Assembly: GCA_937902985.1 (NCBI GenBank)
Contig: CALFNG010000311.1
Span: forward strand, 1-43,845
Reading direction: 5' to 3'
DNA: 43,845 nt
Origin: an uncultured Myxococcales bacterium
GTDB taxonomy: Bacteria; Myxococcota_A; Polyangia; Polyangiales; Polyangiaceae
Shown here piece by piece: positions 1 through 43,845 of the stretch. How positions within the stretch are numbered: the stretch's first letter is position 1; each line of letters starts with the position of its first letter. Made by a program: the position numbers and the translations under genes. The notes under the pieces are model-generated. The model saw only the letters and a program-made list of their open reading frames with translations, ran no database searches and was not told the DNA's origin.

Positions 1-31
1 CCTTACCCCCCCTTACCCCCCCCTTACCCCC
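1..31. repeat. short C-rich tandem repeat at the window edge
   Basis: The first bases hold three copies of a CCTTACCCCC-like unit with slightly different C-run lengths. It looks like simple-sequence expansion. Nothing links it to a gene. Being at the window edge, its full extent is unknown. Confidence 0.6.
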
Positions 32-239
32 ACGCACGCAAACGCTGATGCCGTCAGCCCGTCGGACGGAGTAGGGGGGACGCGGGCGGGAGCCGTAGGC
101 TCCAGGACCGGCCGCTGCGTAGCAGACGGCCGCGAATGCAAATCAAGACGCGGCGGACCCAGCTCGCGCGCCACGTTTGAAGATGCGGCAGGCGGGTCTG
201 CAGCACAAAGCGTCGGAGCAGATTGTGGGAAAGCAGCTT

Positions 240-590
240 GAGCAGAAGTACCCGAACACCTTCCTGTCGTCGCCGCAAAGAGCGCACGATCGCTCCTCGG
301 GGGGGAGGGCCACCGTCTGAACGATCCGCTCGACGTGCGGAGCGACCTGCATGGAGCGAACGCGCTTTCGTTTCTTCTTATTCGCCGTTTCCGGAACGTT
401 GGTATCCGCGGCGGGCTCGGCGCTGCCCTCCTCCACTTGCTCGGGCTCTTCGGGGGCTGGAACGGATAGCTCGGTTGGATGTCGGCCGCGGCGGCCTCCC
501 CGCCGAATGCCAAGTAAAGCTGGTAGAGCTCCTCGCGCGACAGCTTCTCGGTGCTGCACCCGAATCGGAAACGATAGGCACGCAGGATGC
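240..590 (-). mobile_element. IS66-family transposase (TnpC) remnant, frameshifted
   Basis: Two minus-strand reading frames together resemble the N-terminal part of IS66-type TnpC. About 575-455 encodes RFRFGCSTEKLSREELY, like the family's conserved FGxxSEKL stretch. About 430-245 in another frame encodes a basic KKKRKR stretch followed by HVERIVQTVALPPEERSCAL and a CxxC pair, matching the family's zinc-binding region. The frame changes near 460-480, and no DDE catalytic domain follows, so it is a dead fragment. It touches a broken glycerate kinase gene, suggesting that insertion or a rearrangement removed that gene's 3' half. The family call rests on motif resemblance only. Confidence 0.5.
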
Positions 591-591
591 A

Positions 592-1019
592 CGAGGAAAC
601 GGCGTAGTCCGGCGTCGAGTAGCGCGCGAAGCAACTCGCCGACGCCCTTCGTCGAGCGCGCCGCGACCGGCGCCGCCATCCCGACGGGATCGGCAATTCC
701 CACGATCCGAGCGACTTCGATGATCGCGGTCTGTCCATCAGGGCCGTCGAGGACTCCATAAGCGACTTCGATGGGCTGCCCTCCCGCGCCGCTGACCGTA
801 TGCACGTGACGACTTCCGCGCGGGCCGACGCCGCCCCGCACGGCGTCGAGCGTCCCTTCCGCCCCCATCGGCCATCGGGCAAGAGCGCACCTCGGCCAGA
901 GGCCAGACGCGCCGCAGGCCACGCGCCATTGAAGCACAGCACACCGCTGAGGCCGCGAGCGAACCCCGGAACTTGTCCGGCGCGAGCGCGACGACGGGGC
1001 GGCGGGCGGAGAGGTTCAT
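592..1019 (-). pseudogene. glycerate kinase, frameshifted and 3'-truncated
   Basis: The N-terminus reads VVALAPDKFRGSLAASAV and continues to PMADGGG, the classic start of class-II glycerate kinases (APDxFKGSL...PMADGGEGT). These enzymes phosphorylate glycerate with ATP in glyoxylate and serine metabolism. After PMADGG the reading continues one frame over (EGTLDAVRGG, then IIEVARIVGI and GVGELLRALLDAGLRRFLV), so one base, apparently an extra G in the run near 862, breaks the gene. Homology stops near 592, where IS66-like sequence begins. Roughly the first third of a normal protein of about 370-430 residues remains. The frameshift alone could be an assembly error; the truncation makes it a pseudogene in any case. 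Confidence 0.7.
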
Positions 1020-1224
1020 TTCGTCCTGTTCGGGCGGTCATGGGCGTTCTTTCGGCGCCATGGACGCCTCGAATGAGCGGATACCGCTGCGACGCAATCT
1101 TATGTTGCACATAGATGATTGAAACTTTAATGGGCAAGTGGGGTTGAACGTTGGTCCCAGAAGAGCTTTAACAATGGCGCGCGCGGCGGCCGGGGGTGTC
1201 TCGGACGCCGCGACGGAGGATGCC

Positions 1225-2388
1225 ATGCGTCGCACACTCGGCTTGGGAATAACAGTCACCGGCTTCGCGCTCGTCATCAGCTGTGGTGGTGGGTCGTCGA
1301 CGACGGACCCGGCGGGACTCGGGGGACCTGGGGACACGAGCAGCAGCGGCTCCGGCGGTTCCGGGAGCTCCTCGGGGTCGCGCGGCAGCTCGGGATCGAA
1401 CGGCAGCTCGGGATCGAGCGGCGCGACGAGCGGGAGCTCGGGGTCGAACGGCGGCTCGGGCGGCTCGTCGGGATCGAGCGGGAGCTCCGGATCGAGCTCC
1501 GGGGACATCACCGACGCAGGCGCGAGCTCGAGCAGCTCGGGGTCGGGCATCGACCCCTCAGGCGGCAGCCCGTCGGCCCAGTACCTACCCAAGATCATAG
1601 GGACATGCCCGACGATGGCGGGCGCGAATGCATCGACGGTCATGTTCTCCGGCGAGCAAGTGGAGATCTGGGCTGGCAAACCAACGGCCGACCAGCACGG
1701 CTCCGTGGTGCTCTTCTGGCACGGGACCAATGGTCACTCGACCGACGCTACCCTTCAGTTCGGAACGGCGCAGATCCAGGCGGTCACGGCCGCGGGCGGC
1801 GTCGTGGCTTCGTTTGAAAATTCCAAGGGAACGGGCACCGACACGGGCGACGCGGTCTGGTTCACGGACGACTTTCTCACGGCCGACCAGGTCGTCGCGT
1901 GCGCCATCGACCAGCTTCACATCGACACGCGGCGCATCTACGTGTCGGGCGCCAGCGCGGGAGGCCTGCAGACGACGTGGATGTCCTATGCGCGCTCCGG
2001 GTACATCGCCGCCGCGGCGCCGCTCTCCGGCGGGCTCACCTCGGTGGGCGGATTCACGCTCGATCCCACCACCACGCCCCAGGATCCGAGCAATGTACCC
2101 GCGGCCATGGCCACCCACGGCGCGCCAGGTGTAGACGTGGTGCTCCTCGACTTCGCGGTCGAGAGCGCGCTGTGGGAGGCCGATGTCGCGAAGAAGCACG
2201 GGTTTTCGATGGACTGCGACACGGGCCTGGGGCACGTCAGCGGCCCGCCCGCGATCTGCCCGGCGATCTGGCAATTCTTCGAAGACCACCCCTTCAAGGT
2301 GTCGACGCAGCCCTACCCTCCGATACCCGCCGTGTTCCCTCGCTACTGCCAGATCGGGCCGCGCGCGGCGGACGGCGGGGCGCCGTAG
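1225..2388 (+). CDS. secreted PHB-depolymerase-like esterase lipoprotein
   Basis: The start is the ATG at 1225, preceded by GGAGGA; an upstream in-frame GTG at 1138 lacks both a ribosome site and a signal peptide. The protein begins with RR, a hydrophobic stretch and a lipobox ending VISC, so it should be a lipoprotein. About 85 residues of Ser/Gly repeats form a flexible linker. The catalytic part has the alpha/beta-hydrolase features of LpqC/PHB-depolymerase-type esterases: a FWHGTNG oxyanion loop, the nucleophile elbow GASAGG (GxSxG), and a late GLGHVSG that probably supplies the catalytic His. It probably cleaves extracellular polyesters or feruloyl-type esters; the substrate is unknown. 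The linker is encoded by near-identical DNA repeats that could expand or contract. Confidence 0.75.
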   Translation: MRRTLGLGITVTGFALVISCGGGSSTTDPAGLGGPGDTSSSGSGGSGSSSGSRGSSGSNGSSGSSGATSGSSGSNGGSGGSSGSSGSSGSSSGDITDAGASSSSSGSGIDPSGGSPSAQYLPKIIGTCPTMAGANASTVMFSGEQVEIWAGKPTADQHGSVVLFWHGTNGHSTDATLQFGTAQIQAVTAAGGVVASFENSKGTGTDTGDAVWFTDDFLTADQVVACAIDQLHIDTRRIYVSGASAGGLQTTWMSYARSGYIAAAAPLSGGLTSVGGFTLDPTTTPQDPSNVPAAMATHGAPGVDVVLLDFAVESALWEADVAKKHGFSMDCDTGLGHVSGPPAICPAIWQFFEDHPFKVSTQPYPPIPAVFPRYCQIGPRAADGGAP

Positions 2389-2671
2389 CCCCGCGCGCCC
2401 CGCGCTGGGCCCCCCCCCGCGAGCCGATCGGAGCGCCTTGATTCCCCGACCCTCAACATTCTTGATCCGACGCCGTTAGATTTCGTGGCGACGCTCATCG
2501 GGAATGCCACGCTTTCAGGCTAGAGTAGGCGCCGCTGGCCGCCGACGCAGACGAGGTGCGTGAACCTCTGCATCCGGAAGGTCTCGGCGGCGTCGCTCGC
2601 GGTCGCGGAACGCGTCGTACCTCTCGCTGCGGAAGTCGCTCCCTGTCGTAGCTCGCATTGCTCGCGCCAGG

Positions 2672-3544
2672 TCACCTGCAGGCGACGAAGTTCGCGAAGT
2701 CGACGAACGTGTCGACCGGCGTGGACCAGCCGGCGTCGTGCCCTCCGAAGAAGGTCGAGAAGAAGAGCGTGTCGGCGCCGTCGGCGGGACCGTCGTCCAG
2801 GCGATAGATCAGGTCCTTCGCCTCGAACGTGGGCGGGAGCGTCGGATCGGTGTCGAACCAGACGCGCGACTCGCCGTTCGCGGCCCCGCCCGAATTGAGG
2901 ACGATCTCCTGGGCAACGCGATGCCATTCGCCGGTCGAAAACTTCCATGTCCCGAGACCGAGTTCCGTTCCGTACGCCTGCGCCGGCAGGATGTACGCGT
3001 ACTCTTCGCCGTCGCCGTGCGGACGCCACATGATTCGCATCGACCAGCCGTCGTACCCGGTGACCGCCGCGCCTCCGCTGGGGCAGCCTCCACCGCACAC
3101 CCCGGGCAGCTTGCCGCCCTTGACCCATCGAAAGTTCGGAGCAAACCTCAGCCAGTACGAGAGGTAGATCGACTGTGCGGCCTCGCTTCTCGCCAGGTGC
3201 GCCTTGAACTCGACGCCGCCAAGAGGGTGGCCTTCACGGGCGTAGGAGCTGCTTGAAGACCCGGCCGGATAGGCGACGCGCAGAACGCCCTCGAATCGCG
3301 CATCCTCGACGAGACTGGCGTTGCTCTCGCCGTAGAGAAACGTCGCGGCGGGGTCCCACCGCTGGAGCCAGCCGGCATGACTCACGTCGCCTCTCCACAC
3401 CACGCGCCGCCCCGAAGGGCACTCCGACCCACTCTGCGAGGGCCGCGATTGCAGGGTCGAGCGCCTCTCGCTCCGCGGTCCGACGCCGCAGCGGGCCTCG
3501 AGCGCCAGAATGACCAGAACGAGCGGTGCGAGACGGCGGTTCAA
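2672..3544 (-). CDS. secreted polysaccharide lyase (family 14-like)
   Basis: The C-terminal 230 residues resemble family-14 alginate/glucuronan lyase-like beta-jelly-roll proteins: LSYWLRFAPNFRWVKGGKLP, the Cys-containing GVCGGGCPSGG, MRIMWRPHGDGEEYAYI and a terminal FFSTFFGGHDAGWSTP. Such proteins cleave uronic-acid polysaccharides by beta-elimination. A TTG codon at 3544 gives a hydrophobic leader (LAPLVLVILALEARC). The only in-frame ATG, at 3727, would overlap the neighbouring plus-strand fragment and add an uncharacteristic N-terminus, so TTG is preferred. Secretion and possible lipidation at the Cys are inferred. It converges with the esterase gene; the 283 bases between them (2389-2671) show no convincing gene. 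Confidence 0.7.
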   Translation of the reverse strand: MNRRLAPLVLVILALEARCGVGPRSERRSTLQSRPSQSGSECPSGRRVVWRGDVSHAGWLQRWDPAATFLYGESNASLVEDARFEGVLRVAYPAGSSSSSYAREGHPLGGVEFKAHLARSEAAQSIYLSYWLRFAPNFRWVKGGKLPGVCGGGCPSGGAAVTGYDGWSMRIMWRPHGDGEEYAYILPAQAYGTELGLGTWKFSTGEWHRVAQEIVLNSGGAANGESRVWFDTDPTLPPTFEAKDLIYRLDDGPADGADTLFFSTFFGGHDAGWSTPVDTFVDFANFVACR

Positions 3545-3716
3545 CGGTCGATGCCCATCTTCCAGCTCGCCAGCGCGCGTAAACGTGCCCAGCGCGCCCT
3601 TCCCGATGCAGCCTCGGTACCTGCCGCCGCCGGGCGCGCCGGCGAAATTGGGCACCGAGGCGAGCCGTCGTTCCCCTCGAGCGCTACAACAAGATGCGGC
3701 CACGAGCGAGGGATCC

Positions 3717-4237
3717 ATCGCGGACACCTCGTCGACGTCGAGGGGAGCCGGATGATCCTGCGCGACGGCGGGGACCGGCGCGAGGTGCCCGTGGCCGACG
3801 GCTCATGGTTCATCAACTGCACCAGCCACCTACGGCCCGGTCCACACGAGCCGGTGCTCCAAGACAGCAGCCTCGTGTGCGCCCCCCAGTACGCCATGGG
3901 CTTCACCGGCACGACGGCCTACTACGTCACGCACCTCTGGTATCGTAACGAGCTGGCGCCCATCGCGCCCGACCTCTTTCGCGTCCGCGTCGACGTCGAA
4001 CCGAAGCTGAGATTCGCCCCGCAGCTGGGCCTCATGGTGATGGCGAACATGGCCATGGCCGGCGTGCGCCTGCCGATCTCGATCGCGTCGAGGTTCCAAG
4101 GAGACTTCAACAAGTGGTACCCGCTGCACCGGCAGCTTCGGATGATGGCTCGGGTCACGACGAGCCGCGGCGAGACGCTCCGGAAGGCGGAGCGCCTCCT
4201 GAAGACCCGTTTCTCGGACGCGCCCGACGCCTCCTGA
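3717..4237 (+). pseudogene. C-terminal fragment of a flavin-dependent oxidoreductase-like protein
   Basis: From about residue GIHRGHLVDVEGSR onward the translation is protein-like: VADGSWFINCTSHLRP, then AMGFTGTTAYYVTHLWY. The D-G-x-W-x-x-N-C-T segment resembles the conserved region before the last FAD contacts in flavoprotein monooxygenases and NAD(P)-binding oxidoreductases. No FAD-binding GxGxxG segment precedes it. The upstream sequence instead belongs to the divergent lyase gene, so the 5' portion is missing. An ATG at 3752 could start a 161-residue product, but function is unlikely. The family assignment is tentative. Confidence 0.4.
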
Positions 4238-4274
4238 GGTCGAAGTCGCTCCGGCTTCGTGCGCCCTCGGCTAC

Positions 4275-4300
4275 CAACGTGGTCGGCATTCCAGCGCGAC
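4275..4300. repeat. dispersed 26-bp repeat, copy 1
   Basis: The 26 bases starting CAACGTGGTCGGCAT and ending CCAGCGCGAC recur at 29971-29996 with one difference in 26 (A/G). This copy lies about 40 bases after the truncated flavoprotein fragment and upstream of the ECF sigma triad. Weaker similarity continues for about 15 bases to the right with a small gap. Its role is unknown. Confidence 0.75.
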
Positions 4301-4442
4301 GGGAGAGGTGCACGTATCCCCAATGAAGGACGAGGCGATTGCGCGGGTGAGGAGCCCGCGTGATCAAAAACGGCGATGAGCGGCCATAGAACGACGCTGA
4401 CTCAATATGGCGTGCCGATCCGCTTAGTTTAGGAACCCTGCG

Positions 4443-5411
4443 ATGAAACTCCACAGCTTTTTCGCCTTAACAGCCGTATCGTTCGCCTCTCTGCCGCTTC
4501 GGCCGGCGTTTGCGCTGGCGCAAGGCGAGGCACCGGCTTCCTTGGAGTACGTCGCGCCAACGCCCGATTGCGTGTCGAACGACGCCTTCCAGGCGCTCGT
4601 CAAAGCGGAGATCGCGCGCTTCCCGAGCTCGGATCGCGATCGGCGGCTGTCGGTGCGGATCGTTCAGCAAGACGGTCTCTACGCGGGCACGCTGACCACC
4701 GGGACCGGCGCCGTCCGCACGATCACGGCAGCCCGATGCGACGACGTCACCACGGCCCTCGCGGTCATCATCGCCGTCGCCGAGCCGCCTAACGCAGCGC
4801 CCACCGATCCGCCCTCTCCCCCTGCGGACGGGCATGCGCAAGTCGATTTGTCGCAACCGAACGAACCGGACCGCGAGCGCCAGGGCAGCGCGTCGAGATT
4901 GGAGTGGCGGGTAGGTGCGCGAGGTTTTACGTTGACGCATCCTTCGTGGGGCGCAAACCCTTCCTGGGGCGCAAACGTCGGTACGCTGGGCGTCGTCAGC
5001 CTCGAGCTCCCGTGGGGTTTCCGCAAGATGATGTTCGAGGTCGGCGGGGGCATGTCGACCGACATCGGAGGTTCGCCGTGGGCCACCACGTACCTCATCC
5101 TCGACACGCAGGCCTGCCTTCTGGATCTGCCGATCGGAAGCACGGGGCTCAGCGTGCTCGGATGCCTGCGCCTCGACGGCGCGGAGTTCCGTTCGTCGCG
5201 AGTAGGCGGCCCTGCGGTCTTCGCGGGTGTGGCCCCCACCAACAACGGTGGCGCGTTCTGGACCGGCGCGAGCGCGCGCCTGCGCTGGCAATCGCCGGTG
5301 CGCGTGTTCGTCGAAGGGAACGTCGACGGGATGTATGGGACGGTGAGCGCCGGGGAGGACAATAAGCCGGCCTGGGTCGCGGTAGGCTTGGGAGTCGGGC
5401 TACGAATCTGA
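4443..5411 (+). CDS. secreted/outer-membrane protein of ECF sigma triad
   Basis: A 322-residue protein with a clear signal peptide (MKLHSFFALTAVSFASLPL...ALAQG). An N-terminal domain with two Cys (PTPDC, TAARCDD) precedes a Pro-rich linker around residues 118-145. The C-terminal 170 residues alternate hydrophobic and polar positions and end GLGVGLRI, as in small beta-barrel or autotransporter-like envelope proteins. A direct duplication (PSWGANPSWGAN) is visible. The stop overlaps the start of the sigma gene by one base, so the two are translationally coupled. The promoter should lie in 4300-4442, where the sequence becomes AT-richer. I do not recognise a named family; the envelope role is inferred. 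Confidence 0.75.
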   Translation: MKLHSFFALTAVSFASLPLRPAFALAQGEAPASLEYVAPTPDCVSNDAFQALVKAEIARFPSSDRDRRLSVRIVQQDGLYAGTLTTGTGAVRTITAARCDDVTTALAVIIAVAEPPNAAPTDPPSPPADGHAQVDLSQPNEPDRERQGSASRLEWRVGARGFTLTHPSWGANPSWGANVGTLGVVSLELPWGFRKMMFEVGGGMSTDIGGSPWATTYLILDTQACLLDLPIGSTGLSVLGCLRLDGAEFRSSRVGGPAVFAGVAPTNNGGAFWTGASARLRWQSPVRVFVEGNVDGMYGTVSAGEDNKPAWVAVGLGVGLRI

Positions 5412-6004
5412 TGAGCGGAGTGGCGATCGAAACGCACTCGGAATCGACGCTCGGCGCCGCTGGGCAGACCGAAGACCAGCGCTCCGATGCCGACGAGCGT
5501 TTGCGGGCGTGCGTCAGCGCGCACATGGGCGCCGTCTGGCGCGTGCTGCGGCGCAACGGCGTACCCGCTGCCGACGCCGACGACGCTGTGCAGAAGGTAT
5601 TTCTGGTGCTGTCGCGCAAAGCCCGCGGCGTGGAGCCGGGCCGCGAGCTTCCATTTCTGCTTCGCACAGCGGTGTTCGTGGCCTCCGAAGCGCGGCGAAC
5701 GCAGCGCAGGCGGCGCGAATCGAAGGAGTCCTCGTTCGATGAACGCTCGTCGGACCGGCCCAACCCGGAGCACGAGCTCCTCGAGCGGGAAAGGCTGTCC
5801 CAACTGGATGCCATTTTGAAGGAGATGGACGAGCCCCTTCGGGTGCCGTTCGTCCTCTACGAGATCGAAGAGGTGACCATGGCGGTGATTGCGGAGATTC
5901 TCGAGGTGCCGCTCGGCACCGTCGCTTCGCGTCTGCGGCGCGCGCGGGCCCGGTTCGAGGAGCTGGCCGGAGTCTTTCGCGGCGCGGGCGGAGGTCAGCG
6001 ATGA
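5411..6004 (+). CDS. ECF-type RNA polymerase sigma factor
   Basis: At 197 residues it fits the ECF sigma size. Region 2 spans roughly residues 35-95 (VWRVLRRNGVPAADADDAVQKVFLVL, then FLLRTAVFVASEARR), and region 4 spans about 135-190 (LPL-type helix-turn-helix with VAEILEVPLGTVASRLRRARARFEEL, here beginning IAEIL). It would direct RNA polymerase to a small regulon, probably including its own operon. It starts at the last base of the preceding stop and its own stop overlaps the next ATG (ATGA). The downstream gene occupies the usual anti-sigma position, so control by that membrane protein is inferred. Confidence 0.9.
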   Translation: MSGVAIETHSESTLGAAGQTEDQRSDADERLRACVSAHMGAVWRVLRRNGVPAADADDAVQKVFLVLSRKARGVEPGRELPFLLRTAVFVASEARRTQRRRRESKESSFDERSSDRPNPEHELLERERLSQLDAILKEMDEPLRVPFVLYEIEEVTMAVIAEILEVPLGTVASRLRRARARFEELAGVFRGAGGGQR

Positions 6005-6894
6005 GCGAACCGAAACGGCTGCTCGACTCCGGGTCCGAACACTTGCGCGCACTGGTCGAAGCGGGCAAGGGCGATCAGCCCGACCGGCAGTTGCAAGAGA
6101 AGGTCCTCGGCGCGCTCGGCCTCGGCGCCGCCGGTGGCGCGGGGCTGATTGCGGGCGCGCCCGATGCTCTTGCGCGATCGGGCATCGCCAGGTTTTTCGG
6201 CGGTTTGAGGCACGCAGCGCTTTCCAAGACGGGCATCGGCGTCATTGCGGCCGCGACCGCGTCGAGCGCGGGTTATCTCGCGGTTAGCGTTCACGAGCGC
6301 GCGCGAGAGGTGGCGACGAGGAGCGCGACGAGTGTGGCGCCGGCGGCCGCGCCGGTCCCGTTGCGACCGCTCGCGCCGGAGCCGAGCGCTGCGAGCTCAC
6401 CCGTGACGCCGAGCACGACCAGCATGCCCGTGACGCCCGGCACCGCGAGTGCGGACAGTCTTCCCAGCGCAGCGCCCGCCGCGGCGGTTGCCCCGCGATT
6501 CGGTTCGAGAGAAGCGAGCATGCTCGCCGGCGGTTCGAGAGAAGGGAGCGTCCTCGCCGGCGCCGTCGCGACGGCGCATGCGCGTAGGAGCGACGACGCA
6601 TCGCCTGCGCCGGAGGCGCATGCCGCCACGGTCGCTCCCGCCATCGCAGTCCAGCTCGAATCGATCCGTCATGCGCGCGCCCTCGTCGCGGCGGGCGACG
6701 CGCGCGCTGCTCTCGTCGAGCTCGATGCTTACGAGACGCGCTACCCCCACGGGATCTTCGAGGAGGAGGCGATGGCGCTTCGCGTGCGCGCGCTGCGAAT
6801 GGCGGGAGACGCGGCAGGCGCCGAGCGCGAGCGGACGAACCTCCAATCACGGTTTCCGAGGAGCGTGCACCTCGCCGCGCTGGCAACTGACTAA
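6001..6894 (+). CDS. single-pass membrane protein with C-terminal TPR-like region, putative anti-sigma partner
   Basis: Begins inside the sigma gene's stop codon (ATGA overlap). The 297 residues comprise a short charged cytosolic N-terminus, a hydrophobic segment near residues 75-100 (GIGVIAAATASSAGYLAVSV), a long Ala/Pro/Ser-rich linker with two near-identical FGSREASMLAGGSREGSVLAG-type units, and a C-terminal alpha-helical domain (ARALVAAGDARAALVELDAY...FPRSVHLAALA) resembling tetratricopeptide or YbgF-like repeats. A membrane-bound partner coupled to an ECF sigma is typically its anti-sigma or a signalling adaptor. No canonical zinc-binding HxxxCxxC motif is seen, so the anti-sigma role rests on position only. 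Confidence 0.65.
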   Translation: MSEPKRLLDSGSEHLRALVEAGKGDQPDRQLQEKVLGALGLGAAGGAGLIAGAPDALARSGIARFFGGLRHAALSKTGIGVIAAATASSAGYLAVSVHERAREVATRSATSVAPAAAPVPLRPLAPEPSAASSPVTPSTTSMPVTPGTASADSLPSAAPAAAVAPRFGSREASMLAGGSREGSVLAGAVATAHARRSDDASPAPEAHAATVAPAIAVQLESIRHARALVAAGDARAALVELDAYETRYPHGIFEEEAMALRVRALRMAGDAAGAERERTNLQSRFPRSVHLAALATD

Positions 6895-6904
6895 AAGCTG
6901 CATA

Positions 6905-7010
6905 TCAGCGCCGCGCGAGGTAGGCCTCGACTCGCTTCACGAAGAACGAGATCTCGGGGCGCGCCGGCGGCCCGTCATCGAGCTCTCGCGGGACATCCGT
7001 GGTCCGGGCG
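6905..7010 (-). pseudogene. possible C-terminal relic of an unidentified gene
   Basis: The minus strand reads ELDDGPPARPEISFFVKRVEAYLARR followed by TGA, which looks like a natural protein C-terminus, but no convincing upstream part exists before the lipoprotein gene that starts at 7098 on the other strand. It may be an isolated relic or chance. Low certainty. Confidence 0.2.
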
Positions 7011-7097
7011 GCACCGGTACCGGGACACCCGGGCGCGCGAACCGCGCGATCGTCGCGGGTTTTCGCGTGGCATGGACGCTGCTGTTACGCGTCGCGC

Positions 7098-7769
7098 ATG
7101 ACACCTCGCTGGCTCGTCGCGACCTCGCTTCTCTTGCCGTTCGCGACCTCCGCGTGCGCGCCGAATGTGTTGGTCGCCGCGCCCGTCATGCCCGAGCGCG
7201 CGATGCCCGCCATCGCGATCCCGGACGTGGCCGCCGACTCGGGGCTCGCGCGCGTGATCATCACCACCGACTTGCCGGCCAGCGTGTTCACGGTGAGCAC
7301 CGTCCTCACGCGTCGCGGCCCCCGGACCGCGCGCACGCTCGTGTGCAGCGAGACGCCTTGCGTGCTGACCTTGCCCTATGGCGATCACGAACTCGAGCTC
7401 ACAGCGCTCGATGTCCTCGAGCGCAACAGCACGGTGATCGCCCACGTGAACGCGAGCACGGTGGTATTGAACCACACGCTCGGGCGGGTCCACGCGCCGG
7501 GTGGGCAGGCCGCGGGCATCACGCTCGTGGTCCTGGGCGTGCTGGGCCTCGCCGTGGGACTCGGCGCCGCCGCGAGCGAGAGCAAGAGCAGCGGGACGTC
7601 CACCGACGGCACGACCGCCGCGGCCGTGGGGCTCGTCGGCTTCGGAGTCATCGCGCTCGGAGCCGCACTCGCGGCCGCGAACCCCACCGTCGAGCAGCCC
7701 GGCACGACGCGCGAGTGGTCGCCGGCTCCGGCCCGTGTGGCCGGAGGTTCGTTCGGGCTCAGGTTCTGA
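7098..7769 (+). CDS. lipoprotein with two C-terminal hydrophobic segments, unknown function
   Basis: The start is the ATG at 7098 because it directly yields a lipoprotein signal (MTPRWLVATSLLLPFATSAC). The first 130 mature residues form a beta-rich domain (VIITTDLPASVFTVSTVLTR, CSETPCVLTLPYGDHELEL) similar in feel to PEGA-type surface domains. Two Gly/Ala-rich hydrophobic segments follow (ITLVVLGVLGLAVGLGAAA and VGLVGFGVIALGAALAAA), separated by a Ser/Thr linker, and the C-terminus ends GSFGLRF. It is probably envelope-associated. Unknown family. Confidence 0.65.
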   Translation: MTPRWLVATSLLLPFATSACAPNVLVAAPVMPERAMPAIAIPDVAADSGLARVIITTDLPASVFTVSTVLTRRGPRTARTLVCSETPCVLTLPYGDHELELTALDVLERNSTVIAHVNASTVVLNHTLGRVHAPGGQAAGITLVVLGVLGLAVGLGAAASESKSSGTSTDGTTAAAVGLVGFGVIALGAALAAANPTVEQPGTTREWSPAPARVAGGSFGLRF

Positions 7770-8039
7770 AGGGGGCACCGCTGCACCGACCTGGCCGACG
7801 GCATCCTCAGCGTCATGAACCTAGCGAAACCTTACTTGCTTCGAAGCTCAAACCTCGTCCGCGCCGACATGCCCGCGGCGCTCATGCAAGTGATGCGCCT
7901 CGTGAGCGAAGCGCAGCTCAAAGTGAGACGGATCTTCACCTCCCCCCACGACCTGAGCGAGTGGCTCCGGGAGGTCACCACCGCGGAGGAGCAGGCGAGG
8001 CTCACGCTCTTTCTCGCGCGCGGGGACCGCGCCGCCTAA
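7770..8039 (+). CDS. small hypothetical protein, probably a 5'-truncated fragment
   Basis: An open frame directly follows the preceding stop and reads ADGILSVMNLAKPYLLRSS, then VMRLVSEAQLKVRRIFTSPHDLSEWL and ends LFLARGDRAA. The only internal ATG start, at 7815, has no ribosome site. The C-terminal part resembles the end of STAS/SpoIIAA-like small proteins (basic residues followed by hDSxxxAxxWL), suggesting a truncated relic whose first half is missing. It could still be a 74-residue expressed protein. Confidence 0.35.
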   Translation, partial: RGHRCTDLADGILSVMNLAKPYLLRSSNLVRADMPAALMQVMRLVSEAQLKVRRIFTSPHDLSEWLREVTTAEEQARLTLFLARGDRAA

Positions 8040-8067
8040 ATCGGCACGCACGAACGTGAGCGCTGAG

Positions 8068-8721
8068 CTACTTGACTCCGCCCTTCGGGCGCGCGTTCGG
8101 AGTCAGATCCGAGTTGCGCCAGTAGAAGTCGATCTTCTTCTCCGTGGCGTCGGCGAAGCCGACCATCTGCATCTCCGCCTCGATGGCTGCCGTCCCGTCG
8201 GGGACGACCTTCTTGGGAACGCAGGAGAACGTTATCACCGCGCTCTCCGCGGGCTTCATCACGCCCTGGAAGAAGTTCCCGGAGCACGTGTGAAACGGCT
8301 TCGTCTTGGTCGATGTCCCGCTGTCGTCGGTCACGTCGAGCTGCTTGCCGCCCTTGTCGTAGAAATAGACGGCGATCTTGCCGTAGAGGATGGTCGTCGG
8401 GCCGATGTTCTTGATGGAGAAGCTCGGACCCTTGTCGTCGGTCTTCTTCCATTTCACCGTCATGAGGCGCTCGCTGCCCTTGGCGTCGCACGGCTTGGTG
8501 AACGAGCCGACTCCGCTCGACTTCGCGGGGCAGTCGTGGTGCGGCTCGACCTCCTCGGGCTTCGCGCTGGCCGAGGGTACGGCCGAGGGAGTCGCGTCCG
8601 GGCTCGCACCCGCGCCGGCGCTCGCGCTCGCGGCGGGCGCCTGGGATTTCGCCTCCTCGTTGGAGCAACCGACGACGGCCAGGGCGATCGCAAACGTGGC
8701 GGATGTTCGAATCAAGGTCAC
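8068..8721 (-). CDS. lipoprotein, unknown function
   Basis: The lipoprotein leader (IRTSATFAIALAVVGC) decides the start: either GTG at 8721 or TTG at 8715, the latter five bases after GAGGTG. A 40-residue Ala/Ser/Pro linker follows, then a beta-rich domain with Cys residues (HHDCPAKSSG, TKPCDAKGSE, FHTCSGNFF, VITFSCVPKK) that may form disulfides. Repeated short strands such as TVKWKKTDDKGPSFSIKNIGPTTI suggest an immunoglobulin-like fold. It stands alone between a plus-strand fragment and the AraC-type gene. Not recognised further. Confidence 0.7.
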   Translation of the reverse strand: MTLIRTSATFAIALAVVGCSNEEAKSQAPAASASAGAGASPDATPSAVPSASAKPEEVEPHHDCPAKSSGVGSFTKPCDAKGSERLMTVKWKKTDDKGPSFSIKNIGPTTILYGKIAVYFYDKGGKQLDVTDDSGTSTKTKPFHTCSGNFFQGVMKPAESAVITFSCVPKKVVPDGTAAIEAEMQMVGFADATEKKIDFYWRNSDLTPNARPKGGVK

Positions 8722-8950
8722 CTCGGACCGGTACTCTACAAGGCCGGCACGCCGGCGGCTCAGATTCTGGGGAGCGAGCAGACAGGTCTTCGTGCAGTCC
8801 TTGACCGTCGAGACCCGTCGAGACACCTACAAGCGCATTCGTAAGATCGTCAGAGCGCGCCTTGGTCCTGAGCCTCATCACCGGTCGGGTAGATCGCGAG
8901 GGCCATGCTTGGACCTGCTGTCTTTAGGCTGCGACGACGTCGAGAAGAGG

Positions 8951-9982
8951 CTATCGCCGTCCGCGTCCAGGGGGGGTCTTCGACGCGCGGTATGCCGACG
9001 GCGGTACCGACTCCCAGCGCCGGAACGCGCGCCGGAAGTTCGCGAGGTCGGAGTACCCGAGCCTGTGGGCGATCTCCTCGATGGTGAAGCGGCCCGATTT
9101 CACGTGCTCGAGAGCGAGCGTGCGGCGGACGTCTTCGACCAGCGCGTGGAATGACGTGCCCTCGTCCACCAGGCGCCGGTGCAAGGTGCGCGGCGTCATG
9201 CGGAGCATGCGGGCGGTGACGGGCAGGGAAGGGAAGCCGTTCTCCTTCTCGAGCAGGAGCCGCCGGACGCGGGCCGCCAGCGATTCGTTCGCCGTCAGCT
9301 TGTCGAGCTCGCGCTGGCAGATGAGCGCGGCTTCGCGAAACGCCTCCGGATCGGCCATCTTCAGCGGGACGTCGATGACCTCGCGCGGCAGGACGACCCC
9401 CGCCCACGACTGGCCGTACTTCACGTCGCTGCGGAAGAAGTCGCGGGCCAGCGGCGCATAGTCGGGGGCGTCGAACGGGAACGCGATCATCTTCACCGGG
9501 CAGTCGCCCATCGAGATCGAGTCCAGCACGTTCTTCATCGTCAGCATGACGGCCTCGAGCACGAGCCGCTGGATGGCGCCCAGCGGGCGAGGCTCGGCGA
9601 AGACGATCCGAAGCTCGCCCGCGTGGACCGTATGCGAGATCGAGATGAGCGAGGTTCGCAGCGGGGCGTAGCGCTCGACGAGCTCCAGCGCCTGGCCGAT
9701 CGTCCCGCTGCTGAGGGCCGCATAGCCCACCATTCCGTGGCTGTTCGCGAGCAGGCGCTCGCCGATCAAGAGCCCCAGCGCCGGCTCCCGCGACATGGAC
9801 AGCGCGTCGAGAGCGAGCCTCTGGAAGGTGGGGAAGGCGAGGGCGAGTGACGGGCCGTTGAGCTGCTCGCGGGAGAGCTGGCTCTGCCCGAGCCAGCGGT
9901 CGACGTCGACACCCAGGCCGCCGAGCTGGTCGGCGATCTGACGGACGTACTGGACGAGGAGCGTGAAGCCCGGGTCGTCCAT
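8951..9982 (-). CDS. AraC-family transcriptional regulator
   Basis: A 343-residue protein with an N-terminal arabinose-binding-like effector domain (about residues 15-205, as in OruR/AlkR-type regulators) and a C-terminal AraC double helix-turn-helix (about 235-335: TPRTLHRRLVDEGTSFHALV and IAHRLGYSDLANFRRAFRRW). It is divergent from the hydroxylase-fusion gene across 126 bases. In this subfamily a regulator beside an alkane hydroxylase (AlkR with alkM) activates it in response to substrate. Activation of the fusion gene by a hydrocarbon or lipid effector is therefore a reasonable inference. The start ATG at 9982 fits the domain boundaries. Confidence 0.9.
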   Translation of the reverse strand: MDDPGFTLLVQYVRQIADQLGGLGVDVDRWLGQSQLSREQLNGPSLALAFPTFQRLALDALSMSREPALGLLIGERLLANSHGMVGYAALSSGTIGQALELVERYAPLRTSLISISHTVHAGELRIVFAEPRPLGAIQRLVLEAVMLTMKNVLDSISMGDCPVKMIAFPFDAPDYAPLARDFFRSDVKYGQSWAGVVLPREVIDVPLKMADPEAFREAALICQRELDKLTANESLAARVRRLLLEKENGFPSLPVTARMLRMTPRTLHRRLVDEGTSFHALVEDVRRTLALEHVKSGRFTIEEIAHRLGYSDLANFRRAFRRWESVPPSAYRASKTPPGRGRR

Positions 9983-10008
9983 GGTTTACCTCGCGGCCTC
10001 GCGTTCGA

Positions 10009-10036
10009 TTGTCAATAAATGACCCCTCGTTGTCAA
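10009..10036. promoter_or_regulatory. paired TTGTCAA direct repeats, candidate AraC-type operator
   Basis: TTGTCAA occurs at 10009-10015 and again at 10030-10036, exactly 21 bases apart, which is two helical turns. This is the spacing used by AraC-family dimers on paired direct half-sites. The site sits between the divergent AraC-type gene and the hydroxylase fusion. Confidence 0.5.
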
Positions 10037-10048
10037 CGGCGGACCTCT

Positions 10049-10068
10049 CGCGCGACCGCGGTCGCGCG
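10049..10068. promoter_or_regulatory. perfect 20-bp palindrome in divergent promoter
   Basis: The 20 bases centred on CCGCGG (CGCGCGACCG and its exact complement) form a perfect inverted repeat about 40 bases upstream of the fusion gene's ATG. It could be a second regulator's operator or a 5'-leader hairpin. GC-only composition makes chance more likely than usual. Confidence 0.35.
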
Positions 10069-10108
10069 TAGCTTCTTCTCGTCGAGAGCACGAGCCGAGG
10101 GAGTGCCC

Positions 10109-12442
10109 ATGCAATCCAACAAGCGACTCATCTCCGCGCGGATCAACGACCAGTCGATCACCGTCGAGCGCGGAGAGACCGTGCTGCAGGCGGCGCTGCG
10201 TCACGGAATCGCGTTCCCGAATAGCTGCCGGGTGGGCGGTTGCGGCACGTGCAAGTGCCGCCTCACAGCCGGCGCCGTGAAGGAGCTCACCGAGACCGGG
10301 TATCTCCTGACGGCCGCCGAGATTGACCAGGGGTACATCCTGGCCTGCCAGAGCGTTCCGCGGTCGGACGTCGGCGTGGCGGTCGATCTCTCGGTGCGGG
10401 CTTCGCAGCGCACCGTATCGGGACGCGTGATCGCGCAGCGGAAGGTCACGCACGACATCACGAGCCTCGGCGTGCAGCTCGACGAGCCGATGCCCTACAA
10501 GGCGGGCCAGTTCGCGAACGTCGGCATCGAGGGGCTCGACGGCATGGTCCGCAGCTACTCGTTCGCGGCCCCTGCGCGGGGCGACGGGCAGGTCTCGTTC
10601 CTGGTACGCAAGGTGCCCGGCGGCCGCTTCTCGTCCCGGGTCAGCGACCAGGACCTCGTGGGCCGAGCCGTCCGCGTCGACGGTCCCTCGGGTGACTTCT
10701 GGCTGCGACCGAGCGGCGCGCCGTTGCTGCTCGTCGCGGGGGGAAGCGGCCTCGCGCCGATCCTGGCGATGCTGCATGAAGCCCTGTCGGCCGGCGTCTC
10801 GCGGTCGGCCACGCTGCTCTTCGGCGCGCGCGAGGCGAGGGACCTCTATGCCCTCGAAGAGATCGAGTCGATCGCGCGGCAGTGGCGCGGCGCGTTCCGC
10901 TTCGTCCCGGTGCTCTCGGCCGCGGGTGACGACGCGACGTGGACGGGGCAGCGGGGTCTCGTCACCGAGAAGATCCAGGGCCTGCTCGAGCCTGGCTCCC
11001 ACGCGCTCCTCTGCGGCCCGCCTGCGATGGTCGACGGCGCCGTCGCGGTGCTTCGCGAGCAGGGCGTCCGTCGTGACGACATCCACTTCGACCGCTTCAC
11101 CATTCGGCCTGGCGTCCGCGCCGACGTGGCGATGCCGGTCGAAGCCGCCGAGAGCGCCCAGCCCGCGACCTGGCCGGAGTACATGAAGTACTTCACGTTC
11201 CACGCGATCGCTCTGCTCAGCGTCGTCGCGCTCCTGGCTGGCGGCGGGTTCCTCACGGCCGGCCTGCTCGCGGTGCTCGCGATCTACGTGCTCGGCGATG
11301 CCATCGGCGGAGACGACACCTCCACGCCGAGGTTCCTGCGCCCCGGCGTGCTGACGGCGCAGCTCTGGATGGCGCTGCCGCTGCTCTCGCTCATCGTGTT
11401 CTGCGCCGTGTGGAACGTCAGCCCTGGCGACCCGCTCGGCTTCGGCGCGTGGGTCACCCGCTGGACGCGATACGACGTGATCGCGGCGCGCGACGCCACG
11501 ACGTTCGGGCAGCACCTGTCGGCCTGGATCGTCACCGGGTTGATGATCGGCCTCGTCGGCACCATCCCGGCGCACGAGCTGACGCACCGGACGTGGGACC
11601 GGGTCTCGATGCTGGTCGGCCGCTGGCTCCTCGCCTTCAGCTTCGACACGACGTTCGCGATCGAGCACGTCTACGGCCACCACCGCTACGTGTCGACCGC
11701 GCACGACCCGGCGACCGCGCCTCGCGGACGGAACGTCTACGTTCACATCGTCGCGTCCACCCTCAAGGGCAACGTCAGCGCCTGGAACATCGAGTCGGAT
11801 CGCCTCGGCAAGAAGCGCCTCGGCCGGTACTCGTGGCATAACGCGTTCATCCGGGGGCACCTCATGAGCGTGCTCCTCGTGGCCATGGCCTTCGCCATGG
11901 GCGGCCGGAGAGGCGCGGCGTTCTTCGTGGCCTGCGCGCTCGGGGGCAAGGCGCTGCTCGAAGTCGTCAACTACATGGAGCACTACGGCATGGTCCGGAA
12001 TCCCGAGACGCCCGTGCAGCCGCGCCATTCGTGGAACACCAACCGGCGCGTCAGCTCGTGGACCATGTTCAACCTGACGCGGCACTCGCATCACCACGCT
12101 CAGGGCGAAGTGCCGTACCAGGATCTCCGGCCGTACCCCGACGCGCCGATGATGATCAACGGCTACCTCACCACCATCCTCGTCGCGATGGTCCCTCCCG
12201 TGTGGCACCGGCTCATGACGCCGAAGGTGCTCGCGTGGGATCGCGACTACGCGACCGACGAGGAGCGCAGGCTCGCGGCCGGCGCGAACGCCCGCAGCGG
12301 CATTCCGCTGCTGGGTCCGGCATCGACGGGCGCCGGCCCCGCGTTCGTGAGGAGCGCGGGCCCGCTGCAGGCGGACCCAACGGAGCCGCGGCCGGGCCGA
12401 CGACTGGAGCGAGACGCGCGGACCGTCCGGGGTCTACGATGA
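10109..12442 (+). CDS. ferredoxin / FAD-NAD(P)H reductase / AlkB-XylM-type hydroxylase fusion
   Basis: One 777-residue chain carries a complete hydroxylation system. Residues 1-95: plant-type [2Fe-2S] ferredoxin with Cys 40, 45, 48 and 80 (CxxxxCxxC...C). Residues 100-335: ferredoxin-NADP reductase-type module with the flavin motif RSYS (149-152), pyridine-nucleotide motif GGSGLAP (211-217) and CGPPAM (302-307). Residues 360-720: membrane di-iron hydroxylase of the fatty-acid desaturase/AlkB superfamily with HELTHR (489-494), EHVYGHH (519-525), EHYGMVR (624-630) and RHSHHHA (658-664). The order equals XylA followed by XylM or AlkB. It should take electrons from NAD(P)H and hydroxylate alkanes, alkylaromatics or a lipid at the inner membrane. 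The ATG at 10109 follows a GAGG site. The substrate cannot be told from sequence. Confidence 0.9.
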   Translation: MQSNKRLISARINDQSITVERGETVLQAALRHGIAFPNSCRVGGCGTCKCRLTAGAVKELTETGYLLTAAEIDQGYILACQSVPRSDVGVAVDLSVRASQRTVSGRVIAQRKVTHDITSLGVQLDEPMPYKAGQFANVGIEGLDGMVRSYSFAAPARGDGQVSFLVRKVPGGRFSSRVSDQDLVGRAVRVDGPSGDFWLRPSGAPLLLVAGGSGLAPILAMLHEALSAGVSRSATLLFGAREARDLYALEEIESIARQWRGAFRFVPVLSAAGDDATWTGQRGLVTEKIQGLLEPGSHALLCGPPAMVDGAVAVLREQGVRRDDIHFDRFTIRPGVRADVAMPVEAAESAQPATWPEYMKYFTFHAIALLSVVALLAGGGFLTAGLLAVLAIYVLGDAIGGDDTSTPRFLRPGVLTAQLWMALPLLSLIVFCAVWNVSPGDPLGFGAWVTRWTRYDVIAARDATTFGQHLSAWIVTGLMIGLVGTIPAHELTHRTWDRVSMLVGRWLLAFSFDTTFAIEHVYGHHRYVSTAHDPATAPRGRNVYVHIVASTLKGNVSAWNIESDRLGKKRLGRYSWHNAFIRGHLMSVLLVAMAFAMGGRRGAAFFVACALGGKALLEVVNYMEHYGMVRNPETPVQPRHSWNTNRRVSSWTMFNLTRHSHHHAQGEVPYQDLRPYPDAPMMINGYLTTILVAMVPPVWHRLMTPKVLAWDRDYATDEERRLAAGANARSGIPLLGPASTGAGPAFVRSAGPLQADPTEPRPGRRLERDARTVRGLR

Positions 12443-12448
12443 GCGACC

Positions 12449-13894
12449 TTGACCACGGATCCGGCGCGCACTCGATCACGTGGGCCTGCGACGCTGCTCC
12501 TGGCAGCAACAGTCGCGAGTCTCATCGTCTCGGTCGTGGCGGGCTACCTCACGCGACTCTCGCTCGTGGAGTCGACCCGGTGGGTCACCCATAGCAGCGA
12601 AGTGAAGCTCGCGATCGCGGAGTGCGATCGCGCGCTCTACCACGGCGACGCGGAAGCACTCGGAGCGGCGGAAGCCAAGGTCGAGCGCCTGACGGTCGAC
12701 AACCCACGCCAGCAACAGAACATCGCGCAAGCGGCGATGCTCGCTGATCGCCGGGGCTCGCGCGCCGAGCTCGAGGGTCTCTTCGCGGCGATGCAGGGCG
12801 AAGAAGACCGCTTGATGGCCGAGCGGCTGCAACGGTTCGCATCCGGCCGCGCCCGCGGCGCAATCGCCTTCGTGGTCGGAGCCGCGCTGACCGTCGTGTT
12901 CGGCATTGGCGACCTGGCTTTGCTGCGCGCACAGCGCCGGGATCTGAGCAGCCAGCGAGCCTTGCTGGAGGCCATCCTCGAAAGCGTCGACGAAGGGATC
13001 ATCGCGGTCGAGCCCTCAAGCAGGATCGTCGCGATCAACGCGGTGGCGCGATCGATGTTGGGTGGTTCGTTTCCGCGTGGTGACTGGCCCAAAGACTGGC
13101 GTCCCGTCCTCACGGCAACCTTCGAGGACGGGTCTTCGATGGCGCCCGAGAATGGACCGCTCGCTCGCGCCATGCGCGGCGAGACCTCCGAAGGCGTCGT
13201 CTACCGCATCCTGCCCACGAACGATCCATCCGCCGCCAATCCCGGCGTGTGGGTCTCCGCGAGTGCTCGCCCCATCCGAGACGAGCTCGGGCGGGTCGTC
13301 GTAGCGGTCACCACCTTGCGTGACATCACCGAGCAGCGCGCGACCGCCGAGCGGCTGCGCGATCTGTCGCTCACCGACGAGCTGACGGGCCTGCTCAATC
13401 GCCGTGGCTTCCTGGCCATGGCAAACGGCCAGATCGCCGCCTCACGTCGAACCCGAGCCCCCGTTGCGCTCCTGTACGCGGACGTCAACGGCCTGAAGCG
13501 AATCAACGACGAGCTCGGGCACGAGCAAGGGGACCAGACCATCCAGGACGCGGCCCAGGTGCTTCGCAGCGTCCTTCGGGAGCGGGACATCGTTGCGCGC
13601 ATCGGTGGCGATGAGTTCGTCGCGCTGCTGCCGAACTTCTCCCCGGCAGCACGCCAGCCGATGCTCGAGCGACTGGCCGTGTCGATTCGATCGCGCAAAG
13701 AGCACGAGGCGCGCCCCTATCGCCTGTCCGTGAGCGCCGGCGTGACCTTCATGGACTGGGAGAGCGGGCAATCGCTCGACGAGCTGCTCGCGGATGCTGA
13801 TCGCAGGATGTACGAGCACAAGCGGGAACGTGCCGGTCAGTCGATGCCCGTGCTGCGCTCCGTCCCCTCGGGCCAGGGGAAACGGGGCACCTGA
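12449..13894 (+). CDS. membrane PAS-GGDEF diguanylate cyclase
   Basis: Starts at a TTG six bases after the fusion gene, so probably the same transcript. A 481-residue protein: TM1 near residues 16-34, a periplasmic helical region (about 35-130, CHASE3-like), TM2 near 138-158, a PAS domain (about 170-300, ILESVDEGIIAVEPSSRIVA...RDITEQR) and a GGDEF domain (about 310-475) with an intact RIGGDEFV (GGDEF at 386-390) and DVNGLKRIND. It should make cyclic di-GMP from two GTP. The usual RxxD inhibitory site five residues before GGDEF is not present (RDIVARIGGDEF reads with RDIV), so product inhibition may be weak. Its position suggests coupling of substrate availability to surface or motility behaviour. 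Confidence 0.85.
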   Translation: MTTDPARTRSRGPATLLLAATVASLIVSVVAGYLTRLSLVESTRWVTHSSEVKLAIAECDRALYHGDAEALGAAEAKVERLTVDNPRQQQNIAQAAMLADRRGSRAELEGLFAAMQGEEDRLMAERLQRFASGRARGAIAFVVGAALTVVFGIGDLALLRAQRRDLSSQRALLEAILESVDEGIIAVEPSSRIVAINAVARSMLGGSFPRGDWPKDWRPVLTATFEDGSSMAPENGPLARAMRGETSEGVVYRILPTNDPSAANPGVWVSASARPIRDELGRVVVAVTTLRDITEQRATAERLRDLSLTDELTGLLNRRGFLAMANGQIAASRRTRAPVALLYADVNGLKRINDELGHEQGDQTIQDAAQVLRSVLRERDIVARIGGDEFVALLPNFSPAARQPMLERLAVSIRSRKEHEARPYRLSVSAGVTFMDWESGQSLDELLADADRRMYEHKRERAGQSMPVLRSVPSGQGKRGT

Positions 13895-13901
13895 ACCCAG
13901 C

Positions 13902-14012
13902 TTCTCGTTCAACACGATCGGTCGGCTGGCCGATGCCTTCGGTTTCGTCGTGCCGGGTCTCAGCGCCTTCGAGGCGGGCGCGAAGTACCTGCTCGCGCGC
14001 GGCTACCGCTGA
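13902..14012 (+). pseudogene. C-terminal relic, possibly carboxymuconolactone-decarboxylase/AhpD-like
   Basis: The sequence reads FSFNTIGRLADAFGFVVPG, then EAGAKYLLARGYR and a stop. This resembles C-termini of AhpD-type peroxidase-related proteins, which end with an N-R-x-x-D-A-x-G segment and a helical ARxLLxRGYR. No catalytic CxxC part precedes it; the diguanylate cyclase gene ends just upstream. It is a relic of about 36 residues. The family call is tentative. Confidence 0.35.
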
Positions 14013-14092
14013 GCGCGGAGGGAAAATCGATCCGATAGGCAGTCGGCGAGCTGGCGGCGCGAAGATCCAAACGGTGATCACTTCAGAGCGCT

Positions 14093-15592
14093 TCAGACCC
14101 GCATTCGCTTCCACCGGCCGCCGCGAAAGGCCGCCACCGAGACGACGGCGAACACCGAGAAGCAGATGGCCAGCGTGATGAAGACGCCGTTCGGTCCGAG
14201 CGGCGTATGGTGCGACAGGGCCCACGCGAGAGGCATCTGCAGCATCCAGAAGACGAAGACGTTGATCACCGTCGGCGTCATGGTGTCGCCGGCGCCGTTC
14301 AGCGACTGGCTCGCGACCATGCCGAACGCATAGAAGGGGAACCCGAGGCTGACGATCCGGAGGTAGCCAATCCCGTAGCGGAGAACCTCGGGGTCGGCGG
14401 TGAAGATCCCGACGATGAGCGCCGCGCCGACGAAGAAGAAGAGCCCGACGGCGCTCAGGAACGCGGCGCTGGCGAAGCTCGCGCGCCAGACGGAGCGCTC
14501 CGCGCGATCGGCGCGACCGGCGCCGAGGTTCTGGCCGACCAGGGTCGCCGCCGCGTTGCTGAGGCCGAACGCCGGGAGGATCGCGAACATGAGGATCCGG
14601 AACCCGATCGTGTAGCCCGCGAGGGGCGCGCTCCCGAACGAGGACAGGATCCGCATGACGCCGATGTAGCTCGTCATCGAGATGAGCGTCTGGAGCGTCG
14701 CGGAGCTCGAGAGGCGAAGGACGCTGCCCATGACGCGCACGTCGAGCGACAGATGCTTGCGCGTGAGCGTGATGCGGCCCCGCCCGCGCGTCAGCACGAC
14801 GAGCTGATAGGCGACCGCGCACCCGCGCCCGATGTTCGTGGCCACCGCGGCGCCCGTGACCCCCAGGGCCGGGAACGGCCCGAGGCCGAAGATGAGGCAG
14901 GGACCGAGCGCGATGTTCAGCGCGTTGCCGAGCCAGAGCACGCGCATCGCCTGGGCGGCGTCGCCGGCGCCCCGGAAGATCGCGTTGATGAGGAACAAGA
15001 GGAACGCCGTGGCGTTGCAGCCGAGCATGACCCGCGTGAACGAGGTGCCCTGCGCCACGACGCCGGCGTCGGCGCCCATGAGGCGTAGCAGCGCGGGGGC
15101 GAACGCCGCCCCTGCCGCCCCGAGGGCGAGCGCAATCGCGAGGCCCAGCGCGATGGCCTGCACCGCGGTGCGCGCGGCAGCGTCGATGTTCTTCTCGCCG
15201 ACACGCCTGGCCACGAGCGCCATGGCGCCTATCGAGACGCCCATCGCGAGCGAGTAGACGATCATCATCATCGACTCCGTCAGGCCCACCGCCGCCACCG
15301 CCGTGGCTCCGAGATGGGCGACCCAGAAGACGTCGGCCATGGCGAAGATCGACTCCATGACCATCTCGAGGATCATGGGGACCGCGAGCATCGTCAGGCT
15401 CGTGCCGATCGGCGCAGCGGTCAGGTCCACGGGCGCACCCCGGACCGCGTCGCGGAGCAACCGCAAGGAGGACCGGAGCCAGCGCTCCGGCGGCGGCCGG
15501 GTTTCGCCCTCGGGGCGGACGATGGATGCGTTCAGCTCGGACATGACGGGTGGCATTCGCAAGCCAGAGTGGAGCGTGGGTCGCGGGAGCAT
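14093..15592 (-). CDS. MATE-family multidrug/toxin efflux transporter
   Basis: At up to 499 residues it shows twelve hydrophobic segments in two halves, typical of MATE transporters that exchange Na+ or H+ for cationic drugs or metabolites. Recognisable features are the first-helix PMILEMVMESIFAMADVFWV, VGLTESMMMIVYSLAMGVSIGAMALVARRVGE, and the second-half equivalents YIGVMRILSSFG and AFGLSNAAATLVGQNLGAG. The start is uncertain: ATGs at 15592, 15556 and 15544 are all without a clear ribosome site; 15544 (MSELNAS) gives a family-like N-terminus. It stands alone on the minus strand, convergent with the diguanylate cyclase and the short relic. Confidence 0.88.
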   Translation of the reverse strand: MLPRPTLHSGLRMPPVMSELNASIVRPEGETRPPPERWLRSSLRLLRDAVRGAPVDLTAAPIGTSLTMLAVPMILEMVMESIFAMADVFWVAHLGATAVAAVGLTESMMMIVYSLAMGVSIGAMALVARRVGEKNIDAAARTAVQAIALGLAIALALGAAGAAFAPALLRLMGADAGVVAQGTSFTRVMLGCNATAFLLFLINAIFRGAGDAAQAMRVLWLGNALNIALGPCLIFGLGPFPALGVTGAAVATNIGRGCAVAYQLVVLTRGRGRITLTRKHLSLDVRVMGSVLRLSSSATLQTLISMTSYIGVMRILSSFGSAPLAGYTIGFRILMFAILPAFGLSNAAATLVGQNLGAGRADRAERSVWRASFASAAFLSAVGLFFFVGAALIVGIFTADPEVLRYGIGYLRIVSLGFPFYAFGMVASQSLNGAGDTMTPTVINVFVFWMLQMPLAWALSHHTPLGPNGVFITLAICFSVFAVVSVAAFRGGRWKRMRV

Positions 15593-15634
15593 TTTGCGAT
15601 GCCACGGCCCAGCCCGGCGTTGCTGCCCCCGCGG

Positions 15635-16052
15635 CTACGCTTTCAACTTCGCGTCGAGCAGCGCGATCAGCGACCGCCAGTGCCGTTCGGCGGCCGTGGC
15701 GTCATAGACCGGCGGCGACGACGCGGTCGGGATACGTCCCCGCCGCGGTCAGCGACATCAGGCCGCCCATGCAGTAGCCGGTGATCCCGATGCCGCCCGG
15801 ACGCACGTCGGGCTGGGCCGCGAGGTAGCCGAGGAAGGCCTGCGTGTCGGACATGATGTTGGCCTGCGTCGCGCGCGCGGAGAACTTCTCCATCAGGGTC
15901 TTGCGCATGCCCGGGTCGGCGAAGATCACGTGCGGATCCATGGGCTCGTAGGCGCCCGACCGATAGAAGAGATCCGGCAGCAGAACGAAGTAGCCGTGCG
16001 TCGCGAGCCGCTCGCCGACCTCGAGCATCGCCGGGCGAATGCCACGCGGCTG
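15635..16052 (-). pseudogene. dienelactone hydrolase relic with internal deletion
   Basis: From 16052 the minus strand reads PRGIRPAMLEVGERLATHGYF, LPDLFYRSG, and the nucleophile motif GYCMGG, all standard for dienelactone hydrolases. After TYPDRVVAA the frame ends in TGA near 15704. The neighbouring frame resumes with YDATAAERHWRSLIALLDAKL and a stop at 15635, the normal family C-terminus. About 60-70 residues, including the catalytic Asp and His, are therefore deleted and the frame is lost. The first 35-40 residues are also missing, cut by an in-frame TAA at 16053-16055. The gene is nonfunctional. Confidence 0.75.
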
Positions 16053-16106
16053 TTACGTGGCGCGGGTGGATCAGACGCTGGTTTAGTCCGACCAGACGGT
16101 CGCGCG

Positions 16107-16562
16107 GTGACGCGACGTGAAGCAGGCGAGAAGTTTGGCTATCCACGCTCCGTGGATGATCAGACGCTATGGGCGGCCTTCACCGGGTGCACGCTGACGC
16201 ACGCGCAATGGACCCACGCGTCGCACGTGCGAACGGCCTTCTTGTTCTCACGCCAGTTCGCGATCGACGAGGCGCATCTGAGGATGCGCGCGGGAATCAT
16301 CCGGCTGAACGAACGACACGGCCTGACCGAGACCAGCGCGCGAGGCTATTTCGAGACGCTCACCCGCGCATGGCTCGTCCTCGTGGCGGACGCGCGCTTG
16401 CGCAGCGACGCGGCGACCTCGGTCGAGCTGTTCCAACGCTGCCCGGAACTCTTGGACCGCAGTCTCCCGGCCCGGCATTACAGCAAAGAGCTGCTCGGCA
16501 CGGTGCGGGCGCGTTCGATCTTCGTCGAGCCGGATCTCTCACCGCTCCCGCGCGTTCCGTGA
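16107..16562 (+). CDS. conserved hypothetical protein
   Basis: The conserved part starts about DDQTLWAAFTGCTLTHAQWTH and includes HVRTAFLFSRQFAIDEAH, RMRAGIIRLNERHG, ARGYFETLTRAWL and FVEPDLSPLP. I recognise this pattern from small bacterial hypothetical proteins of about 150 residues that share an (E/Q)WTHxxHxR motif and a conserved GYxETLTRxW; no function is known to me. The start may be GTG at 16107 or GTG at 16152; the second fits the conserved N-terminus better, but neither has a good ribosome site. The His-rich motif suggests metal or cofactor binding, which is inference only. Confidence 0.6.
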   Translation: MTRREAGEKFGYPRSVDDQTLWAAFTGCTLTHAQWTHASHVRTAFLFSRQFAIDEAHLRMRAGIIRLNERHGLTETSARGYFETLTRAWLVLVADARLRSDAATSVELFQRCPELLDRSLPARHYSKELLGTVRARSIFVEPDLSPLPRVP

Positions 16563-17067
16563 ACGAGGGCCCGAAAGCGGCAGCTGAATCGTCCGTGGCC
16601 TCGCTGTTGCCGGCAGCGGTTCGAAGGTGACGCCGTGCCTCCGGGACATGCCTCGCCCTCGACGCCGAAGCTCAGATCGCAGGCGACGAGGTTGTCCCTC
16701 ATCGTGCACGCGAGCTTGCCGTGGCGGACCTCCGCCACCGCAAACTTGTGATCGACACACGTGAGCCACATACCGTTTGGACCACGGGACCTTTCGCCCG
16801 CACCGGACGGTGCGCTTCGCGAATTACGGACCTACGTGAGCACCCGACTCGCCATCGTCAGCTGCCCACTGGTCTTGTCCGGAGACGAGCAAGAAAAGAA
16901 GCCGAAACATGTAACCATTAGGAACTTATTAAGGCGGGCAGTCCCGGCTGCCACGTCGCGCGTGGGCAGGGAGTCCCGCGGGGAAGGTGTCGAGATGACG
17001 GGAGCATCGCAGCCTCGGCCGGCTCGAACTCGACCACTGAGGAAGCCTCCGGGTGGTTGAGCTTGGC
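16563..17067. other. intergenic region, no convincing gene
   Basis: About 500 bases. The minus strand from 16771 can encode WLTCVDHKFAVAEVRHGKLAC and further Cys residues, which could be a relic, but no family is recognised and the rest is not protein-like. The right half becomes AT-richer (16895-16935) and probably holds the promoter of the downstream histidine kinase operon. Confidence 0.5.
16917..16933. promoter_or_regulatory. 11-bp-spaced ATTA direct repeat upstream of the kinase operon
   Basis: ATTAGG at 16917 and ATTAAG at 16928 begin exactly 11 bases apart in an otherwise GC-rich region, 135 bases before the KdpD-like gene. Eleven-base direct repeats are typical of OmpR/PhoB-class response regulators, so autoregulation by the adjacent regulator is plausible. 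Confidence 0.35.
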
Positions 17068-18198
17068 ATGTCCCGCCGACCGCGCGATGTTCGCGTCGGT
17101 CCCCATCCACCACCGAGGGGCCTCGCGCGGGGCTACCTGGCCGCCCTGGCCATCGTGGCGCTTTGTACGCTCCCGTCGGTCGCCGGTGCAGAGATCCTCC
17201 CGGCCACGGCGTTTGTGCTGGTGTTTCCAGTCGGGGTTCTGGTCGCGGCGGCGCGCTTCGGCATCGGGCCCGCCGCACTCGCTGCAGTTGCAGGTGTCCT
17301 CGCCTTCGACTTCGTGTTCGTTCCGCCCAGGCTTGCGTTCGCGATTCCGGGGGCGAAGGACGGATTGACTCTGGCCGTCATGGTGGCCGTTGCCACGCTG
17401 GTCAGCGTTCTCGCCGAGCAGCTTCGCCGGCAGGCGCAGGCGGCCCATCGACAGACCGAGGTCGAGCGCGTGCGCAATGCACTCCTCTGTGCGCTCTCGC
17501 ACGATCTCCGGACGCCGCTGACGGTTCTCGTCGGAGCGAGCTCCGCGCTGTGCGAGGAGCGCCTCGACCCGCGTCAGCGCCGCGAATTCTCCCGGATGGT
17601 GGCCGACGAGTCGCGCCGGCTTAGCCGGCTCGTAGGCAATCTGCTGGAGCTCACGCGGCTCGAATCGGGCCGGGCCCACGTGAAGCAAACGGCGCAGGCC
17701 GTCGACGAGGTGATCGGCGCCGCGCTCTGCCGCCTCGAAGGCCAGCTCGAGGGACGCTCCGTTCGCACCCACGTGGAGGATGACGTGCCGCTCGTCTTCT
17801 TCGATCCGGTTCTCCTCGAGCAGGTGGTCATCAACCTGATCGAGAACGCGATCCGCCACGCGGGGCCGGCGTCGCCCATCGAGATCGCCGCGCGCCTGGA
17901 GGGCGACGCGATCCTCGTCGAGGTGGCGGACCGAGGGCCGGGCGTTCCCCCGGAGCACGAAGAGAAGGTCTTCGAGAAGTTCTATCGCGCACCCGGCGCT
18001 TCTCAGGGCGATGGGGGCATCGGCCTCGGCCTCACGATTTGCCGGGCGATCATCGCGGCGCACGACGGCCTGATCTGGTTCACGAACCGACCCGGCGGGG
18101 GCGCCATCGTCCGTTTCACGCTGCCCGTTTGCTCCTCGGCGCGCGCTCTCGAATCTCCGCGCTCCGAGCGCGCTCTCGTGGAGGCCTTGCGGTCATGA
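17068..18198 (+). CDS. KdpD-like sensor histidine kinase lacking the N-terminal KdpD/Usp domains
   Basis: A 376-residue kinase with a DUF4118-type four-helix membrane domain (about residues 25-120, containing VFPVGVLVAAARFGIGPAAL and FDFVFVPPRLAF), as in the C-terminal half of KdpD. HisKA follows with the phosphorylated His 145 (LSHDLRTPL), then HATPase_c with NLIENAIRH, DRGPGVP and GIGLGLTICRAI. Full KdpD has about 900 residues and also carries an N-terminal KdpD/Usp sensor; none exists here, so it senses something else or only membrane state. The ATG at 17068 is preferred to GTG at 17053. The stop overlaps the regulator's start (ATGA). Confidence 0.88.
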   Translation: MSRRPRDVRVGPHPPPRGLARGYLAALAIVALCTLPSVAGAEILPATAFVLVFPVGVLVAAARFGIGPAALAAVAGVLAFDFVFVPPRLAFAIPGAKDGLTLAVMVAVATLVSVLAEQLRRQAQAAHRQTEVERVRNALLCALSHDLRTPLTVLVGASSALCEERLDPRQRREFSRMVADESRRLSRLVGNLLELTRLESGRAHVKQTAQAVDEVIGAALCRLEGQLEGRSVRTHVEDDVPLVFFDPVLLEQVVINLIENAIRHAGPASPIEIAARLEGDAILVEVADRGPGVPPEHEEKVFEKFYRAPGASQGDGGIGLGLTICRAIIAAHDGLIWFTNRPGGGAIVRFTLPVCSSARALESPRSERALVEALRS

Positions 18199-18899
18199 CG
18201 GGCGCAGAGATGATTCTCGTCATCGAGGACGAGCTCAACACGAGAACACTCATCCAGGTCACGCTGGCTCAGAGCGGCTACCAGTGCGTCCACGCGGCGA
18301 CGGGGATCGCGGGGGTCGCCGCGGCCTTCGACTGTGTGCCCGGCGCCGTCCTGCTGGACCTAGGGCTTCCCGACCTCGACGGCATCGAGGTCACCCGTCG
18401 CATCCGCGAGCGAAGCCCGGTCCCCATCATCGTCGTCTCTGCGCGAGGTCAGGAGGCGGACAAGATCGCAGCCCTCGACGGCGGCGCCAATGACTACCTG
18501 ACCAAGCCGTTCGGCTCCGGCGAGCTCCTTGCGCGAATCCGCGTCGCGCTGCGAAGCATCTCGACCACCAGCGAGCAGGTCCCGACGAGCGGCACGACCA
18601 CGCGCGGCGACCTCTCCATCAATTTCGACCTGCGGAGCGTCACAGTCGGGGGCACCGATGTGTACCTGACGCCCATCGAGTACCGCCTCCTCGCGGTGAT
18701 GATGGCCTCGTCGGGCCGCGTCTTGACCCACCAGCAGATCCTCCGGCAAGTGTGGGGTCCCCGCTATTCCGCGGAGATGAACTACCTGCGCGTCTACATG
18801 AAGAAGCTTCGCCACAAGATCGAGCCCGAGCCGGCTCGCCCCAAGTACCTCGTCAACGAGCCCGGCATCGGATATCGGCTCCGCGTGGCGAACCCTTGA
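18195..18899 (+). CDS. KdpE-like OmpR-family response regulator
   Basis: A 234-residue regulator: receiver domain (residues 1-120) with acidic EDE near the N-terminus, phospho-acceptor Asp 55 (LLDLGLP), VVSARGQ and KPFGSGEL, then a winged-helix DNA-binding domain (about 135-230) with LTPIEYRLL, RQVWGPRYSAEMNYLRVYMKKLRHKIE and the terminal EPGIGYRLR. These signatures match the KdpE group. It overlaps the kinase by four bases and is surely its partner. No kdpFABC genes lie nearby, so its targets are likely others, perhaps the adjacent ammonium transporter or its own promoter. Confidence 0.92.
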   Translation: MTGAEMILVIEDELNTRTLIQVTLAQSGYQCVHAATGIAGVAAAFDCVPGAVLLDLGLPDLDGIEVTRRIRERSPVPIIVVSARGQEADKIAALDGGANDYLTKPFGSGELLARIRVALRSISTTSEQVPTSGTTTRGDLSINFDLRSVTVGGTDVYLTPIEYRLLAVMMASSGRVLTHQQILRQVWGPRYSAEMNYLRVYMKKLRHKIEPEPARPKYLVNEPGIGYRLRVANP

Positions 18900-18900
18900 G

Positions 18901-18932
18901 TCCGCGGACCCGACTCGTGTCGAGCCCGCGGA
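18901..18932. terminator. hairpin between convergent genes
   Basis: TCCGCGG at 18901-18907 pairs with CCGCGGA at 18926-18932, and inside it CGAC pairs with GTCG around a TCGT loop. It begins two bases after the regulator's stop and lies 16 bases beyond the end of the converging transporter gene, so it could end transcription from both sides. There is no T-run, as is common at this GC content. Confidence 0.45.
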
Positions 18933-18948
18933 GCTCCGCGCCGTCCTT

Positions 18949-20673
18949 TCACGCGGCGGTCTTGTTCGCCGTGTCCTTGGTGACGAATTCCGGATAGCCC
19001 AGGGCGCCCATCTCGGGCATGTCGAGGCCCGCCATTTCGGTCTCGGCGCTCACGCGGATGGGGGTGATGAGGTTACTGATCTTGAACCAGACGTACGCCA
19101 TGGCGAAGCCGAAGATCGCCAGCACGACGCAGTCGATGGCCTGCATGGCGAGCTGAGAAGCGTCGCCATACAAGATGCCGCGCACCCCGTCGGATCCATA
19201 TTGCTTCACGAACTCGTCGCGCACGACGCCATTCCAGCCTGCGCCGTAGTCGCCGTTGCCGAAGACGCCGACCGAGAGCACGCCCCACAGGCCGCACACG
19301 CCGTGGACGGAGATTGCGCCGACGGGATCGTCGACGCCGCGACTGTCGAAGAAGCCGACCGACACCACGACGACCACACCGGCGATGGCGCCGATGGCGA
19401 CCGCCGCCCAGGGAGCGACGAAAGCGCAGGGCGCGGTGATGGCCACGAGACCTGCAAGCATGCCGTTGCACAGCATGCCCGGGTCCGGCTTTTGGCCTCG
19501 CGCCATCAGATAGATCATGGCCGCGAAGGCTCCCGCCACGCTGGCCAGCATGGTGTTGACGACGATGAAGGCGATGCGCAGGTCGGTGCCGCTGAGCGTC
19601 GAGCCGGGGTTGAATCCGAACCAGCCGAACGCCAGGATGAAGCAACCGACGAGGGCCATCGGAATGTGATGAGCCGGGATCACCTGTGACTTACCGTCGA
19701 TGTACTTGCCTATACGCGGTCCTATGACGATCGCGCCCGCCAGGGCGATGATGCCCCCCATCCCGTGCACGACGCCAGACCCGGCGAAGTCGACGGCGCC
19801 GTGGCCGAGGTGCCAGTTGACGCCGCCCTGAGCCAGCCAGCCGCCTCCCCAGAGCCAGTTCGCGTAGATGCAATAGGGCAGCGCAATCCACAGGCCGTAG
19901 ATCACGAAGTTCTTCCACGCCCAGCGTTCGGCCATCGCGCCGGTGGGGATGGTGGCCGTGGTGTCCATGAACACCATCATGAAGAAGAACAGCCCGAGAA
20001 CGGCGGTGTCCGCCACCGAGGAACCAAGACAGAAGCCCTTGGTGCCGAGGACGCCGTATCTTCCGGCCAGCACGATGCCCTGGTTGAGCACGGAAGTGCC
20101 CGGACCGAGCGACGAGTACCAGCCGGGCGGGACCGGTCCGTTGAACCAGTTGCCCCAGCCGAACGCGAAGCCGTAGACCCAGAAGCCCAGGCAACCCAGC
20201 GGGTAGATCATGAAGTTCATGGCGATGGTGTGACCCGCGTTCTTGGCGCGGCACATGCCGGTCTCCACCATCGCGAATCCGGCCTGCATGAACATGACCA
20301 GGAAGCCCGTGACCATCGCCCAAACCATGTTGATGGAGAACATGTTGTGAGCGATCCGGTCGTACAGATCGGCCGGCCCGAGCGTGCTGGGCACGTCGCC
20401 CTTGCCGTCCCCGGCGGGGGTTGCCCACACGCCTGCGGCGCCCCCGGTCGGATCGGGCCACGTCGGCGGCTTCCCGGTAGTATCGTTCGCGCCTGAAAAA
20501 TAGCCCGGCAAAGGTGGCGGCGCGGCTGCCGATGCCGACGCTGCTGCTGATGCCGCCGGCGGCGCGTCGGCGAACGCGCGCGTCGCCGTGAGCGTTGTGA
20601 AAAGACTGAGCATCAGCGCGCCGAGCGCGATGAGCCCTAACCAGCGACGTTGGCGGCGAACGAGATTCAACAT
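18949..20673 (-). CDS. ammonium transporter (Amt family), first copy
   Basis: A 574-residue protein with eleven or more membrane segments of the Amt/Rh family, which conducts ammonium or ammonia across the inner membrane. It shows QAGFAMVETGMCRAKNAGH, ADTAVLGLFFFMMVFMDTTA, the pore His region DFAGSGVVHGMGG (first twin His), FGWFGFNPGSTL, and ISVHGVCGLWG (second His). An Ala/Pro-rich segment and about 80 extra residues follow the signal-like N-terminus, longer than in AmtB. A strong ribosome site (AGAGGGTAGAGGT) precedes the ATG. The small membrane-protein gene lies just upstream on the same strand. No glnK/glnB gene is present in the window. Confidence 0.92.
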   Translation of the reverse strand: MLNLVRRQRRWLGLIALGALMLSLFTTLTATRAFADAPPAASAAASASAAAPPPLPGYFSGANDTTGKPPTWPDPTGGAAGVWATPAGDGKGDVPSTLGPADLYDRIAHNMFSINMVWAMVTGFLVMFMQAGFAMVETGMCRAKNAGHTIAMNFMIYPLGCLGFWVYGFAFGWGNWFNGPVPPGWYSSLGPGTSVLNQGIVLAGRYGVLGTKGFCLGSSVADTAVLGLFFFMMVFMDTTATIPTGAMAERWAWKNFVIYGLWIALPYCIYANWLWGGGWLAQGGVNWHLGHGAVDFAGSGVVHGMGGIIALAGAIVIGPRIGKYIDGKSQVIPAHHIPMALVGCFILAFGWFGFNPGSTLSGTDLRIAFIVVNTMLASVAGAFAAMIYLMARGQKPDPGMLCNGMLAGLVAITAPCAFVAPWAAVAIGAIAGVVVVVSVGFFDSRGVDDPVGAISVHGVCGLWGVLSVGVFGNGDYGAGWNGVVRDEFVKQYGSDGVRGILYGDASQLAMQAIDCVVLAIFGFAMAYVWFKISNLITPIRVSAETEMAGLDMPEMGALGYPEFVTKDTANKTAA

Positions 20674-20762
20674 ACCTCTACCCTCTTTCTATAAGTGACT
20701 CCACCGGTCGCGGGCTCACGTTTCGCGCACCCATGACGTCCCGGTGCTCGTGACAAACAGAC

Positions 20763-20978
20763 TCAGGCACGGCGGGGTGGGAGCCTGCCCGTTCGAGAGC
20801 CTCCGAAGAGCCTCTTGAGCCGGGCGCCCAACATCGCGCCATAAATCGCGCCGCCCTGCATCATCACGAAGAACCAGGCGGCAGTGGTTCCCCTCCGGGT
20901 GAGAACGAGAACCGCGACTGTGACGAGCCAGATCGCGATCTGCATTCCCCGGAATGTTTTCGTGTACTGCTGCCACAT
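20763..20978 (-). CDS. small two-helix membrane protein upstream of amt
   Basis: A 71-residue protein (MWQQYTKTFRGMQIAIWLVT...) with two hydrophobic stretches (IAIWLVTVAVLVL and AWFFVMMQGGAIYGAML) and a basic tail. A GGGAG ribosome site lies nine bases before the ATG. It is 89 bases upstream of the ammonium transporter on the same strand and probably co-transcribed. Function unknown; it may be an accessory subunit or a small stress protein. Confidence 0.65.
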   Translation of the reverse strand: MWQQYTKTFRGMQIAIWLVTVAVLVLTRRGTTAAWFFVMMQGGAIYGAMLGARLKRLFGGSRTGRLPPRRA

Positions 20979-21346
20979 GATCCGTTGATCTCCCTGTTTG
21001 TTTCGCCCCGCGGTCCTCGGCTACATGACACAGCGCTCGGCATCCCCCGGCATGAAACCGTGGCAAGAGAGCGCACGAACCCTTCCGCAGCGCGTTAGCT
21101 GCGTCGTCTTTGTTTGCGGCCGTTCAGCCAGATCAGAACCGTCTCGAATCGAACCTTACGGTCGCTCCCGGTCCGAGTCGGAGACGCCGCTCCCGGGTAG
21201 GTAGGACCTTCGAGCTGAGCTGTATTGCGCCCGTGAAACTAACCGGCGTCATGTATCGCTTCCGTTTCAAAGCGAATTAACAAGTCATTAACATCTCGCT
21301 CACCCAGCCATCGGCACGAGATCTCCGGCCGCCGCGGCCCCGAGAT
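20979..21346. other. intergenic region upstream of the amt operon
   Basis: About 370 bases with no credible gene. It is AT-richer than its surroundings between 21265 and 21300, where a direct repeat lies, and probably contains the promoter for the small membrane protein and transporter. It also holds the 3' end side of the antiporter gene's transcript. Confidence 0.5.
21276..21292. promoter_or_regulatory. 11-bp-spaced ATTAAC direct repeat upstream of amt operon
   Basis: ATTAAC at 21276-21281 is repeated exactly at 21287-21292, 11 bases on (TGTTAAT twice when read toward the transporter). This is the geometry of a PhoB/OmpR-class binding site. It lies 300 bases upstream of the small membrane-protein gene. 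Confidence 0.4.
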
Positions 21347-22603
21347 TCAGCGATCCAGGATCATGAACACGATCGTCGTGATCAGATGCGCCGGGAGCAT
21401 CATCGCGAACGCGAAGATCGCGTACCGAAAGAAGCTCGGCGTCGGGAAGCGCTCGCGCTCGGCAATCGCCTTGATCATGAGGTTGGGGCCGTTGCCGATG
21501 TACGTGGTCGCTCCCATCACGACGCTGCCGATGCTCACGGCGGCAAGCTTTATCGGCGTCACCCCCGCCACTAGGTTGGTTCCCGCGGCGCTCAGGCCCT
21601 TCGCGAGGGCCGCGAAGGCCGTGTAGGTCGGGGCATTGTCGAGGACCGACGAGAGCAATCCCGACGCCCAGAACAGCTGCCAGCTCTTCTGCACCGGAAG
21701 GGATGGCGCTGCGGTCGCCAAAGCGGCCTCAATCGGACCGAGCGACGCGAAGAGCCCGGCGAAGATGAGGGCGACATCGATGATGGGGGCGAACGTGAAA
21801 GCGTTGGCCTCGTGCACGGCACGCGGAGTCAAGACCAGCGAGGCGATCGCGATCGCGACCATGGCGGCCTCCCGATAACCGAGGGGAAGCATCGCGGCCG
21901 GCACGATCGCGATCATCAGAGCCACGTTCCGGCGGCCCTCGACGGCAATCGGCTCGACCTCCGCCCTGTCCTTCGCCAGCGCGACGGCGGGCTCCCGCGC
22001 ATAGGCGCGCCGGTCGGCCACATAGAGCCCAAACGCGGCCGACCCCACGTACAGAAGCCACGCCGGGAAGAGCCGGAGCGTCCAGAAGAACGGAACGCCT
22101 CCGATGTAGCCGACGAGCAGCGGAGGATCGCCAAGCGGCGTCAAGAGGCCACCTGCGTTGGCGACTGCCAGGATGAAGAACGGGACTAGGTGCGCCCGAT
22201 TCTCGCGCTGGCGATTGGTACGCAGCACGGGCCGGATCATCAGCATGCTCGCGCCCGTGGTCCCGACGAGGCTTGCGAGCACGGACCCTACCAGTAGCAA
22301 CGCCACGTTCGTGGACGGTTTGGCCTCGATGTCCCCTGAGATATGAACGCCGCCCGACGTGATGTAGAGGGCTCCGAGCGTCGCAACGAAAGAGAGGTAC
22401 GAAGTCGTCGCCACGGCCAGGTCGTGGAGCCTCGCCGTCGTCACGAAGAGACCGATGACCGGGACCGCGCACAGACCGATGACCAAGACCTGGAAAGAGC
22501 GCCGTTCCCAGGCGCGCGGCGCCACAATGGGCAATACCGCGATCGCCAGGACGAGTGCCGGGAAGGGCACCATCGACCACGCGGGAAAGCCCTCCGACGA
22601 CAT
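21347..22603 (-). CDS. NhaD/ArsB-superfamily sodium:proton antiporter-like membrane protein
   Basis: About 418 residues from ATG 22603, with some eleven hydrophobic segments of the ion-transporter (IT) superfamily. Characteristic pieces are LASLVGTTGASMLMIRPVLRTNR (TTGAS with a reentrant loop), VANAGGLLTPLGDPPLLVGY and SSVLDNAPTYTAF, then ATTYIGNGPNLMIKAIAE. The paired G-D-P-P-L/NxPNLM motifs match NhaD-like and citrate-transporter-like antiporters, so Na+/H+ exchange is likely, though dicarboxylate or arsenite transport cannot be excluded. Two further upstream in-frame ATGs would overlap the divergent Usp gene, so 22603 is chosen. Confidence 0.85.
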   Translation of the reverse strand: MSSEGFPAWSMVPFPALVLAIAVLPIVAPRAWERRSFQVLVIGLCAVPVIGLFVTTARLHDLAVATTSYLSFVATLGALYITSGGVHISGDIEAKPSTNVALLLVGSVLASLVGTTGASMLMIRPVLRTNRQRENRAHLVPFFILAVANAGGLLTPLGDPPLLVGYIGGVPFFWTLRLFPAWLLYVGSAAFGLYVADRRAYAREPAVALAKDRAEVEPIAVEGRRNVALMIAIVPAAMLPLGYREAAMVAIAIASLVLTPRAVHEANAFTFAPIIDVALIFAGLFASLGPIEAALATAAPSLPVQKSWQLFWASGLLSSVLDNAPTYTAFAALAKGLSAAGTNLVAGVTPIKLAAVSIGSVVMGATTYIGNGPNLMIKAIAERERFPTPSFFRYAIFAFAMMLPAHLITTIVFMILDR

Positions 22604-22671
22604 ACCGGATATCCGAGTGCCATTAGCACGCCGATGTGTCCAGCAGCCAGATGCCATTGTATACATCGGCA

Positions 22672-23169
22672 ATGACGGACGCAGAGGATGTGGAGGCCTC
22701 ACGCGAAGAACAAGAGGTCACGATCGTATTGGCCGCCGTCGACATCTCGACGCTAACCACCCGGATCGTCGACCTGGCGGCGCGGATCGCGCGGCGGACC
22801 TGGTCGAACGCGCAACTGCACCTCGTTCACGTATTCCGCGCGGGTCCCTTCGACCGACCCGCCAGAGTGGGCCTCCGCTCCGAAGACCTCAGGGCCGAGG
22901 CGCGGAGCCATCTCGACTTTCACGTGCGCATGGCGCGGCGGCAGTTCCCGGGCTCCGTGACCAGCCATTTCGCCGAAGGCGACCCCGCCGAACAGGTGCT
23001 GAGGTGCGCGCGCGCCATCAACGCGGACCTCGTACTCGTCGGGACGCTCGACCGCATGGGGCTCGAGAGGCTCCTGCTCGGATCCGTCGCGGCCAAGGTA
23101 GCGAAGAGCGCGCCCTGCCCCGTGCTAATCGTTCGTCAGAAGCAGCGCCCGTACGTCAAGGCAACCTGA
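22672..23169 (+). CDS. universal stress protein (UspA-like)
   Basis: A 165-residue single Usp domain from the ATG at 22672. It begins with the EVTIVLAAVDIST strand and ends with the ATP-loop type sequence DLVLVGTLDRMGLERLLLGSVAAKVAKSAPCPVLIVRQ, close to the GxxG(9x)G(S/T) pattern of ATP-binding Usp proteins. Such proteins act in stress responses and can partner with transporters; KdpD and NhaP-type antiporters carry Usp domains as fusions. Here it is divergent from the antiporter across 68 bases, consistent with shared regulation. Confidence 0.88.
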   Translation: MTDAEDVEASREEQEVTIVLAAVDISTLTTRIVDLAARIARRTWSNAQLHLVHVFRAGPFDRPARVGLRSEDLRAEARSHLDFHVRMARRQFPGSVTSHFAEGDPAEQVLRCARAINADLVLVGTLDRMGLERLLLGSVAAKVAKSAPCPVLIVRQKQRPYVKAT

Positions 23170-23529
23170 CGGGTGCGCCGGCGGAGCGGGATCCTGCGTA
23201 TGCCGCGGGCCAGCTCTCCCGGCGCTGCGGCTCAAGGGGTCGCCGACCTGCCATCGAGGGGGACCTCAAAGTGGCGATCAACTGCGGCCGACACCAGTAC
23301 CGGCCACAATCGTTGCAGTCGACGACCGCTTGAGCCGCAGCGCGCCGCCTAAGAACCACGATGTCCCCTCGACGAACCGGAGGGGAGTTAAATAATGGTT
23401 AATATCGCACACTGCCCGGCCCTGCTGCGCTCTGACAGCTGCGTGCGGTGGGTCGAGGTCGGGAGTCGGAGACGCGCACGTTCGGTGCGGTCACCGAGGA
23501 GCTTCGGGCTCTCGTGGCCGCGCGCGAGG
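23170..23529. other. intergenic region with an 11-bp direct repeat
   Basis: About 360 bases without a convincing gene. The only clear structure is the AT-rich repeat at 23387-23402. The right part borders the oxidoreductase relic. Confidence 0.45.
23387..23402. promoter_or_regulatory. 11-bp-spaced GTTAA direct repeat
   Basis: GTTAA at 23387-23391 recurs at 23398-23402. The target is unclear: the nearest intact downstream gene begins at 23861. It is similar in composition and spacing to the repeats near 16917 and 21276. Confidence 0.3.
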
Positions 23530-23719
23530 GCGGGGATGCGAAGGAACGCGTAGTCGCCGGCGCCGAACACGAACCCGCTCGGCCGCGCGATCTCGACCCG
23601 TGTGACCCCGGAGCGAAGCGCGACGTTCGACAGGATCTCCGCGGGCGGCCGGCGGCGCGCCCGCCTGAGCACCTGCTCGATCCCGAAGCCGAGGATGGGC
23701 ACCCCCTCTTGGCCTGATA
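23530..23719 (-). pseudogene. fragment of a membrane ferric-reductase/NADPH-oxidase-like flavoprotein
   Basis: The minus strand reads PILGFGIEQVLRRARRR, then LSNVALRSGVTRVEIARPSG and AGDYAFLRIPALAR. This matches the start of the FAD-binding domain of ferric-reductase/NADPH-oxidase-type proteins, which continues with a P-G-Q-Y-x-F-L-x-I-P-x-x-S/A-x-x-E-W-H-P-F-T segment. The homology stops right before EWHPFT, and an in-frame TAA lies upstream. Both the transmembrane haem part and the NAD domain are lacking. It is a relic. Confidence 0.55.
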
Positions 23720-23860
23720 GCTCGAGTTACCAGGCGAGCGCGGATGAGTGCCCAATGTGGTCAGTTGCGTGACCATGTCCGGGAGGGCCGAGGCCTCGAT
23801 CTGCGAGAGATCGTCGACGGCACCCCGGTTGCTCTGGTGCTGCCCCGCGAGGAGCCGCGA

Positions 23861-25141
23861 ATGCACATCAGAACGAAGACGACGGTTTGGCTGCTGGTCT
23901 CGGCGACGGCGGGCATCGGGTGCGGAAGCAACGCTCCGACGCCCCCCGTCGCGTGGGCCTGCGGCAGCACCGCCGTCCCGAATGGGACCGCGTTTCAATG
24001 CACGTCGGCCGATAGCCGCACGCAAGCCGCGGCGGCCACCCTCGGCGGAAGTTACACGTGCCCCGGGACCGGCTCGACGAGTCCGCAGTGTCCGCCGCCC
24101 GCAGAAGACGCCCCGCCTCCGGCAGACGACGCGTCGCCGGGCGATGATTCATCCGCGGACGCGGGCCCAACCCCGCCTGCGAATTCTCCTCCCGGCGCGG
24201 ACGCCGCTCCTCCCGCCGAGGACAGTCCGCCGCCGCAGAGCGACGCGGCAACGCCGACGCCACCAAGCGACGAGGCGGGATCGCCGCCGCCATCCACGAG
24301 CGGTGACGATGCGGGCACGCCAGGACACGGCCACGGGAACGGTGGCGGCAAACCGCCTGGCAACCCGCCTGGCAAAGGCGGCTCCGACGCCGGCGAAGAC
24401 GCCGCCGCGCCGCCCGTGACCGGCCCGCCTCCCTCGACGAACCCGCCCGGCGAGGGCTCGGACGGAGGCACCGACCAGCCCCCGCCCTACACCTGCGATA
24501 CGGAAGAGGGTCTCGTCGCCTGCACCCAGCCTCCGCAGTGCAGCGAAGGCACCCATCCGAGCGCGTGCGGGGCGTGCGTGCCCGACACGACCACGGACGA
24601 CTGCGTGCCGCCTTCAAGCGGCGGCTGCTGGGTGACCGGTGGAGGCTTCATCGATCCCGCGTCGGGTCAGGACAGCTTCGGCGGGAACGCGATGCCCATG
24701 AAGAGCGGCGCGGTCCGCGGCCAATGGGAGAACGTCGATCACGGCTCGGGCCTCAACATGCACGGCGAGCCGAGCTACCTCTATTGCCGGCACGTCGACG
24801 AGCCCGGGCCGGGGGCGGACAACGGGCCGCACCACGACTTCATCATGAACCAGGCCTATTTCGGCGGCCCGGCGCGCGTCTTCGCGAACAACGCATGGGC
24901 GGACGGGTACTGGTTCGACGTCGTCGTCGACGACCACGGCGAAGGGAAAGGGGCCAAGAGCGGCGGCCCGGACCTCTACCACGTCACGATCCGGAGCCTG
25001 AGCGGCCCCAATCAGTCCGGCGCGATCCTCTACGACGCCGAGGCGACGCTGAGCGGCGGCAACATCCAGCTGCATCCGCCGAACAACGGTCATCCGTATT
25101 CGTCGTCGACGCTGCCGTCGTGGGTGACGTTGCAGCCCTGA
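23861..25141 (+). CDS. lipoprotein with Pro/Asp-rich linker and post-COAP-1-like domain
   Basis: The ATG at 23861 after GAGGAG gives MHIRTKTTVWLLVSATAGIGC, a lipoprotein signal. A small Cys-containing domain (WACGST...FQCTSADS...YTCPGTG) is followed by about 130 residues of Pro/Asp/Ser/Gly linker. A Cys cluster (YTCDTEEGLVACTQPPQCSEG...ACGACVPD) comes next. The C-terminal 170 residues (WVTGGGFIDPASGQDSFGGNA, AVRGQWENVDHGSGL, then VVVDDHGEGKGAKSGGPDLYHVTI) resemble the post-COAP-1 domain found in secreted actinobacterial and myxobacterial proteins. It is presumably on the cell surface. Binding partner unknown. It precedes the Cys-repeat lipoprotein by 54 bases, possibly in one operon. Confidence 0.75.
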   Translation: MHIRTKTTVWLLVSATAGIGCGSNAPTPPVAWACGSTAVPNGTAFQCTSADSRTQAAAATLGGSYTCPGTGSTSPQCPPPAEDAPPPADDASPGDDSSADAGPTPPANSPPGADAAPPAEDSPPPQSDAATPTPPSDEAGSPPPSTSGDDAGTPGHGHGNGGGKPPGNPPGKGGSDAGEDAAAPPVTGPPPSTNPPGEGSDGGTDQPPPYTCDTEEGLVACTQPPQCSEGTHPSACGACVPDTTTDDCVPPSSGGCWVTGGGFIDPASGQDSFGGNAMPMKSGAVRGQWENVDHGSGLNMHGEPSYLYCRHVDEPGPGADNGPHHDFIMNQAYFGGPARVFANNAWADGYWFDVVVDDHGEGKGAKSGGPDLYHVTIRSLSGPNQSGAILYDAEATLSGGNIQLHPPNNGHPYSSSTLPSWVTLQP

Positions 25142-25195
25142 TCGCACAGGCATGGAACGAGTGACGCCCCGCACCCGAAGACGGTGGAGACGAAG

Positions 25196-27925
25196 ATGGT
25201 TTGGCGAAGCGTGGTCCGGTGGTGGGGCGTCCTCTTCGCCTTGTCCAGTCTGGTGGTCGTGGCCTCGTGCGGGGGGGCGTCGTCGGACCTGTCGGCGCCT
25301 CCCGACGGATCGGTGACGTTCGACGGCCCGACCTTCGGATCGCTCGACGGGGGCGGCGTGTGCCCGTCGAGGTCGTGCGCCGATCTCGGCTACAGCTGCG
25401 GCTGGAACGGTGACGGGTGCAACGACACGCTCCAGTGCGGGACGTGCGCGTCGCCCAACTACTGCGGCGGCGGCGGCTTCAGCCAGTGCGGGGACGCACC
25501 GGCCTCCGGCGACGCGGGAACGGGCTGCACTCCGAAGACGTGCGCCAGCCTCGGCTACACGTGCGGCGTCAACGGCGACGGGTGCGGCGGGACGATCGAC
25601 TGCGGGGCCGGCTGTCCCTCGCCGACCTACTGCGGCGGCGGCGGCTTCAGCCGGTGCGGCGCCGGCACGTCTGCCTCGCCCGACGGCGGCCCGGTCTGCA
25701 CGCCGACCACGTGCGCGGCCCTCGGGTACACGTGCGGCTTCGCGGGGGACGGATGCGGAGGGGTCCTCGATTGTCGAACCGCGGGCGGCTGCCCATCCCC
25801 GACGTACTGCGGGGGCGGCGGCTTCAACGTGTGCGGTGGCAACGCGGGCCCCTCGGCCTGCACGCCACGAACATGCGCCAGCCAGGGCTTCACCTGCGGC
25901 CCGGCGGGCGACGGCTGCGGGAACGCGCTCGATTGTGGCGCCACCTGCCCCGCGGGCCAAGCCTGCGGAGCTGCGGGACAGCCCGGCGTCTGCGGGGTCG
26001 GCCCCACGTGCACCGGCCTCTGCGCGCAGCGAGCGACGTGCACGGCAGGGACGACGACGATCACGGGTACCGTGCGCGCCGCGATCTCGAGCTGGGTGCC
26101 GGCGAACACCGTGCCCGATCCGGTGCCCGGGGTGCTCGTCTACATCCCGAACGCGCCCGTGCAGCCCTTCGCGCCGGGCGTGCACTGCGGCACGTGCAGC
26201 GCGGACGTGTCGGGCGATCCACTCGTGTCCACGACGACGAGCTTCGACGGCACGTTCACCCTGACGAACGTGCCGGTCAGCAAGAACGGATCGGACGCCA
26301 TTCCGATCGTGATCCAGCTCGGCCGGTGGCGGCGACAGTTCTCCTTCGTCATCGCGACACCGTGCGCGCCAAACCAGGTGGGGACGCTCTCCATGCCGAG
26401 CGTCGAGAGCGCCACGAGCGACATCCCGCTGACGGCGATCTCGACGGGGGCCGTGGACACGCTCGAGTGCATCCTGCTCAAGATGGGCGTCGACCAGGGT
26501 CAATTCACGACGAATGTCGCGGCGTCGCTGGGCCGGATTCACCTTTACAGCGCGGGGCCTGGAACCGCGGACACGGACGGGCACGGGCCCGGCGCGTACA
26601 TTGCGGCGCCGAAGCATCAGGCGCAACCCGACGAGTCGACCCTGCTGGGGTCCGGGGCGGCCGGCCCGTCGAGCGGCGGCACGTACATGAACTACGACCA
26701 GATCATGCTGCCGTGCTGGGGTGCCGAGTACTTCAAGGCCGCGGGCCCCCTCGCCAACTTGGTGACGTACGCGCAGTCGGGCGGGCACTTCTTCGCGACC
26801 CACTTCAGCTACACGTGGCTCTTCCAGAACGATCTCTTCGCGAGCACCGCCCTCTGGGACGTCAACTCCGACACGAATCCGAACTACACACCCTTCACCG
26901 GGAACGTCAGTAGGTCCGTGCCTCCGCCCGTGGCCACGCCTCCGGGACTGTTCGTCGAGTGGCTCAACTACGTCGGAGCCCTCAACGGGTCGAATCCCGC
27001 GGCCGCGCCGCCGAACCCTGCGACGGTCACGATTCAAGCCGCCCGCCACGACGTCGACGGCGTCCTCGGCTCGTCCGTCGACTGGATCGACGGGACGGAT
27101 CCGAATCAATCGGGCGCGAGCGCCCGCACGCTCCTCCACTTCACGTTCGACGTGAACTCGTGCGGTCACGCCATCTTCAGCGACTTTCACGTCGTCAATC
27201 AGACGAACACGAACGGCGTCGTGTTTCCGCAGGAGTGCGACAAGGCGGCGCTGACGGCGCAAGGCCGCGTGCTCGAATACATGATCTGGAACCTGGCCTC
27301 GTGTGCAGGTGGAGCACCGCCGGCCGGCTGCACACCGCGGACGTGCGCGGACCAGCAGCTCACGTGCGGTCCTGCCGGCGATGGCTGCGGCGGCGCGCTG
27401 GATTGCGGCGTCTGTGCCGCCCCTCAGACGTGCGGCGGGGGCGGGGTCGCGGGTCAATGCGGCGGCGGGGGCGCGTGCGCGCCGTCGACGTGCGCCAGGG
27501 AGCAGATCGCGTGCGGTCCCGCGGGAGACGGCTGCGGCAATCTGCTGCAGTGCGGAGCGTGCGTGCCGCCCCAGACGTGTGGGGGCGGAGGCGTTCCCGG
27601 GCAGTGCGGAGGGGGGAACCTGTGCCACCCCGAGACCTGCGCCGACCAGAACGCGACGTGCGGCGTGACGGGCGACGGCTGCGGAGGCACGCTCGATTGC
27701 GGAACCTGCGTCGCCCCCATGACCTGCGGCGGGGGCGGGACGCCGAGCCAGTGCGGCGGGGGCGGCTCGTGCACGCCGCGAACGTGCGCGGACGAGGGCA
27801 TCGTATGCGGGCCGACTGGGGACGGCTGCGGCAATCTGATCCAGTGCGGTCCGTGCGTCGCGCCCCAGACGTGCGGTGGGGGCGGCGTGCCGGGCAAGTG
27901 CGGCGGAGGAGCGTATTCACGATGA
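25196..27925 (+). CDS. large Cys-rich repeat lipoprotein with eight CxxCA-CGGGG modules
   Basis: Starts at ATG 25196, eight bases after GGAG; leader FALSSLVVVASC makes it a lipoprotein of 909 residues. Four Cys-rich modules of about 45-50 residues lie at the N-terminus (about 25358-25995) and four at the C-terminus (about 27326-27915). Each follows C-x-P-x-x-C-A...CG...GDGCG...(L/I)xCG...C..P..(Y/T)CGGGG...CG, ideal for disulfides. The central 430 residues hold a carboxypeptidase-regulatory-like beta domain (TVRAAISSWVPANT...FDGTFTLTNVPVSK) and a domain with HFSYTWLFQNDLF, GGHFFATH and an SDFHVVNQ segment, resembling ThuA-like folds. It is probably an adhesin or surface structural protein. 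Similar myxobacterial proteins are sometimes mislabelled as tryptophan synthase alpha chain; nothing here supports that. Confidence 0.8.
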   Translation: MVWRSVVRWWGVLFALSSLVVVASCGGASSDLSAPPDGSVTFDGPTFGSLDGGGVCPSRSCADLGYSCGWNGDGCNDTLQCGTCASPNYCGGGGFSQCGDAPASGDAGTGCTPKTCASLGYTCGVNGDGCGGTIDCGAGCPSPTYCGGGGFSRCGAGTSASPDGGPVCTPTTCAALGYTCGFAGDGCGGVLDCRTAGGCPSPTYCGGGGFNVCGGNAGPSACTPRTCASQGFTCGPAGDGCGNALDCGATCPAGQACGAAGQPGVCGVGPTCTGLCAQRATCTAGTTTITGTVRAAISSWVPANTVPDPVPGVLVYIPNAPVQPFAPGVHCGTCSADVSGDPLVSTTTSFDGTFTLTNVPVSKNGSDAIPIVIQLGRWRRQFSFVIATPCAPNQVGTLSMPSVESATSDIPLTAISTGAVDTLECILLKMGVDQGQFTTNVAASLGRIHLYSAGPGTADTDGHGPGAYIAAPKHQAQPDESTLLGSGAAGPSSGGTYMNYDQIMLPCWGAEYFKAAGPLANLVTYAQSGGHFFATHFSYTWLFQNDLFASTALWDVNSDTNPNYTPFTGNVSRSVPPPVATPPGLFVEWLNYVGALNGSNPAAAPPNPATVTIQAARHDVDGVLGSSVDWIDGTDPNQSGASARTLLHFTFDVNSCGHAIFSDFHVVNQTNTNGVVFPQECDKAALTAQGRVLEYMIWNLASCAGGAPPAGCTPRTCADQQLTCGPAGDGCGGALDCGVCAAPQTCGGGGVAGQCGGGGACAPSTCAREQIACGPAGDGCGNLLQCGACVPPQTCGGGGVPGQCGGGNLCHPETCADQNATCGVTGDGCGGTLDCGTCVAPMTCGGGGTPSQCGGGGSCTPRTCADEGIVCGPTGDGCGNLIQCGPCVAPQTCGGGGVPGKCGGGAYSR
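25358..25995 (+). repeat. N-terminal block of four Cys-rich coding repeats
   Basis: Four in-frame units of roughly 135-160 bases each, sharing the sense of GDGCGG and TACTGCGGCGG-type DNA. They diverge at synonymous sites, so they are old rather than recent duplications. Confidence 0.7.
27326..27915 (+). repeat. C-terminal block of four Cys-rich coding repeats
   Basis: Four units encoding TCADQ...CGPAGDGCG...CGxC..PQTCGGGG..GQCG. They are closer to each other than to the N-terminal block, consistent with separate local expansion. Confidence 0.7.
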
Positions 27926-28043
27926 AAGGCGGCCGGCCGGCGCGGCGGATCGCCGACGCTGGGGGCCTCGTGAAGGTCCTGTGACCGCTCGACGAGGGGC
28001 CCGCGCTCGGCATCGGCGAAGCCGTGCAGCTCGCAGGGTTCGG

Positions 28044-28199
28044 TCAGACTGGCGCGCTGGCCGCAGAGGCCACGTAGTTGCAGTTGGACCCGTCGCGCGT
28101 CGGCGCGGCGACCGCCACGCCCAACACCTGGCCCACCTCTTCTTTCGTGAGGAGAGAGCACGGGTCCTTTCCCGTCGAGCCGCTGGCCGATTGCGACGC
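28044..28199 (-). pseudogene. fragment of a DUF3558-like lipoprotein domain
   Basis: The minus strand encodes STGKDPCSLLTKEEVGQVLG, VAVAAPTRDGSNCNYVASAA and a stop. The D-P-C-x-L-L-T-x-x-E-V-x-x-x-L-G start and S/N-C-x-Y end are typical of small secreted proteins with a DUF3558-like fold. An in-frame TAA (28202-28200) cuts it off upstream, and no signal peptide is present. About 51 residues remain. The surrounding stretch 27926-28295 holds nothing else recognisable. Confidence 0.4.
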
Positions 28200-28295
28200 T
28201 TACGCGCGCCGGACGGTCATGCGCTATGTACTCCCAAGATGCCACCGGCCGAGCGTGTCATCGCGGCGGCAGTGGGGTAAGGCTCGGGACACCCC

Positions 28296-29114
28296 ATGAT
28301 CCCGACGACGAACGTTCTGCGCATCCCCACGCGGCTCGGCGAGCTTTCGGTGAGGGAGCGAGGCGAAGGCGAACCGCTCGTCTTCTGGCACAGCCTGTTC
28401 GTCGACGGCGCGAGCTTCGACCGGGTGCTGCCGCACGTCTCCGCGGGGCGAAGAACGTTCGTCCTCGACGGCCCCGACCACGGGCGAAGCGGCGGACCGC
28501 CCGGGCGCACCCCTATGATCTCGAGGCGTGCGCCGACGCGGCTGTCGAGGTCATGGATGCGCTCTCGATTCGCTCCGCCGACTGGATTGGCAGCGCGTGG
28601 GGCGGGCACGTCGGCGCCGTCCTGGCTGCACGGCGCGCGGATCGAATCCGAAGCCTCGTGGCCATCGGCTCTCCGATGCAACCGCCGAGCGGTGTGGCCA
28701 AGCTGCGGCTCCTCGTTGGCCTCTTCGGCGTGACGGGCGCGCGGGGGCCCCGTGGCATCCGCGCTCCTCGGCGCGATGCTCGATCCCCGCACGCGGGCCA
28801 ACGATCCGGAGGCCGTTCGCTATGTGCTCGACGCCGTGAACCGGCCCCCGCGCCGCGGCATGCAGCGCGCGATGGCCTCGTTGATGCTCCGTCGCCCGAG
28901 CCTGCTCGATCGCCTCGAGCGCATCGACGTACCGACCTTGCTCATGACAGGCGACGACGCCATGTTGCCCATCGAGACCGCGCGCGAGCAGGCAGCCCGG
29001 ATACCGCGGGGCCGAGCGCTACACATTCCGGGCACGCGTCATTTGCCCGCGATGGAGGACGCGGCCACCACCGGCGCGGCGCTCGCGGCGTGGCTCGCTG
29101 AAGGCGGCCGCTAA
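28296..29114 (+). pseudogene. alpha/beta hydrolase, interrupted by two compensating frameshifts
   Basis: Frame one from ATG 28296 reads LGELSVRERGEGEPLVFWHSLFVDGASF and FVLDGPDHGRSGGPPGRT. Around 28500 it must shift to read AHPYDLEACADAAVEVMDAL, then WIGSAWGGHVGAVLAA (the nucleophile elbow appears as GSAWGG). Around 28745, in a GGGGGCCCC run, it returns to the first frame: ASALLGAMLDPRT...VPTLLMTGDDAMLPIETAREQAARIPRG and a HLPAMEDA His motif. All conserved alpha/beta-hydrolase features are present if the two shifts are undone. Either the gene is recently dead or the assembly carries two indels in G/C runs. The product would be a general esterase or hydrolase. Confidence 0.75.
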
Positions 29115-29140
29115 AGTAGCTCACCGGACGGTCACCCTCG

Positions 29141-29659
29141 CTACACGGCCTCTTGAACCGTCACGCGAACCATCTTCACCGGCGTGCGCGGGCGGTCGTC
29201 GCCGTCCGTCGGGGTCTTCTCGATCTTCGTCACGACGTCCATGCCGGAGACCACCTTGCCGAACACGGGGTGCTTCGAGCCGGGCGTGAACCAGTCGAGA
29301 TAGGCGTTGTGCACGGTGTTGACGAAGAACTGGCAACTCCCCGTGTTCGGGTCACCCGTGTTCGCCATCGACAGCGTGCCCGGCTCGTTCGAGAGCTTCG
29401 CGTCCGCGGGGTGTTCGTCTTTGATGGTGCCGTCCGGACCATCGCCCGTGCCGGCGTGCCGGCTCTTCGGATCCTTGCTGTGAGGACAGCCGAACTGGAG
29501 CATGAATCCGTTGATCACACGGTGGAAGTGCAGGCCGTCGTAGAAGCCGCTCTTCGCGAGCTTGACGAAGTTGCCCGCCGTGAGCGGCATCTTGTCCGCG
29601 AAGAGCTCGACGGTGATGTTGCCAAGGGACGTCTCGAGAATGGCGGTGGGGTTCGACAT
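29141..29659 (-). CDS. ppiB: cyclophilin-type peptidyl-prolyl cis-trans isomerase
   Basis: A 172-residue single cyclophilin domain without signal peptide, so cytoplasmic. It catalyses proline cis-trans isomerisation in protein folding. Visible family motifs are [13 protein letters not shown] (catalytic Arg 47, Phe 52, Gln 55), [18 protein letters not shown], and [13 protein letters not shown]. The size matches bacterial PpiB. It starts at ATG 29659 and converges with the broken hydrolase gene. Confidence 0.93.
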
Positions 29660-29731
29660 GGGGCCGGCAGACTAGCGCGAGGAGCGGCCGTGGCTCCAGG
29701 CGAGTCGTCGTGCGAGCGCGCGGACCGCGGG

Positions 29732-29970
29732 TCACTTGGCGATCTTCACGATGCCATCGCCAGTGGACCAGTAGACGCTCGTGGCGTCGGCGGCGATGCC
29801 GCTCGGATGGGTCTGCCCGGTGGCGATGAGCGTGACCGCTCCACCCCCGATCGGAGTCTTCGCGATCGCGCCCAGATCGCCGGCGGCCCAGTAGACGTTC
29901 GCCTCGTCGGTCGTGATGCCGAGGTTGCTGTTCCCCTGGGCGCTCGCGAGGACTTCGGAAGTCCCGCCCT
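29732..29970 (-). pseudogene. 3' fragment of a beta-propeller-like repeat protein
   Basis: The minus strand ends with NLGITTDEANVYWAAGDLGAI, PIGGGAVTLIATGQTHPSG and ADATSVYWSTGDGIVKIAK. Repeating blades of the form I-A-x-D-x-x-x-V-Y-W...G-x-I-x-x-x-x-x-x-G-G are common in large myxobacterial secreted repeat proteins. Only two blades remain; the homology ends at the dispersed 26-bp repeat at 29971, so the larger part has been lost. Confidence 0.5.
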
Positions 29971-29996
29971 CAACGTGGTCGGCGTTCCAGCGCGAC
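29971..29996. repeat. dispersed 26-bp repeat, copy 2
   Basis: Matches 4275-4300 at 25 of 26 bases (CAACGTGGTCGGCGT...GCGCGAC). It lies exactly where the beta-propeller fragment loses its homology. Confidence 0.75.
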
Positions 29997-30427
29997 CCGA
30001 ACGGGAAAGGCGTGGGGTGGGCGTTACGTTGCGTCCCCCGCGGTCCCTGACGCACGATGAAGCCTAGGATTTCCTACACGCTGATCTTCCGGCGATGAGT
30101 TGGCTGGTCTTCCTCTGGCGCGCGCCCCACGTTATCGCCGTCGTCCCCTGCCCGGACTGCGGGCGGGACGTCTTCGTGCGCTGGCCAGAGACGTGGGCTC
30201 GGTGCCGAATGTTCGGCGCAAGCACCCGGTGACGGTTGACTAGGTCAATACGGCGTGGGTGCTCACTCTCGAACCTTCGCGCCCTCACCAGGCTTGTGAT
30301 CGGGGGCCTGCGCTTTGTAGTAGGCCGTGGCGGCGCCACCCCCTGTGCCAACGTCGCGTGAGACAGTTCCCCCTGGAAACCTATGTGCCGATGGGCGGAG
30401 ACTGGACCGACGACCGTGCCGAAGCCG
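29997..30427. other. region between the repeat and the IS3 element; one weak small ORF
   Basis: About 430 bases. A 45-codon open frame at 30095-30232 (MSWLVFLWRAPHVIAVV...CPDCGRDVFVRWP) has a CxxC pair but no ribosome site and is doubtful. No inverted repeat clearly marking the left end of the IS3 element was seen. Confidence 0.35.
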
Positions 30428-30880
30428 ATGCCCGTGAGAGACCAAGAGAAGAGCCCGGAGAGCGAGCAGCGTGAGCGCGCTCGTAGCGCAGGCGGGAGCG
30501 CCGTGGAGACGATGCCGAGCCGACCTCGACGAACGTTCTCGGCGGCGGAGAAGCTGCGCATCGTGAAGCGAGCGGACGCCTGCCTGGCGAGCGGCCAGCG
30601 GGGTGCGCTGGAGGCGATGTTGCGCGAGGAGGGCATCTACAGCTCGCTGCTCTCGAGCTGGCGGACGCAGCTCGGAGCGAGGGAGCTCGGAGCTCTCGAG
30701 GCGCGCAAGCCAGGCCGCAAACCGAAGCTGGACGCCAAGGACAAGCGCAACGCCGAGCTGCTCAAACGCAACGCCCACCTTGAGCGCGAAGTGCACATCC
30801 TCAAGGCGCTGGTGACTCTCCAAAAAAAAGCGCACGAACTGCTGGGGATCGCCCTTCCGACGAACACCGAAGAGGAGTGA
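30428..30880 (+). CDS. IS3-family transposase OrfA
   Basis: From ATG 30428 (30512 is the alternative). The core reads RRTFSAAEKLRIVKRADACLASGQRGALEAMLREEG, followed by SWRTQL, the helix-turn-helix of IS3-type OrfA, and then a coiled-coil stretch (ELLKRNAHLEREVHILKALV) with a leucine-zipper-like heptad pattern. The stop overlaps the start of OrfB (TGATG). It binds terminal repeats and helps OrfB in the complete element, but its partner is broken here. Confidence 0.8.
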   Translation: MPVRDQEKSPESEQRERARSAGGSAVETMPSRPRRTFSAAEKLRIVKRADACLASGQRGALEAMLREEGIYSSLLSSWRTQLGARELGALEARKPGRKPKLDAKDKRNAELLKRNAHLEREVHILKALVTLQKKAHELLGIALPTNTEEE

Positions 30881-31240
30881 TGGACCTCATCGAAGAACTC
30901 GACGATCCGGCGGTCCCCATTCTCCGCGCGTGCGATGCGGTCGGAGTCAGTCGTGCGACGGTCTATCGGAACACGCGCCCTTCGCCGCCGCCGCCGTTGC
31001 ATTCGCGCGCGCCGAGCCCGCGACGACTCAGCGACGAGGAACGCGGTGCTGTGGTGGACGTCCTGCACAGTCCGGAGTTTGTCGACCAGCCGCCGCACGA
31101 GGTGTACGCCACGCTGCTCAGTCGCGGCGTCTACCTGGCCTCCGTCAGAACCATGTACCGGTTGCTCGCCGAGCGTGGTGAGACTCAGGAGCGGCGAAAC
31201 CAGCGACGGCCGATCGCGCACGCCAAGCCCTCGCTGACCG
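30880..31240 (+). pseudogene. IS3-family transposase OrfB, truncated before the catalytic domain
   Basis: Starts at ATG 30880 inside OrfA's stop. The preserved N-terminal region contains ACDAVGVSRATVYR, RRLSDEERGAVVDVLHSPEF and VYATLLSRGVYLASVRTMYRLL, standard for IS3 OrfB. It should go on from RRPIAHAKPSL to the DDE integrase core beginning with a PNQVWxWDIT motif, but homology ends near 31240. The element cannot transpose on its own. The stretch to 31348 has another short frame (IEEVKADAGRVPAEEGEV) of unknown origin. Confidence 0.8.
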
Positions 31241-31348
31241 TGCGGCTCGGCGCGGCGTCCTCGGCGCGATCGAAGAAGTCAAGGCGGACGCCGGTCGCGT
31301 GCCGGCTGAAGAGGGCGAAGTTCACGCCGCTCCCTCGGCCGCGGGCCG

Positions 31349-32422
31349 CTACGGAGGAGCCTCCTTTTCGCCGCCACGCAGCGGCGCGAGGCGCGCCTCG
31401 CGCACGTCACCGACGAGGGACTCGAGCACGTCCTCCAGCGTGACGATGCCGAGCGTCGTGCGATCGCTCGAGTCTCGGACGACGCCCATCTGGGCGCCGT
31501 CTTGCTGAAGGCGGCGGAGGATCACTTCCTGGGAGAGATCGCACGCGACCTTGGTCAAGGGCCGCCTCGCGTGCTCGAAGATGGCGTTGGACCTCCGGGA
31601 GCGGAGGAGCGGCCAGACGTCCTTCATGGCGACGATGCCGATCACCGAGTCCGGCCCGGCTTCGCAGAGCGGAAGACGGGCGTGCATGTTCACCTCGGCG
31701 ATACGGAGGTTTTCATCGAACGTGCGAGATCGCGAAATGTAATCGACGGCCTCGATGGGAACCATGATCTCTTCGGCGCGCTTGTCGGCAAACTCGAAGG
31801 CGCGCAGGATGATCTTGGCTTCTCCTTCCGTGATCACGCCGCCTTCCTGCGAATCGGAGAGGATCAGCTTGAGCTCGGATTCGGAGAGGGGTAGTGGCGG
31901 AGCGTTCGTGTGACCCAGGAGCCGCTGGATTGATCCGGCGAGTCTCGTGAGGAGTCGCGAGAGCGGCCCGAGCACGACGTGCGCGACGCGCAGCGGACCC
32001 GCGATCTTCAAGAGCAGGTGGTCGGCGCCCGCGATGGCGAGATTTTTCGGGACGAGCTCGCCCACCACCACCTGCAACATCGCGAAGAACCCAAAGGCGA
32101 GCGATGCGGCGACGCCATGCACGACGACATTCGACGCAGCCCTCGGCCAGAGACCCTGCATGAGTCGCGCGAACGCTCCTTCGCCGAGCCATCCGACCCC
32201 GAGGCTCGCGGCGGTAATCCCCACCTGGGTCGTCGCCAGGTAGTCGCTCACTCTGTCCACCAGAATGATCGCTTCCTTTGCCTGCTCCCTTCCCTCTCCG
32301 GCGAGCTCCTCGAGGCGCGTCCTTCGCACCCGGACCATCGCGAACTCCGCCGCGACGAGGGCGCCGTTCACGGCGACGAGGACCAAGGCAGCCACGAGGG
32401 CGAGAACGGGAGCCATACGCAC
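31349..32422 (-). CDS. CNNM/CorC-type hemolysin-family membrane protein
   Basis: A 357-residue protein of the DUF21-CBS family (bacterial CNNM/CorC, TlyC-like annotation). The N-terminal 180 residues form a DUF21 membrane region (LVAVNGALVAAEFAMVRVRRTRLEEL, TTQVGITAASLGVGWLGE, VVVGELVPKNLAI); a CBS pair follows (about 210-335: IMVPIEAVDYI...GIVAMKDVW and GAQMGVVRD...GIVTLEDVLESLVGDV). The usual C-terminal transporter-associated domain is missing. These proteins are linked to magnesium or cobalt export and bind nucleotides through the CBS domains. It is divergent from the P-type ATPase cassette, a context consistent with metal homeostasis. Confidence 0.9.
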   Translation of the reverse strand: MRMAPVLALVAALVLVAVNGALVAAEFAMVRVRRTRLEELAGEGREQAKEAIILVDRVSDYLATTQVGITAASLGVGWLGEGAFARLMQGLWPRAASNVVVHGVAASLAFGFFAMLQVVVGELVPKNLAIAGADHLLLKIAGPLRVAHVVLGPLSRLLTRLAGSIQRLLGHTNAPPLPLSESELKLILSDSQEGGVITEGEAKIILRAFEFADKRAEEIMVPIEAVDYISRSRTFDENLRIAEVNMHARLPLCEAGPDSVIGIVAMKDVWPLLRSRRSNAIFEHARRPLTKVACDLSQEVILRRLQQDGAQMGVVRDSSDRTTLGIVTLEDVLESLVGDVREARLAPLRGGEKEAPP

Positions 32423-32686
32423 ACCAGAGTACGTTGGACGTCGCGCCCGCGCTCGAGTCTCGTGTCTTCAACGTACGTACGGCTGCGACGCGTGCCGTGC
32501 TCGGCTCGTCGGAGCGGCCGAGCTGCAAGGCGAATGCGACCATCCCGACGAGGAGCGCCGCGATGACGGCGGTCCATGCCCTCTGCTCGCTGCGGGTTAT
32601 GCGATTTTACGCCACCTTAATGGACGACGTCTTATGGAAGGGTGCAGCGACATACGTCGACACTCAGAACCAACGAGGAGATAGTT
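32423..32686. promoter_or_regulatory. divergent promoter region of the ATPase cassette
   Basis: 264 bases between the CNNM gene and the cassette. The part from 32595 to 32686 is AT-richer (TTATGCGATTTTACGCCACCTTAATGG) than the flanking genes, so the cassette promoter is probably there. On the minus strand TAVIAALLVGMVAFALQLGRS could encode a membrane helix without a complete gene. Confidence 0.4.
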
Positions 32687-32974
32687 ATGAACAAGGAAAC
32701 GGCAGGGCACAGCCAGAAGTCGGCCCCCATCCACAAGGTGGCGCGCAAGCATGATGACGCGGCATCCATGACGGTCGAAGGCTTGTTGCCGACCGGTTCG
32801 TGGCAGCGCATCGCAGCCGGCGTCGCAGCAGCAGCGGGCGGGGGCCTGCTTGCTGCTGCCGTCGTCGGAGTGGGACCGGCCGCGCTCGCTGGGGCGGCGG
32901 CCTACCTCGCGTACCGCGGGCTGAGTGAACAACGAAAGGACCATGCGGTCGGACACGACGGGGACAAGGCGTGA
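32687..32974 (+). CDS. small Ala/Gly-rich membrane protein, cassette gene 1
   Basis: A 95-residue protein beginning at ATG 32687, seven bases after AGGAG. The N-terminal 35 residues are polar (His/Lys-rich); residues about 40-72 are one long Ala/Gly-rich hydrophobic segment (AAGVAAAAGGGLLAAAVVG...GAAAYLAYRG) with glycine-zipper spacing that favours helix packing; the C-terminus is charged (EQRKDHAVGHDGDKA). I do not recognise a family. Location at the head of the ATPase cassette suggests a membrane accessory or metal-binding (His-containing) role. Confidence 0.7.
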   Translation: MNKETAGHSQKSAPIHKVARKHDDAASMTVEGLLPTGSWQRIAAGVAAAAGGGLLAAAVVGVGPAALAGAAAYLAYRGLSEQRKDHAVGHDGDKA

Positions 32975-33033
32975 CAAACGCAGTAGTCCGAGTCAAACAC
33001 GCGCCGACGATTTCGGCGTGACAGGAGATGATT

Positions 33034-33315
33034 ATGGACTCGAACATCAAGTCGGCACTCACATTCGGCGTCGGATTTGTCGGCGGCTGGGCCGCCAGAA
33101 GTCTCTCGGACTCCCCCCAAAGTGTTGGCGTGAAGCTTCTGGAGATCGCGATGACCGCCAAGGAGAGGGTAAGCCGCTGGGCCGCAGTCGAGGGCGAGCG
33201 TCTGGAAGACATGCTGGCAGAGGCTCGCTCGAGAGTTGAGCTGGACATCTCCGGCCCGAATGGGGCTACGAGCGGATCTGAGCACGAGGCTCGGACGCCG
33301 AACGAGGAAGCGTGA
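33034..33315 (+). CDS. small protein with hydrophobic N-terminus, cassette gene 2
   Basis: A 93-residue protein from ATG 33034 with an AGGAG ribosome site almost identical to that of gene 1. The N-terminus has a short Gly-rich hydrophobic helix (SALTFGVGFVGGWAARSL), followed by a long amphipathic helix (LLEIAMTAKERVSRWAAVEGERLEDMLAEARSRV) and an acidic tail. It resembles small DUF5132-type proteins found next to HMA-like genes, a tentative comparison. Its stop overlaps the next start (GTGA). Confidence 0.65.
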   Translation: MDSNIKSALTFGVGFVGGWAARSLSDSPQSVGVKLLEIAMTAKERVSRWAAVEGERLEDMLAEARSRVELDISGPNGATSGSEHEARTPNEEA

Positions 33316-33962
33316 GCCCATCCGGCCAAGAGGACCCGCGCGCAGCCTCGGGTCCCGAGAGCCTCGAGCGGCGCGAGCGCGTCGATGAACCGCTACGCCT
33401 CGTGCACCATCATCCAGGATATCTGCGCATTCAAGCTGGCGCATTCGCCCAGCCGGCACACGACAGCTCGGTGGTGGCCGCGGCGCAGGCCGCAGCCAAG
33501 GCTGCTCATGGGTTTCGCTCCTGGTCTCACAACCCCAAGACCGGAAGCGTCGTCGTCGAGTACGATCCCGGCACGGTCGAAGCCGATGATCTTCTCGACC
33601 ATATAGCGAAGGGCGCGGGATTGCGAGGCGTCGAGAACTCGACCAGCAGCAACGTGAATCGCCAAGAGCTGGTGACTGCGTTCCTCGATACTGTGCAGGG
33701 CGTCAACCAGATCGTCAGTCAGTTGGCGGGCGAAAGGGCGGACCTGCGAGAATTGGTGCCGGCCGCGCTCGCCGCAACCTCCGTCGTGTCCTTCGTGCTT
33801 GACGAGGACCGTGGTCGCCTGCCACGCTGGGATAGCGCTCTCTATCACAGCTACCGCATCTTCATGCAGTGGCATCGAAGAGAAGCGCGAGTCCGCGAAA
33901 GAGTCGCCCGGCAAAAGGAAGAGAGGGGTAGCTCTGGCAACAAGAGTGCCGATGCTCCATGA
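33312..33962 (+). CDS. HMA-like domain protein, cassette gene 3
   Basis: Starts with GTG at 33312 overlapping the previous stop and ends overlapping the ATPase ATG (ATGA). Residues about 30-110 form a ferredoxin-like alpha/beta domain (LRLVHHHPGYLRIQAG, SWSHNPKTGSVVVEYDP, LLDHIAKGAGL) resembling the HMA_2 group: the fold of heavy-metal-associated domains without the CxxC metal site. The remaining region (residues 115-216) is helical with a basic C-terminus and an Ala-rich hydrophobic patch (LVPAALAATSVVSFVL). It may dock to the ATPase, whose own N-terminus carries a related domain. Confidence 0.75.
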   Translation: MSPSGQEDPRAASGPESLERRERVDEPLRLVHHHPGYLRIQAGAFAQPAHDSSVVAAAQAAAKAAHGFRSWSHNPKTGSVVVEYDPGTVEADDLLDHIAKGAGLRGVENSTSSNVNRQELVTAFLDTVQGVNQIVSQLAGERADLRELVPAALAATSVVSFVLDEDRGRLPRWDSALYHSYRIFMQWHRREARVRERVARQKEERGSSGNKSADAP

Positions 33963-36403
33963 CAGCGGAGCTGTCGGTCTTTCAGAGGGGTCGCGGTCGC
34001 GCCTCTGTCGTTGGCGTGCGTAAGGGTTCCGCCGAGGCAAGCGCCCTCGAAGCGTGGCTGGCTGACCGGATCGACGTAACTGGGTACGAACAGCGAATAG
34101 GTACCGGAGCCTTCCACGTCGCTTACGACGACGGAACGGCTCTCCCTGGTCGATTCGTTCGCAGTCTGCGAGACACGGTCCACACGCTCAACCGCAGCCG
34201 CGCCGCCGAGCCGTTCGACCTCCAGCCGGTGCACTCACTGAAAGGACGTGTCCGTCTCAGAGTGACCGGCATCAATGAACGTCAGCTCGCTACGCTGACG
34301 ATGCTGACGGCCGGGCTCCCGGGGGTGAAGCATACAAAGCACCTTCCCGGCGGCCGCACGACCCTGGTGGTCTACGACCCCGAAAAAGTAACCGAAGGAC
34401 TGATTCTGGAAGCGCTGTTGAAGAGCGAACCAGCGGAATGGGCGCGCGAATGGCACAAGCCCACTCCGATTCGGTGGGGCGGCGCTTTGGCGGACACCTG
34501 GGTTCTCCTCCTCTGCATCACGCGGTCGGCGTCTTTCCCTTGGCTCGCCTTAGGAATTGCGCTGAACACATTTCGCCCCATTCATCGCAGCATTGCCGCG
34601 CTCCGCGAAGGGACGATCAGCATCGATCTTCTCGATGTAGCGGCGACGTTTGCAGCGCTCGCCACCGGGCGGCCTACTACCGCCGCCTTCGTCATCTGGA
34701 TGGTGGGGGTAGGCGACCTTTTGATCGACGTCTCTGCCAACAATGCGCGCTCTGCGCTCTCGATGTTGATGCAGCGCAGAGAGCAAGGAGCGATCCGGGT
34801 TCGCCCCGATGGTCGCACCGAAACCGTACCGGTCGCCGATCTTCACGTGGGTGACCATTTCATCGTCCCCACGGGGCACGGCATCGTCGCCGATGGCAGG
34901 GTCGTCTCGGGACTGGCGGAGGTGGACGAAAAGGCGCTCACGGGCGAGTCGCATCTGCTTTCGAAGAAGGCGGGCGATTCGGTGTTCGCTTCTACGGTCG
35001 TCGTCGAAGGTCAAGTCCTCGTCGAGGTGAAGTCCTCCGGCAAGAATACCGAGGCCGCGAAGATCGAGAGAATCTTGAACACCGTCGGATCGAAGCCGCT
35101 CACGCTGCAGCGCGATGCGCTGGACTTTGCGAGCAAGCTCGTCCTTCCGACGTTCGGTGTCGCTTGGCTCGCTGCTGCTTTGGCTTCCGACGTGACCCGC
35201 GCGGTGTGCGTGCTCATCACCGACTTCGGAACCGGCATCCGCGTCGCGGTACCGACGAGTGCGCTGACCGCCATGGCGCTTGCGGCGCGCGAGGGTGTGC
35301 TGTTCAAAGGCGCTCAGTACCTGGAGCGACTCTCGAAGACCGACGTCATCATCTTCGACAAGACCGGTACGCTCACGAGCGGCGTGCCCGAAGTGGTCGA
35401 GGTGGTGACCGCCAACGGCATCAAAGCGTCGACCCTCATCAAGTGGTGTGCTTCCGCGGAGGCCAACTACGACCACCCAGTCGCAAGAGCACTAAAAGCC
35501 TACGCGAGAGAGAAACGCATTAGGCCGGTCGAGCCGGAGCCAGGAAGCGTTGAGTACGCGGTGGGACTCGGACTGTCCGCGCGGGTCGGAGGCCGTCGCG
35601 TGCGAGTCGGCCGCGCCACGTGGATAGAAAGCCAAAAGCTGCGAATCGGTCCCAGGCTCAAGCGGCGCCTGGCCCGTCTCAAGAGCGAGTGCATCTCAAG
35701 CGTTTGTGTCGCAGTCGACGGGAGAGTCGTTGGACTGGTCGGCTACTCCGACGGCACTCGTCCTGAGAGCGCGGCCATCGTGAGCGCGTTGCGAGGCAAC
35801 GGCCGGCGAAGGGTCGTGCTCCTCTCGGGCGACGGCCCCGCAGTGGTCAAGAGCGTTGCCCGTGCAGTGGGAATCGACGACGCCGTAGGCGGTCTCCTCC
35901 CGGAGCAGAAAGCACAGTATGTGAGACGAATGCGGGCGGAGGGCTGCGTCGTCGCCATGGTGGGCGACGGCATCAACGACGCGCCCGCCTTGGCTTCGGC
36001 GGACGTGGGAATTTCGATCGCTGGCAGCACCGACGTCGCACTCGAGACCGCCGACGTCGTCTTGCTCGACGGCGGTCTCTCACGACTCGAAAAAGCGTTT
36101 CGGATTAGCGACCGAGCCATGTCCAGTGTCCGGCAAAACCTGGGGCTAATCATCGTACCGAACGCCATTGCGATTGCCCTGGGGGCGTTCGGGTTCATTA
36201 GTCCGTCGATCGCGGCCATCATCAACAATGGGGCCACCCTCTTGGCGGTGCTGGTGGGAACCACTCCGCTTCTCGAGACACCGGCACGCAATCCCCGGCC
36301 TGAGTTTGAGGGCGAGGCCACGTCAACCGCCAGGGATCCGCCTCCCTCGACGATCGCGTCGCGCGATCCGCCGGGACTCTTGACCGCGAGCGGGCGAGGA
36401 TGA
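33959..36403 (+). CDS. P1B-like P-type ATPase lacking the CPC motif, cassette gene 4
   Basis: An 814-residue P-type ATPase. Residues about 92-160 repeat an HMA_2-like domain without CxxC. Catalytic motifs are intact: TGES (328-331), phosphorylation site DKTGTLT (468-474), the P1B-specific His-Pro in NYDHPVARAL (506-507) and GDGINDAPALASAD near residue 660. In transmembrane helix 6, where P1B pumps carry CPC, SPC or CPH, this protein reads ITDFGTGIRVAVPT (420-433) with no Cys. The tail ends in a Pro/Ser-rich extension. It should move a cation across the membrane with ATP, but the ion cannot be copper-type by the usual rule. Start and stop overlap both neighbours. Third positions look less GC-rich than in other genes of the window. 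Confidence 0.88.
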   Translation: MTAELSVFQRGRGRASVVGVRKGSAEASALEAWLADRIDVTGYEQRIGTGAFHVAYDDGTALPGRFVRSLRDTVHTLNRSRAAEPFDLQPVHSLKGRVRLRVTGINERQLATLTMLTAGLPGVKHTKHLPGGRTTLVVYDPEKVTEGLILEALLKSEPAEWAREWHKPTPIRWGGALADTWVLLLCITRSASFPWLALGIALNTFRPIHRSIAALREGTISIDLLDVAATFAALATGRPTTAAFVIWMVGVGDLLIDVSANNARSALSMLMQRREQGAIRVRPDGRTETVPVADLHVGDHFIVPTGHGIVADGRVVSGLAEVDEKALTGESHLLSKKAGDSVFASTVVVEGQVLVEVKSSGKNTEAAKIERILNTVGSKPLTLQRDALDFASKLVLPTFGVAWLAAALASDVTRAVCVLITDFGTGIRVAVPTSALTAMALAAREGVLFKGAQYLERLSKTDVIIFDKTGTLTSGVPEVVEVVTANGIKASTLIKWCASAEANYDHPVARALKAYAREKRIRPVEPEPGSVEYAVGLGLSARVGGRRVRVGRATWIESQKLRIGPRLKRRLARLKSECISSVCVAVDGRVVGLVGYSDGTRPESAAIVSALRGNGRRRVVLLSGDGPAVVKSVARAVGIDDAVGGLLPEQKAQYVRRMRAEGCVVAMVGDGINDAPALASADVGISIAGSTDVALETADVVLLDGGLSRLEKAFRISDRAMSSVRQNLGLIIVPNAIAIALGAFGFISPSIAAIINNGATLLAVLVGTTPLLETPARNPRPEFEGEATSTARDPPPSTIASRDPPGLLTASGRG

Positions 36404-37158
36404 GCGCGATGCCGCTTCCCGCGATGACGGTGTTTCGTATGTTCTTGCTCCTGGCGTCCTTTCCGGGCATGCGGAAGCACGCCGTTCGTTTGGTGAAAGC
36501 GGCGCGCGACTGGTGGTCGGGCAAGAAGATCGCGGTGATCGGTCCGACGGCAAGCGGAAAGGACAGCTTTCTGGCGCGGCTGCAGAACCGGGAGATTCCT
36601 GCGATCCATGCCAACTCCCCGATGGGCGAGAAGGTCAGGTCCTTCAGCGTGAAGCTGGCACTCTCGCATCGTCAGGTCGTCGATATCACCTGCAAAGGCG
36701 TGATCAACATCGGCGGCGAGACCGACTACCGCGATGCGCCATCTGGGTGGCTTGCCGCTTGCAAAGATGCCGACGTGGTCTTCTACATGATGACCATTGC
36801 GGATCTGACCAAAAAACACTTTCTCAAAGGCCGTCGCATTCGACAAGATCTCGATTGGCTCCTGACCGCGATGCCGCACATCAAACCCGAAGCTCTTCTT
36901 CACATCTTGATCAACAAGATCGACGAGGAGATCGAGAGTCAGACCGACTACGCAGCTCTGGCTCGGGGGCTCGCGGAGGAGCTCCGCGCACTAGACAGAA
37001 CAGTCAGGAAAGTGCTGCATCCGTACGAGGCGAGATACAGTGGCACGACGTTGATCTCGATGAAGAACAAGCGGATCTACACCCTTGCAATCAATGACGT
37101 TCTTCGTTCCGTGTATTCTGCGTTCCACGAGACGGCGAAACGGAAGAAGGCGGCGTGA
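36400..37158 (+). CDS. P-loop GTPase, cassette gene 5
   Basis: A 252-residue protein starting inside the ATPase stop (ATGA). A hydrophobic/basic N-terminus (MTVFRMFLLLASFPGMRKHAVRL) precedes a G domain: P-loop GPTASGKDS (48-56), a VVDITCKG switch-like region (93-100, D...G), then DVVFYMMTIADL and the guanine-specificity motif NKID (172-175). The P-loop has an extra Asp between GK and Ser, unlike most Ras-like GTPases. ARF/SRP-receptor-beta-like membrane GTPases have a similar layout. It might gate the ATPase or insert a partner into the membrane. Confidence 0.75.
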   Translation: MSAMPLPAMTVFRMFLLLASFPGMRKHAVRLVKAARDWWSGKKIAVIGPTASGKDSFLARLQNREIPAIHANSPMGEKVRSFSVKLALSHRQVVDITCKGVINIGGETDYRDAPSGWLAACKDADVVFYMMTIADLTKKHFLKGRRIRQDLDWLLTAMPHIKPEALLHILINKIDEEIESQTDYAALARGLAEELRALDRTVRKVLHPYEARYSGTTLISMKNKRIYTLAINDVLRSVYSAFHETAKRKKAA

Positions 37159-37856
37159 GTGCGATGCATGCGTACTGGATTCTCCCCAATCGAGAACAGA
37201 GCGACGACATTTTCGCGAGCGACGGCGAGACGATCCGGCCGCTGCGGGAGATTCTCGACCCGAAGCTCCGCCCCGAGGGGCTCTCGCTTGGCGTACCGAC
37301 CGAGCTCCTGGAGAAATGTGGTCCGGGAGCCTTCGCCGACATTCTATTTGCTCAGCGGTTTCCCTGGGACAATGGGGCCGGACAGGTCGTCTCCGTATCG
37401 AGCACTGCCGGTCTCGACTCTTCGGGGCGGGTGATTCACATCGGACTGCTGTTCGTTCTCGAAGCTGATGAGCGGCCCAGATTCGAGCTATCATATTTGG
37501 GCTTGTGCGAGGCAGACAAGGTATATGCGAGTACGTTGAACCGTCGACTGAGGTCGGCGGGAGTCGACGATTCTTGGGCCCAGAGTGTGCGAGATCTCAT
37601 CGAGCTTCCGTCGGCCGTTGGAGGGGCATCGAACGTCGCACTCGATCGCTCCGTCGTCCCTCTTCGGTCGCTCTACGTACTCGGCCCTGGCGGTTTGACC
37701 AAGAAAGTGGCGAGTCGATTGAGGTGGCTCAGGACGGCGATCGTTCTGTTGATTGTCTTCGCAATCGCGGGTGTCTGGTGTTCCGTGCGTGCCGCTAGTG
37801 GATCTGTCGGCCAGGAACGGCCAAGCGACGCCGCCGGCCGCCTCGGACTGGAGTGA
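37155..37856 (+). CDS. C-terminal membrane-anchored protein, cassette gene 6
   Basis: Starts with GTG at 37155, overlapping the GTPase stop. The first 195 residues form a soluble alpha/beta domain (MHAYWILPNREQSDDIF, VVSVSSTAGLDSSGRVIHIGLLFVLE, YLGLCEADKVYASTLNRRL); then comes SNVALDRSVVPLRSLYVLGPG. One transmembrane helix lies near residues 196-213 (TAIVLLIVFAIAGVWCSV) close to the C-terminus, so the soluble part faces the cytoplasm. No family recognised. Its coupling to the GTPase suggests it is the GTPase's effector or regulator. Confidence 0.65.
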   Translation: MSAMHAYWILPNREQSDDIFASDGETIRPLREILDPKLRPEGLSLGVPTELLEKCGPGAFADILFAQRFPWDNGAGQVVSVSSTAGLDSSGRVIHIGLLFVLEADERPRFELSYLGLCEADKVYASTLNRRLRSAGVDDSWAQSVRDLIELPSAVGGASNVALDRSVVPLRSLYVLGPGGLTKKVASRLRWLRTAIVLLIVFAIAGVWCSVRAASGSVGQERPSDAAGRLGLE

Positions 37857-37860
37857 TGAC

Positions 37861-38850
37861 ATGGCGTTTCAACTGAAGGCGAACGAGGGCGTGGGTGCCG
37901 GGATCACGCGCAACGTGAGGCGCGAGATCGAGAAAGCGCTCCACCATCTGGACGTGAAAGGGAACCCTCATCAGAGCGACGCCCGGGCGAACGACGCCGT
38001 CCACGAGGTTCGCAAGTGCTTCAAGAGAGTTCGGGCTGCTTTGCGCCTGTTGCGCGAGGATCTCGGCGACGACGCATACCACGAATACAACTTGTGTTTC
38101 CGCGACGCCGCTCGGCCGCTCAGTGAGATCCGCGACGCAAAGATGCTCGTTGAGAGTCTGGACAAGCTCACACAACACTCCGCGGATCCGAGCGAGCCGG
38201 GAGAGGTTGCGAAAATTCGGGACGCTTTGCTCGCAGAGCAAGAAGAGGTGATGCGCGGCGTACTGACGCGAGACAGGGCGTTCATGGCGGTGGAAGAAAT
38301 CGCCAGGCGTGCGCTCGCCCGAACGGAATGGAAGATCGAGCGCGACGGTTGGGCAGCGCTGGAGGGGGGCCTGAGGCGCGTGTACCGGGCAGGTCATCGC
38401 GCGCTCCGTCTGGCGGTAGAAGACCCAAGCATGGCGAACCTTCACGAGTGGCGAAAGCAGGCCAAGTATCTGTGGCATCAACTTCAACTTCTCGAGCCTG
38501 CATGGGTGGGTTGCGAGAAGGAACTCGGTGATCAGGTTCACAAGCTCTCGCAGCTACTTGGTGAAGATCATGATCTGGCCGTTCTTCGCCAAACGCTCTC
38601 GGCTCGTCCATTGACCTACGGCGGGCACCGCGCCCTGAAAGGCGTGTTCGGGGCGGTCGATCGCCAGCGCAAGGAGCTCGAGCGGCAGGCGTTCGCGCTC
38701 GGCCAGCAGTTCTACAAGGATTCGCCGAGGGTCTTCACGAGCCGAGTCGAGGCGTATTGGAGGGCATGGACAGCGAAGGTCGAAGGGACAAGGGCTGGCG
38801 CGGGAAGTCATTCGGCCCAGGGGCTCTCGCGTGTCCTTCCTAAGCCCTGA
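37861..38850 (+). CDS. CHAD-domain protein, cassette gene 7
   Basis: A 329-residue all-helical protein beginning at ATG 37861, four bases after gene 6. It shows the two conserved-histidine helices of CHAD: AVHEVRKCFKRVRAALRLLR (His 48) and NLHEWRKQAKYLWHQLQLL (His near 194), plus RDAARPLSEIRDAKMLVE and LGEDHDLAVLR. CHAD domains bind polyphosphate through these His and many Lys/Arg residues. The protein therefore probably brings polyphosphate, a metal- and phosphate-storage polymer, to the cassette. It is the last gene; no clear terminator follows. Confidence 0.88.
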   Translation: MAFQLKANEGVGAGITRNVRREIEKALHHLDVKGNPHQSDARANDAVHEVRKCFKRVRAALRLLREDLGDDAYHEYNLCFRDAARPLSEIRDAKMLVESLDKLTQHSADPSEPGEVAKIRDALLAEQEEVMRGVLTRDRAFMAVEEIARRALARTEWKIERDGWAALEGGLRRVYRAGHRALRLAVEDPSMANLHEWRKQAKYLWHQLQLLEPAWVGCEKELGDQVHKLSQLLGEDHDLAVLRQTLSARPLTYGGHRALKGVFGAVDRQRKELERQAFALGQQFYKDSPRVFTSRVEAYWRAWTAKVEGTRAGAGSHSAQGLSRVLPKP

Positions 38851-38884
38851 GCCTTGACGGAGCTGAGTACGATCCGAACCGTCG

Positions 38885-39106
38885 CTAGCACGACCCGAGG
38901 TGGACGTTGGCCACCTTCACCTTCAGCGAGTCCGTTTGGGGCGCGTTTTTCCTCTCGCATGTCATGAGCAATTCTTGCGCCCTCATGCAAACAGGACCGG
39001 GCGACGTTGCGTCGGGGACAAGCGACGTGGTGACGATCTCTTCGTGAACGCACACGGTAACGGTGGCCTGGTGTCTGCAAGGCGTGACTCGCCGCCGACT
39101 CGACTT
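38885..39106 (-). pseudogene. possible 3' relic of a Cys-containing secreted protein
   Basis: In the otherwise empty 38851-39153 stretch, the minus strand reads TVTVCVHEEIVTTSLVPDA, then CMRAQELLMTCERKNAP and KVKVANVHLGSC before a stop. The spaced Cys and high GC third positions look like coding DNA. An in-frame TAG (39109-39107) cuts it off upstream. No family recognised; weak call. Confidence 0.25.
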
Positions 39107-39153
39107 CTACACACCTGGGTGCCGAGCGAGACTCGGGTGCATGGAGCGCCACG

Positions 39154-39778
39154 GTGAAGGGCCCGATCAACATCCTTCGAAGCAGAGGCGCCGGCTACTT
39201 GTCGGCCGTCGCGGGCATCGCTCTGGTGACGGCCGTCTGCGCGCCCTTCTACAGCCGAATCAACAACACGTCCGTGGCGCTGGCGATGCTGCTCGTCGTG
39301 CTCTTCGTGGCGGCGCAGTGGGGCAGCCGGCCGGCCTTCGTCGCATCGGTGCTCGGCGTGCTCTGCTTCAACTTCTTTCTTCTGCCGCCGATATTCAGCT
39401 TCACGATCGCCGATCCGCAGAACTGGGTCGCCCTCACTGCGTTTCTCGTCACGGCGGTCATCACCGGTCAGCTTTGGGAGCGCGAAAAGCAGCGCGCCGC
39501 GGAGGTCGAGGCTGGAAGAAGAGAGGCGCGCGTGGCCAGCGCTTACAACCGGAGCCTCATCGAGGCCAGCCTCGACGCGATGGTGGCCATCGCATTCGCG
39601 GCAGCACCGGGCCCGACGCCCCGGCGGTCGGAGGCGACTACACGCTGGAAGAGATCGAGCACGAGCACGTCGTCCGCATCCTGGCGCGCACGAAGACCGC
39701 CGACGAAGCCGCGAGGATCCTGGCATCGACGCTTCGACGCTGTGGCGCAAACGTCGGAAATACGAGCGGGAGCAGTAG
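39154..39778 (+). pseudogene. deletion relic joining a DUF4118 sensor N-terminus to a Fis-type regulator C-terminus
   Basis: From GTG 39154 the protein reads a four-helix DUF4118/KdpD-like membrane domain (GYLSAVAGIALVTAVCAPFY, VLCFNFFLLPPIFSF) and a coil, then the first residues of a PAS domain (RSLIEASLDAMVAI). At about 39592 this stops. Another frame takes over with PDAPAVGGDYTLEEIEHEH, RILARTKTADEAARIL, and after one more missing G the sequence GIDASTLWRKRRKYEREQ and a stop at 39776. The latter is the Fis-type DNA-binding end of an NtrC- or RegA-like response regulator. A kinase core and a receiver domain were evidently deleted between them. Confidence 0.75.
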
Positions 39779-39821
39779 CCGCCGCCGCGGGCCAGTCGCT
39801 CGCGCGCCATCGTGACCCATC

Positions 39822-40523
39822 ATGACCCTTGCCAGATCCCTCGTCCTCGTGATCGACGACGACGCGAGCATGCGGAAGCTCGTTCGCCGCATCCTGCGCG
39901 CGGACGCGTTTCGGCTCATCGAGTCCGCCACCGGACTCGAAGGACTCGGGCGAGCCAGCGCAGAGCGGCCGGAGGTCATCCTCGTCGACAGGGTGTTGCC
40001 CGACATGGACGGCGTCGAGGTCATCGAAGAGCTGCGCAAGCGATCCTCGGCGCCGATCGTGGTGATCTCGAGTCTGGCCCAGGAATACGAGAAGGTGCGC
40101 GCCCTGGAAGCCGGGGCCGACGACTACCTCACGAAGCCCTTCGGGAGCGCCGAGCTCCTGGCGCGCGTTCGGGCGGTGCTACGTCGCGCCACACGCTCGT
40201 CGGGGAACGCGGTGGATTCCGTGATCACGGCGGGCGACCTTCGCATCGACCTCGCGAAACGCCTCGTCTTCGTTCGGGGCGCCGAGGTGCATCTGACTCC
40301 GTTCGAGTACAAGCTGTTCGGGATGCTGATGAAGAGCGCGGGCGCCGTGATCACGAGCCAGGAGCTCCTTCGCGAGGTCTGGGGCGCGGAGCGCGAAGAC
40401 CAGTCGAGTCACCTGCGCATGTACGTGAGCCAGCTGCGCCAGAAGCTCGAGGAGGATCCGTCGCGTCCCCGGTACCTGCTCACGGAGCCCGCCGTGGGGT
40501 ACCGAATCCGCAGCGACGCCTGA
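39822..40523 (+). CDS. KdpE-like OmpR-family response regulator, second copy
   Basis: A 233-residue receiver plus winged-helix protein. DDD near the N-terminus, phospho-acceptor Asp 56 (ILVDRVLPDMDG), VISSLAQ and KPFGSAEL mark the receiver; LTPFEYKLFGMLMKSAG and REVWGAEREDQSSHLRMYVSQLRQKLE mark the DNA-binding domain. The usual D-L-G-L-P after the acceptor Asp is D-R-V-L-P here. It directly follows the sensor relic, so its cognate kinase has probably been lost and it may be served by the kinase at 17068. Confidence 0.92.
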   Translation: MTLARSLVLVIDDDASMRKLVRRILRADAFRLIESATGLEGLGRASAERPEVILVDRVLPDMDGVEVIEELRKRSSAPIVVISSLAQEYEKVRALEAGADDYLTKPFGSAELLARVRAVLRRATRSSGNAVDSVITAGDLRIDLAKRLVFVRGAEVHLTPFEYKLFGMLMKSAGAVITSQELLREVWGAEREDQSSHLRMYVSQLRQKLEEDPSRPRYLLTEPAVGYRIRSDA

Positions 40524-40770
40524 CGCGCCCCTACGTCTCCAAACCGTCGGGCGCGACCTCTACCGCCGCCAGGCGAGCCCAGAACCGAGCCCGCAGACCC
40601 GGCGATCGCGCACACTTTTCGGCCGGCGGGCCAGGCGGCGACTCTTCAACCGGGCTTGCGACGGTCACCGCGTCGGAAGAACCAGGGGACGCCGGCCACC
40701 GCGATGAGCGCTAGCGTCGCTTCAGCCCCGAAGCGAGTGCGCCAAGGACACCGCGGGGGGTCGGACCGCT

Positions 40771-41523
40771 TCAAACCCGGAGGCGGTATCCAATGCCCGG
40801 CTCGGTCACGAGATAGCGAGGGCGAGAGGGGTCGTGCTCCAGTTTCTTGCGCAGTTGCCCCATGTACACACGGAGGTACTGCGTCTCTCTCGAACAGCGC
40901 GGCCCCCACGTCGCCTCGAGGAGCTGGCGGTGGGTCATGACGCGGTCGCGGTTACGCATGAGGGTGACGAAGAGCTTGTACTCGATCGGCGTCAGGTGGA
41001 GCTCGCGGCCCGCCGCCGACACGACGCGCCGCGCGAGATCGACCCGGAGGTCTCCGACCTCGAGGACGCACTCGGCGTCGCCGGCGGGAGTGCCCGTCAT
41101 CGACTGACGGATCCAGACGCGGATGCGGGCGAGAAGCTCGCCGTTGGCAAATGGCTTCGTGAGGTAGTCGTTCGCGCCTGCATCGAGCACCGCGACCTTG
41201 TCGCGCTCCTGCCCGCACGCAGAGACGACGAGAATGGGCGCGGTCATCCACTCGCGAAGGCGGCGCATGACGTCGATTCCCTCGCCATCGGGGAGCCCCA
41301 GGTCGAGGAGCACGAGATCGGGATTGTACGACGCCGCCCGCTCGAGCGCCTCGGCGCCCGAGCGGGCTTCGACCGTACGAAGCCCGTGCGTCTTCAGCAC
41401 GATCCGAAGCAGCGACTGCATCGGGGGCTCGTCCTCCACGACGAGGACGAGCGGCCCCACCGCCGCGTCCACTTGTGCTGCGCCTTGCCTGGCGGCGGCG
41501 ATCGTATCAGCTCGAGCGAGCAT
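40771..41523 (-). CDS. KdpE-like OmpR-family response regulator, third copy
   Basis: A 250-residue protein with an extra 23-residue N-terminus, receiver (VVEDE, acceptor Asp 74 in LLDLGLPDGEG, VVSACGQ, KPFANGEL) and winged helix (LTPIEYKLFVTLMRNRD, EATWGPRCSRETQYLRVYMGQLRKKLE, EPGIGYRLR). It overlaps the small membrane-protein gene by 17 bases and follows it in the same operon. No kinase gene lies beside it. The 247 bases between it and the preceding regulator (40524-40770) hold only a short minus-strand hydrophobic tail (LALIAVAGVPWFFRRG) of unclear origin. Confidence 0.92.
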   Translation of the reverse strand: MLARADTIAAARQGAAQVDAAVGPLVLVVEDEPPMQSLLRIVLKTHGLRTVEARSGAEALERAASYNPDLVLLDLGLPDGEGIDVMRRLREWMTAPILVVSACGQERDKVAVLDAGANDYLTKPFANGELLARIRVWIRQSMTGTPAGDAECVLEVGDLRVDLARRVVSAAGRELHLTPIEYKLFVTLMRNRDRVMTHRQLLEATWGPRCSRETQYLRVYMGQLRKKLEHDPSRPRYLVTEPGIGYRLRV

Positions 41524-41851
41524 CGTTCACTCCCGAGATCCGACGGCTCGGAAAACGGTACAGCGTCGCGCCGGTCCGGGTCGGGACGTCGGAGCGAGTC
41601 GCTCCGACGATGGCCTCGGACACGAGCCACGTCGCGAAGGCGCCCACGAGCACGAGCGCGAGGCCGCCTTCGATGGTCGCGTGCCCCCGGAGCCAGTCGG
41701 CGCCGACCCGCGCGGTGCAGAGCGTCAGGAGGACCAGCTGGGTGAGCATGATCGCCCGCCCGAGGCTCGCTTCGCTGACGCGTTCGATCGCACCCAGGCG
41801 TACGACTGTGCCAGAGCGGTACGGCGTTCGAGGGATCGTAGTGACCTTCAT
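41507..41851 (-). CDS. small two-helix membrane protein preceding a response regulator
   Basis: A 114-residue protein with hydrophobic segments about residues 34-50 (IMLTQLVLLTLCTARV) and 62-82 (GGLALVLVGAFATWLVSEAIVG), soluble basic ends and an RR-containing tail. It is the first gene of the operon with the third KdpE-like regulator. A GAAGG site (41865-41861 on this strand) precedes the ATG by about nine bases. No family recognised; it could pass a membrane signal to the regulator. Confidence 0.6.
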   Translation of the reverse strand: MKVTTIPRTPYRSGTVVRLGAIERVSEASLGRAIMLTQLVLLTLCTARVGADWLRGHATIEGGLALVLVGAFATWLVSEAIVGATRSDVPTRTGATLYRFPSRRISGVNDARSS

Positions 41852-41876
41852 GACGAACCCTTCCTTTCGCTTGAAC

Positions 41877-41971
41877 CTAAAGACGGGCCGCTAAAGATTT
41901 CCTAAAGGCGTCCGTCCGGCCGCGGTTCATGCTGCCGGCGGGCGGTCGCCAGCGTTTAGCGAGCCTTTAGC
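41877..41971. promoter_or_regulatory. cluster of five TTTAG boxes with 11-bp spacing
   Basis: CTAAAG (minus-strand CTTTAG) occurs at 41877, 41891 and 41902, the last two 11 bases apart. TTTAGCG occurs on the plus strand at 41955 and 41966, again 11 bases apart. The cluster lies just upstream of the membrane-protein/regulator operon (start 41851) and beyond the 3' end of the second ammonium transporter. It fits a multi-site OmpR/PhoB-type operator, probably for autoregulation by the downstream regulator. Confidence 0.5.
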
Positions 41972-42063
41972 GTGCGATGGCGGCAACCCCGCAGTCCATG
42001 CGCCAGTTCTTGTCGGCCGCGTCAAGAGCAGATCAACGACAAACTCCAGGCGCGCGTCGCGGG

Positions 42064-43626
42064 CTAGCGAGGAAGGTGCTCGGGGCCCCCGAGACCATGC
42101 ACGGCGGCGCCGCCGAGCGGCGAAGGAGGGTGCGCGATGCCGCCCTCGTCGTCGAGGTGATAGCCGGCCTCGCCGTGCTCGACGACATCGAGCCCGTCTT
42201 CCTCGCTCTCGGGGTCGAGGCGCAGGCCGATGAGCCGCTTGACCGCGAACGCGATGACCGCGGTTCCTCCGCTCGCCAGCGCGATCGTGACCCCCATGGC
42301 CTTGAGCTGCTCGAGCCAGAGCGTCTTGCCCACGACCGCGGCGAGGTTCGTGTTGAGGTTCGGGTTCGCCTCGGCTGTCGCGAGGAAGCCGGTGACGAGG
42401 GCACCGAGGGCGCCGCCGACGCCGTGGATCCCGAAGGTATCGAGCGCGTCGTCGTAGCCCAAGGCCGACTTGAGCTTCATGGTGGAGACGTACGGGATCG
42501 ACCCGGCGAGCAGCCCGATGATCACCGCGCCATTGGCGTTCACGAAGCCCGACGCGGGGGTGACCACGACCAGGCCGGCGACTGCGCCCGAGCAGAGCCC
42601 GAGGACGGTGGGCTTGCCGCGGGTGAGCCATTCGATGGCGGGCCACGTGACGCACGCGACGCCGGTGGCCAGCGTCGTCGCCATGAAGGCGCCGGCGGCG
42701 ATCCCGTCGGCCGCCACCGCGCTCCCCGCGTTGAATCCGTACCAGCCGACCCAGAGCATGCCGGTGCCGATCATGGTCAGAACGAGGCTGTGCGGATAGA
42801 ACGCCTTCTGCCCGAAGCCCTTGCGCTTGCCGACGATGAGACAGAGCACGAGCGCCGACCACCCCGACGCCATGTGAACGACGGTTCCGCCCGCGAAGTC
42901 GATCGCCCGGATGCTCGCGTTCGCGTTCCACACACCGTTCATCAGCCCGTCGATGCCCCAGACCATGTGCGCGAGCGGAAAGTAGACGACGAACATCCAC
43001 GCCACGAGAAACGCCATGAGCGCCGAGTACTTCATTCGCTCGGCGATCGCGCCGACGATGAGCGCCGGGGTGATGATCGCGAACATGAGCTGGTACATCG
43101 AGAAGACGCTGTGCGAGACCCACGCTCCGTAGTTCGCGTTGGGGGTGGCGCCGACGCCCCTCAGGAAGGCGAACTTCAACCCTCCCAGGAACGGCGACCC
43201 CGAGTCGAACGCGAGGCTGTAGCCCACGAGCCACCAGAGGATGGTCACGAACCCGGCGCAGCCCAGGCACTGCGCCATGACCGAGAGCACGTTCTTGCGC
43301 CGGACGAGGCCGCCGTAGAAGAGCGCCAGCCCGGGGAGCGTCATGAAGAGGACGAGCGCCGACGATGTCATCATCCAGGCGTTGTGGCCGGGACCGGATG
43401 AGACGAGCGCCTTGGGCGCGCCGTTCGTGACGTACGCCTCGAGGTCGGCGACGCGCGTGGCGAGGTCGGCGCAGTTCGTCGCGCCGGCCGCAGGGGTCGA
43501 CGTCTCTGCCTGGGCCCACGCGGCGGCTGCAGCGAAGACGGACGCAACCAGCGTCGCGAGGGCAAGGATCGTCGAAAAGATGCGCCTGTCGGTCGTGCGT
43601 GTGGGGATCGTGATGCTTCGGATCAT
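42064..43626 (-). CDS. ammonium transporter (Amt family), second copy
   Basis: A 520-residue protein with a signal peptide (TLVASVFAAAAAWAQA), a short coiled-coil-like segment and eleven membrane segments. It contains LVLFMTLPGLALFYGGLVRRKNVLSV, the pore motif DFAGGTVVHMASGW (first twin His), GWYGFNAGSAV and FGIHGVGGALGALVTG (second twin His), as in AmtB. The C-terminus extends about 35 residues beyond the family end with DGLDVVEHGEAGYHLDDEGG, the cytosolic tail that GlnK-type proteins contact. A GAGGA site lies before the ATG at 43626. The sequence is clearly distinct from the other Amt, so the two arose long ago. The upstream 219 bases to the window end hold no gene. Confidence 0.93.
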   Translation of the reverse strand: MIRSITIPTRTTDRRIFSTILALATLVASVFAAAAAWAQAETSTPAAGATNCADLATRVADLEAYVTNGAPKALVSSGPGHNAWMMTSSALVLFMTLPGLALFYGGLVRRKNVLSVMAQCLGCAGFVTILWWLVGYSLAFDSGSPFLGGLKFAFLRGVGATPNANYGAWVSHSVFSMYQLMFAIITPALIVGAIAERMKYSALMAFLVAWMFVVYFPLAHMVWGIDGLMNGVWNANASIRAIDFAGGTVVHMASGWSALVLCLIVGKRKGFGQKAFYPHSLVLTMIGTGMLWVGWYGFNAGSAVAADGIAAGAFMATTLATGVACVTWPAIEWLTRGKPTVLGLCSGAVAGLVVVTPASGFVNANGAVIIGLLAGSIPYVSTMKLKSALGYDDALDTFGIHGVGGALGALVTGFLATAEANPNLNTNLAAVVGKTLWLEQLKAMGVTIALASGGTAVIAFAVKRLIGLRLDPESEEDGLDVVEHGEAGYHLDDEGGIAHPPSPLGGAAVHGLGGPEHLPR

Positions 43627-43845
43627 GGCTCGTCCTCGATGCTCTCACGCCGTGGCGTGTTTCGCCGAACGTGCGGCGTCCGCCCATTTTCGATCATGAG
43701 GCGCCAATCTTGAGTCGCGCTTTGTGAGGCGCATCGATTTTTGATGCCTTCCTTATGACGTCGCGACTCTGCTGTCCATCGCCGATCGCGTGCAGGCGGC
43801 CGGATCCGGCGGCGCGGGCAGCGATCCGCCTCAGGCGGGCGCCCC

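Follow-up and report, generated by a model that had tools for sequence, protein, structure and literature searches.

The window analysed here, i.e., the whole stretch of 43,845 nucleotides from an uncultured Myxococcales bacterium, carries a gene for a predicted surface lipoprotein in which a central core is flanked by four cysteine-rich modules on each side. We have found that this 4+4 protein is one case of an n+n rule: among 93 complete two-sided homologues, 88 have equal numbers of modules before and after the core, from 2+2 up to 11+11. The equal-count rule is established for this family in these data. As its explanation we favour, with a probability of somewhat less than 0.6, that the two arrays pair module by module in antiparallel order and form a stalk, stabilised by disulfides, that bears the core at its end.

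The gene occupies 25196..27925 on the plus strand, as judged by sequence reading and the module profile. The listed open frame starts from a GTG (25184-27925, plus strand, 913 aa); the likelier start is the ATG at 25196, which is served by a better placed GGTGGAG. A lipoprotein signal peptide ending in VVVASC is predicted at 25196..25270 (+), with a lipobox VVVASC-GG found by reading and the putative lipid-carrying cysteine at 25268-25270. The lipobox pattern is present in 84 of the 93 two-sided homologues, and the surface anchoring suggested by the earlier note fits this lipoprotein signal; its further suggestion, an extended adhesive or matrix protein, stays a conjecture. Along the protein, the module profile gives the order of four modules, a core of ~440 residues, and four modules again. 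With the support of paralogue comparison, the modules before the core have been placed on the plus strand at 25361..25492 (N1, residues 60-103), 25526..25660 (N2, 115-159), 25697..25837 (N3, 172-218, in which the stretch between Cys5 and Cys6 is longer) and 25859..25996 (N4, 226-271, which adjoins the core). In the same way, those after the core lie on the plus strand at 27329..27463 (C1, 716-760, adjoining the core), 27476..27610 (C2, 765-809), 27623..27757 (C3, 814-858) and 27770..27904 (C4, 863-907, six residues before the stop codon). Every module has 8 cysteines, and together they hold 64 of the 76 cysteines of the protein. The earlier note had described a lipoprotein with four plus four disulfide-type modules about a central region, and this is borne out by the eight modules and the lipobox; the strict CGGGG end that it had given to the modules is found, at the seventh cysteine, in seven of the eight, while N4 has CGAAG instead. 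The symmetrical layout it pointed out is real in the sequence, although what it reflects is a count matching throughout the family rather than a trait of one protein. Elsewhere in the window, ten other ORFs were tested and six had a Pfam match, every one to an ordinary family (citrate transporter, alpha/beta hydrolase, cyclophilin, CNNM, P-type ATPase and ammonium transporter).

The module has ~45 residues and eight cysteines, with the consensus C.P.TC.......CG...DGCGG.L.CG.C..P..CGGGG.P..CG. When the 820 modules of the 88 proteins with equal counts are aligned, every one of the eight cysteine columns is 95-100% cysteine, and 727 modules have exactly eight cysteines in the aligned columns. The module profile has no match among PDB sequences. 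The profiles of the myxobacterial disulfide repeat, myxo_disulf_rpt and DUF4215, have no match to the window protein at E<=1 in either Pfam or NCBIfam. The earlier note would have been refuted by modules that are enzymatic or missing from related genomes; no match of the modules to an enzyme family was found, and the 93 complete two-sided homologues carry them. A comparison can be drawn with the myxobacterial disulfide repeats of the TraA and myxo_disulf_rpt type, which are likewise cysteine-rich repeats on surface proteins in the same phylum; the window protein differs in that none of the repeat models of Pfam or NCBIfam matches it. The TraA kin-recognition receptors have a PA14-like variable domain, and the window protein has no Pfam PA14 match at E<=1. 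We know of no description of TraA arrays that flank a core in equal numbers.

Pfam gives only two matches to the whole window protein at E<=1, both far below the family cut-offs, and NCBIfam, PHROGs and PDB sequences give none. AlphaFold2 models were obtained for the window protein (mean pLDDT 73.8, pTM 0.56, alignment of 20 4+4 sequences) and for a 2+2 homologue (mean pLDDT 77.3, pTM 0.65, alignment of 17 sequences), and in both the core begins with a beta domain and continues as an alpha/beta domain. The first half, at 26003..26386 (+, boundary approximate), appears weakly transthyretin-like by Foldseek comparison with 3uaf and 6yoa; for 3uaf and the window model, the E-value is 6.0e-4 at an rmsd of 9.0, and the TM-score by target length is 0.51, so that a beta-sandwich of the transthyretin/CNA-B-like kind is at most a candidate fold. 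The second half, at 26387..27319 (+, boundary approximate), carries the conserved motifs GG..FATH and SDFH and is predicted to have a ThuA/GATase1-like fold. Its predicted fold resembles ThuA-like and GATase1-like proteins (4jqs, 4e5v, 1t0b, 3rht), as well as the N-terminal fold of IFT52 and an oligosaccharyltransferase subunit (5fms, 6ezn). Foldseek gives E 2.1e-4 between the alpha/beta domain of the window model and 4jqs, and VIA-align, whose rows cover mainly the core, gives Z 15.5 (rmsd 3.4, 209 aligned) for the 2+2 homologue model with 4jqs, Z 15.1 with 3rht and Z 14.7 with IFT52. A structure search against viral proteins yielded only weak matches. The G, G, A and H of GG..FATH, and likewise the D and H of SDFH, do not vary among 15 paralogous cores from the genome of the window. 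The ThuA-like core proposed in the earlier note is therefore upheld by fold comparison of the predicted models but not by Pfam, where ThuA has no match at E<=1 to either the whole protein or the core, and a beta domain stands in front of it. The window protein also differs from ThuA/GATase1-like proteins in being predicted to be exported and lipidated, and the two-sided class in being flanked by two module arrays.

The homologues were collected by the core. Of the 106 confirmed matches of a first core-based search, the best 80 were retained and gave 79 loci, most of which bear the label Myxococcota or Deltaproteobacteria; within the class, 147 of 192 genomes have a core match at E<=1e-3. The search was then widened to the phylum, and from the class and phylum genomes mainly matches with long open frames were taken, so that no representative share of module-free cores can be read from the collection. 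In all there are 176 distinct cores, 149 of them in complete frames: 93 two-sided, 40 without modules, 13 with modules only before the core and 3 with a single module after it. The 27 cores that run off a contig end were left out of the 93; ten of these are two-sided as far as they are seen (1+5, 2+3, 3+3, 3+6, 3+7, 3+8, 4+2, 4+4, 4+6 and 9+5). A later search added eight core-bearing frames, five of them 0+0 and three 0+1, and none two-sided. Core-bearing proteins without modules occur in the window's genome too (L013-L018, L021-L023, L207-L209). Degenerate modules were overlooked by the first-pass profile, which counted L102 as 7+6, L098 as 6+5, L106 and L060 as 4+3, L095 as 4+2 and L103 as 3+4. 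With the refined profile all of these become equal except L060, which was set to 4+4 by reading and is given as 4+4 by the profile at a looser cut-off. An HMM-free motif count was discarded for its ill-built pattern, which reproduced the profile counts of both arrays in none of the 93 proteins and found equality in 16.

The equal proteins comprise 21 of 2+2, 3 of 3+3, 26 of 4+4, 7 of 5+5, 13 of 6+6, 7 of 7+7, 9 of 8+8, and one each of 10+10 and 11+11. In the window's genome, all five module-flanked paralogues are equal (3+3, 4+4, 6+6, 6+6, 8+8); since these share the layout, as do the two-sided homologues, the layout of the window protein is not a matter of chance. Among the first 84 two-sided proteins 79 are equal, while permuting the C-terminal counts gives a mean of 17.4 and a maximum of 33 in 20,000 trials. 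The same tendency is seen when no module model is used: the cysteine counts before and after the core correlate at 0.965 over the 93 proteins, and the cysteine number divided by eight and rounded is equal on both sides in 78. On the core tree of the first 84 proteins, the minimum numbers of changes (Fitch) are 32 for N, 32 for C and 35 jointly, which are approximate as many nodes have low support. Independent contrasts between the N and C counts of these 84 give r 0.93 with a slope of 0.87. In 18 of 23 non-overlapping differing pairs, the change is of the same size on both sides, and each of the remaining five includes one of the five exceptions. That is, within this architecture the two arrays are nearly always equal in number and have repeatedly changed together. 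The exceptions are L030 (2+3), L043 (7+8, near 8+8 relatives on the core tree), L047 (6+4), L054 (8+4) and L118 (6+5); a six-frame scan of these five loci revealed no convincing hidden module, the nearest being a weak 25-residue module match on the opposite strand at L118 (E 0.82).

It could be argued that the equal counts arise from sampling, assembly or counting. Most of the genomes sampled are draft metagenome assemblies, the arrays are repeats, and long frames were preferred. Against this, all three genes found in the complete chromosome of Minicystis rosea are equal (L035 2+2, L052 and L053 4+4), and collapse during assembly should yield inequality, not equality. Moreover, the selection was by core and frame length and not by equality of counts: in the later batch, picked by frame length with the counts not known beforehand, all nine complete two-sided genes are equal (five 5+5, two 2+2, one 8+8 and one 11+11). 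We regard an artefact as very improbable.

If the two arrays are linked, the next point is which N module corresponds to which C module. The array-pattern and mutual-information tests were run with several thresholds of n and several clusterings, and the ranges are reported. For proteins with n>=6 (31 proteins in 15 clusters), the similarity patterns within the two arrays agree in mirror order at 0.257 (2,000 shuffles, with an sd of 0.062, never reach this value; P 0.0003 against proteins of other clusters), while the parallel order gives 0.064 (P 0.14). When all proteins with n>=4 are pooled, the mirror value is 0.136 (P 0.0085) and does not rise above that against other clusters (P 0.14). 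Mutual information gives z 3.8-4.1 for mirror pairing at n>=3, with none of 600 family-wise permutations as high, and z 3.3-3.9 at n>=5; parallel pairing has no excess at n>=3 (z 0.1-0.9) and is borderline at n>=5 (P 0.017-0.09, the lowest value coming from a single setting out of three). The mirror signal falls to z 1.5 (P 0.08) once the end modules are removed. These tests have replaced two earlier versions, i.e., an unweighted array-pattern test (mirror 0.184, parallel 0.026, P 0.012 against other proteins), which gave way to the cluster-weighted one, and a per-protein-shuffle null for mutual information, under which any regular register looked significant. Distance-matrix covariation of the mirrortree type ranks the mirror register unevenly, at 1.0, 0.46, 0.02, 0.51 and 0.02 for n=2, 4, 6, 7 and 8, respectively. 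In addition, comparing L105 (8+8) with five 7+7 relatives, the summed best places of the extra module are N6 and C3, each third from the core, although C4 is nearly tied with C3 and N5 comes next after N6; taken singly, N6 is best with three of the five relatives, and so is C3. Where the counts of a pair lie further apart, the positions of the added modules show no clear mirroring. Overall, a mirror (antiparallel) register about the core is supported by these patterns, short of proof.

Direct similarity between N and C modules leans the other way. The double-centred means for parallel and mirror order are 0.68 and -0.68 for n=2, 0.22 and 0.0 for n=3, 2.52 and -1.31 for n=4, 0.62 and -0.21 for n=6, 1.48 and -1.30 for n=7, and -3.39 and 0.66 for n=8, so that parallel is the higher everywhere except at n=8. 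Despite this slight lean, a parallel pairing of N_i with C_i gains no support in most settings of the array-pattern and mutual-information tests. Physical partners need not look alike, and the weak mirror similarity is thus compatible with mirror pairing. The same result keeps alive the explanation that the equality is a by-product of gene growth, in which whole blocks of modules were copied from one side to the other and no physical pairing is involved. Both arrays are indeed homologous and alike (mean identity 53.6 for N-N, 55.5 for C-C and 51.1 for N-C), and N2/N5 in L011 resemble a block duplication inside one array. Such copying, however, should make N_i clearly like C_i, and only 37 of 67 proteins have an index-matched identity above their own mean (31 of 67 for mirror-matched identity); moreover, in 75 of 88 proteins the N-C identity falls short of the average of N-N and C-C. 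As the parallel register is also not favoured by the array patterns or mutual information, we consider block copying improbable.

The ends of the proteins and the one-sided class bear on the model in different ways. In 85 of the 93 two-sided proteins the C-terminus lies no more than 3 aa from the profile end of the last module, and the other 8 have a small extra cysteine-rich tail containing CC. The one-sided n+0 proteins have 4 to 20 modules and no C array; all 13 complete members carry a tail of 39-157 residues with 50-74% proline, and the modules of the four members that were read are of the YCG..GDGCGG type. This class shows that the modules are able to exist without a partner array, which counts against the pairing model. 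It speaks also against a reading in which the modules are carbohydrate-binding units, the two equal patches about the core serving balanced avidity instead of pairing. That reading draws on an association, namely a lipoprotein-like protein of the window's genome (L019) in which two such modules stand ahead of a GH5 cellulase domain; avidity explains neither exact equality from 2 to 11 nor the mirror register, and we think this reading rather improbable.

Since equality has been kept over many independent changes, some constraint must link the numbers of modules before and after the core, and pairing of the arrays within one chain is the simplest such constraint. It would explain the equality, the mirror order and why so few residues follow the last module. 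In the mechanism we propose, N_i would pair with C_(n+1-i) as the single chain folds back like a hairpin, and the paired arrays would make a two-stranded disulfide-stabilised stalk on the outer surface. The N-terminal lipid anchor would lie at its base with the C-terminus beside it, and the core, i.e., the beta domain plus the ThuA-like domain, would be the head at its tip. An unpaired module might leave an exposed face or bend the stalk; if it is harmful in this way, modules can be gained or lost only on both sides at once. The value of n, from 2 to 11, would set the distance of the head from the membrane, and one genome could present related heads at several heights, with 3, 4, 6, 6 and 8 rungs in the window's genome. 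The family has expanded within genomes, and neighbouring genes differ in n (5+5, 7+7 and 3+3 at L029; 5+5, 5+5 and 2+2 at L200), which is consistent with such a display of related heads. We infer the physical pairing, the stalk, its height and the head display from these data; the AlphaFold2 models place the arms at a confidence (pTM 0.56 and 0.65) too low to speak either for or against pairing.

Equal counts within each gene product and a mirror register are predicted equally well if the arrays pair in trans, i.e., if separate molecules zip together, N array to C array, to give a dimer or a chain; such an oligomer might be a fibre of a matrix or join one cell to another. The n+0 proteins with their proline-rich tails could then be parallel homodimers. 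Nothing specific contradicts this, but a hairpin in cis needs just one chain and allows paralogues of different n, such as the five two-sided genes of one genome, to coexist without mispairing; we hold trans pairing to be unlikely.

The proposed hairpin has partial counterparts. In the fold-back arms of SMC/Rad50, the stretches flanking the tip domain are equally long and pair antiparallel within one chain. The proposed stalk would resemble them in both respects, although those arms are continuous cytoplasmic coiled coils and the present family has discrete disulfide modules on the surface. In the stem of von Willebrand factor, C domains of two identical chains are zipped side by side in parallel. 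There the counts match automatically because the chains are identical, whereas in the window family two arrays of one chain match by evolution. The proposed stalk would be like that stem in being built of small cysteine-rich domains (PMC13276585). In a superficial literature search, no account of this lipoprotein family or of the equal-count rule was apparent. We see almost an even chance for a bolder reading, a protein architecture not described before: a modular ruler of 2 to 11 rungs that sets the height of the head, in which antiparallel pairing forces equal copy number and height is tuned by adding mirrored pairs of modules.

The copy number of tandem domains in surface proteins usually drifts freely. 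In this widespread family of surface lipoproteins, which has no Pfam or NCBIfam match, two separate arrays in one protein have remained equal over about thirty inferred changes. If the pairing is true, it would supply a simple rule, with predictive power, for the design of disulfide stalks of adjustable length, the length of the stalk could be read directly from the sequence, and this family of surface proteins would have a testable structural role.

Among the 88 two-sided proteins with equal module numbers before and after the core (n+n), n is even in 70, a value far above that for odd n, though this is a raw count that ignores kinship. A possible reason is that modules are gained in pairs on each side. 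At L029, adjacent two-sided paralogues differ in n (5+5, 7+7, and 3+3), and at L200 the n of such neighbours is not all alike either (5+5, 5+5, and 2+2).

The one-sided class (L117, L138, L141-L146, L162, L163, L169, L171, and L174) carries 4 to 20 modules N-terminal to the core and 0 C-terminal to it. A Pro-rich tail is found in all 13 of 13 complete members, and the modules are of the YCG..GDGCGG type in 4/4 members read. These proteins could be homodimers. The core is also present without modules at L045, L070 (an incomplete frame reaching past the contig end), and L081, in genomes labelled Acidobacteria.

In the window, the gene upstream of 25196-27925 (23744-25141, + strand) encodes a Pro/Asp/Gly-rich linker and a post-COAP-1 domain scoring 35 bits, i.e., below the cut-off of 40. 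On the opposite strand, an open frame of 1004 codons (24614-27628, - strand) overlaps gene 25196-27925; it has most likely arisen as a side effect of the coding sequence being GC-rich.

In the window's own genome, the 913-aa product of L024 lacks the core and has ten variant-type modules (KTV.QACGSNTCGTASDGCGG), arranged as 5 + 5 with a short Cys-rich stretch between the two runs. In the same genome, L019 (842-2875, - strand) encodes a GH5 cellulase (Pfam Cellulase, E 2.7e-41) that resembles a lipoprotein and has two modules of the same kind as those of the 25196-27925 protein N-terminal to the GH5 domain. This arrangement hints that the module may have a further role as an accessory domain of enzymes.
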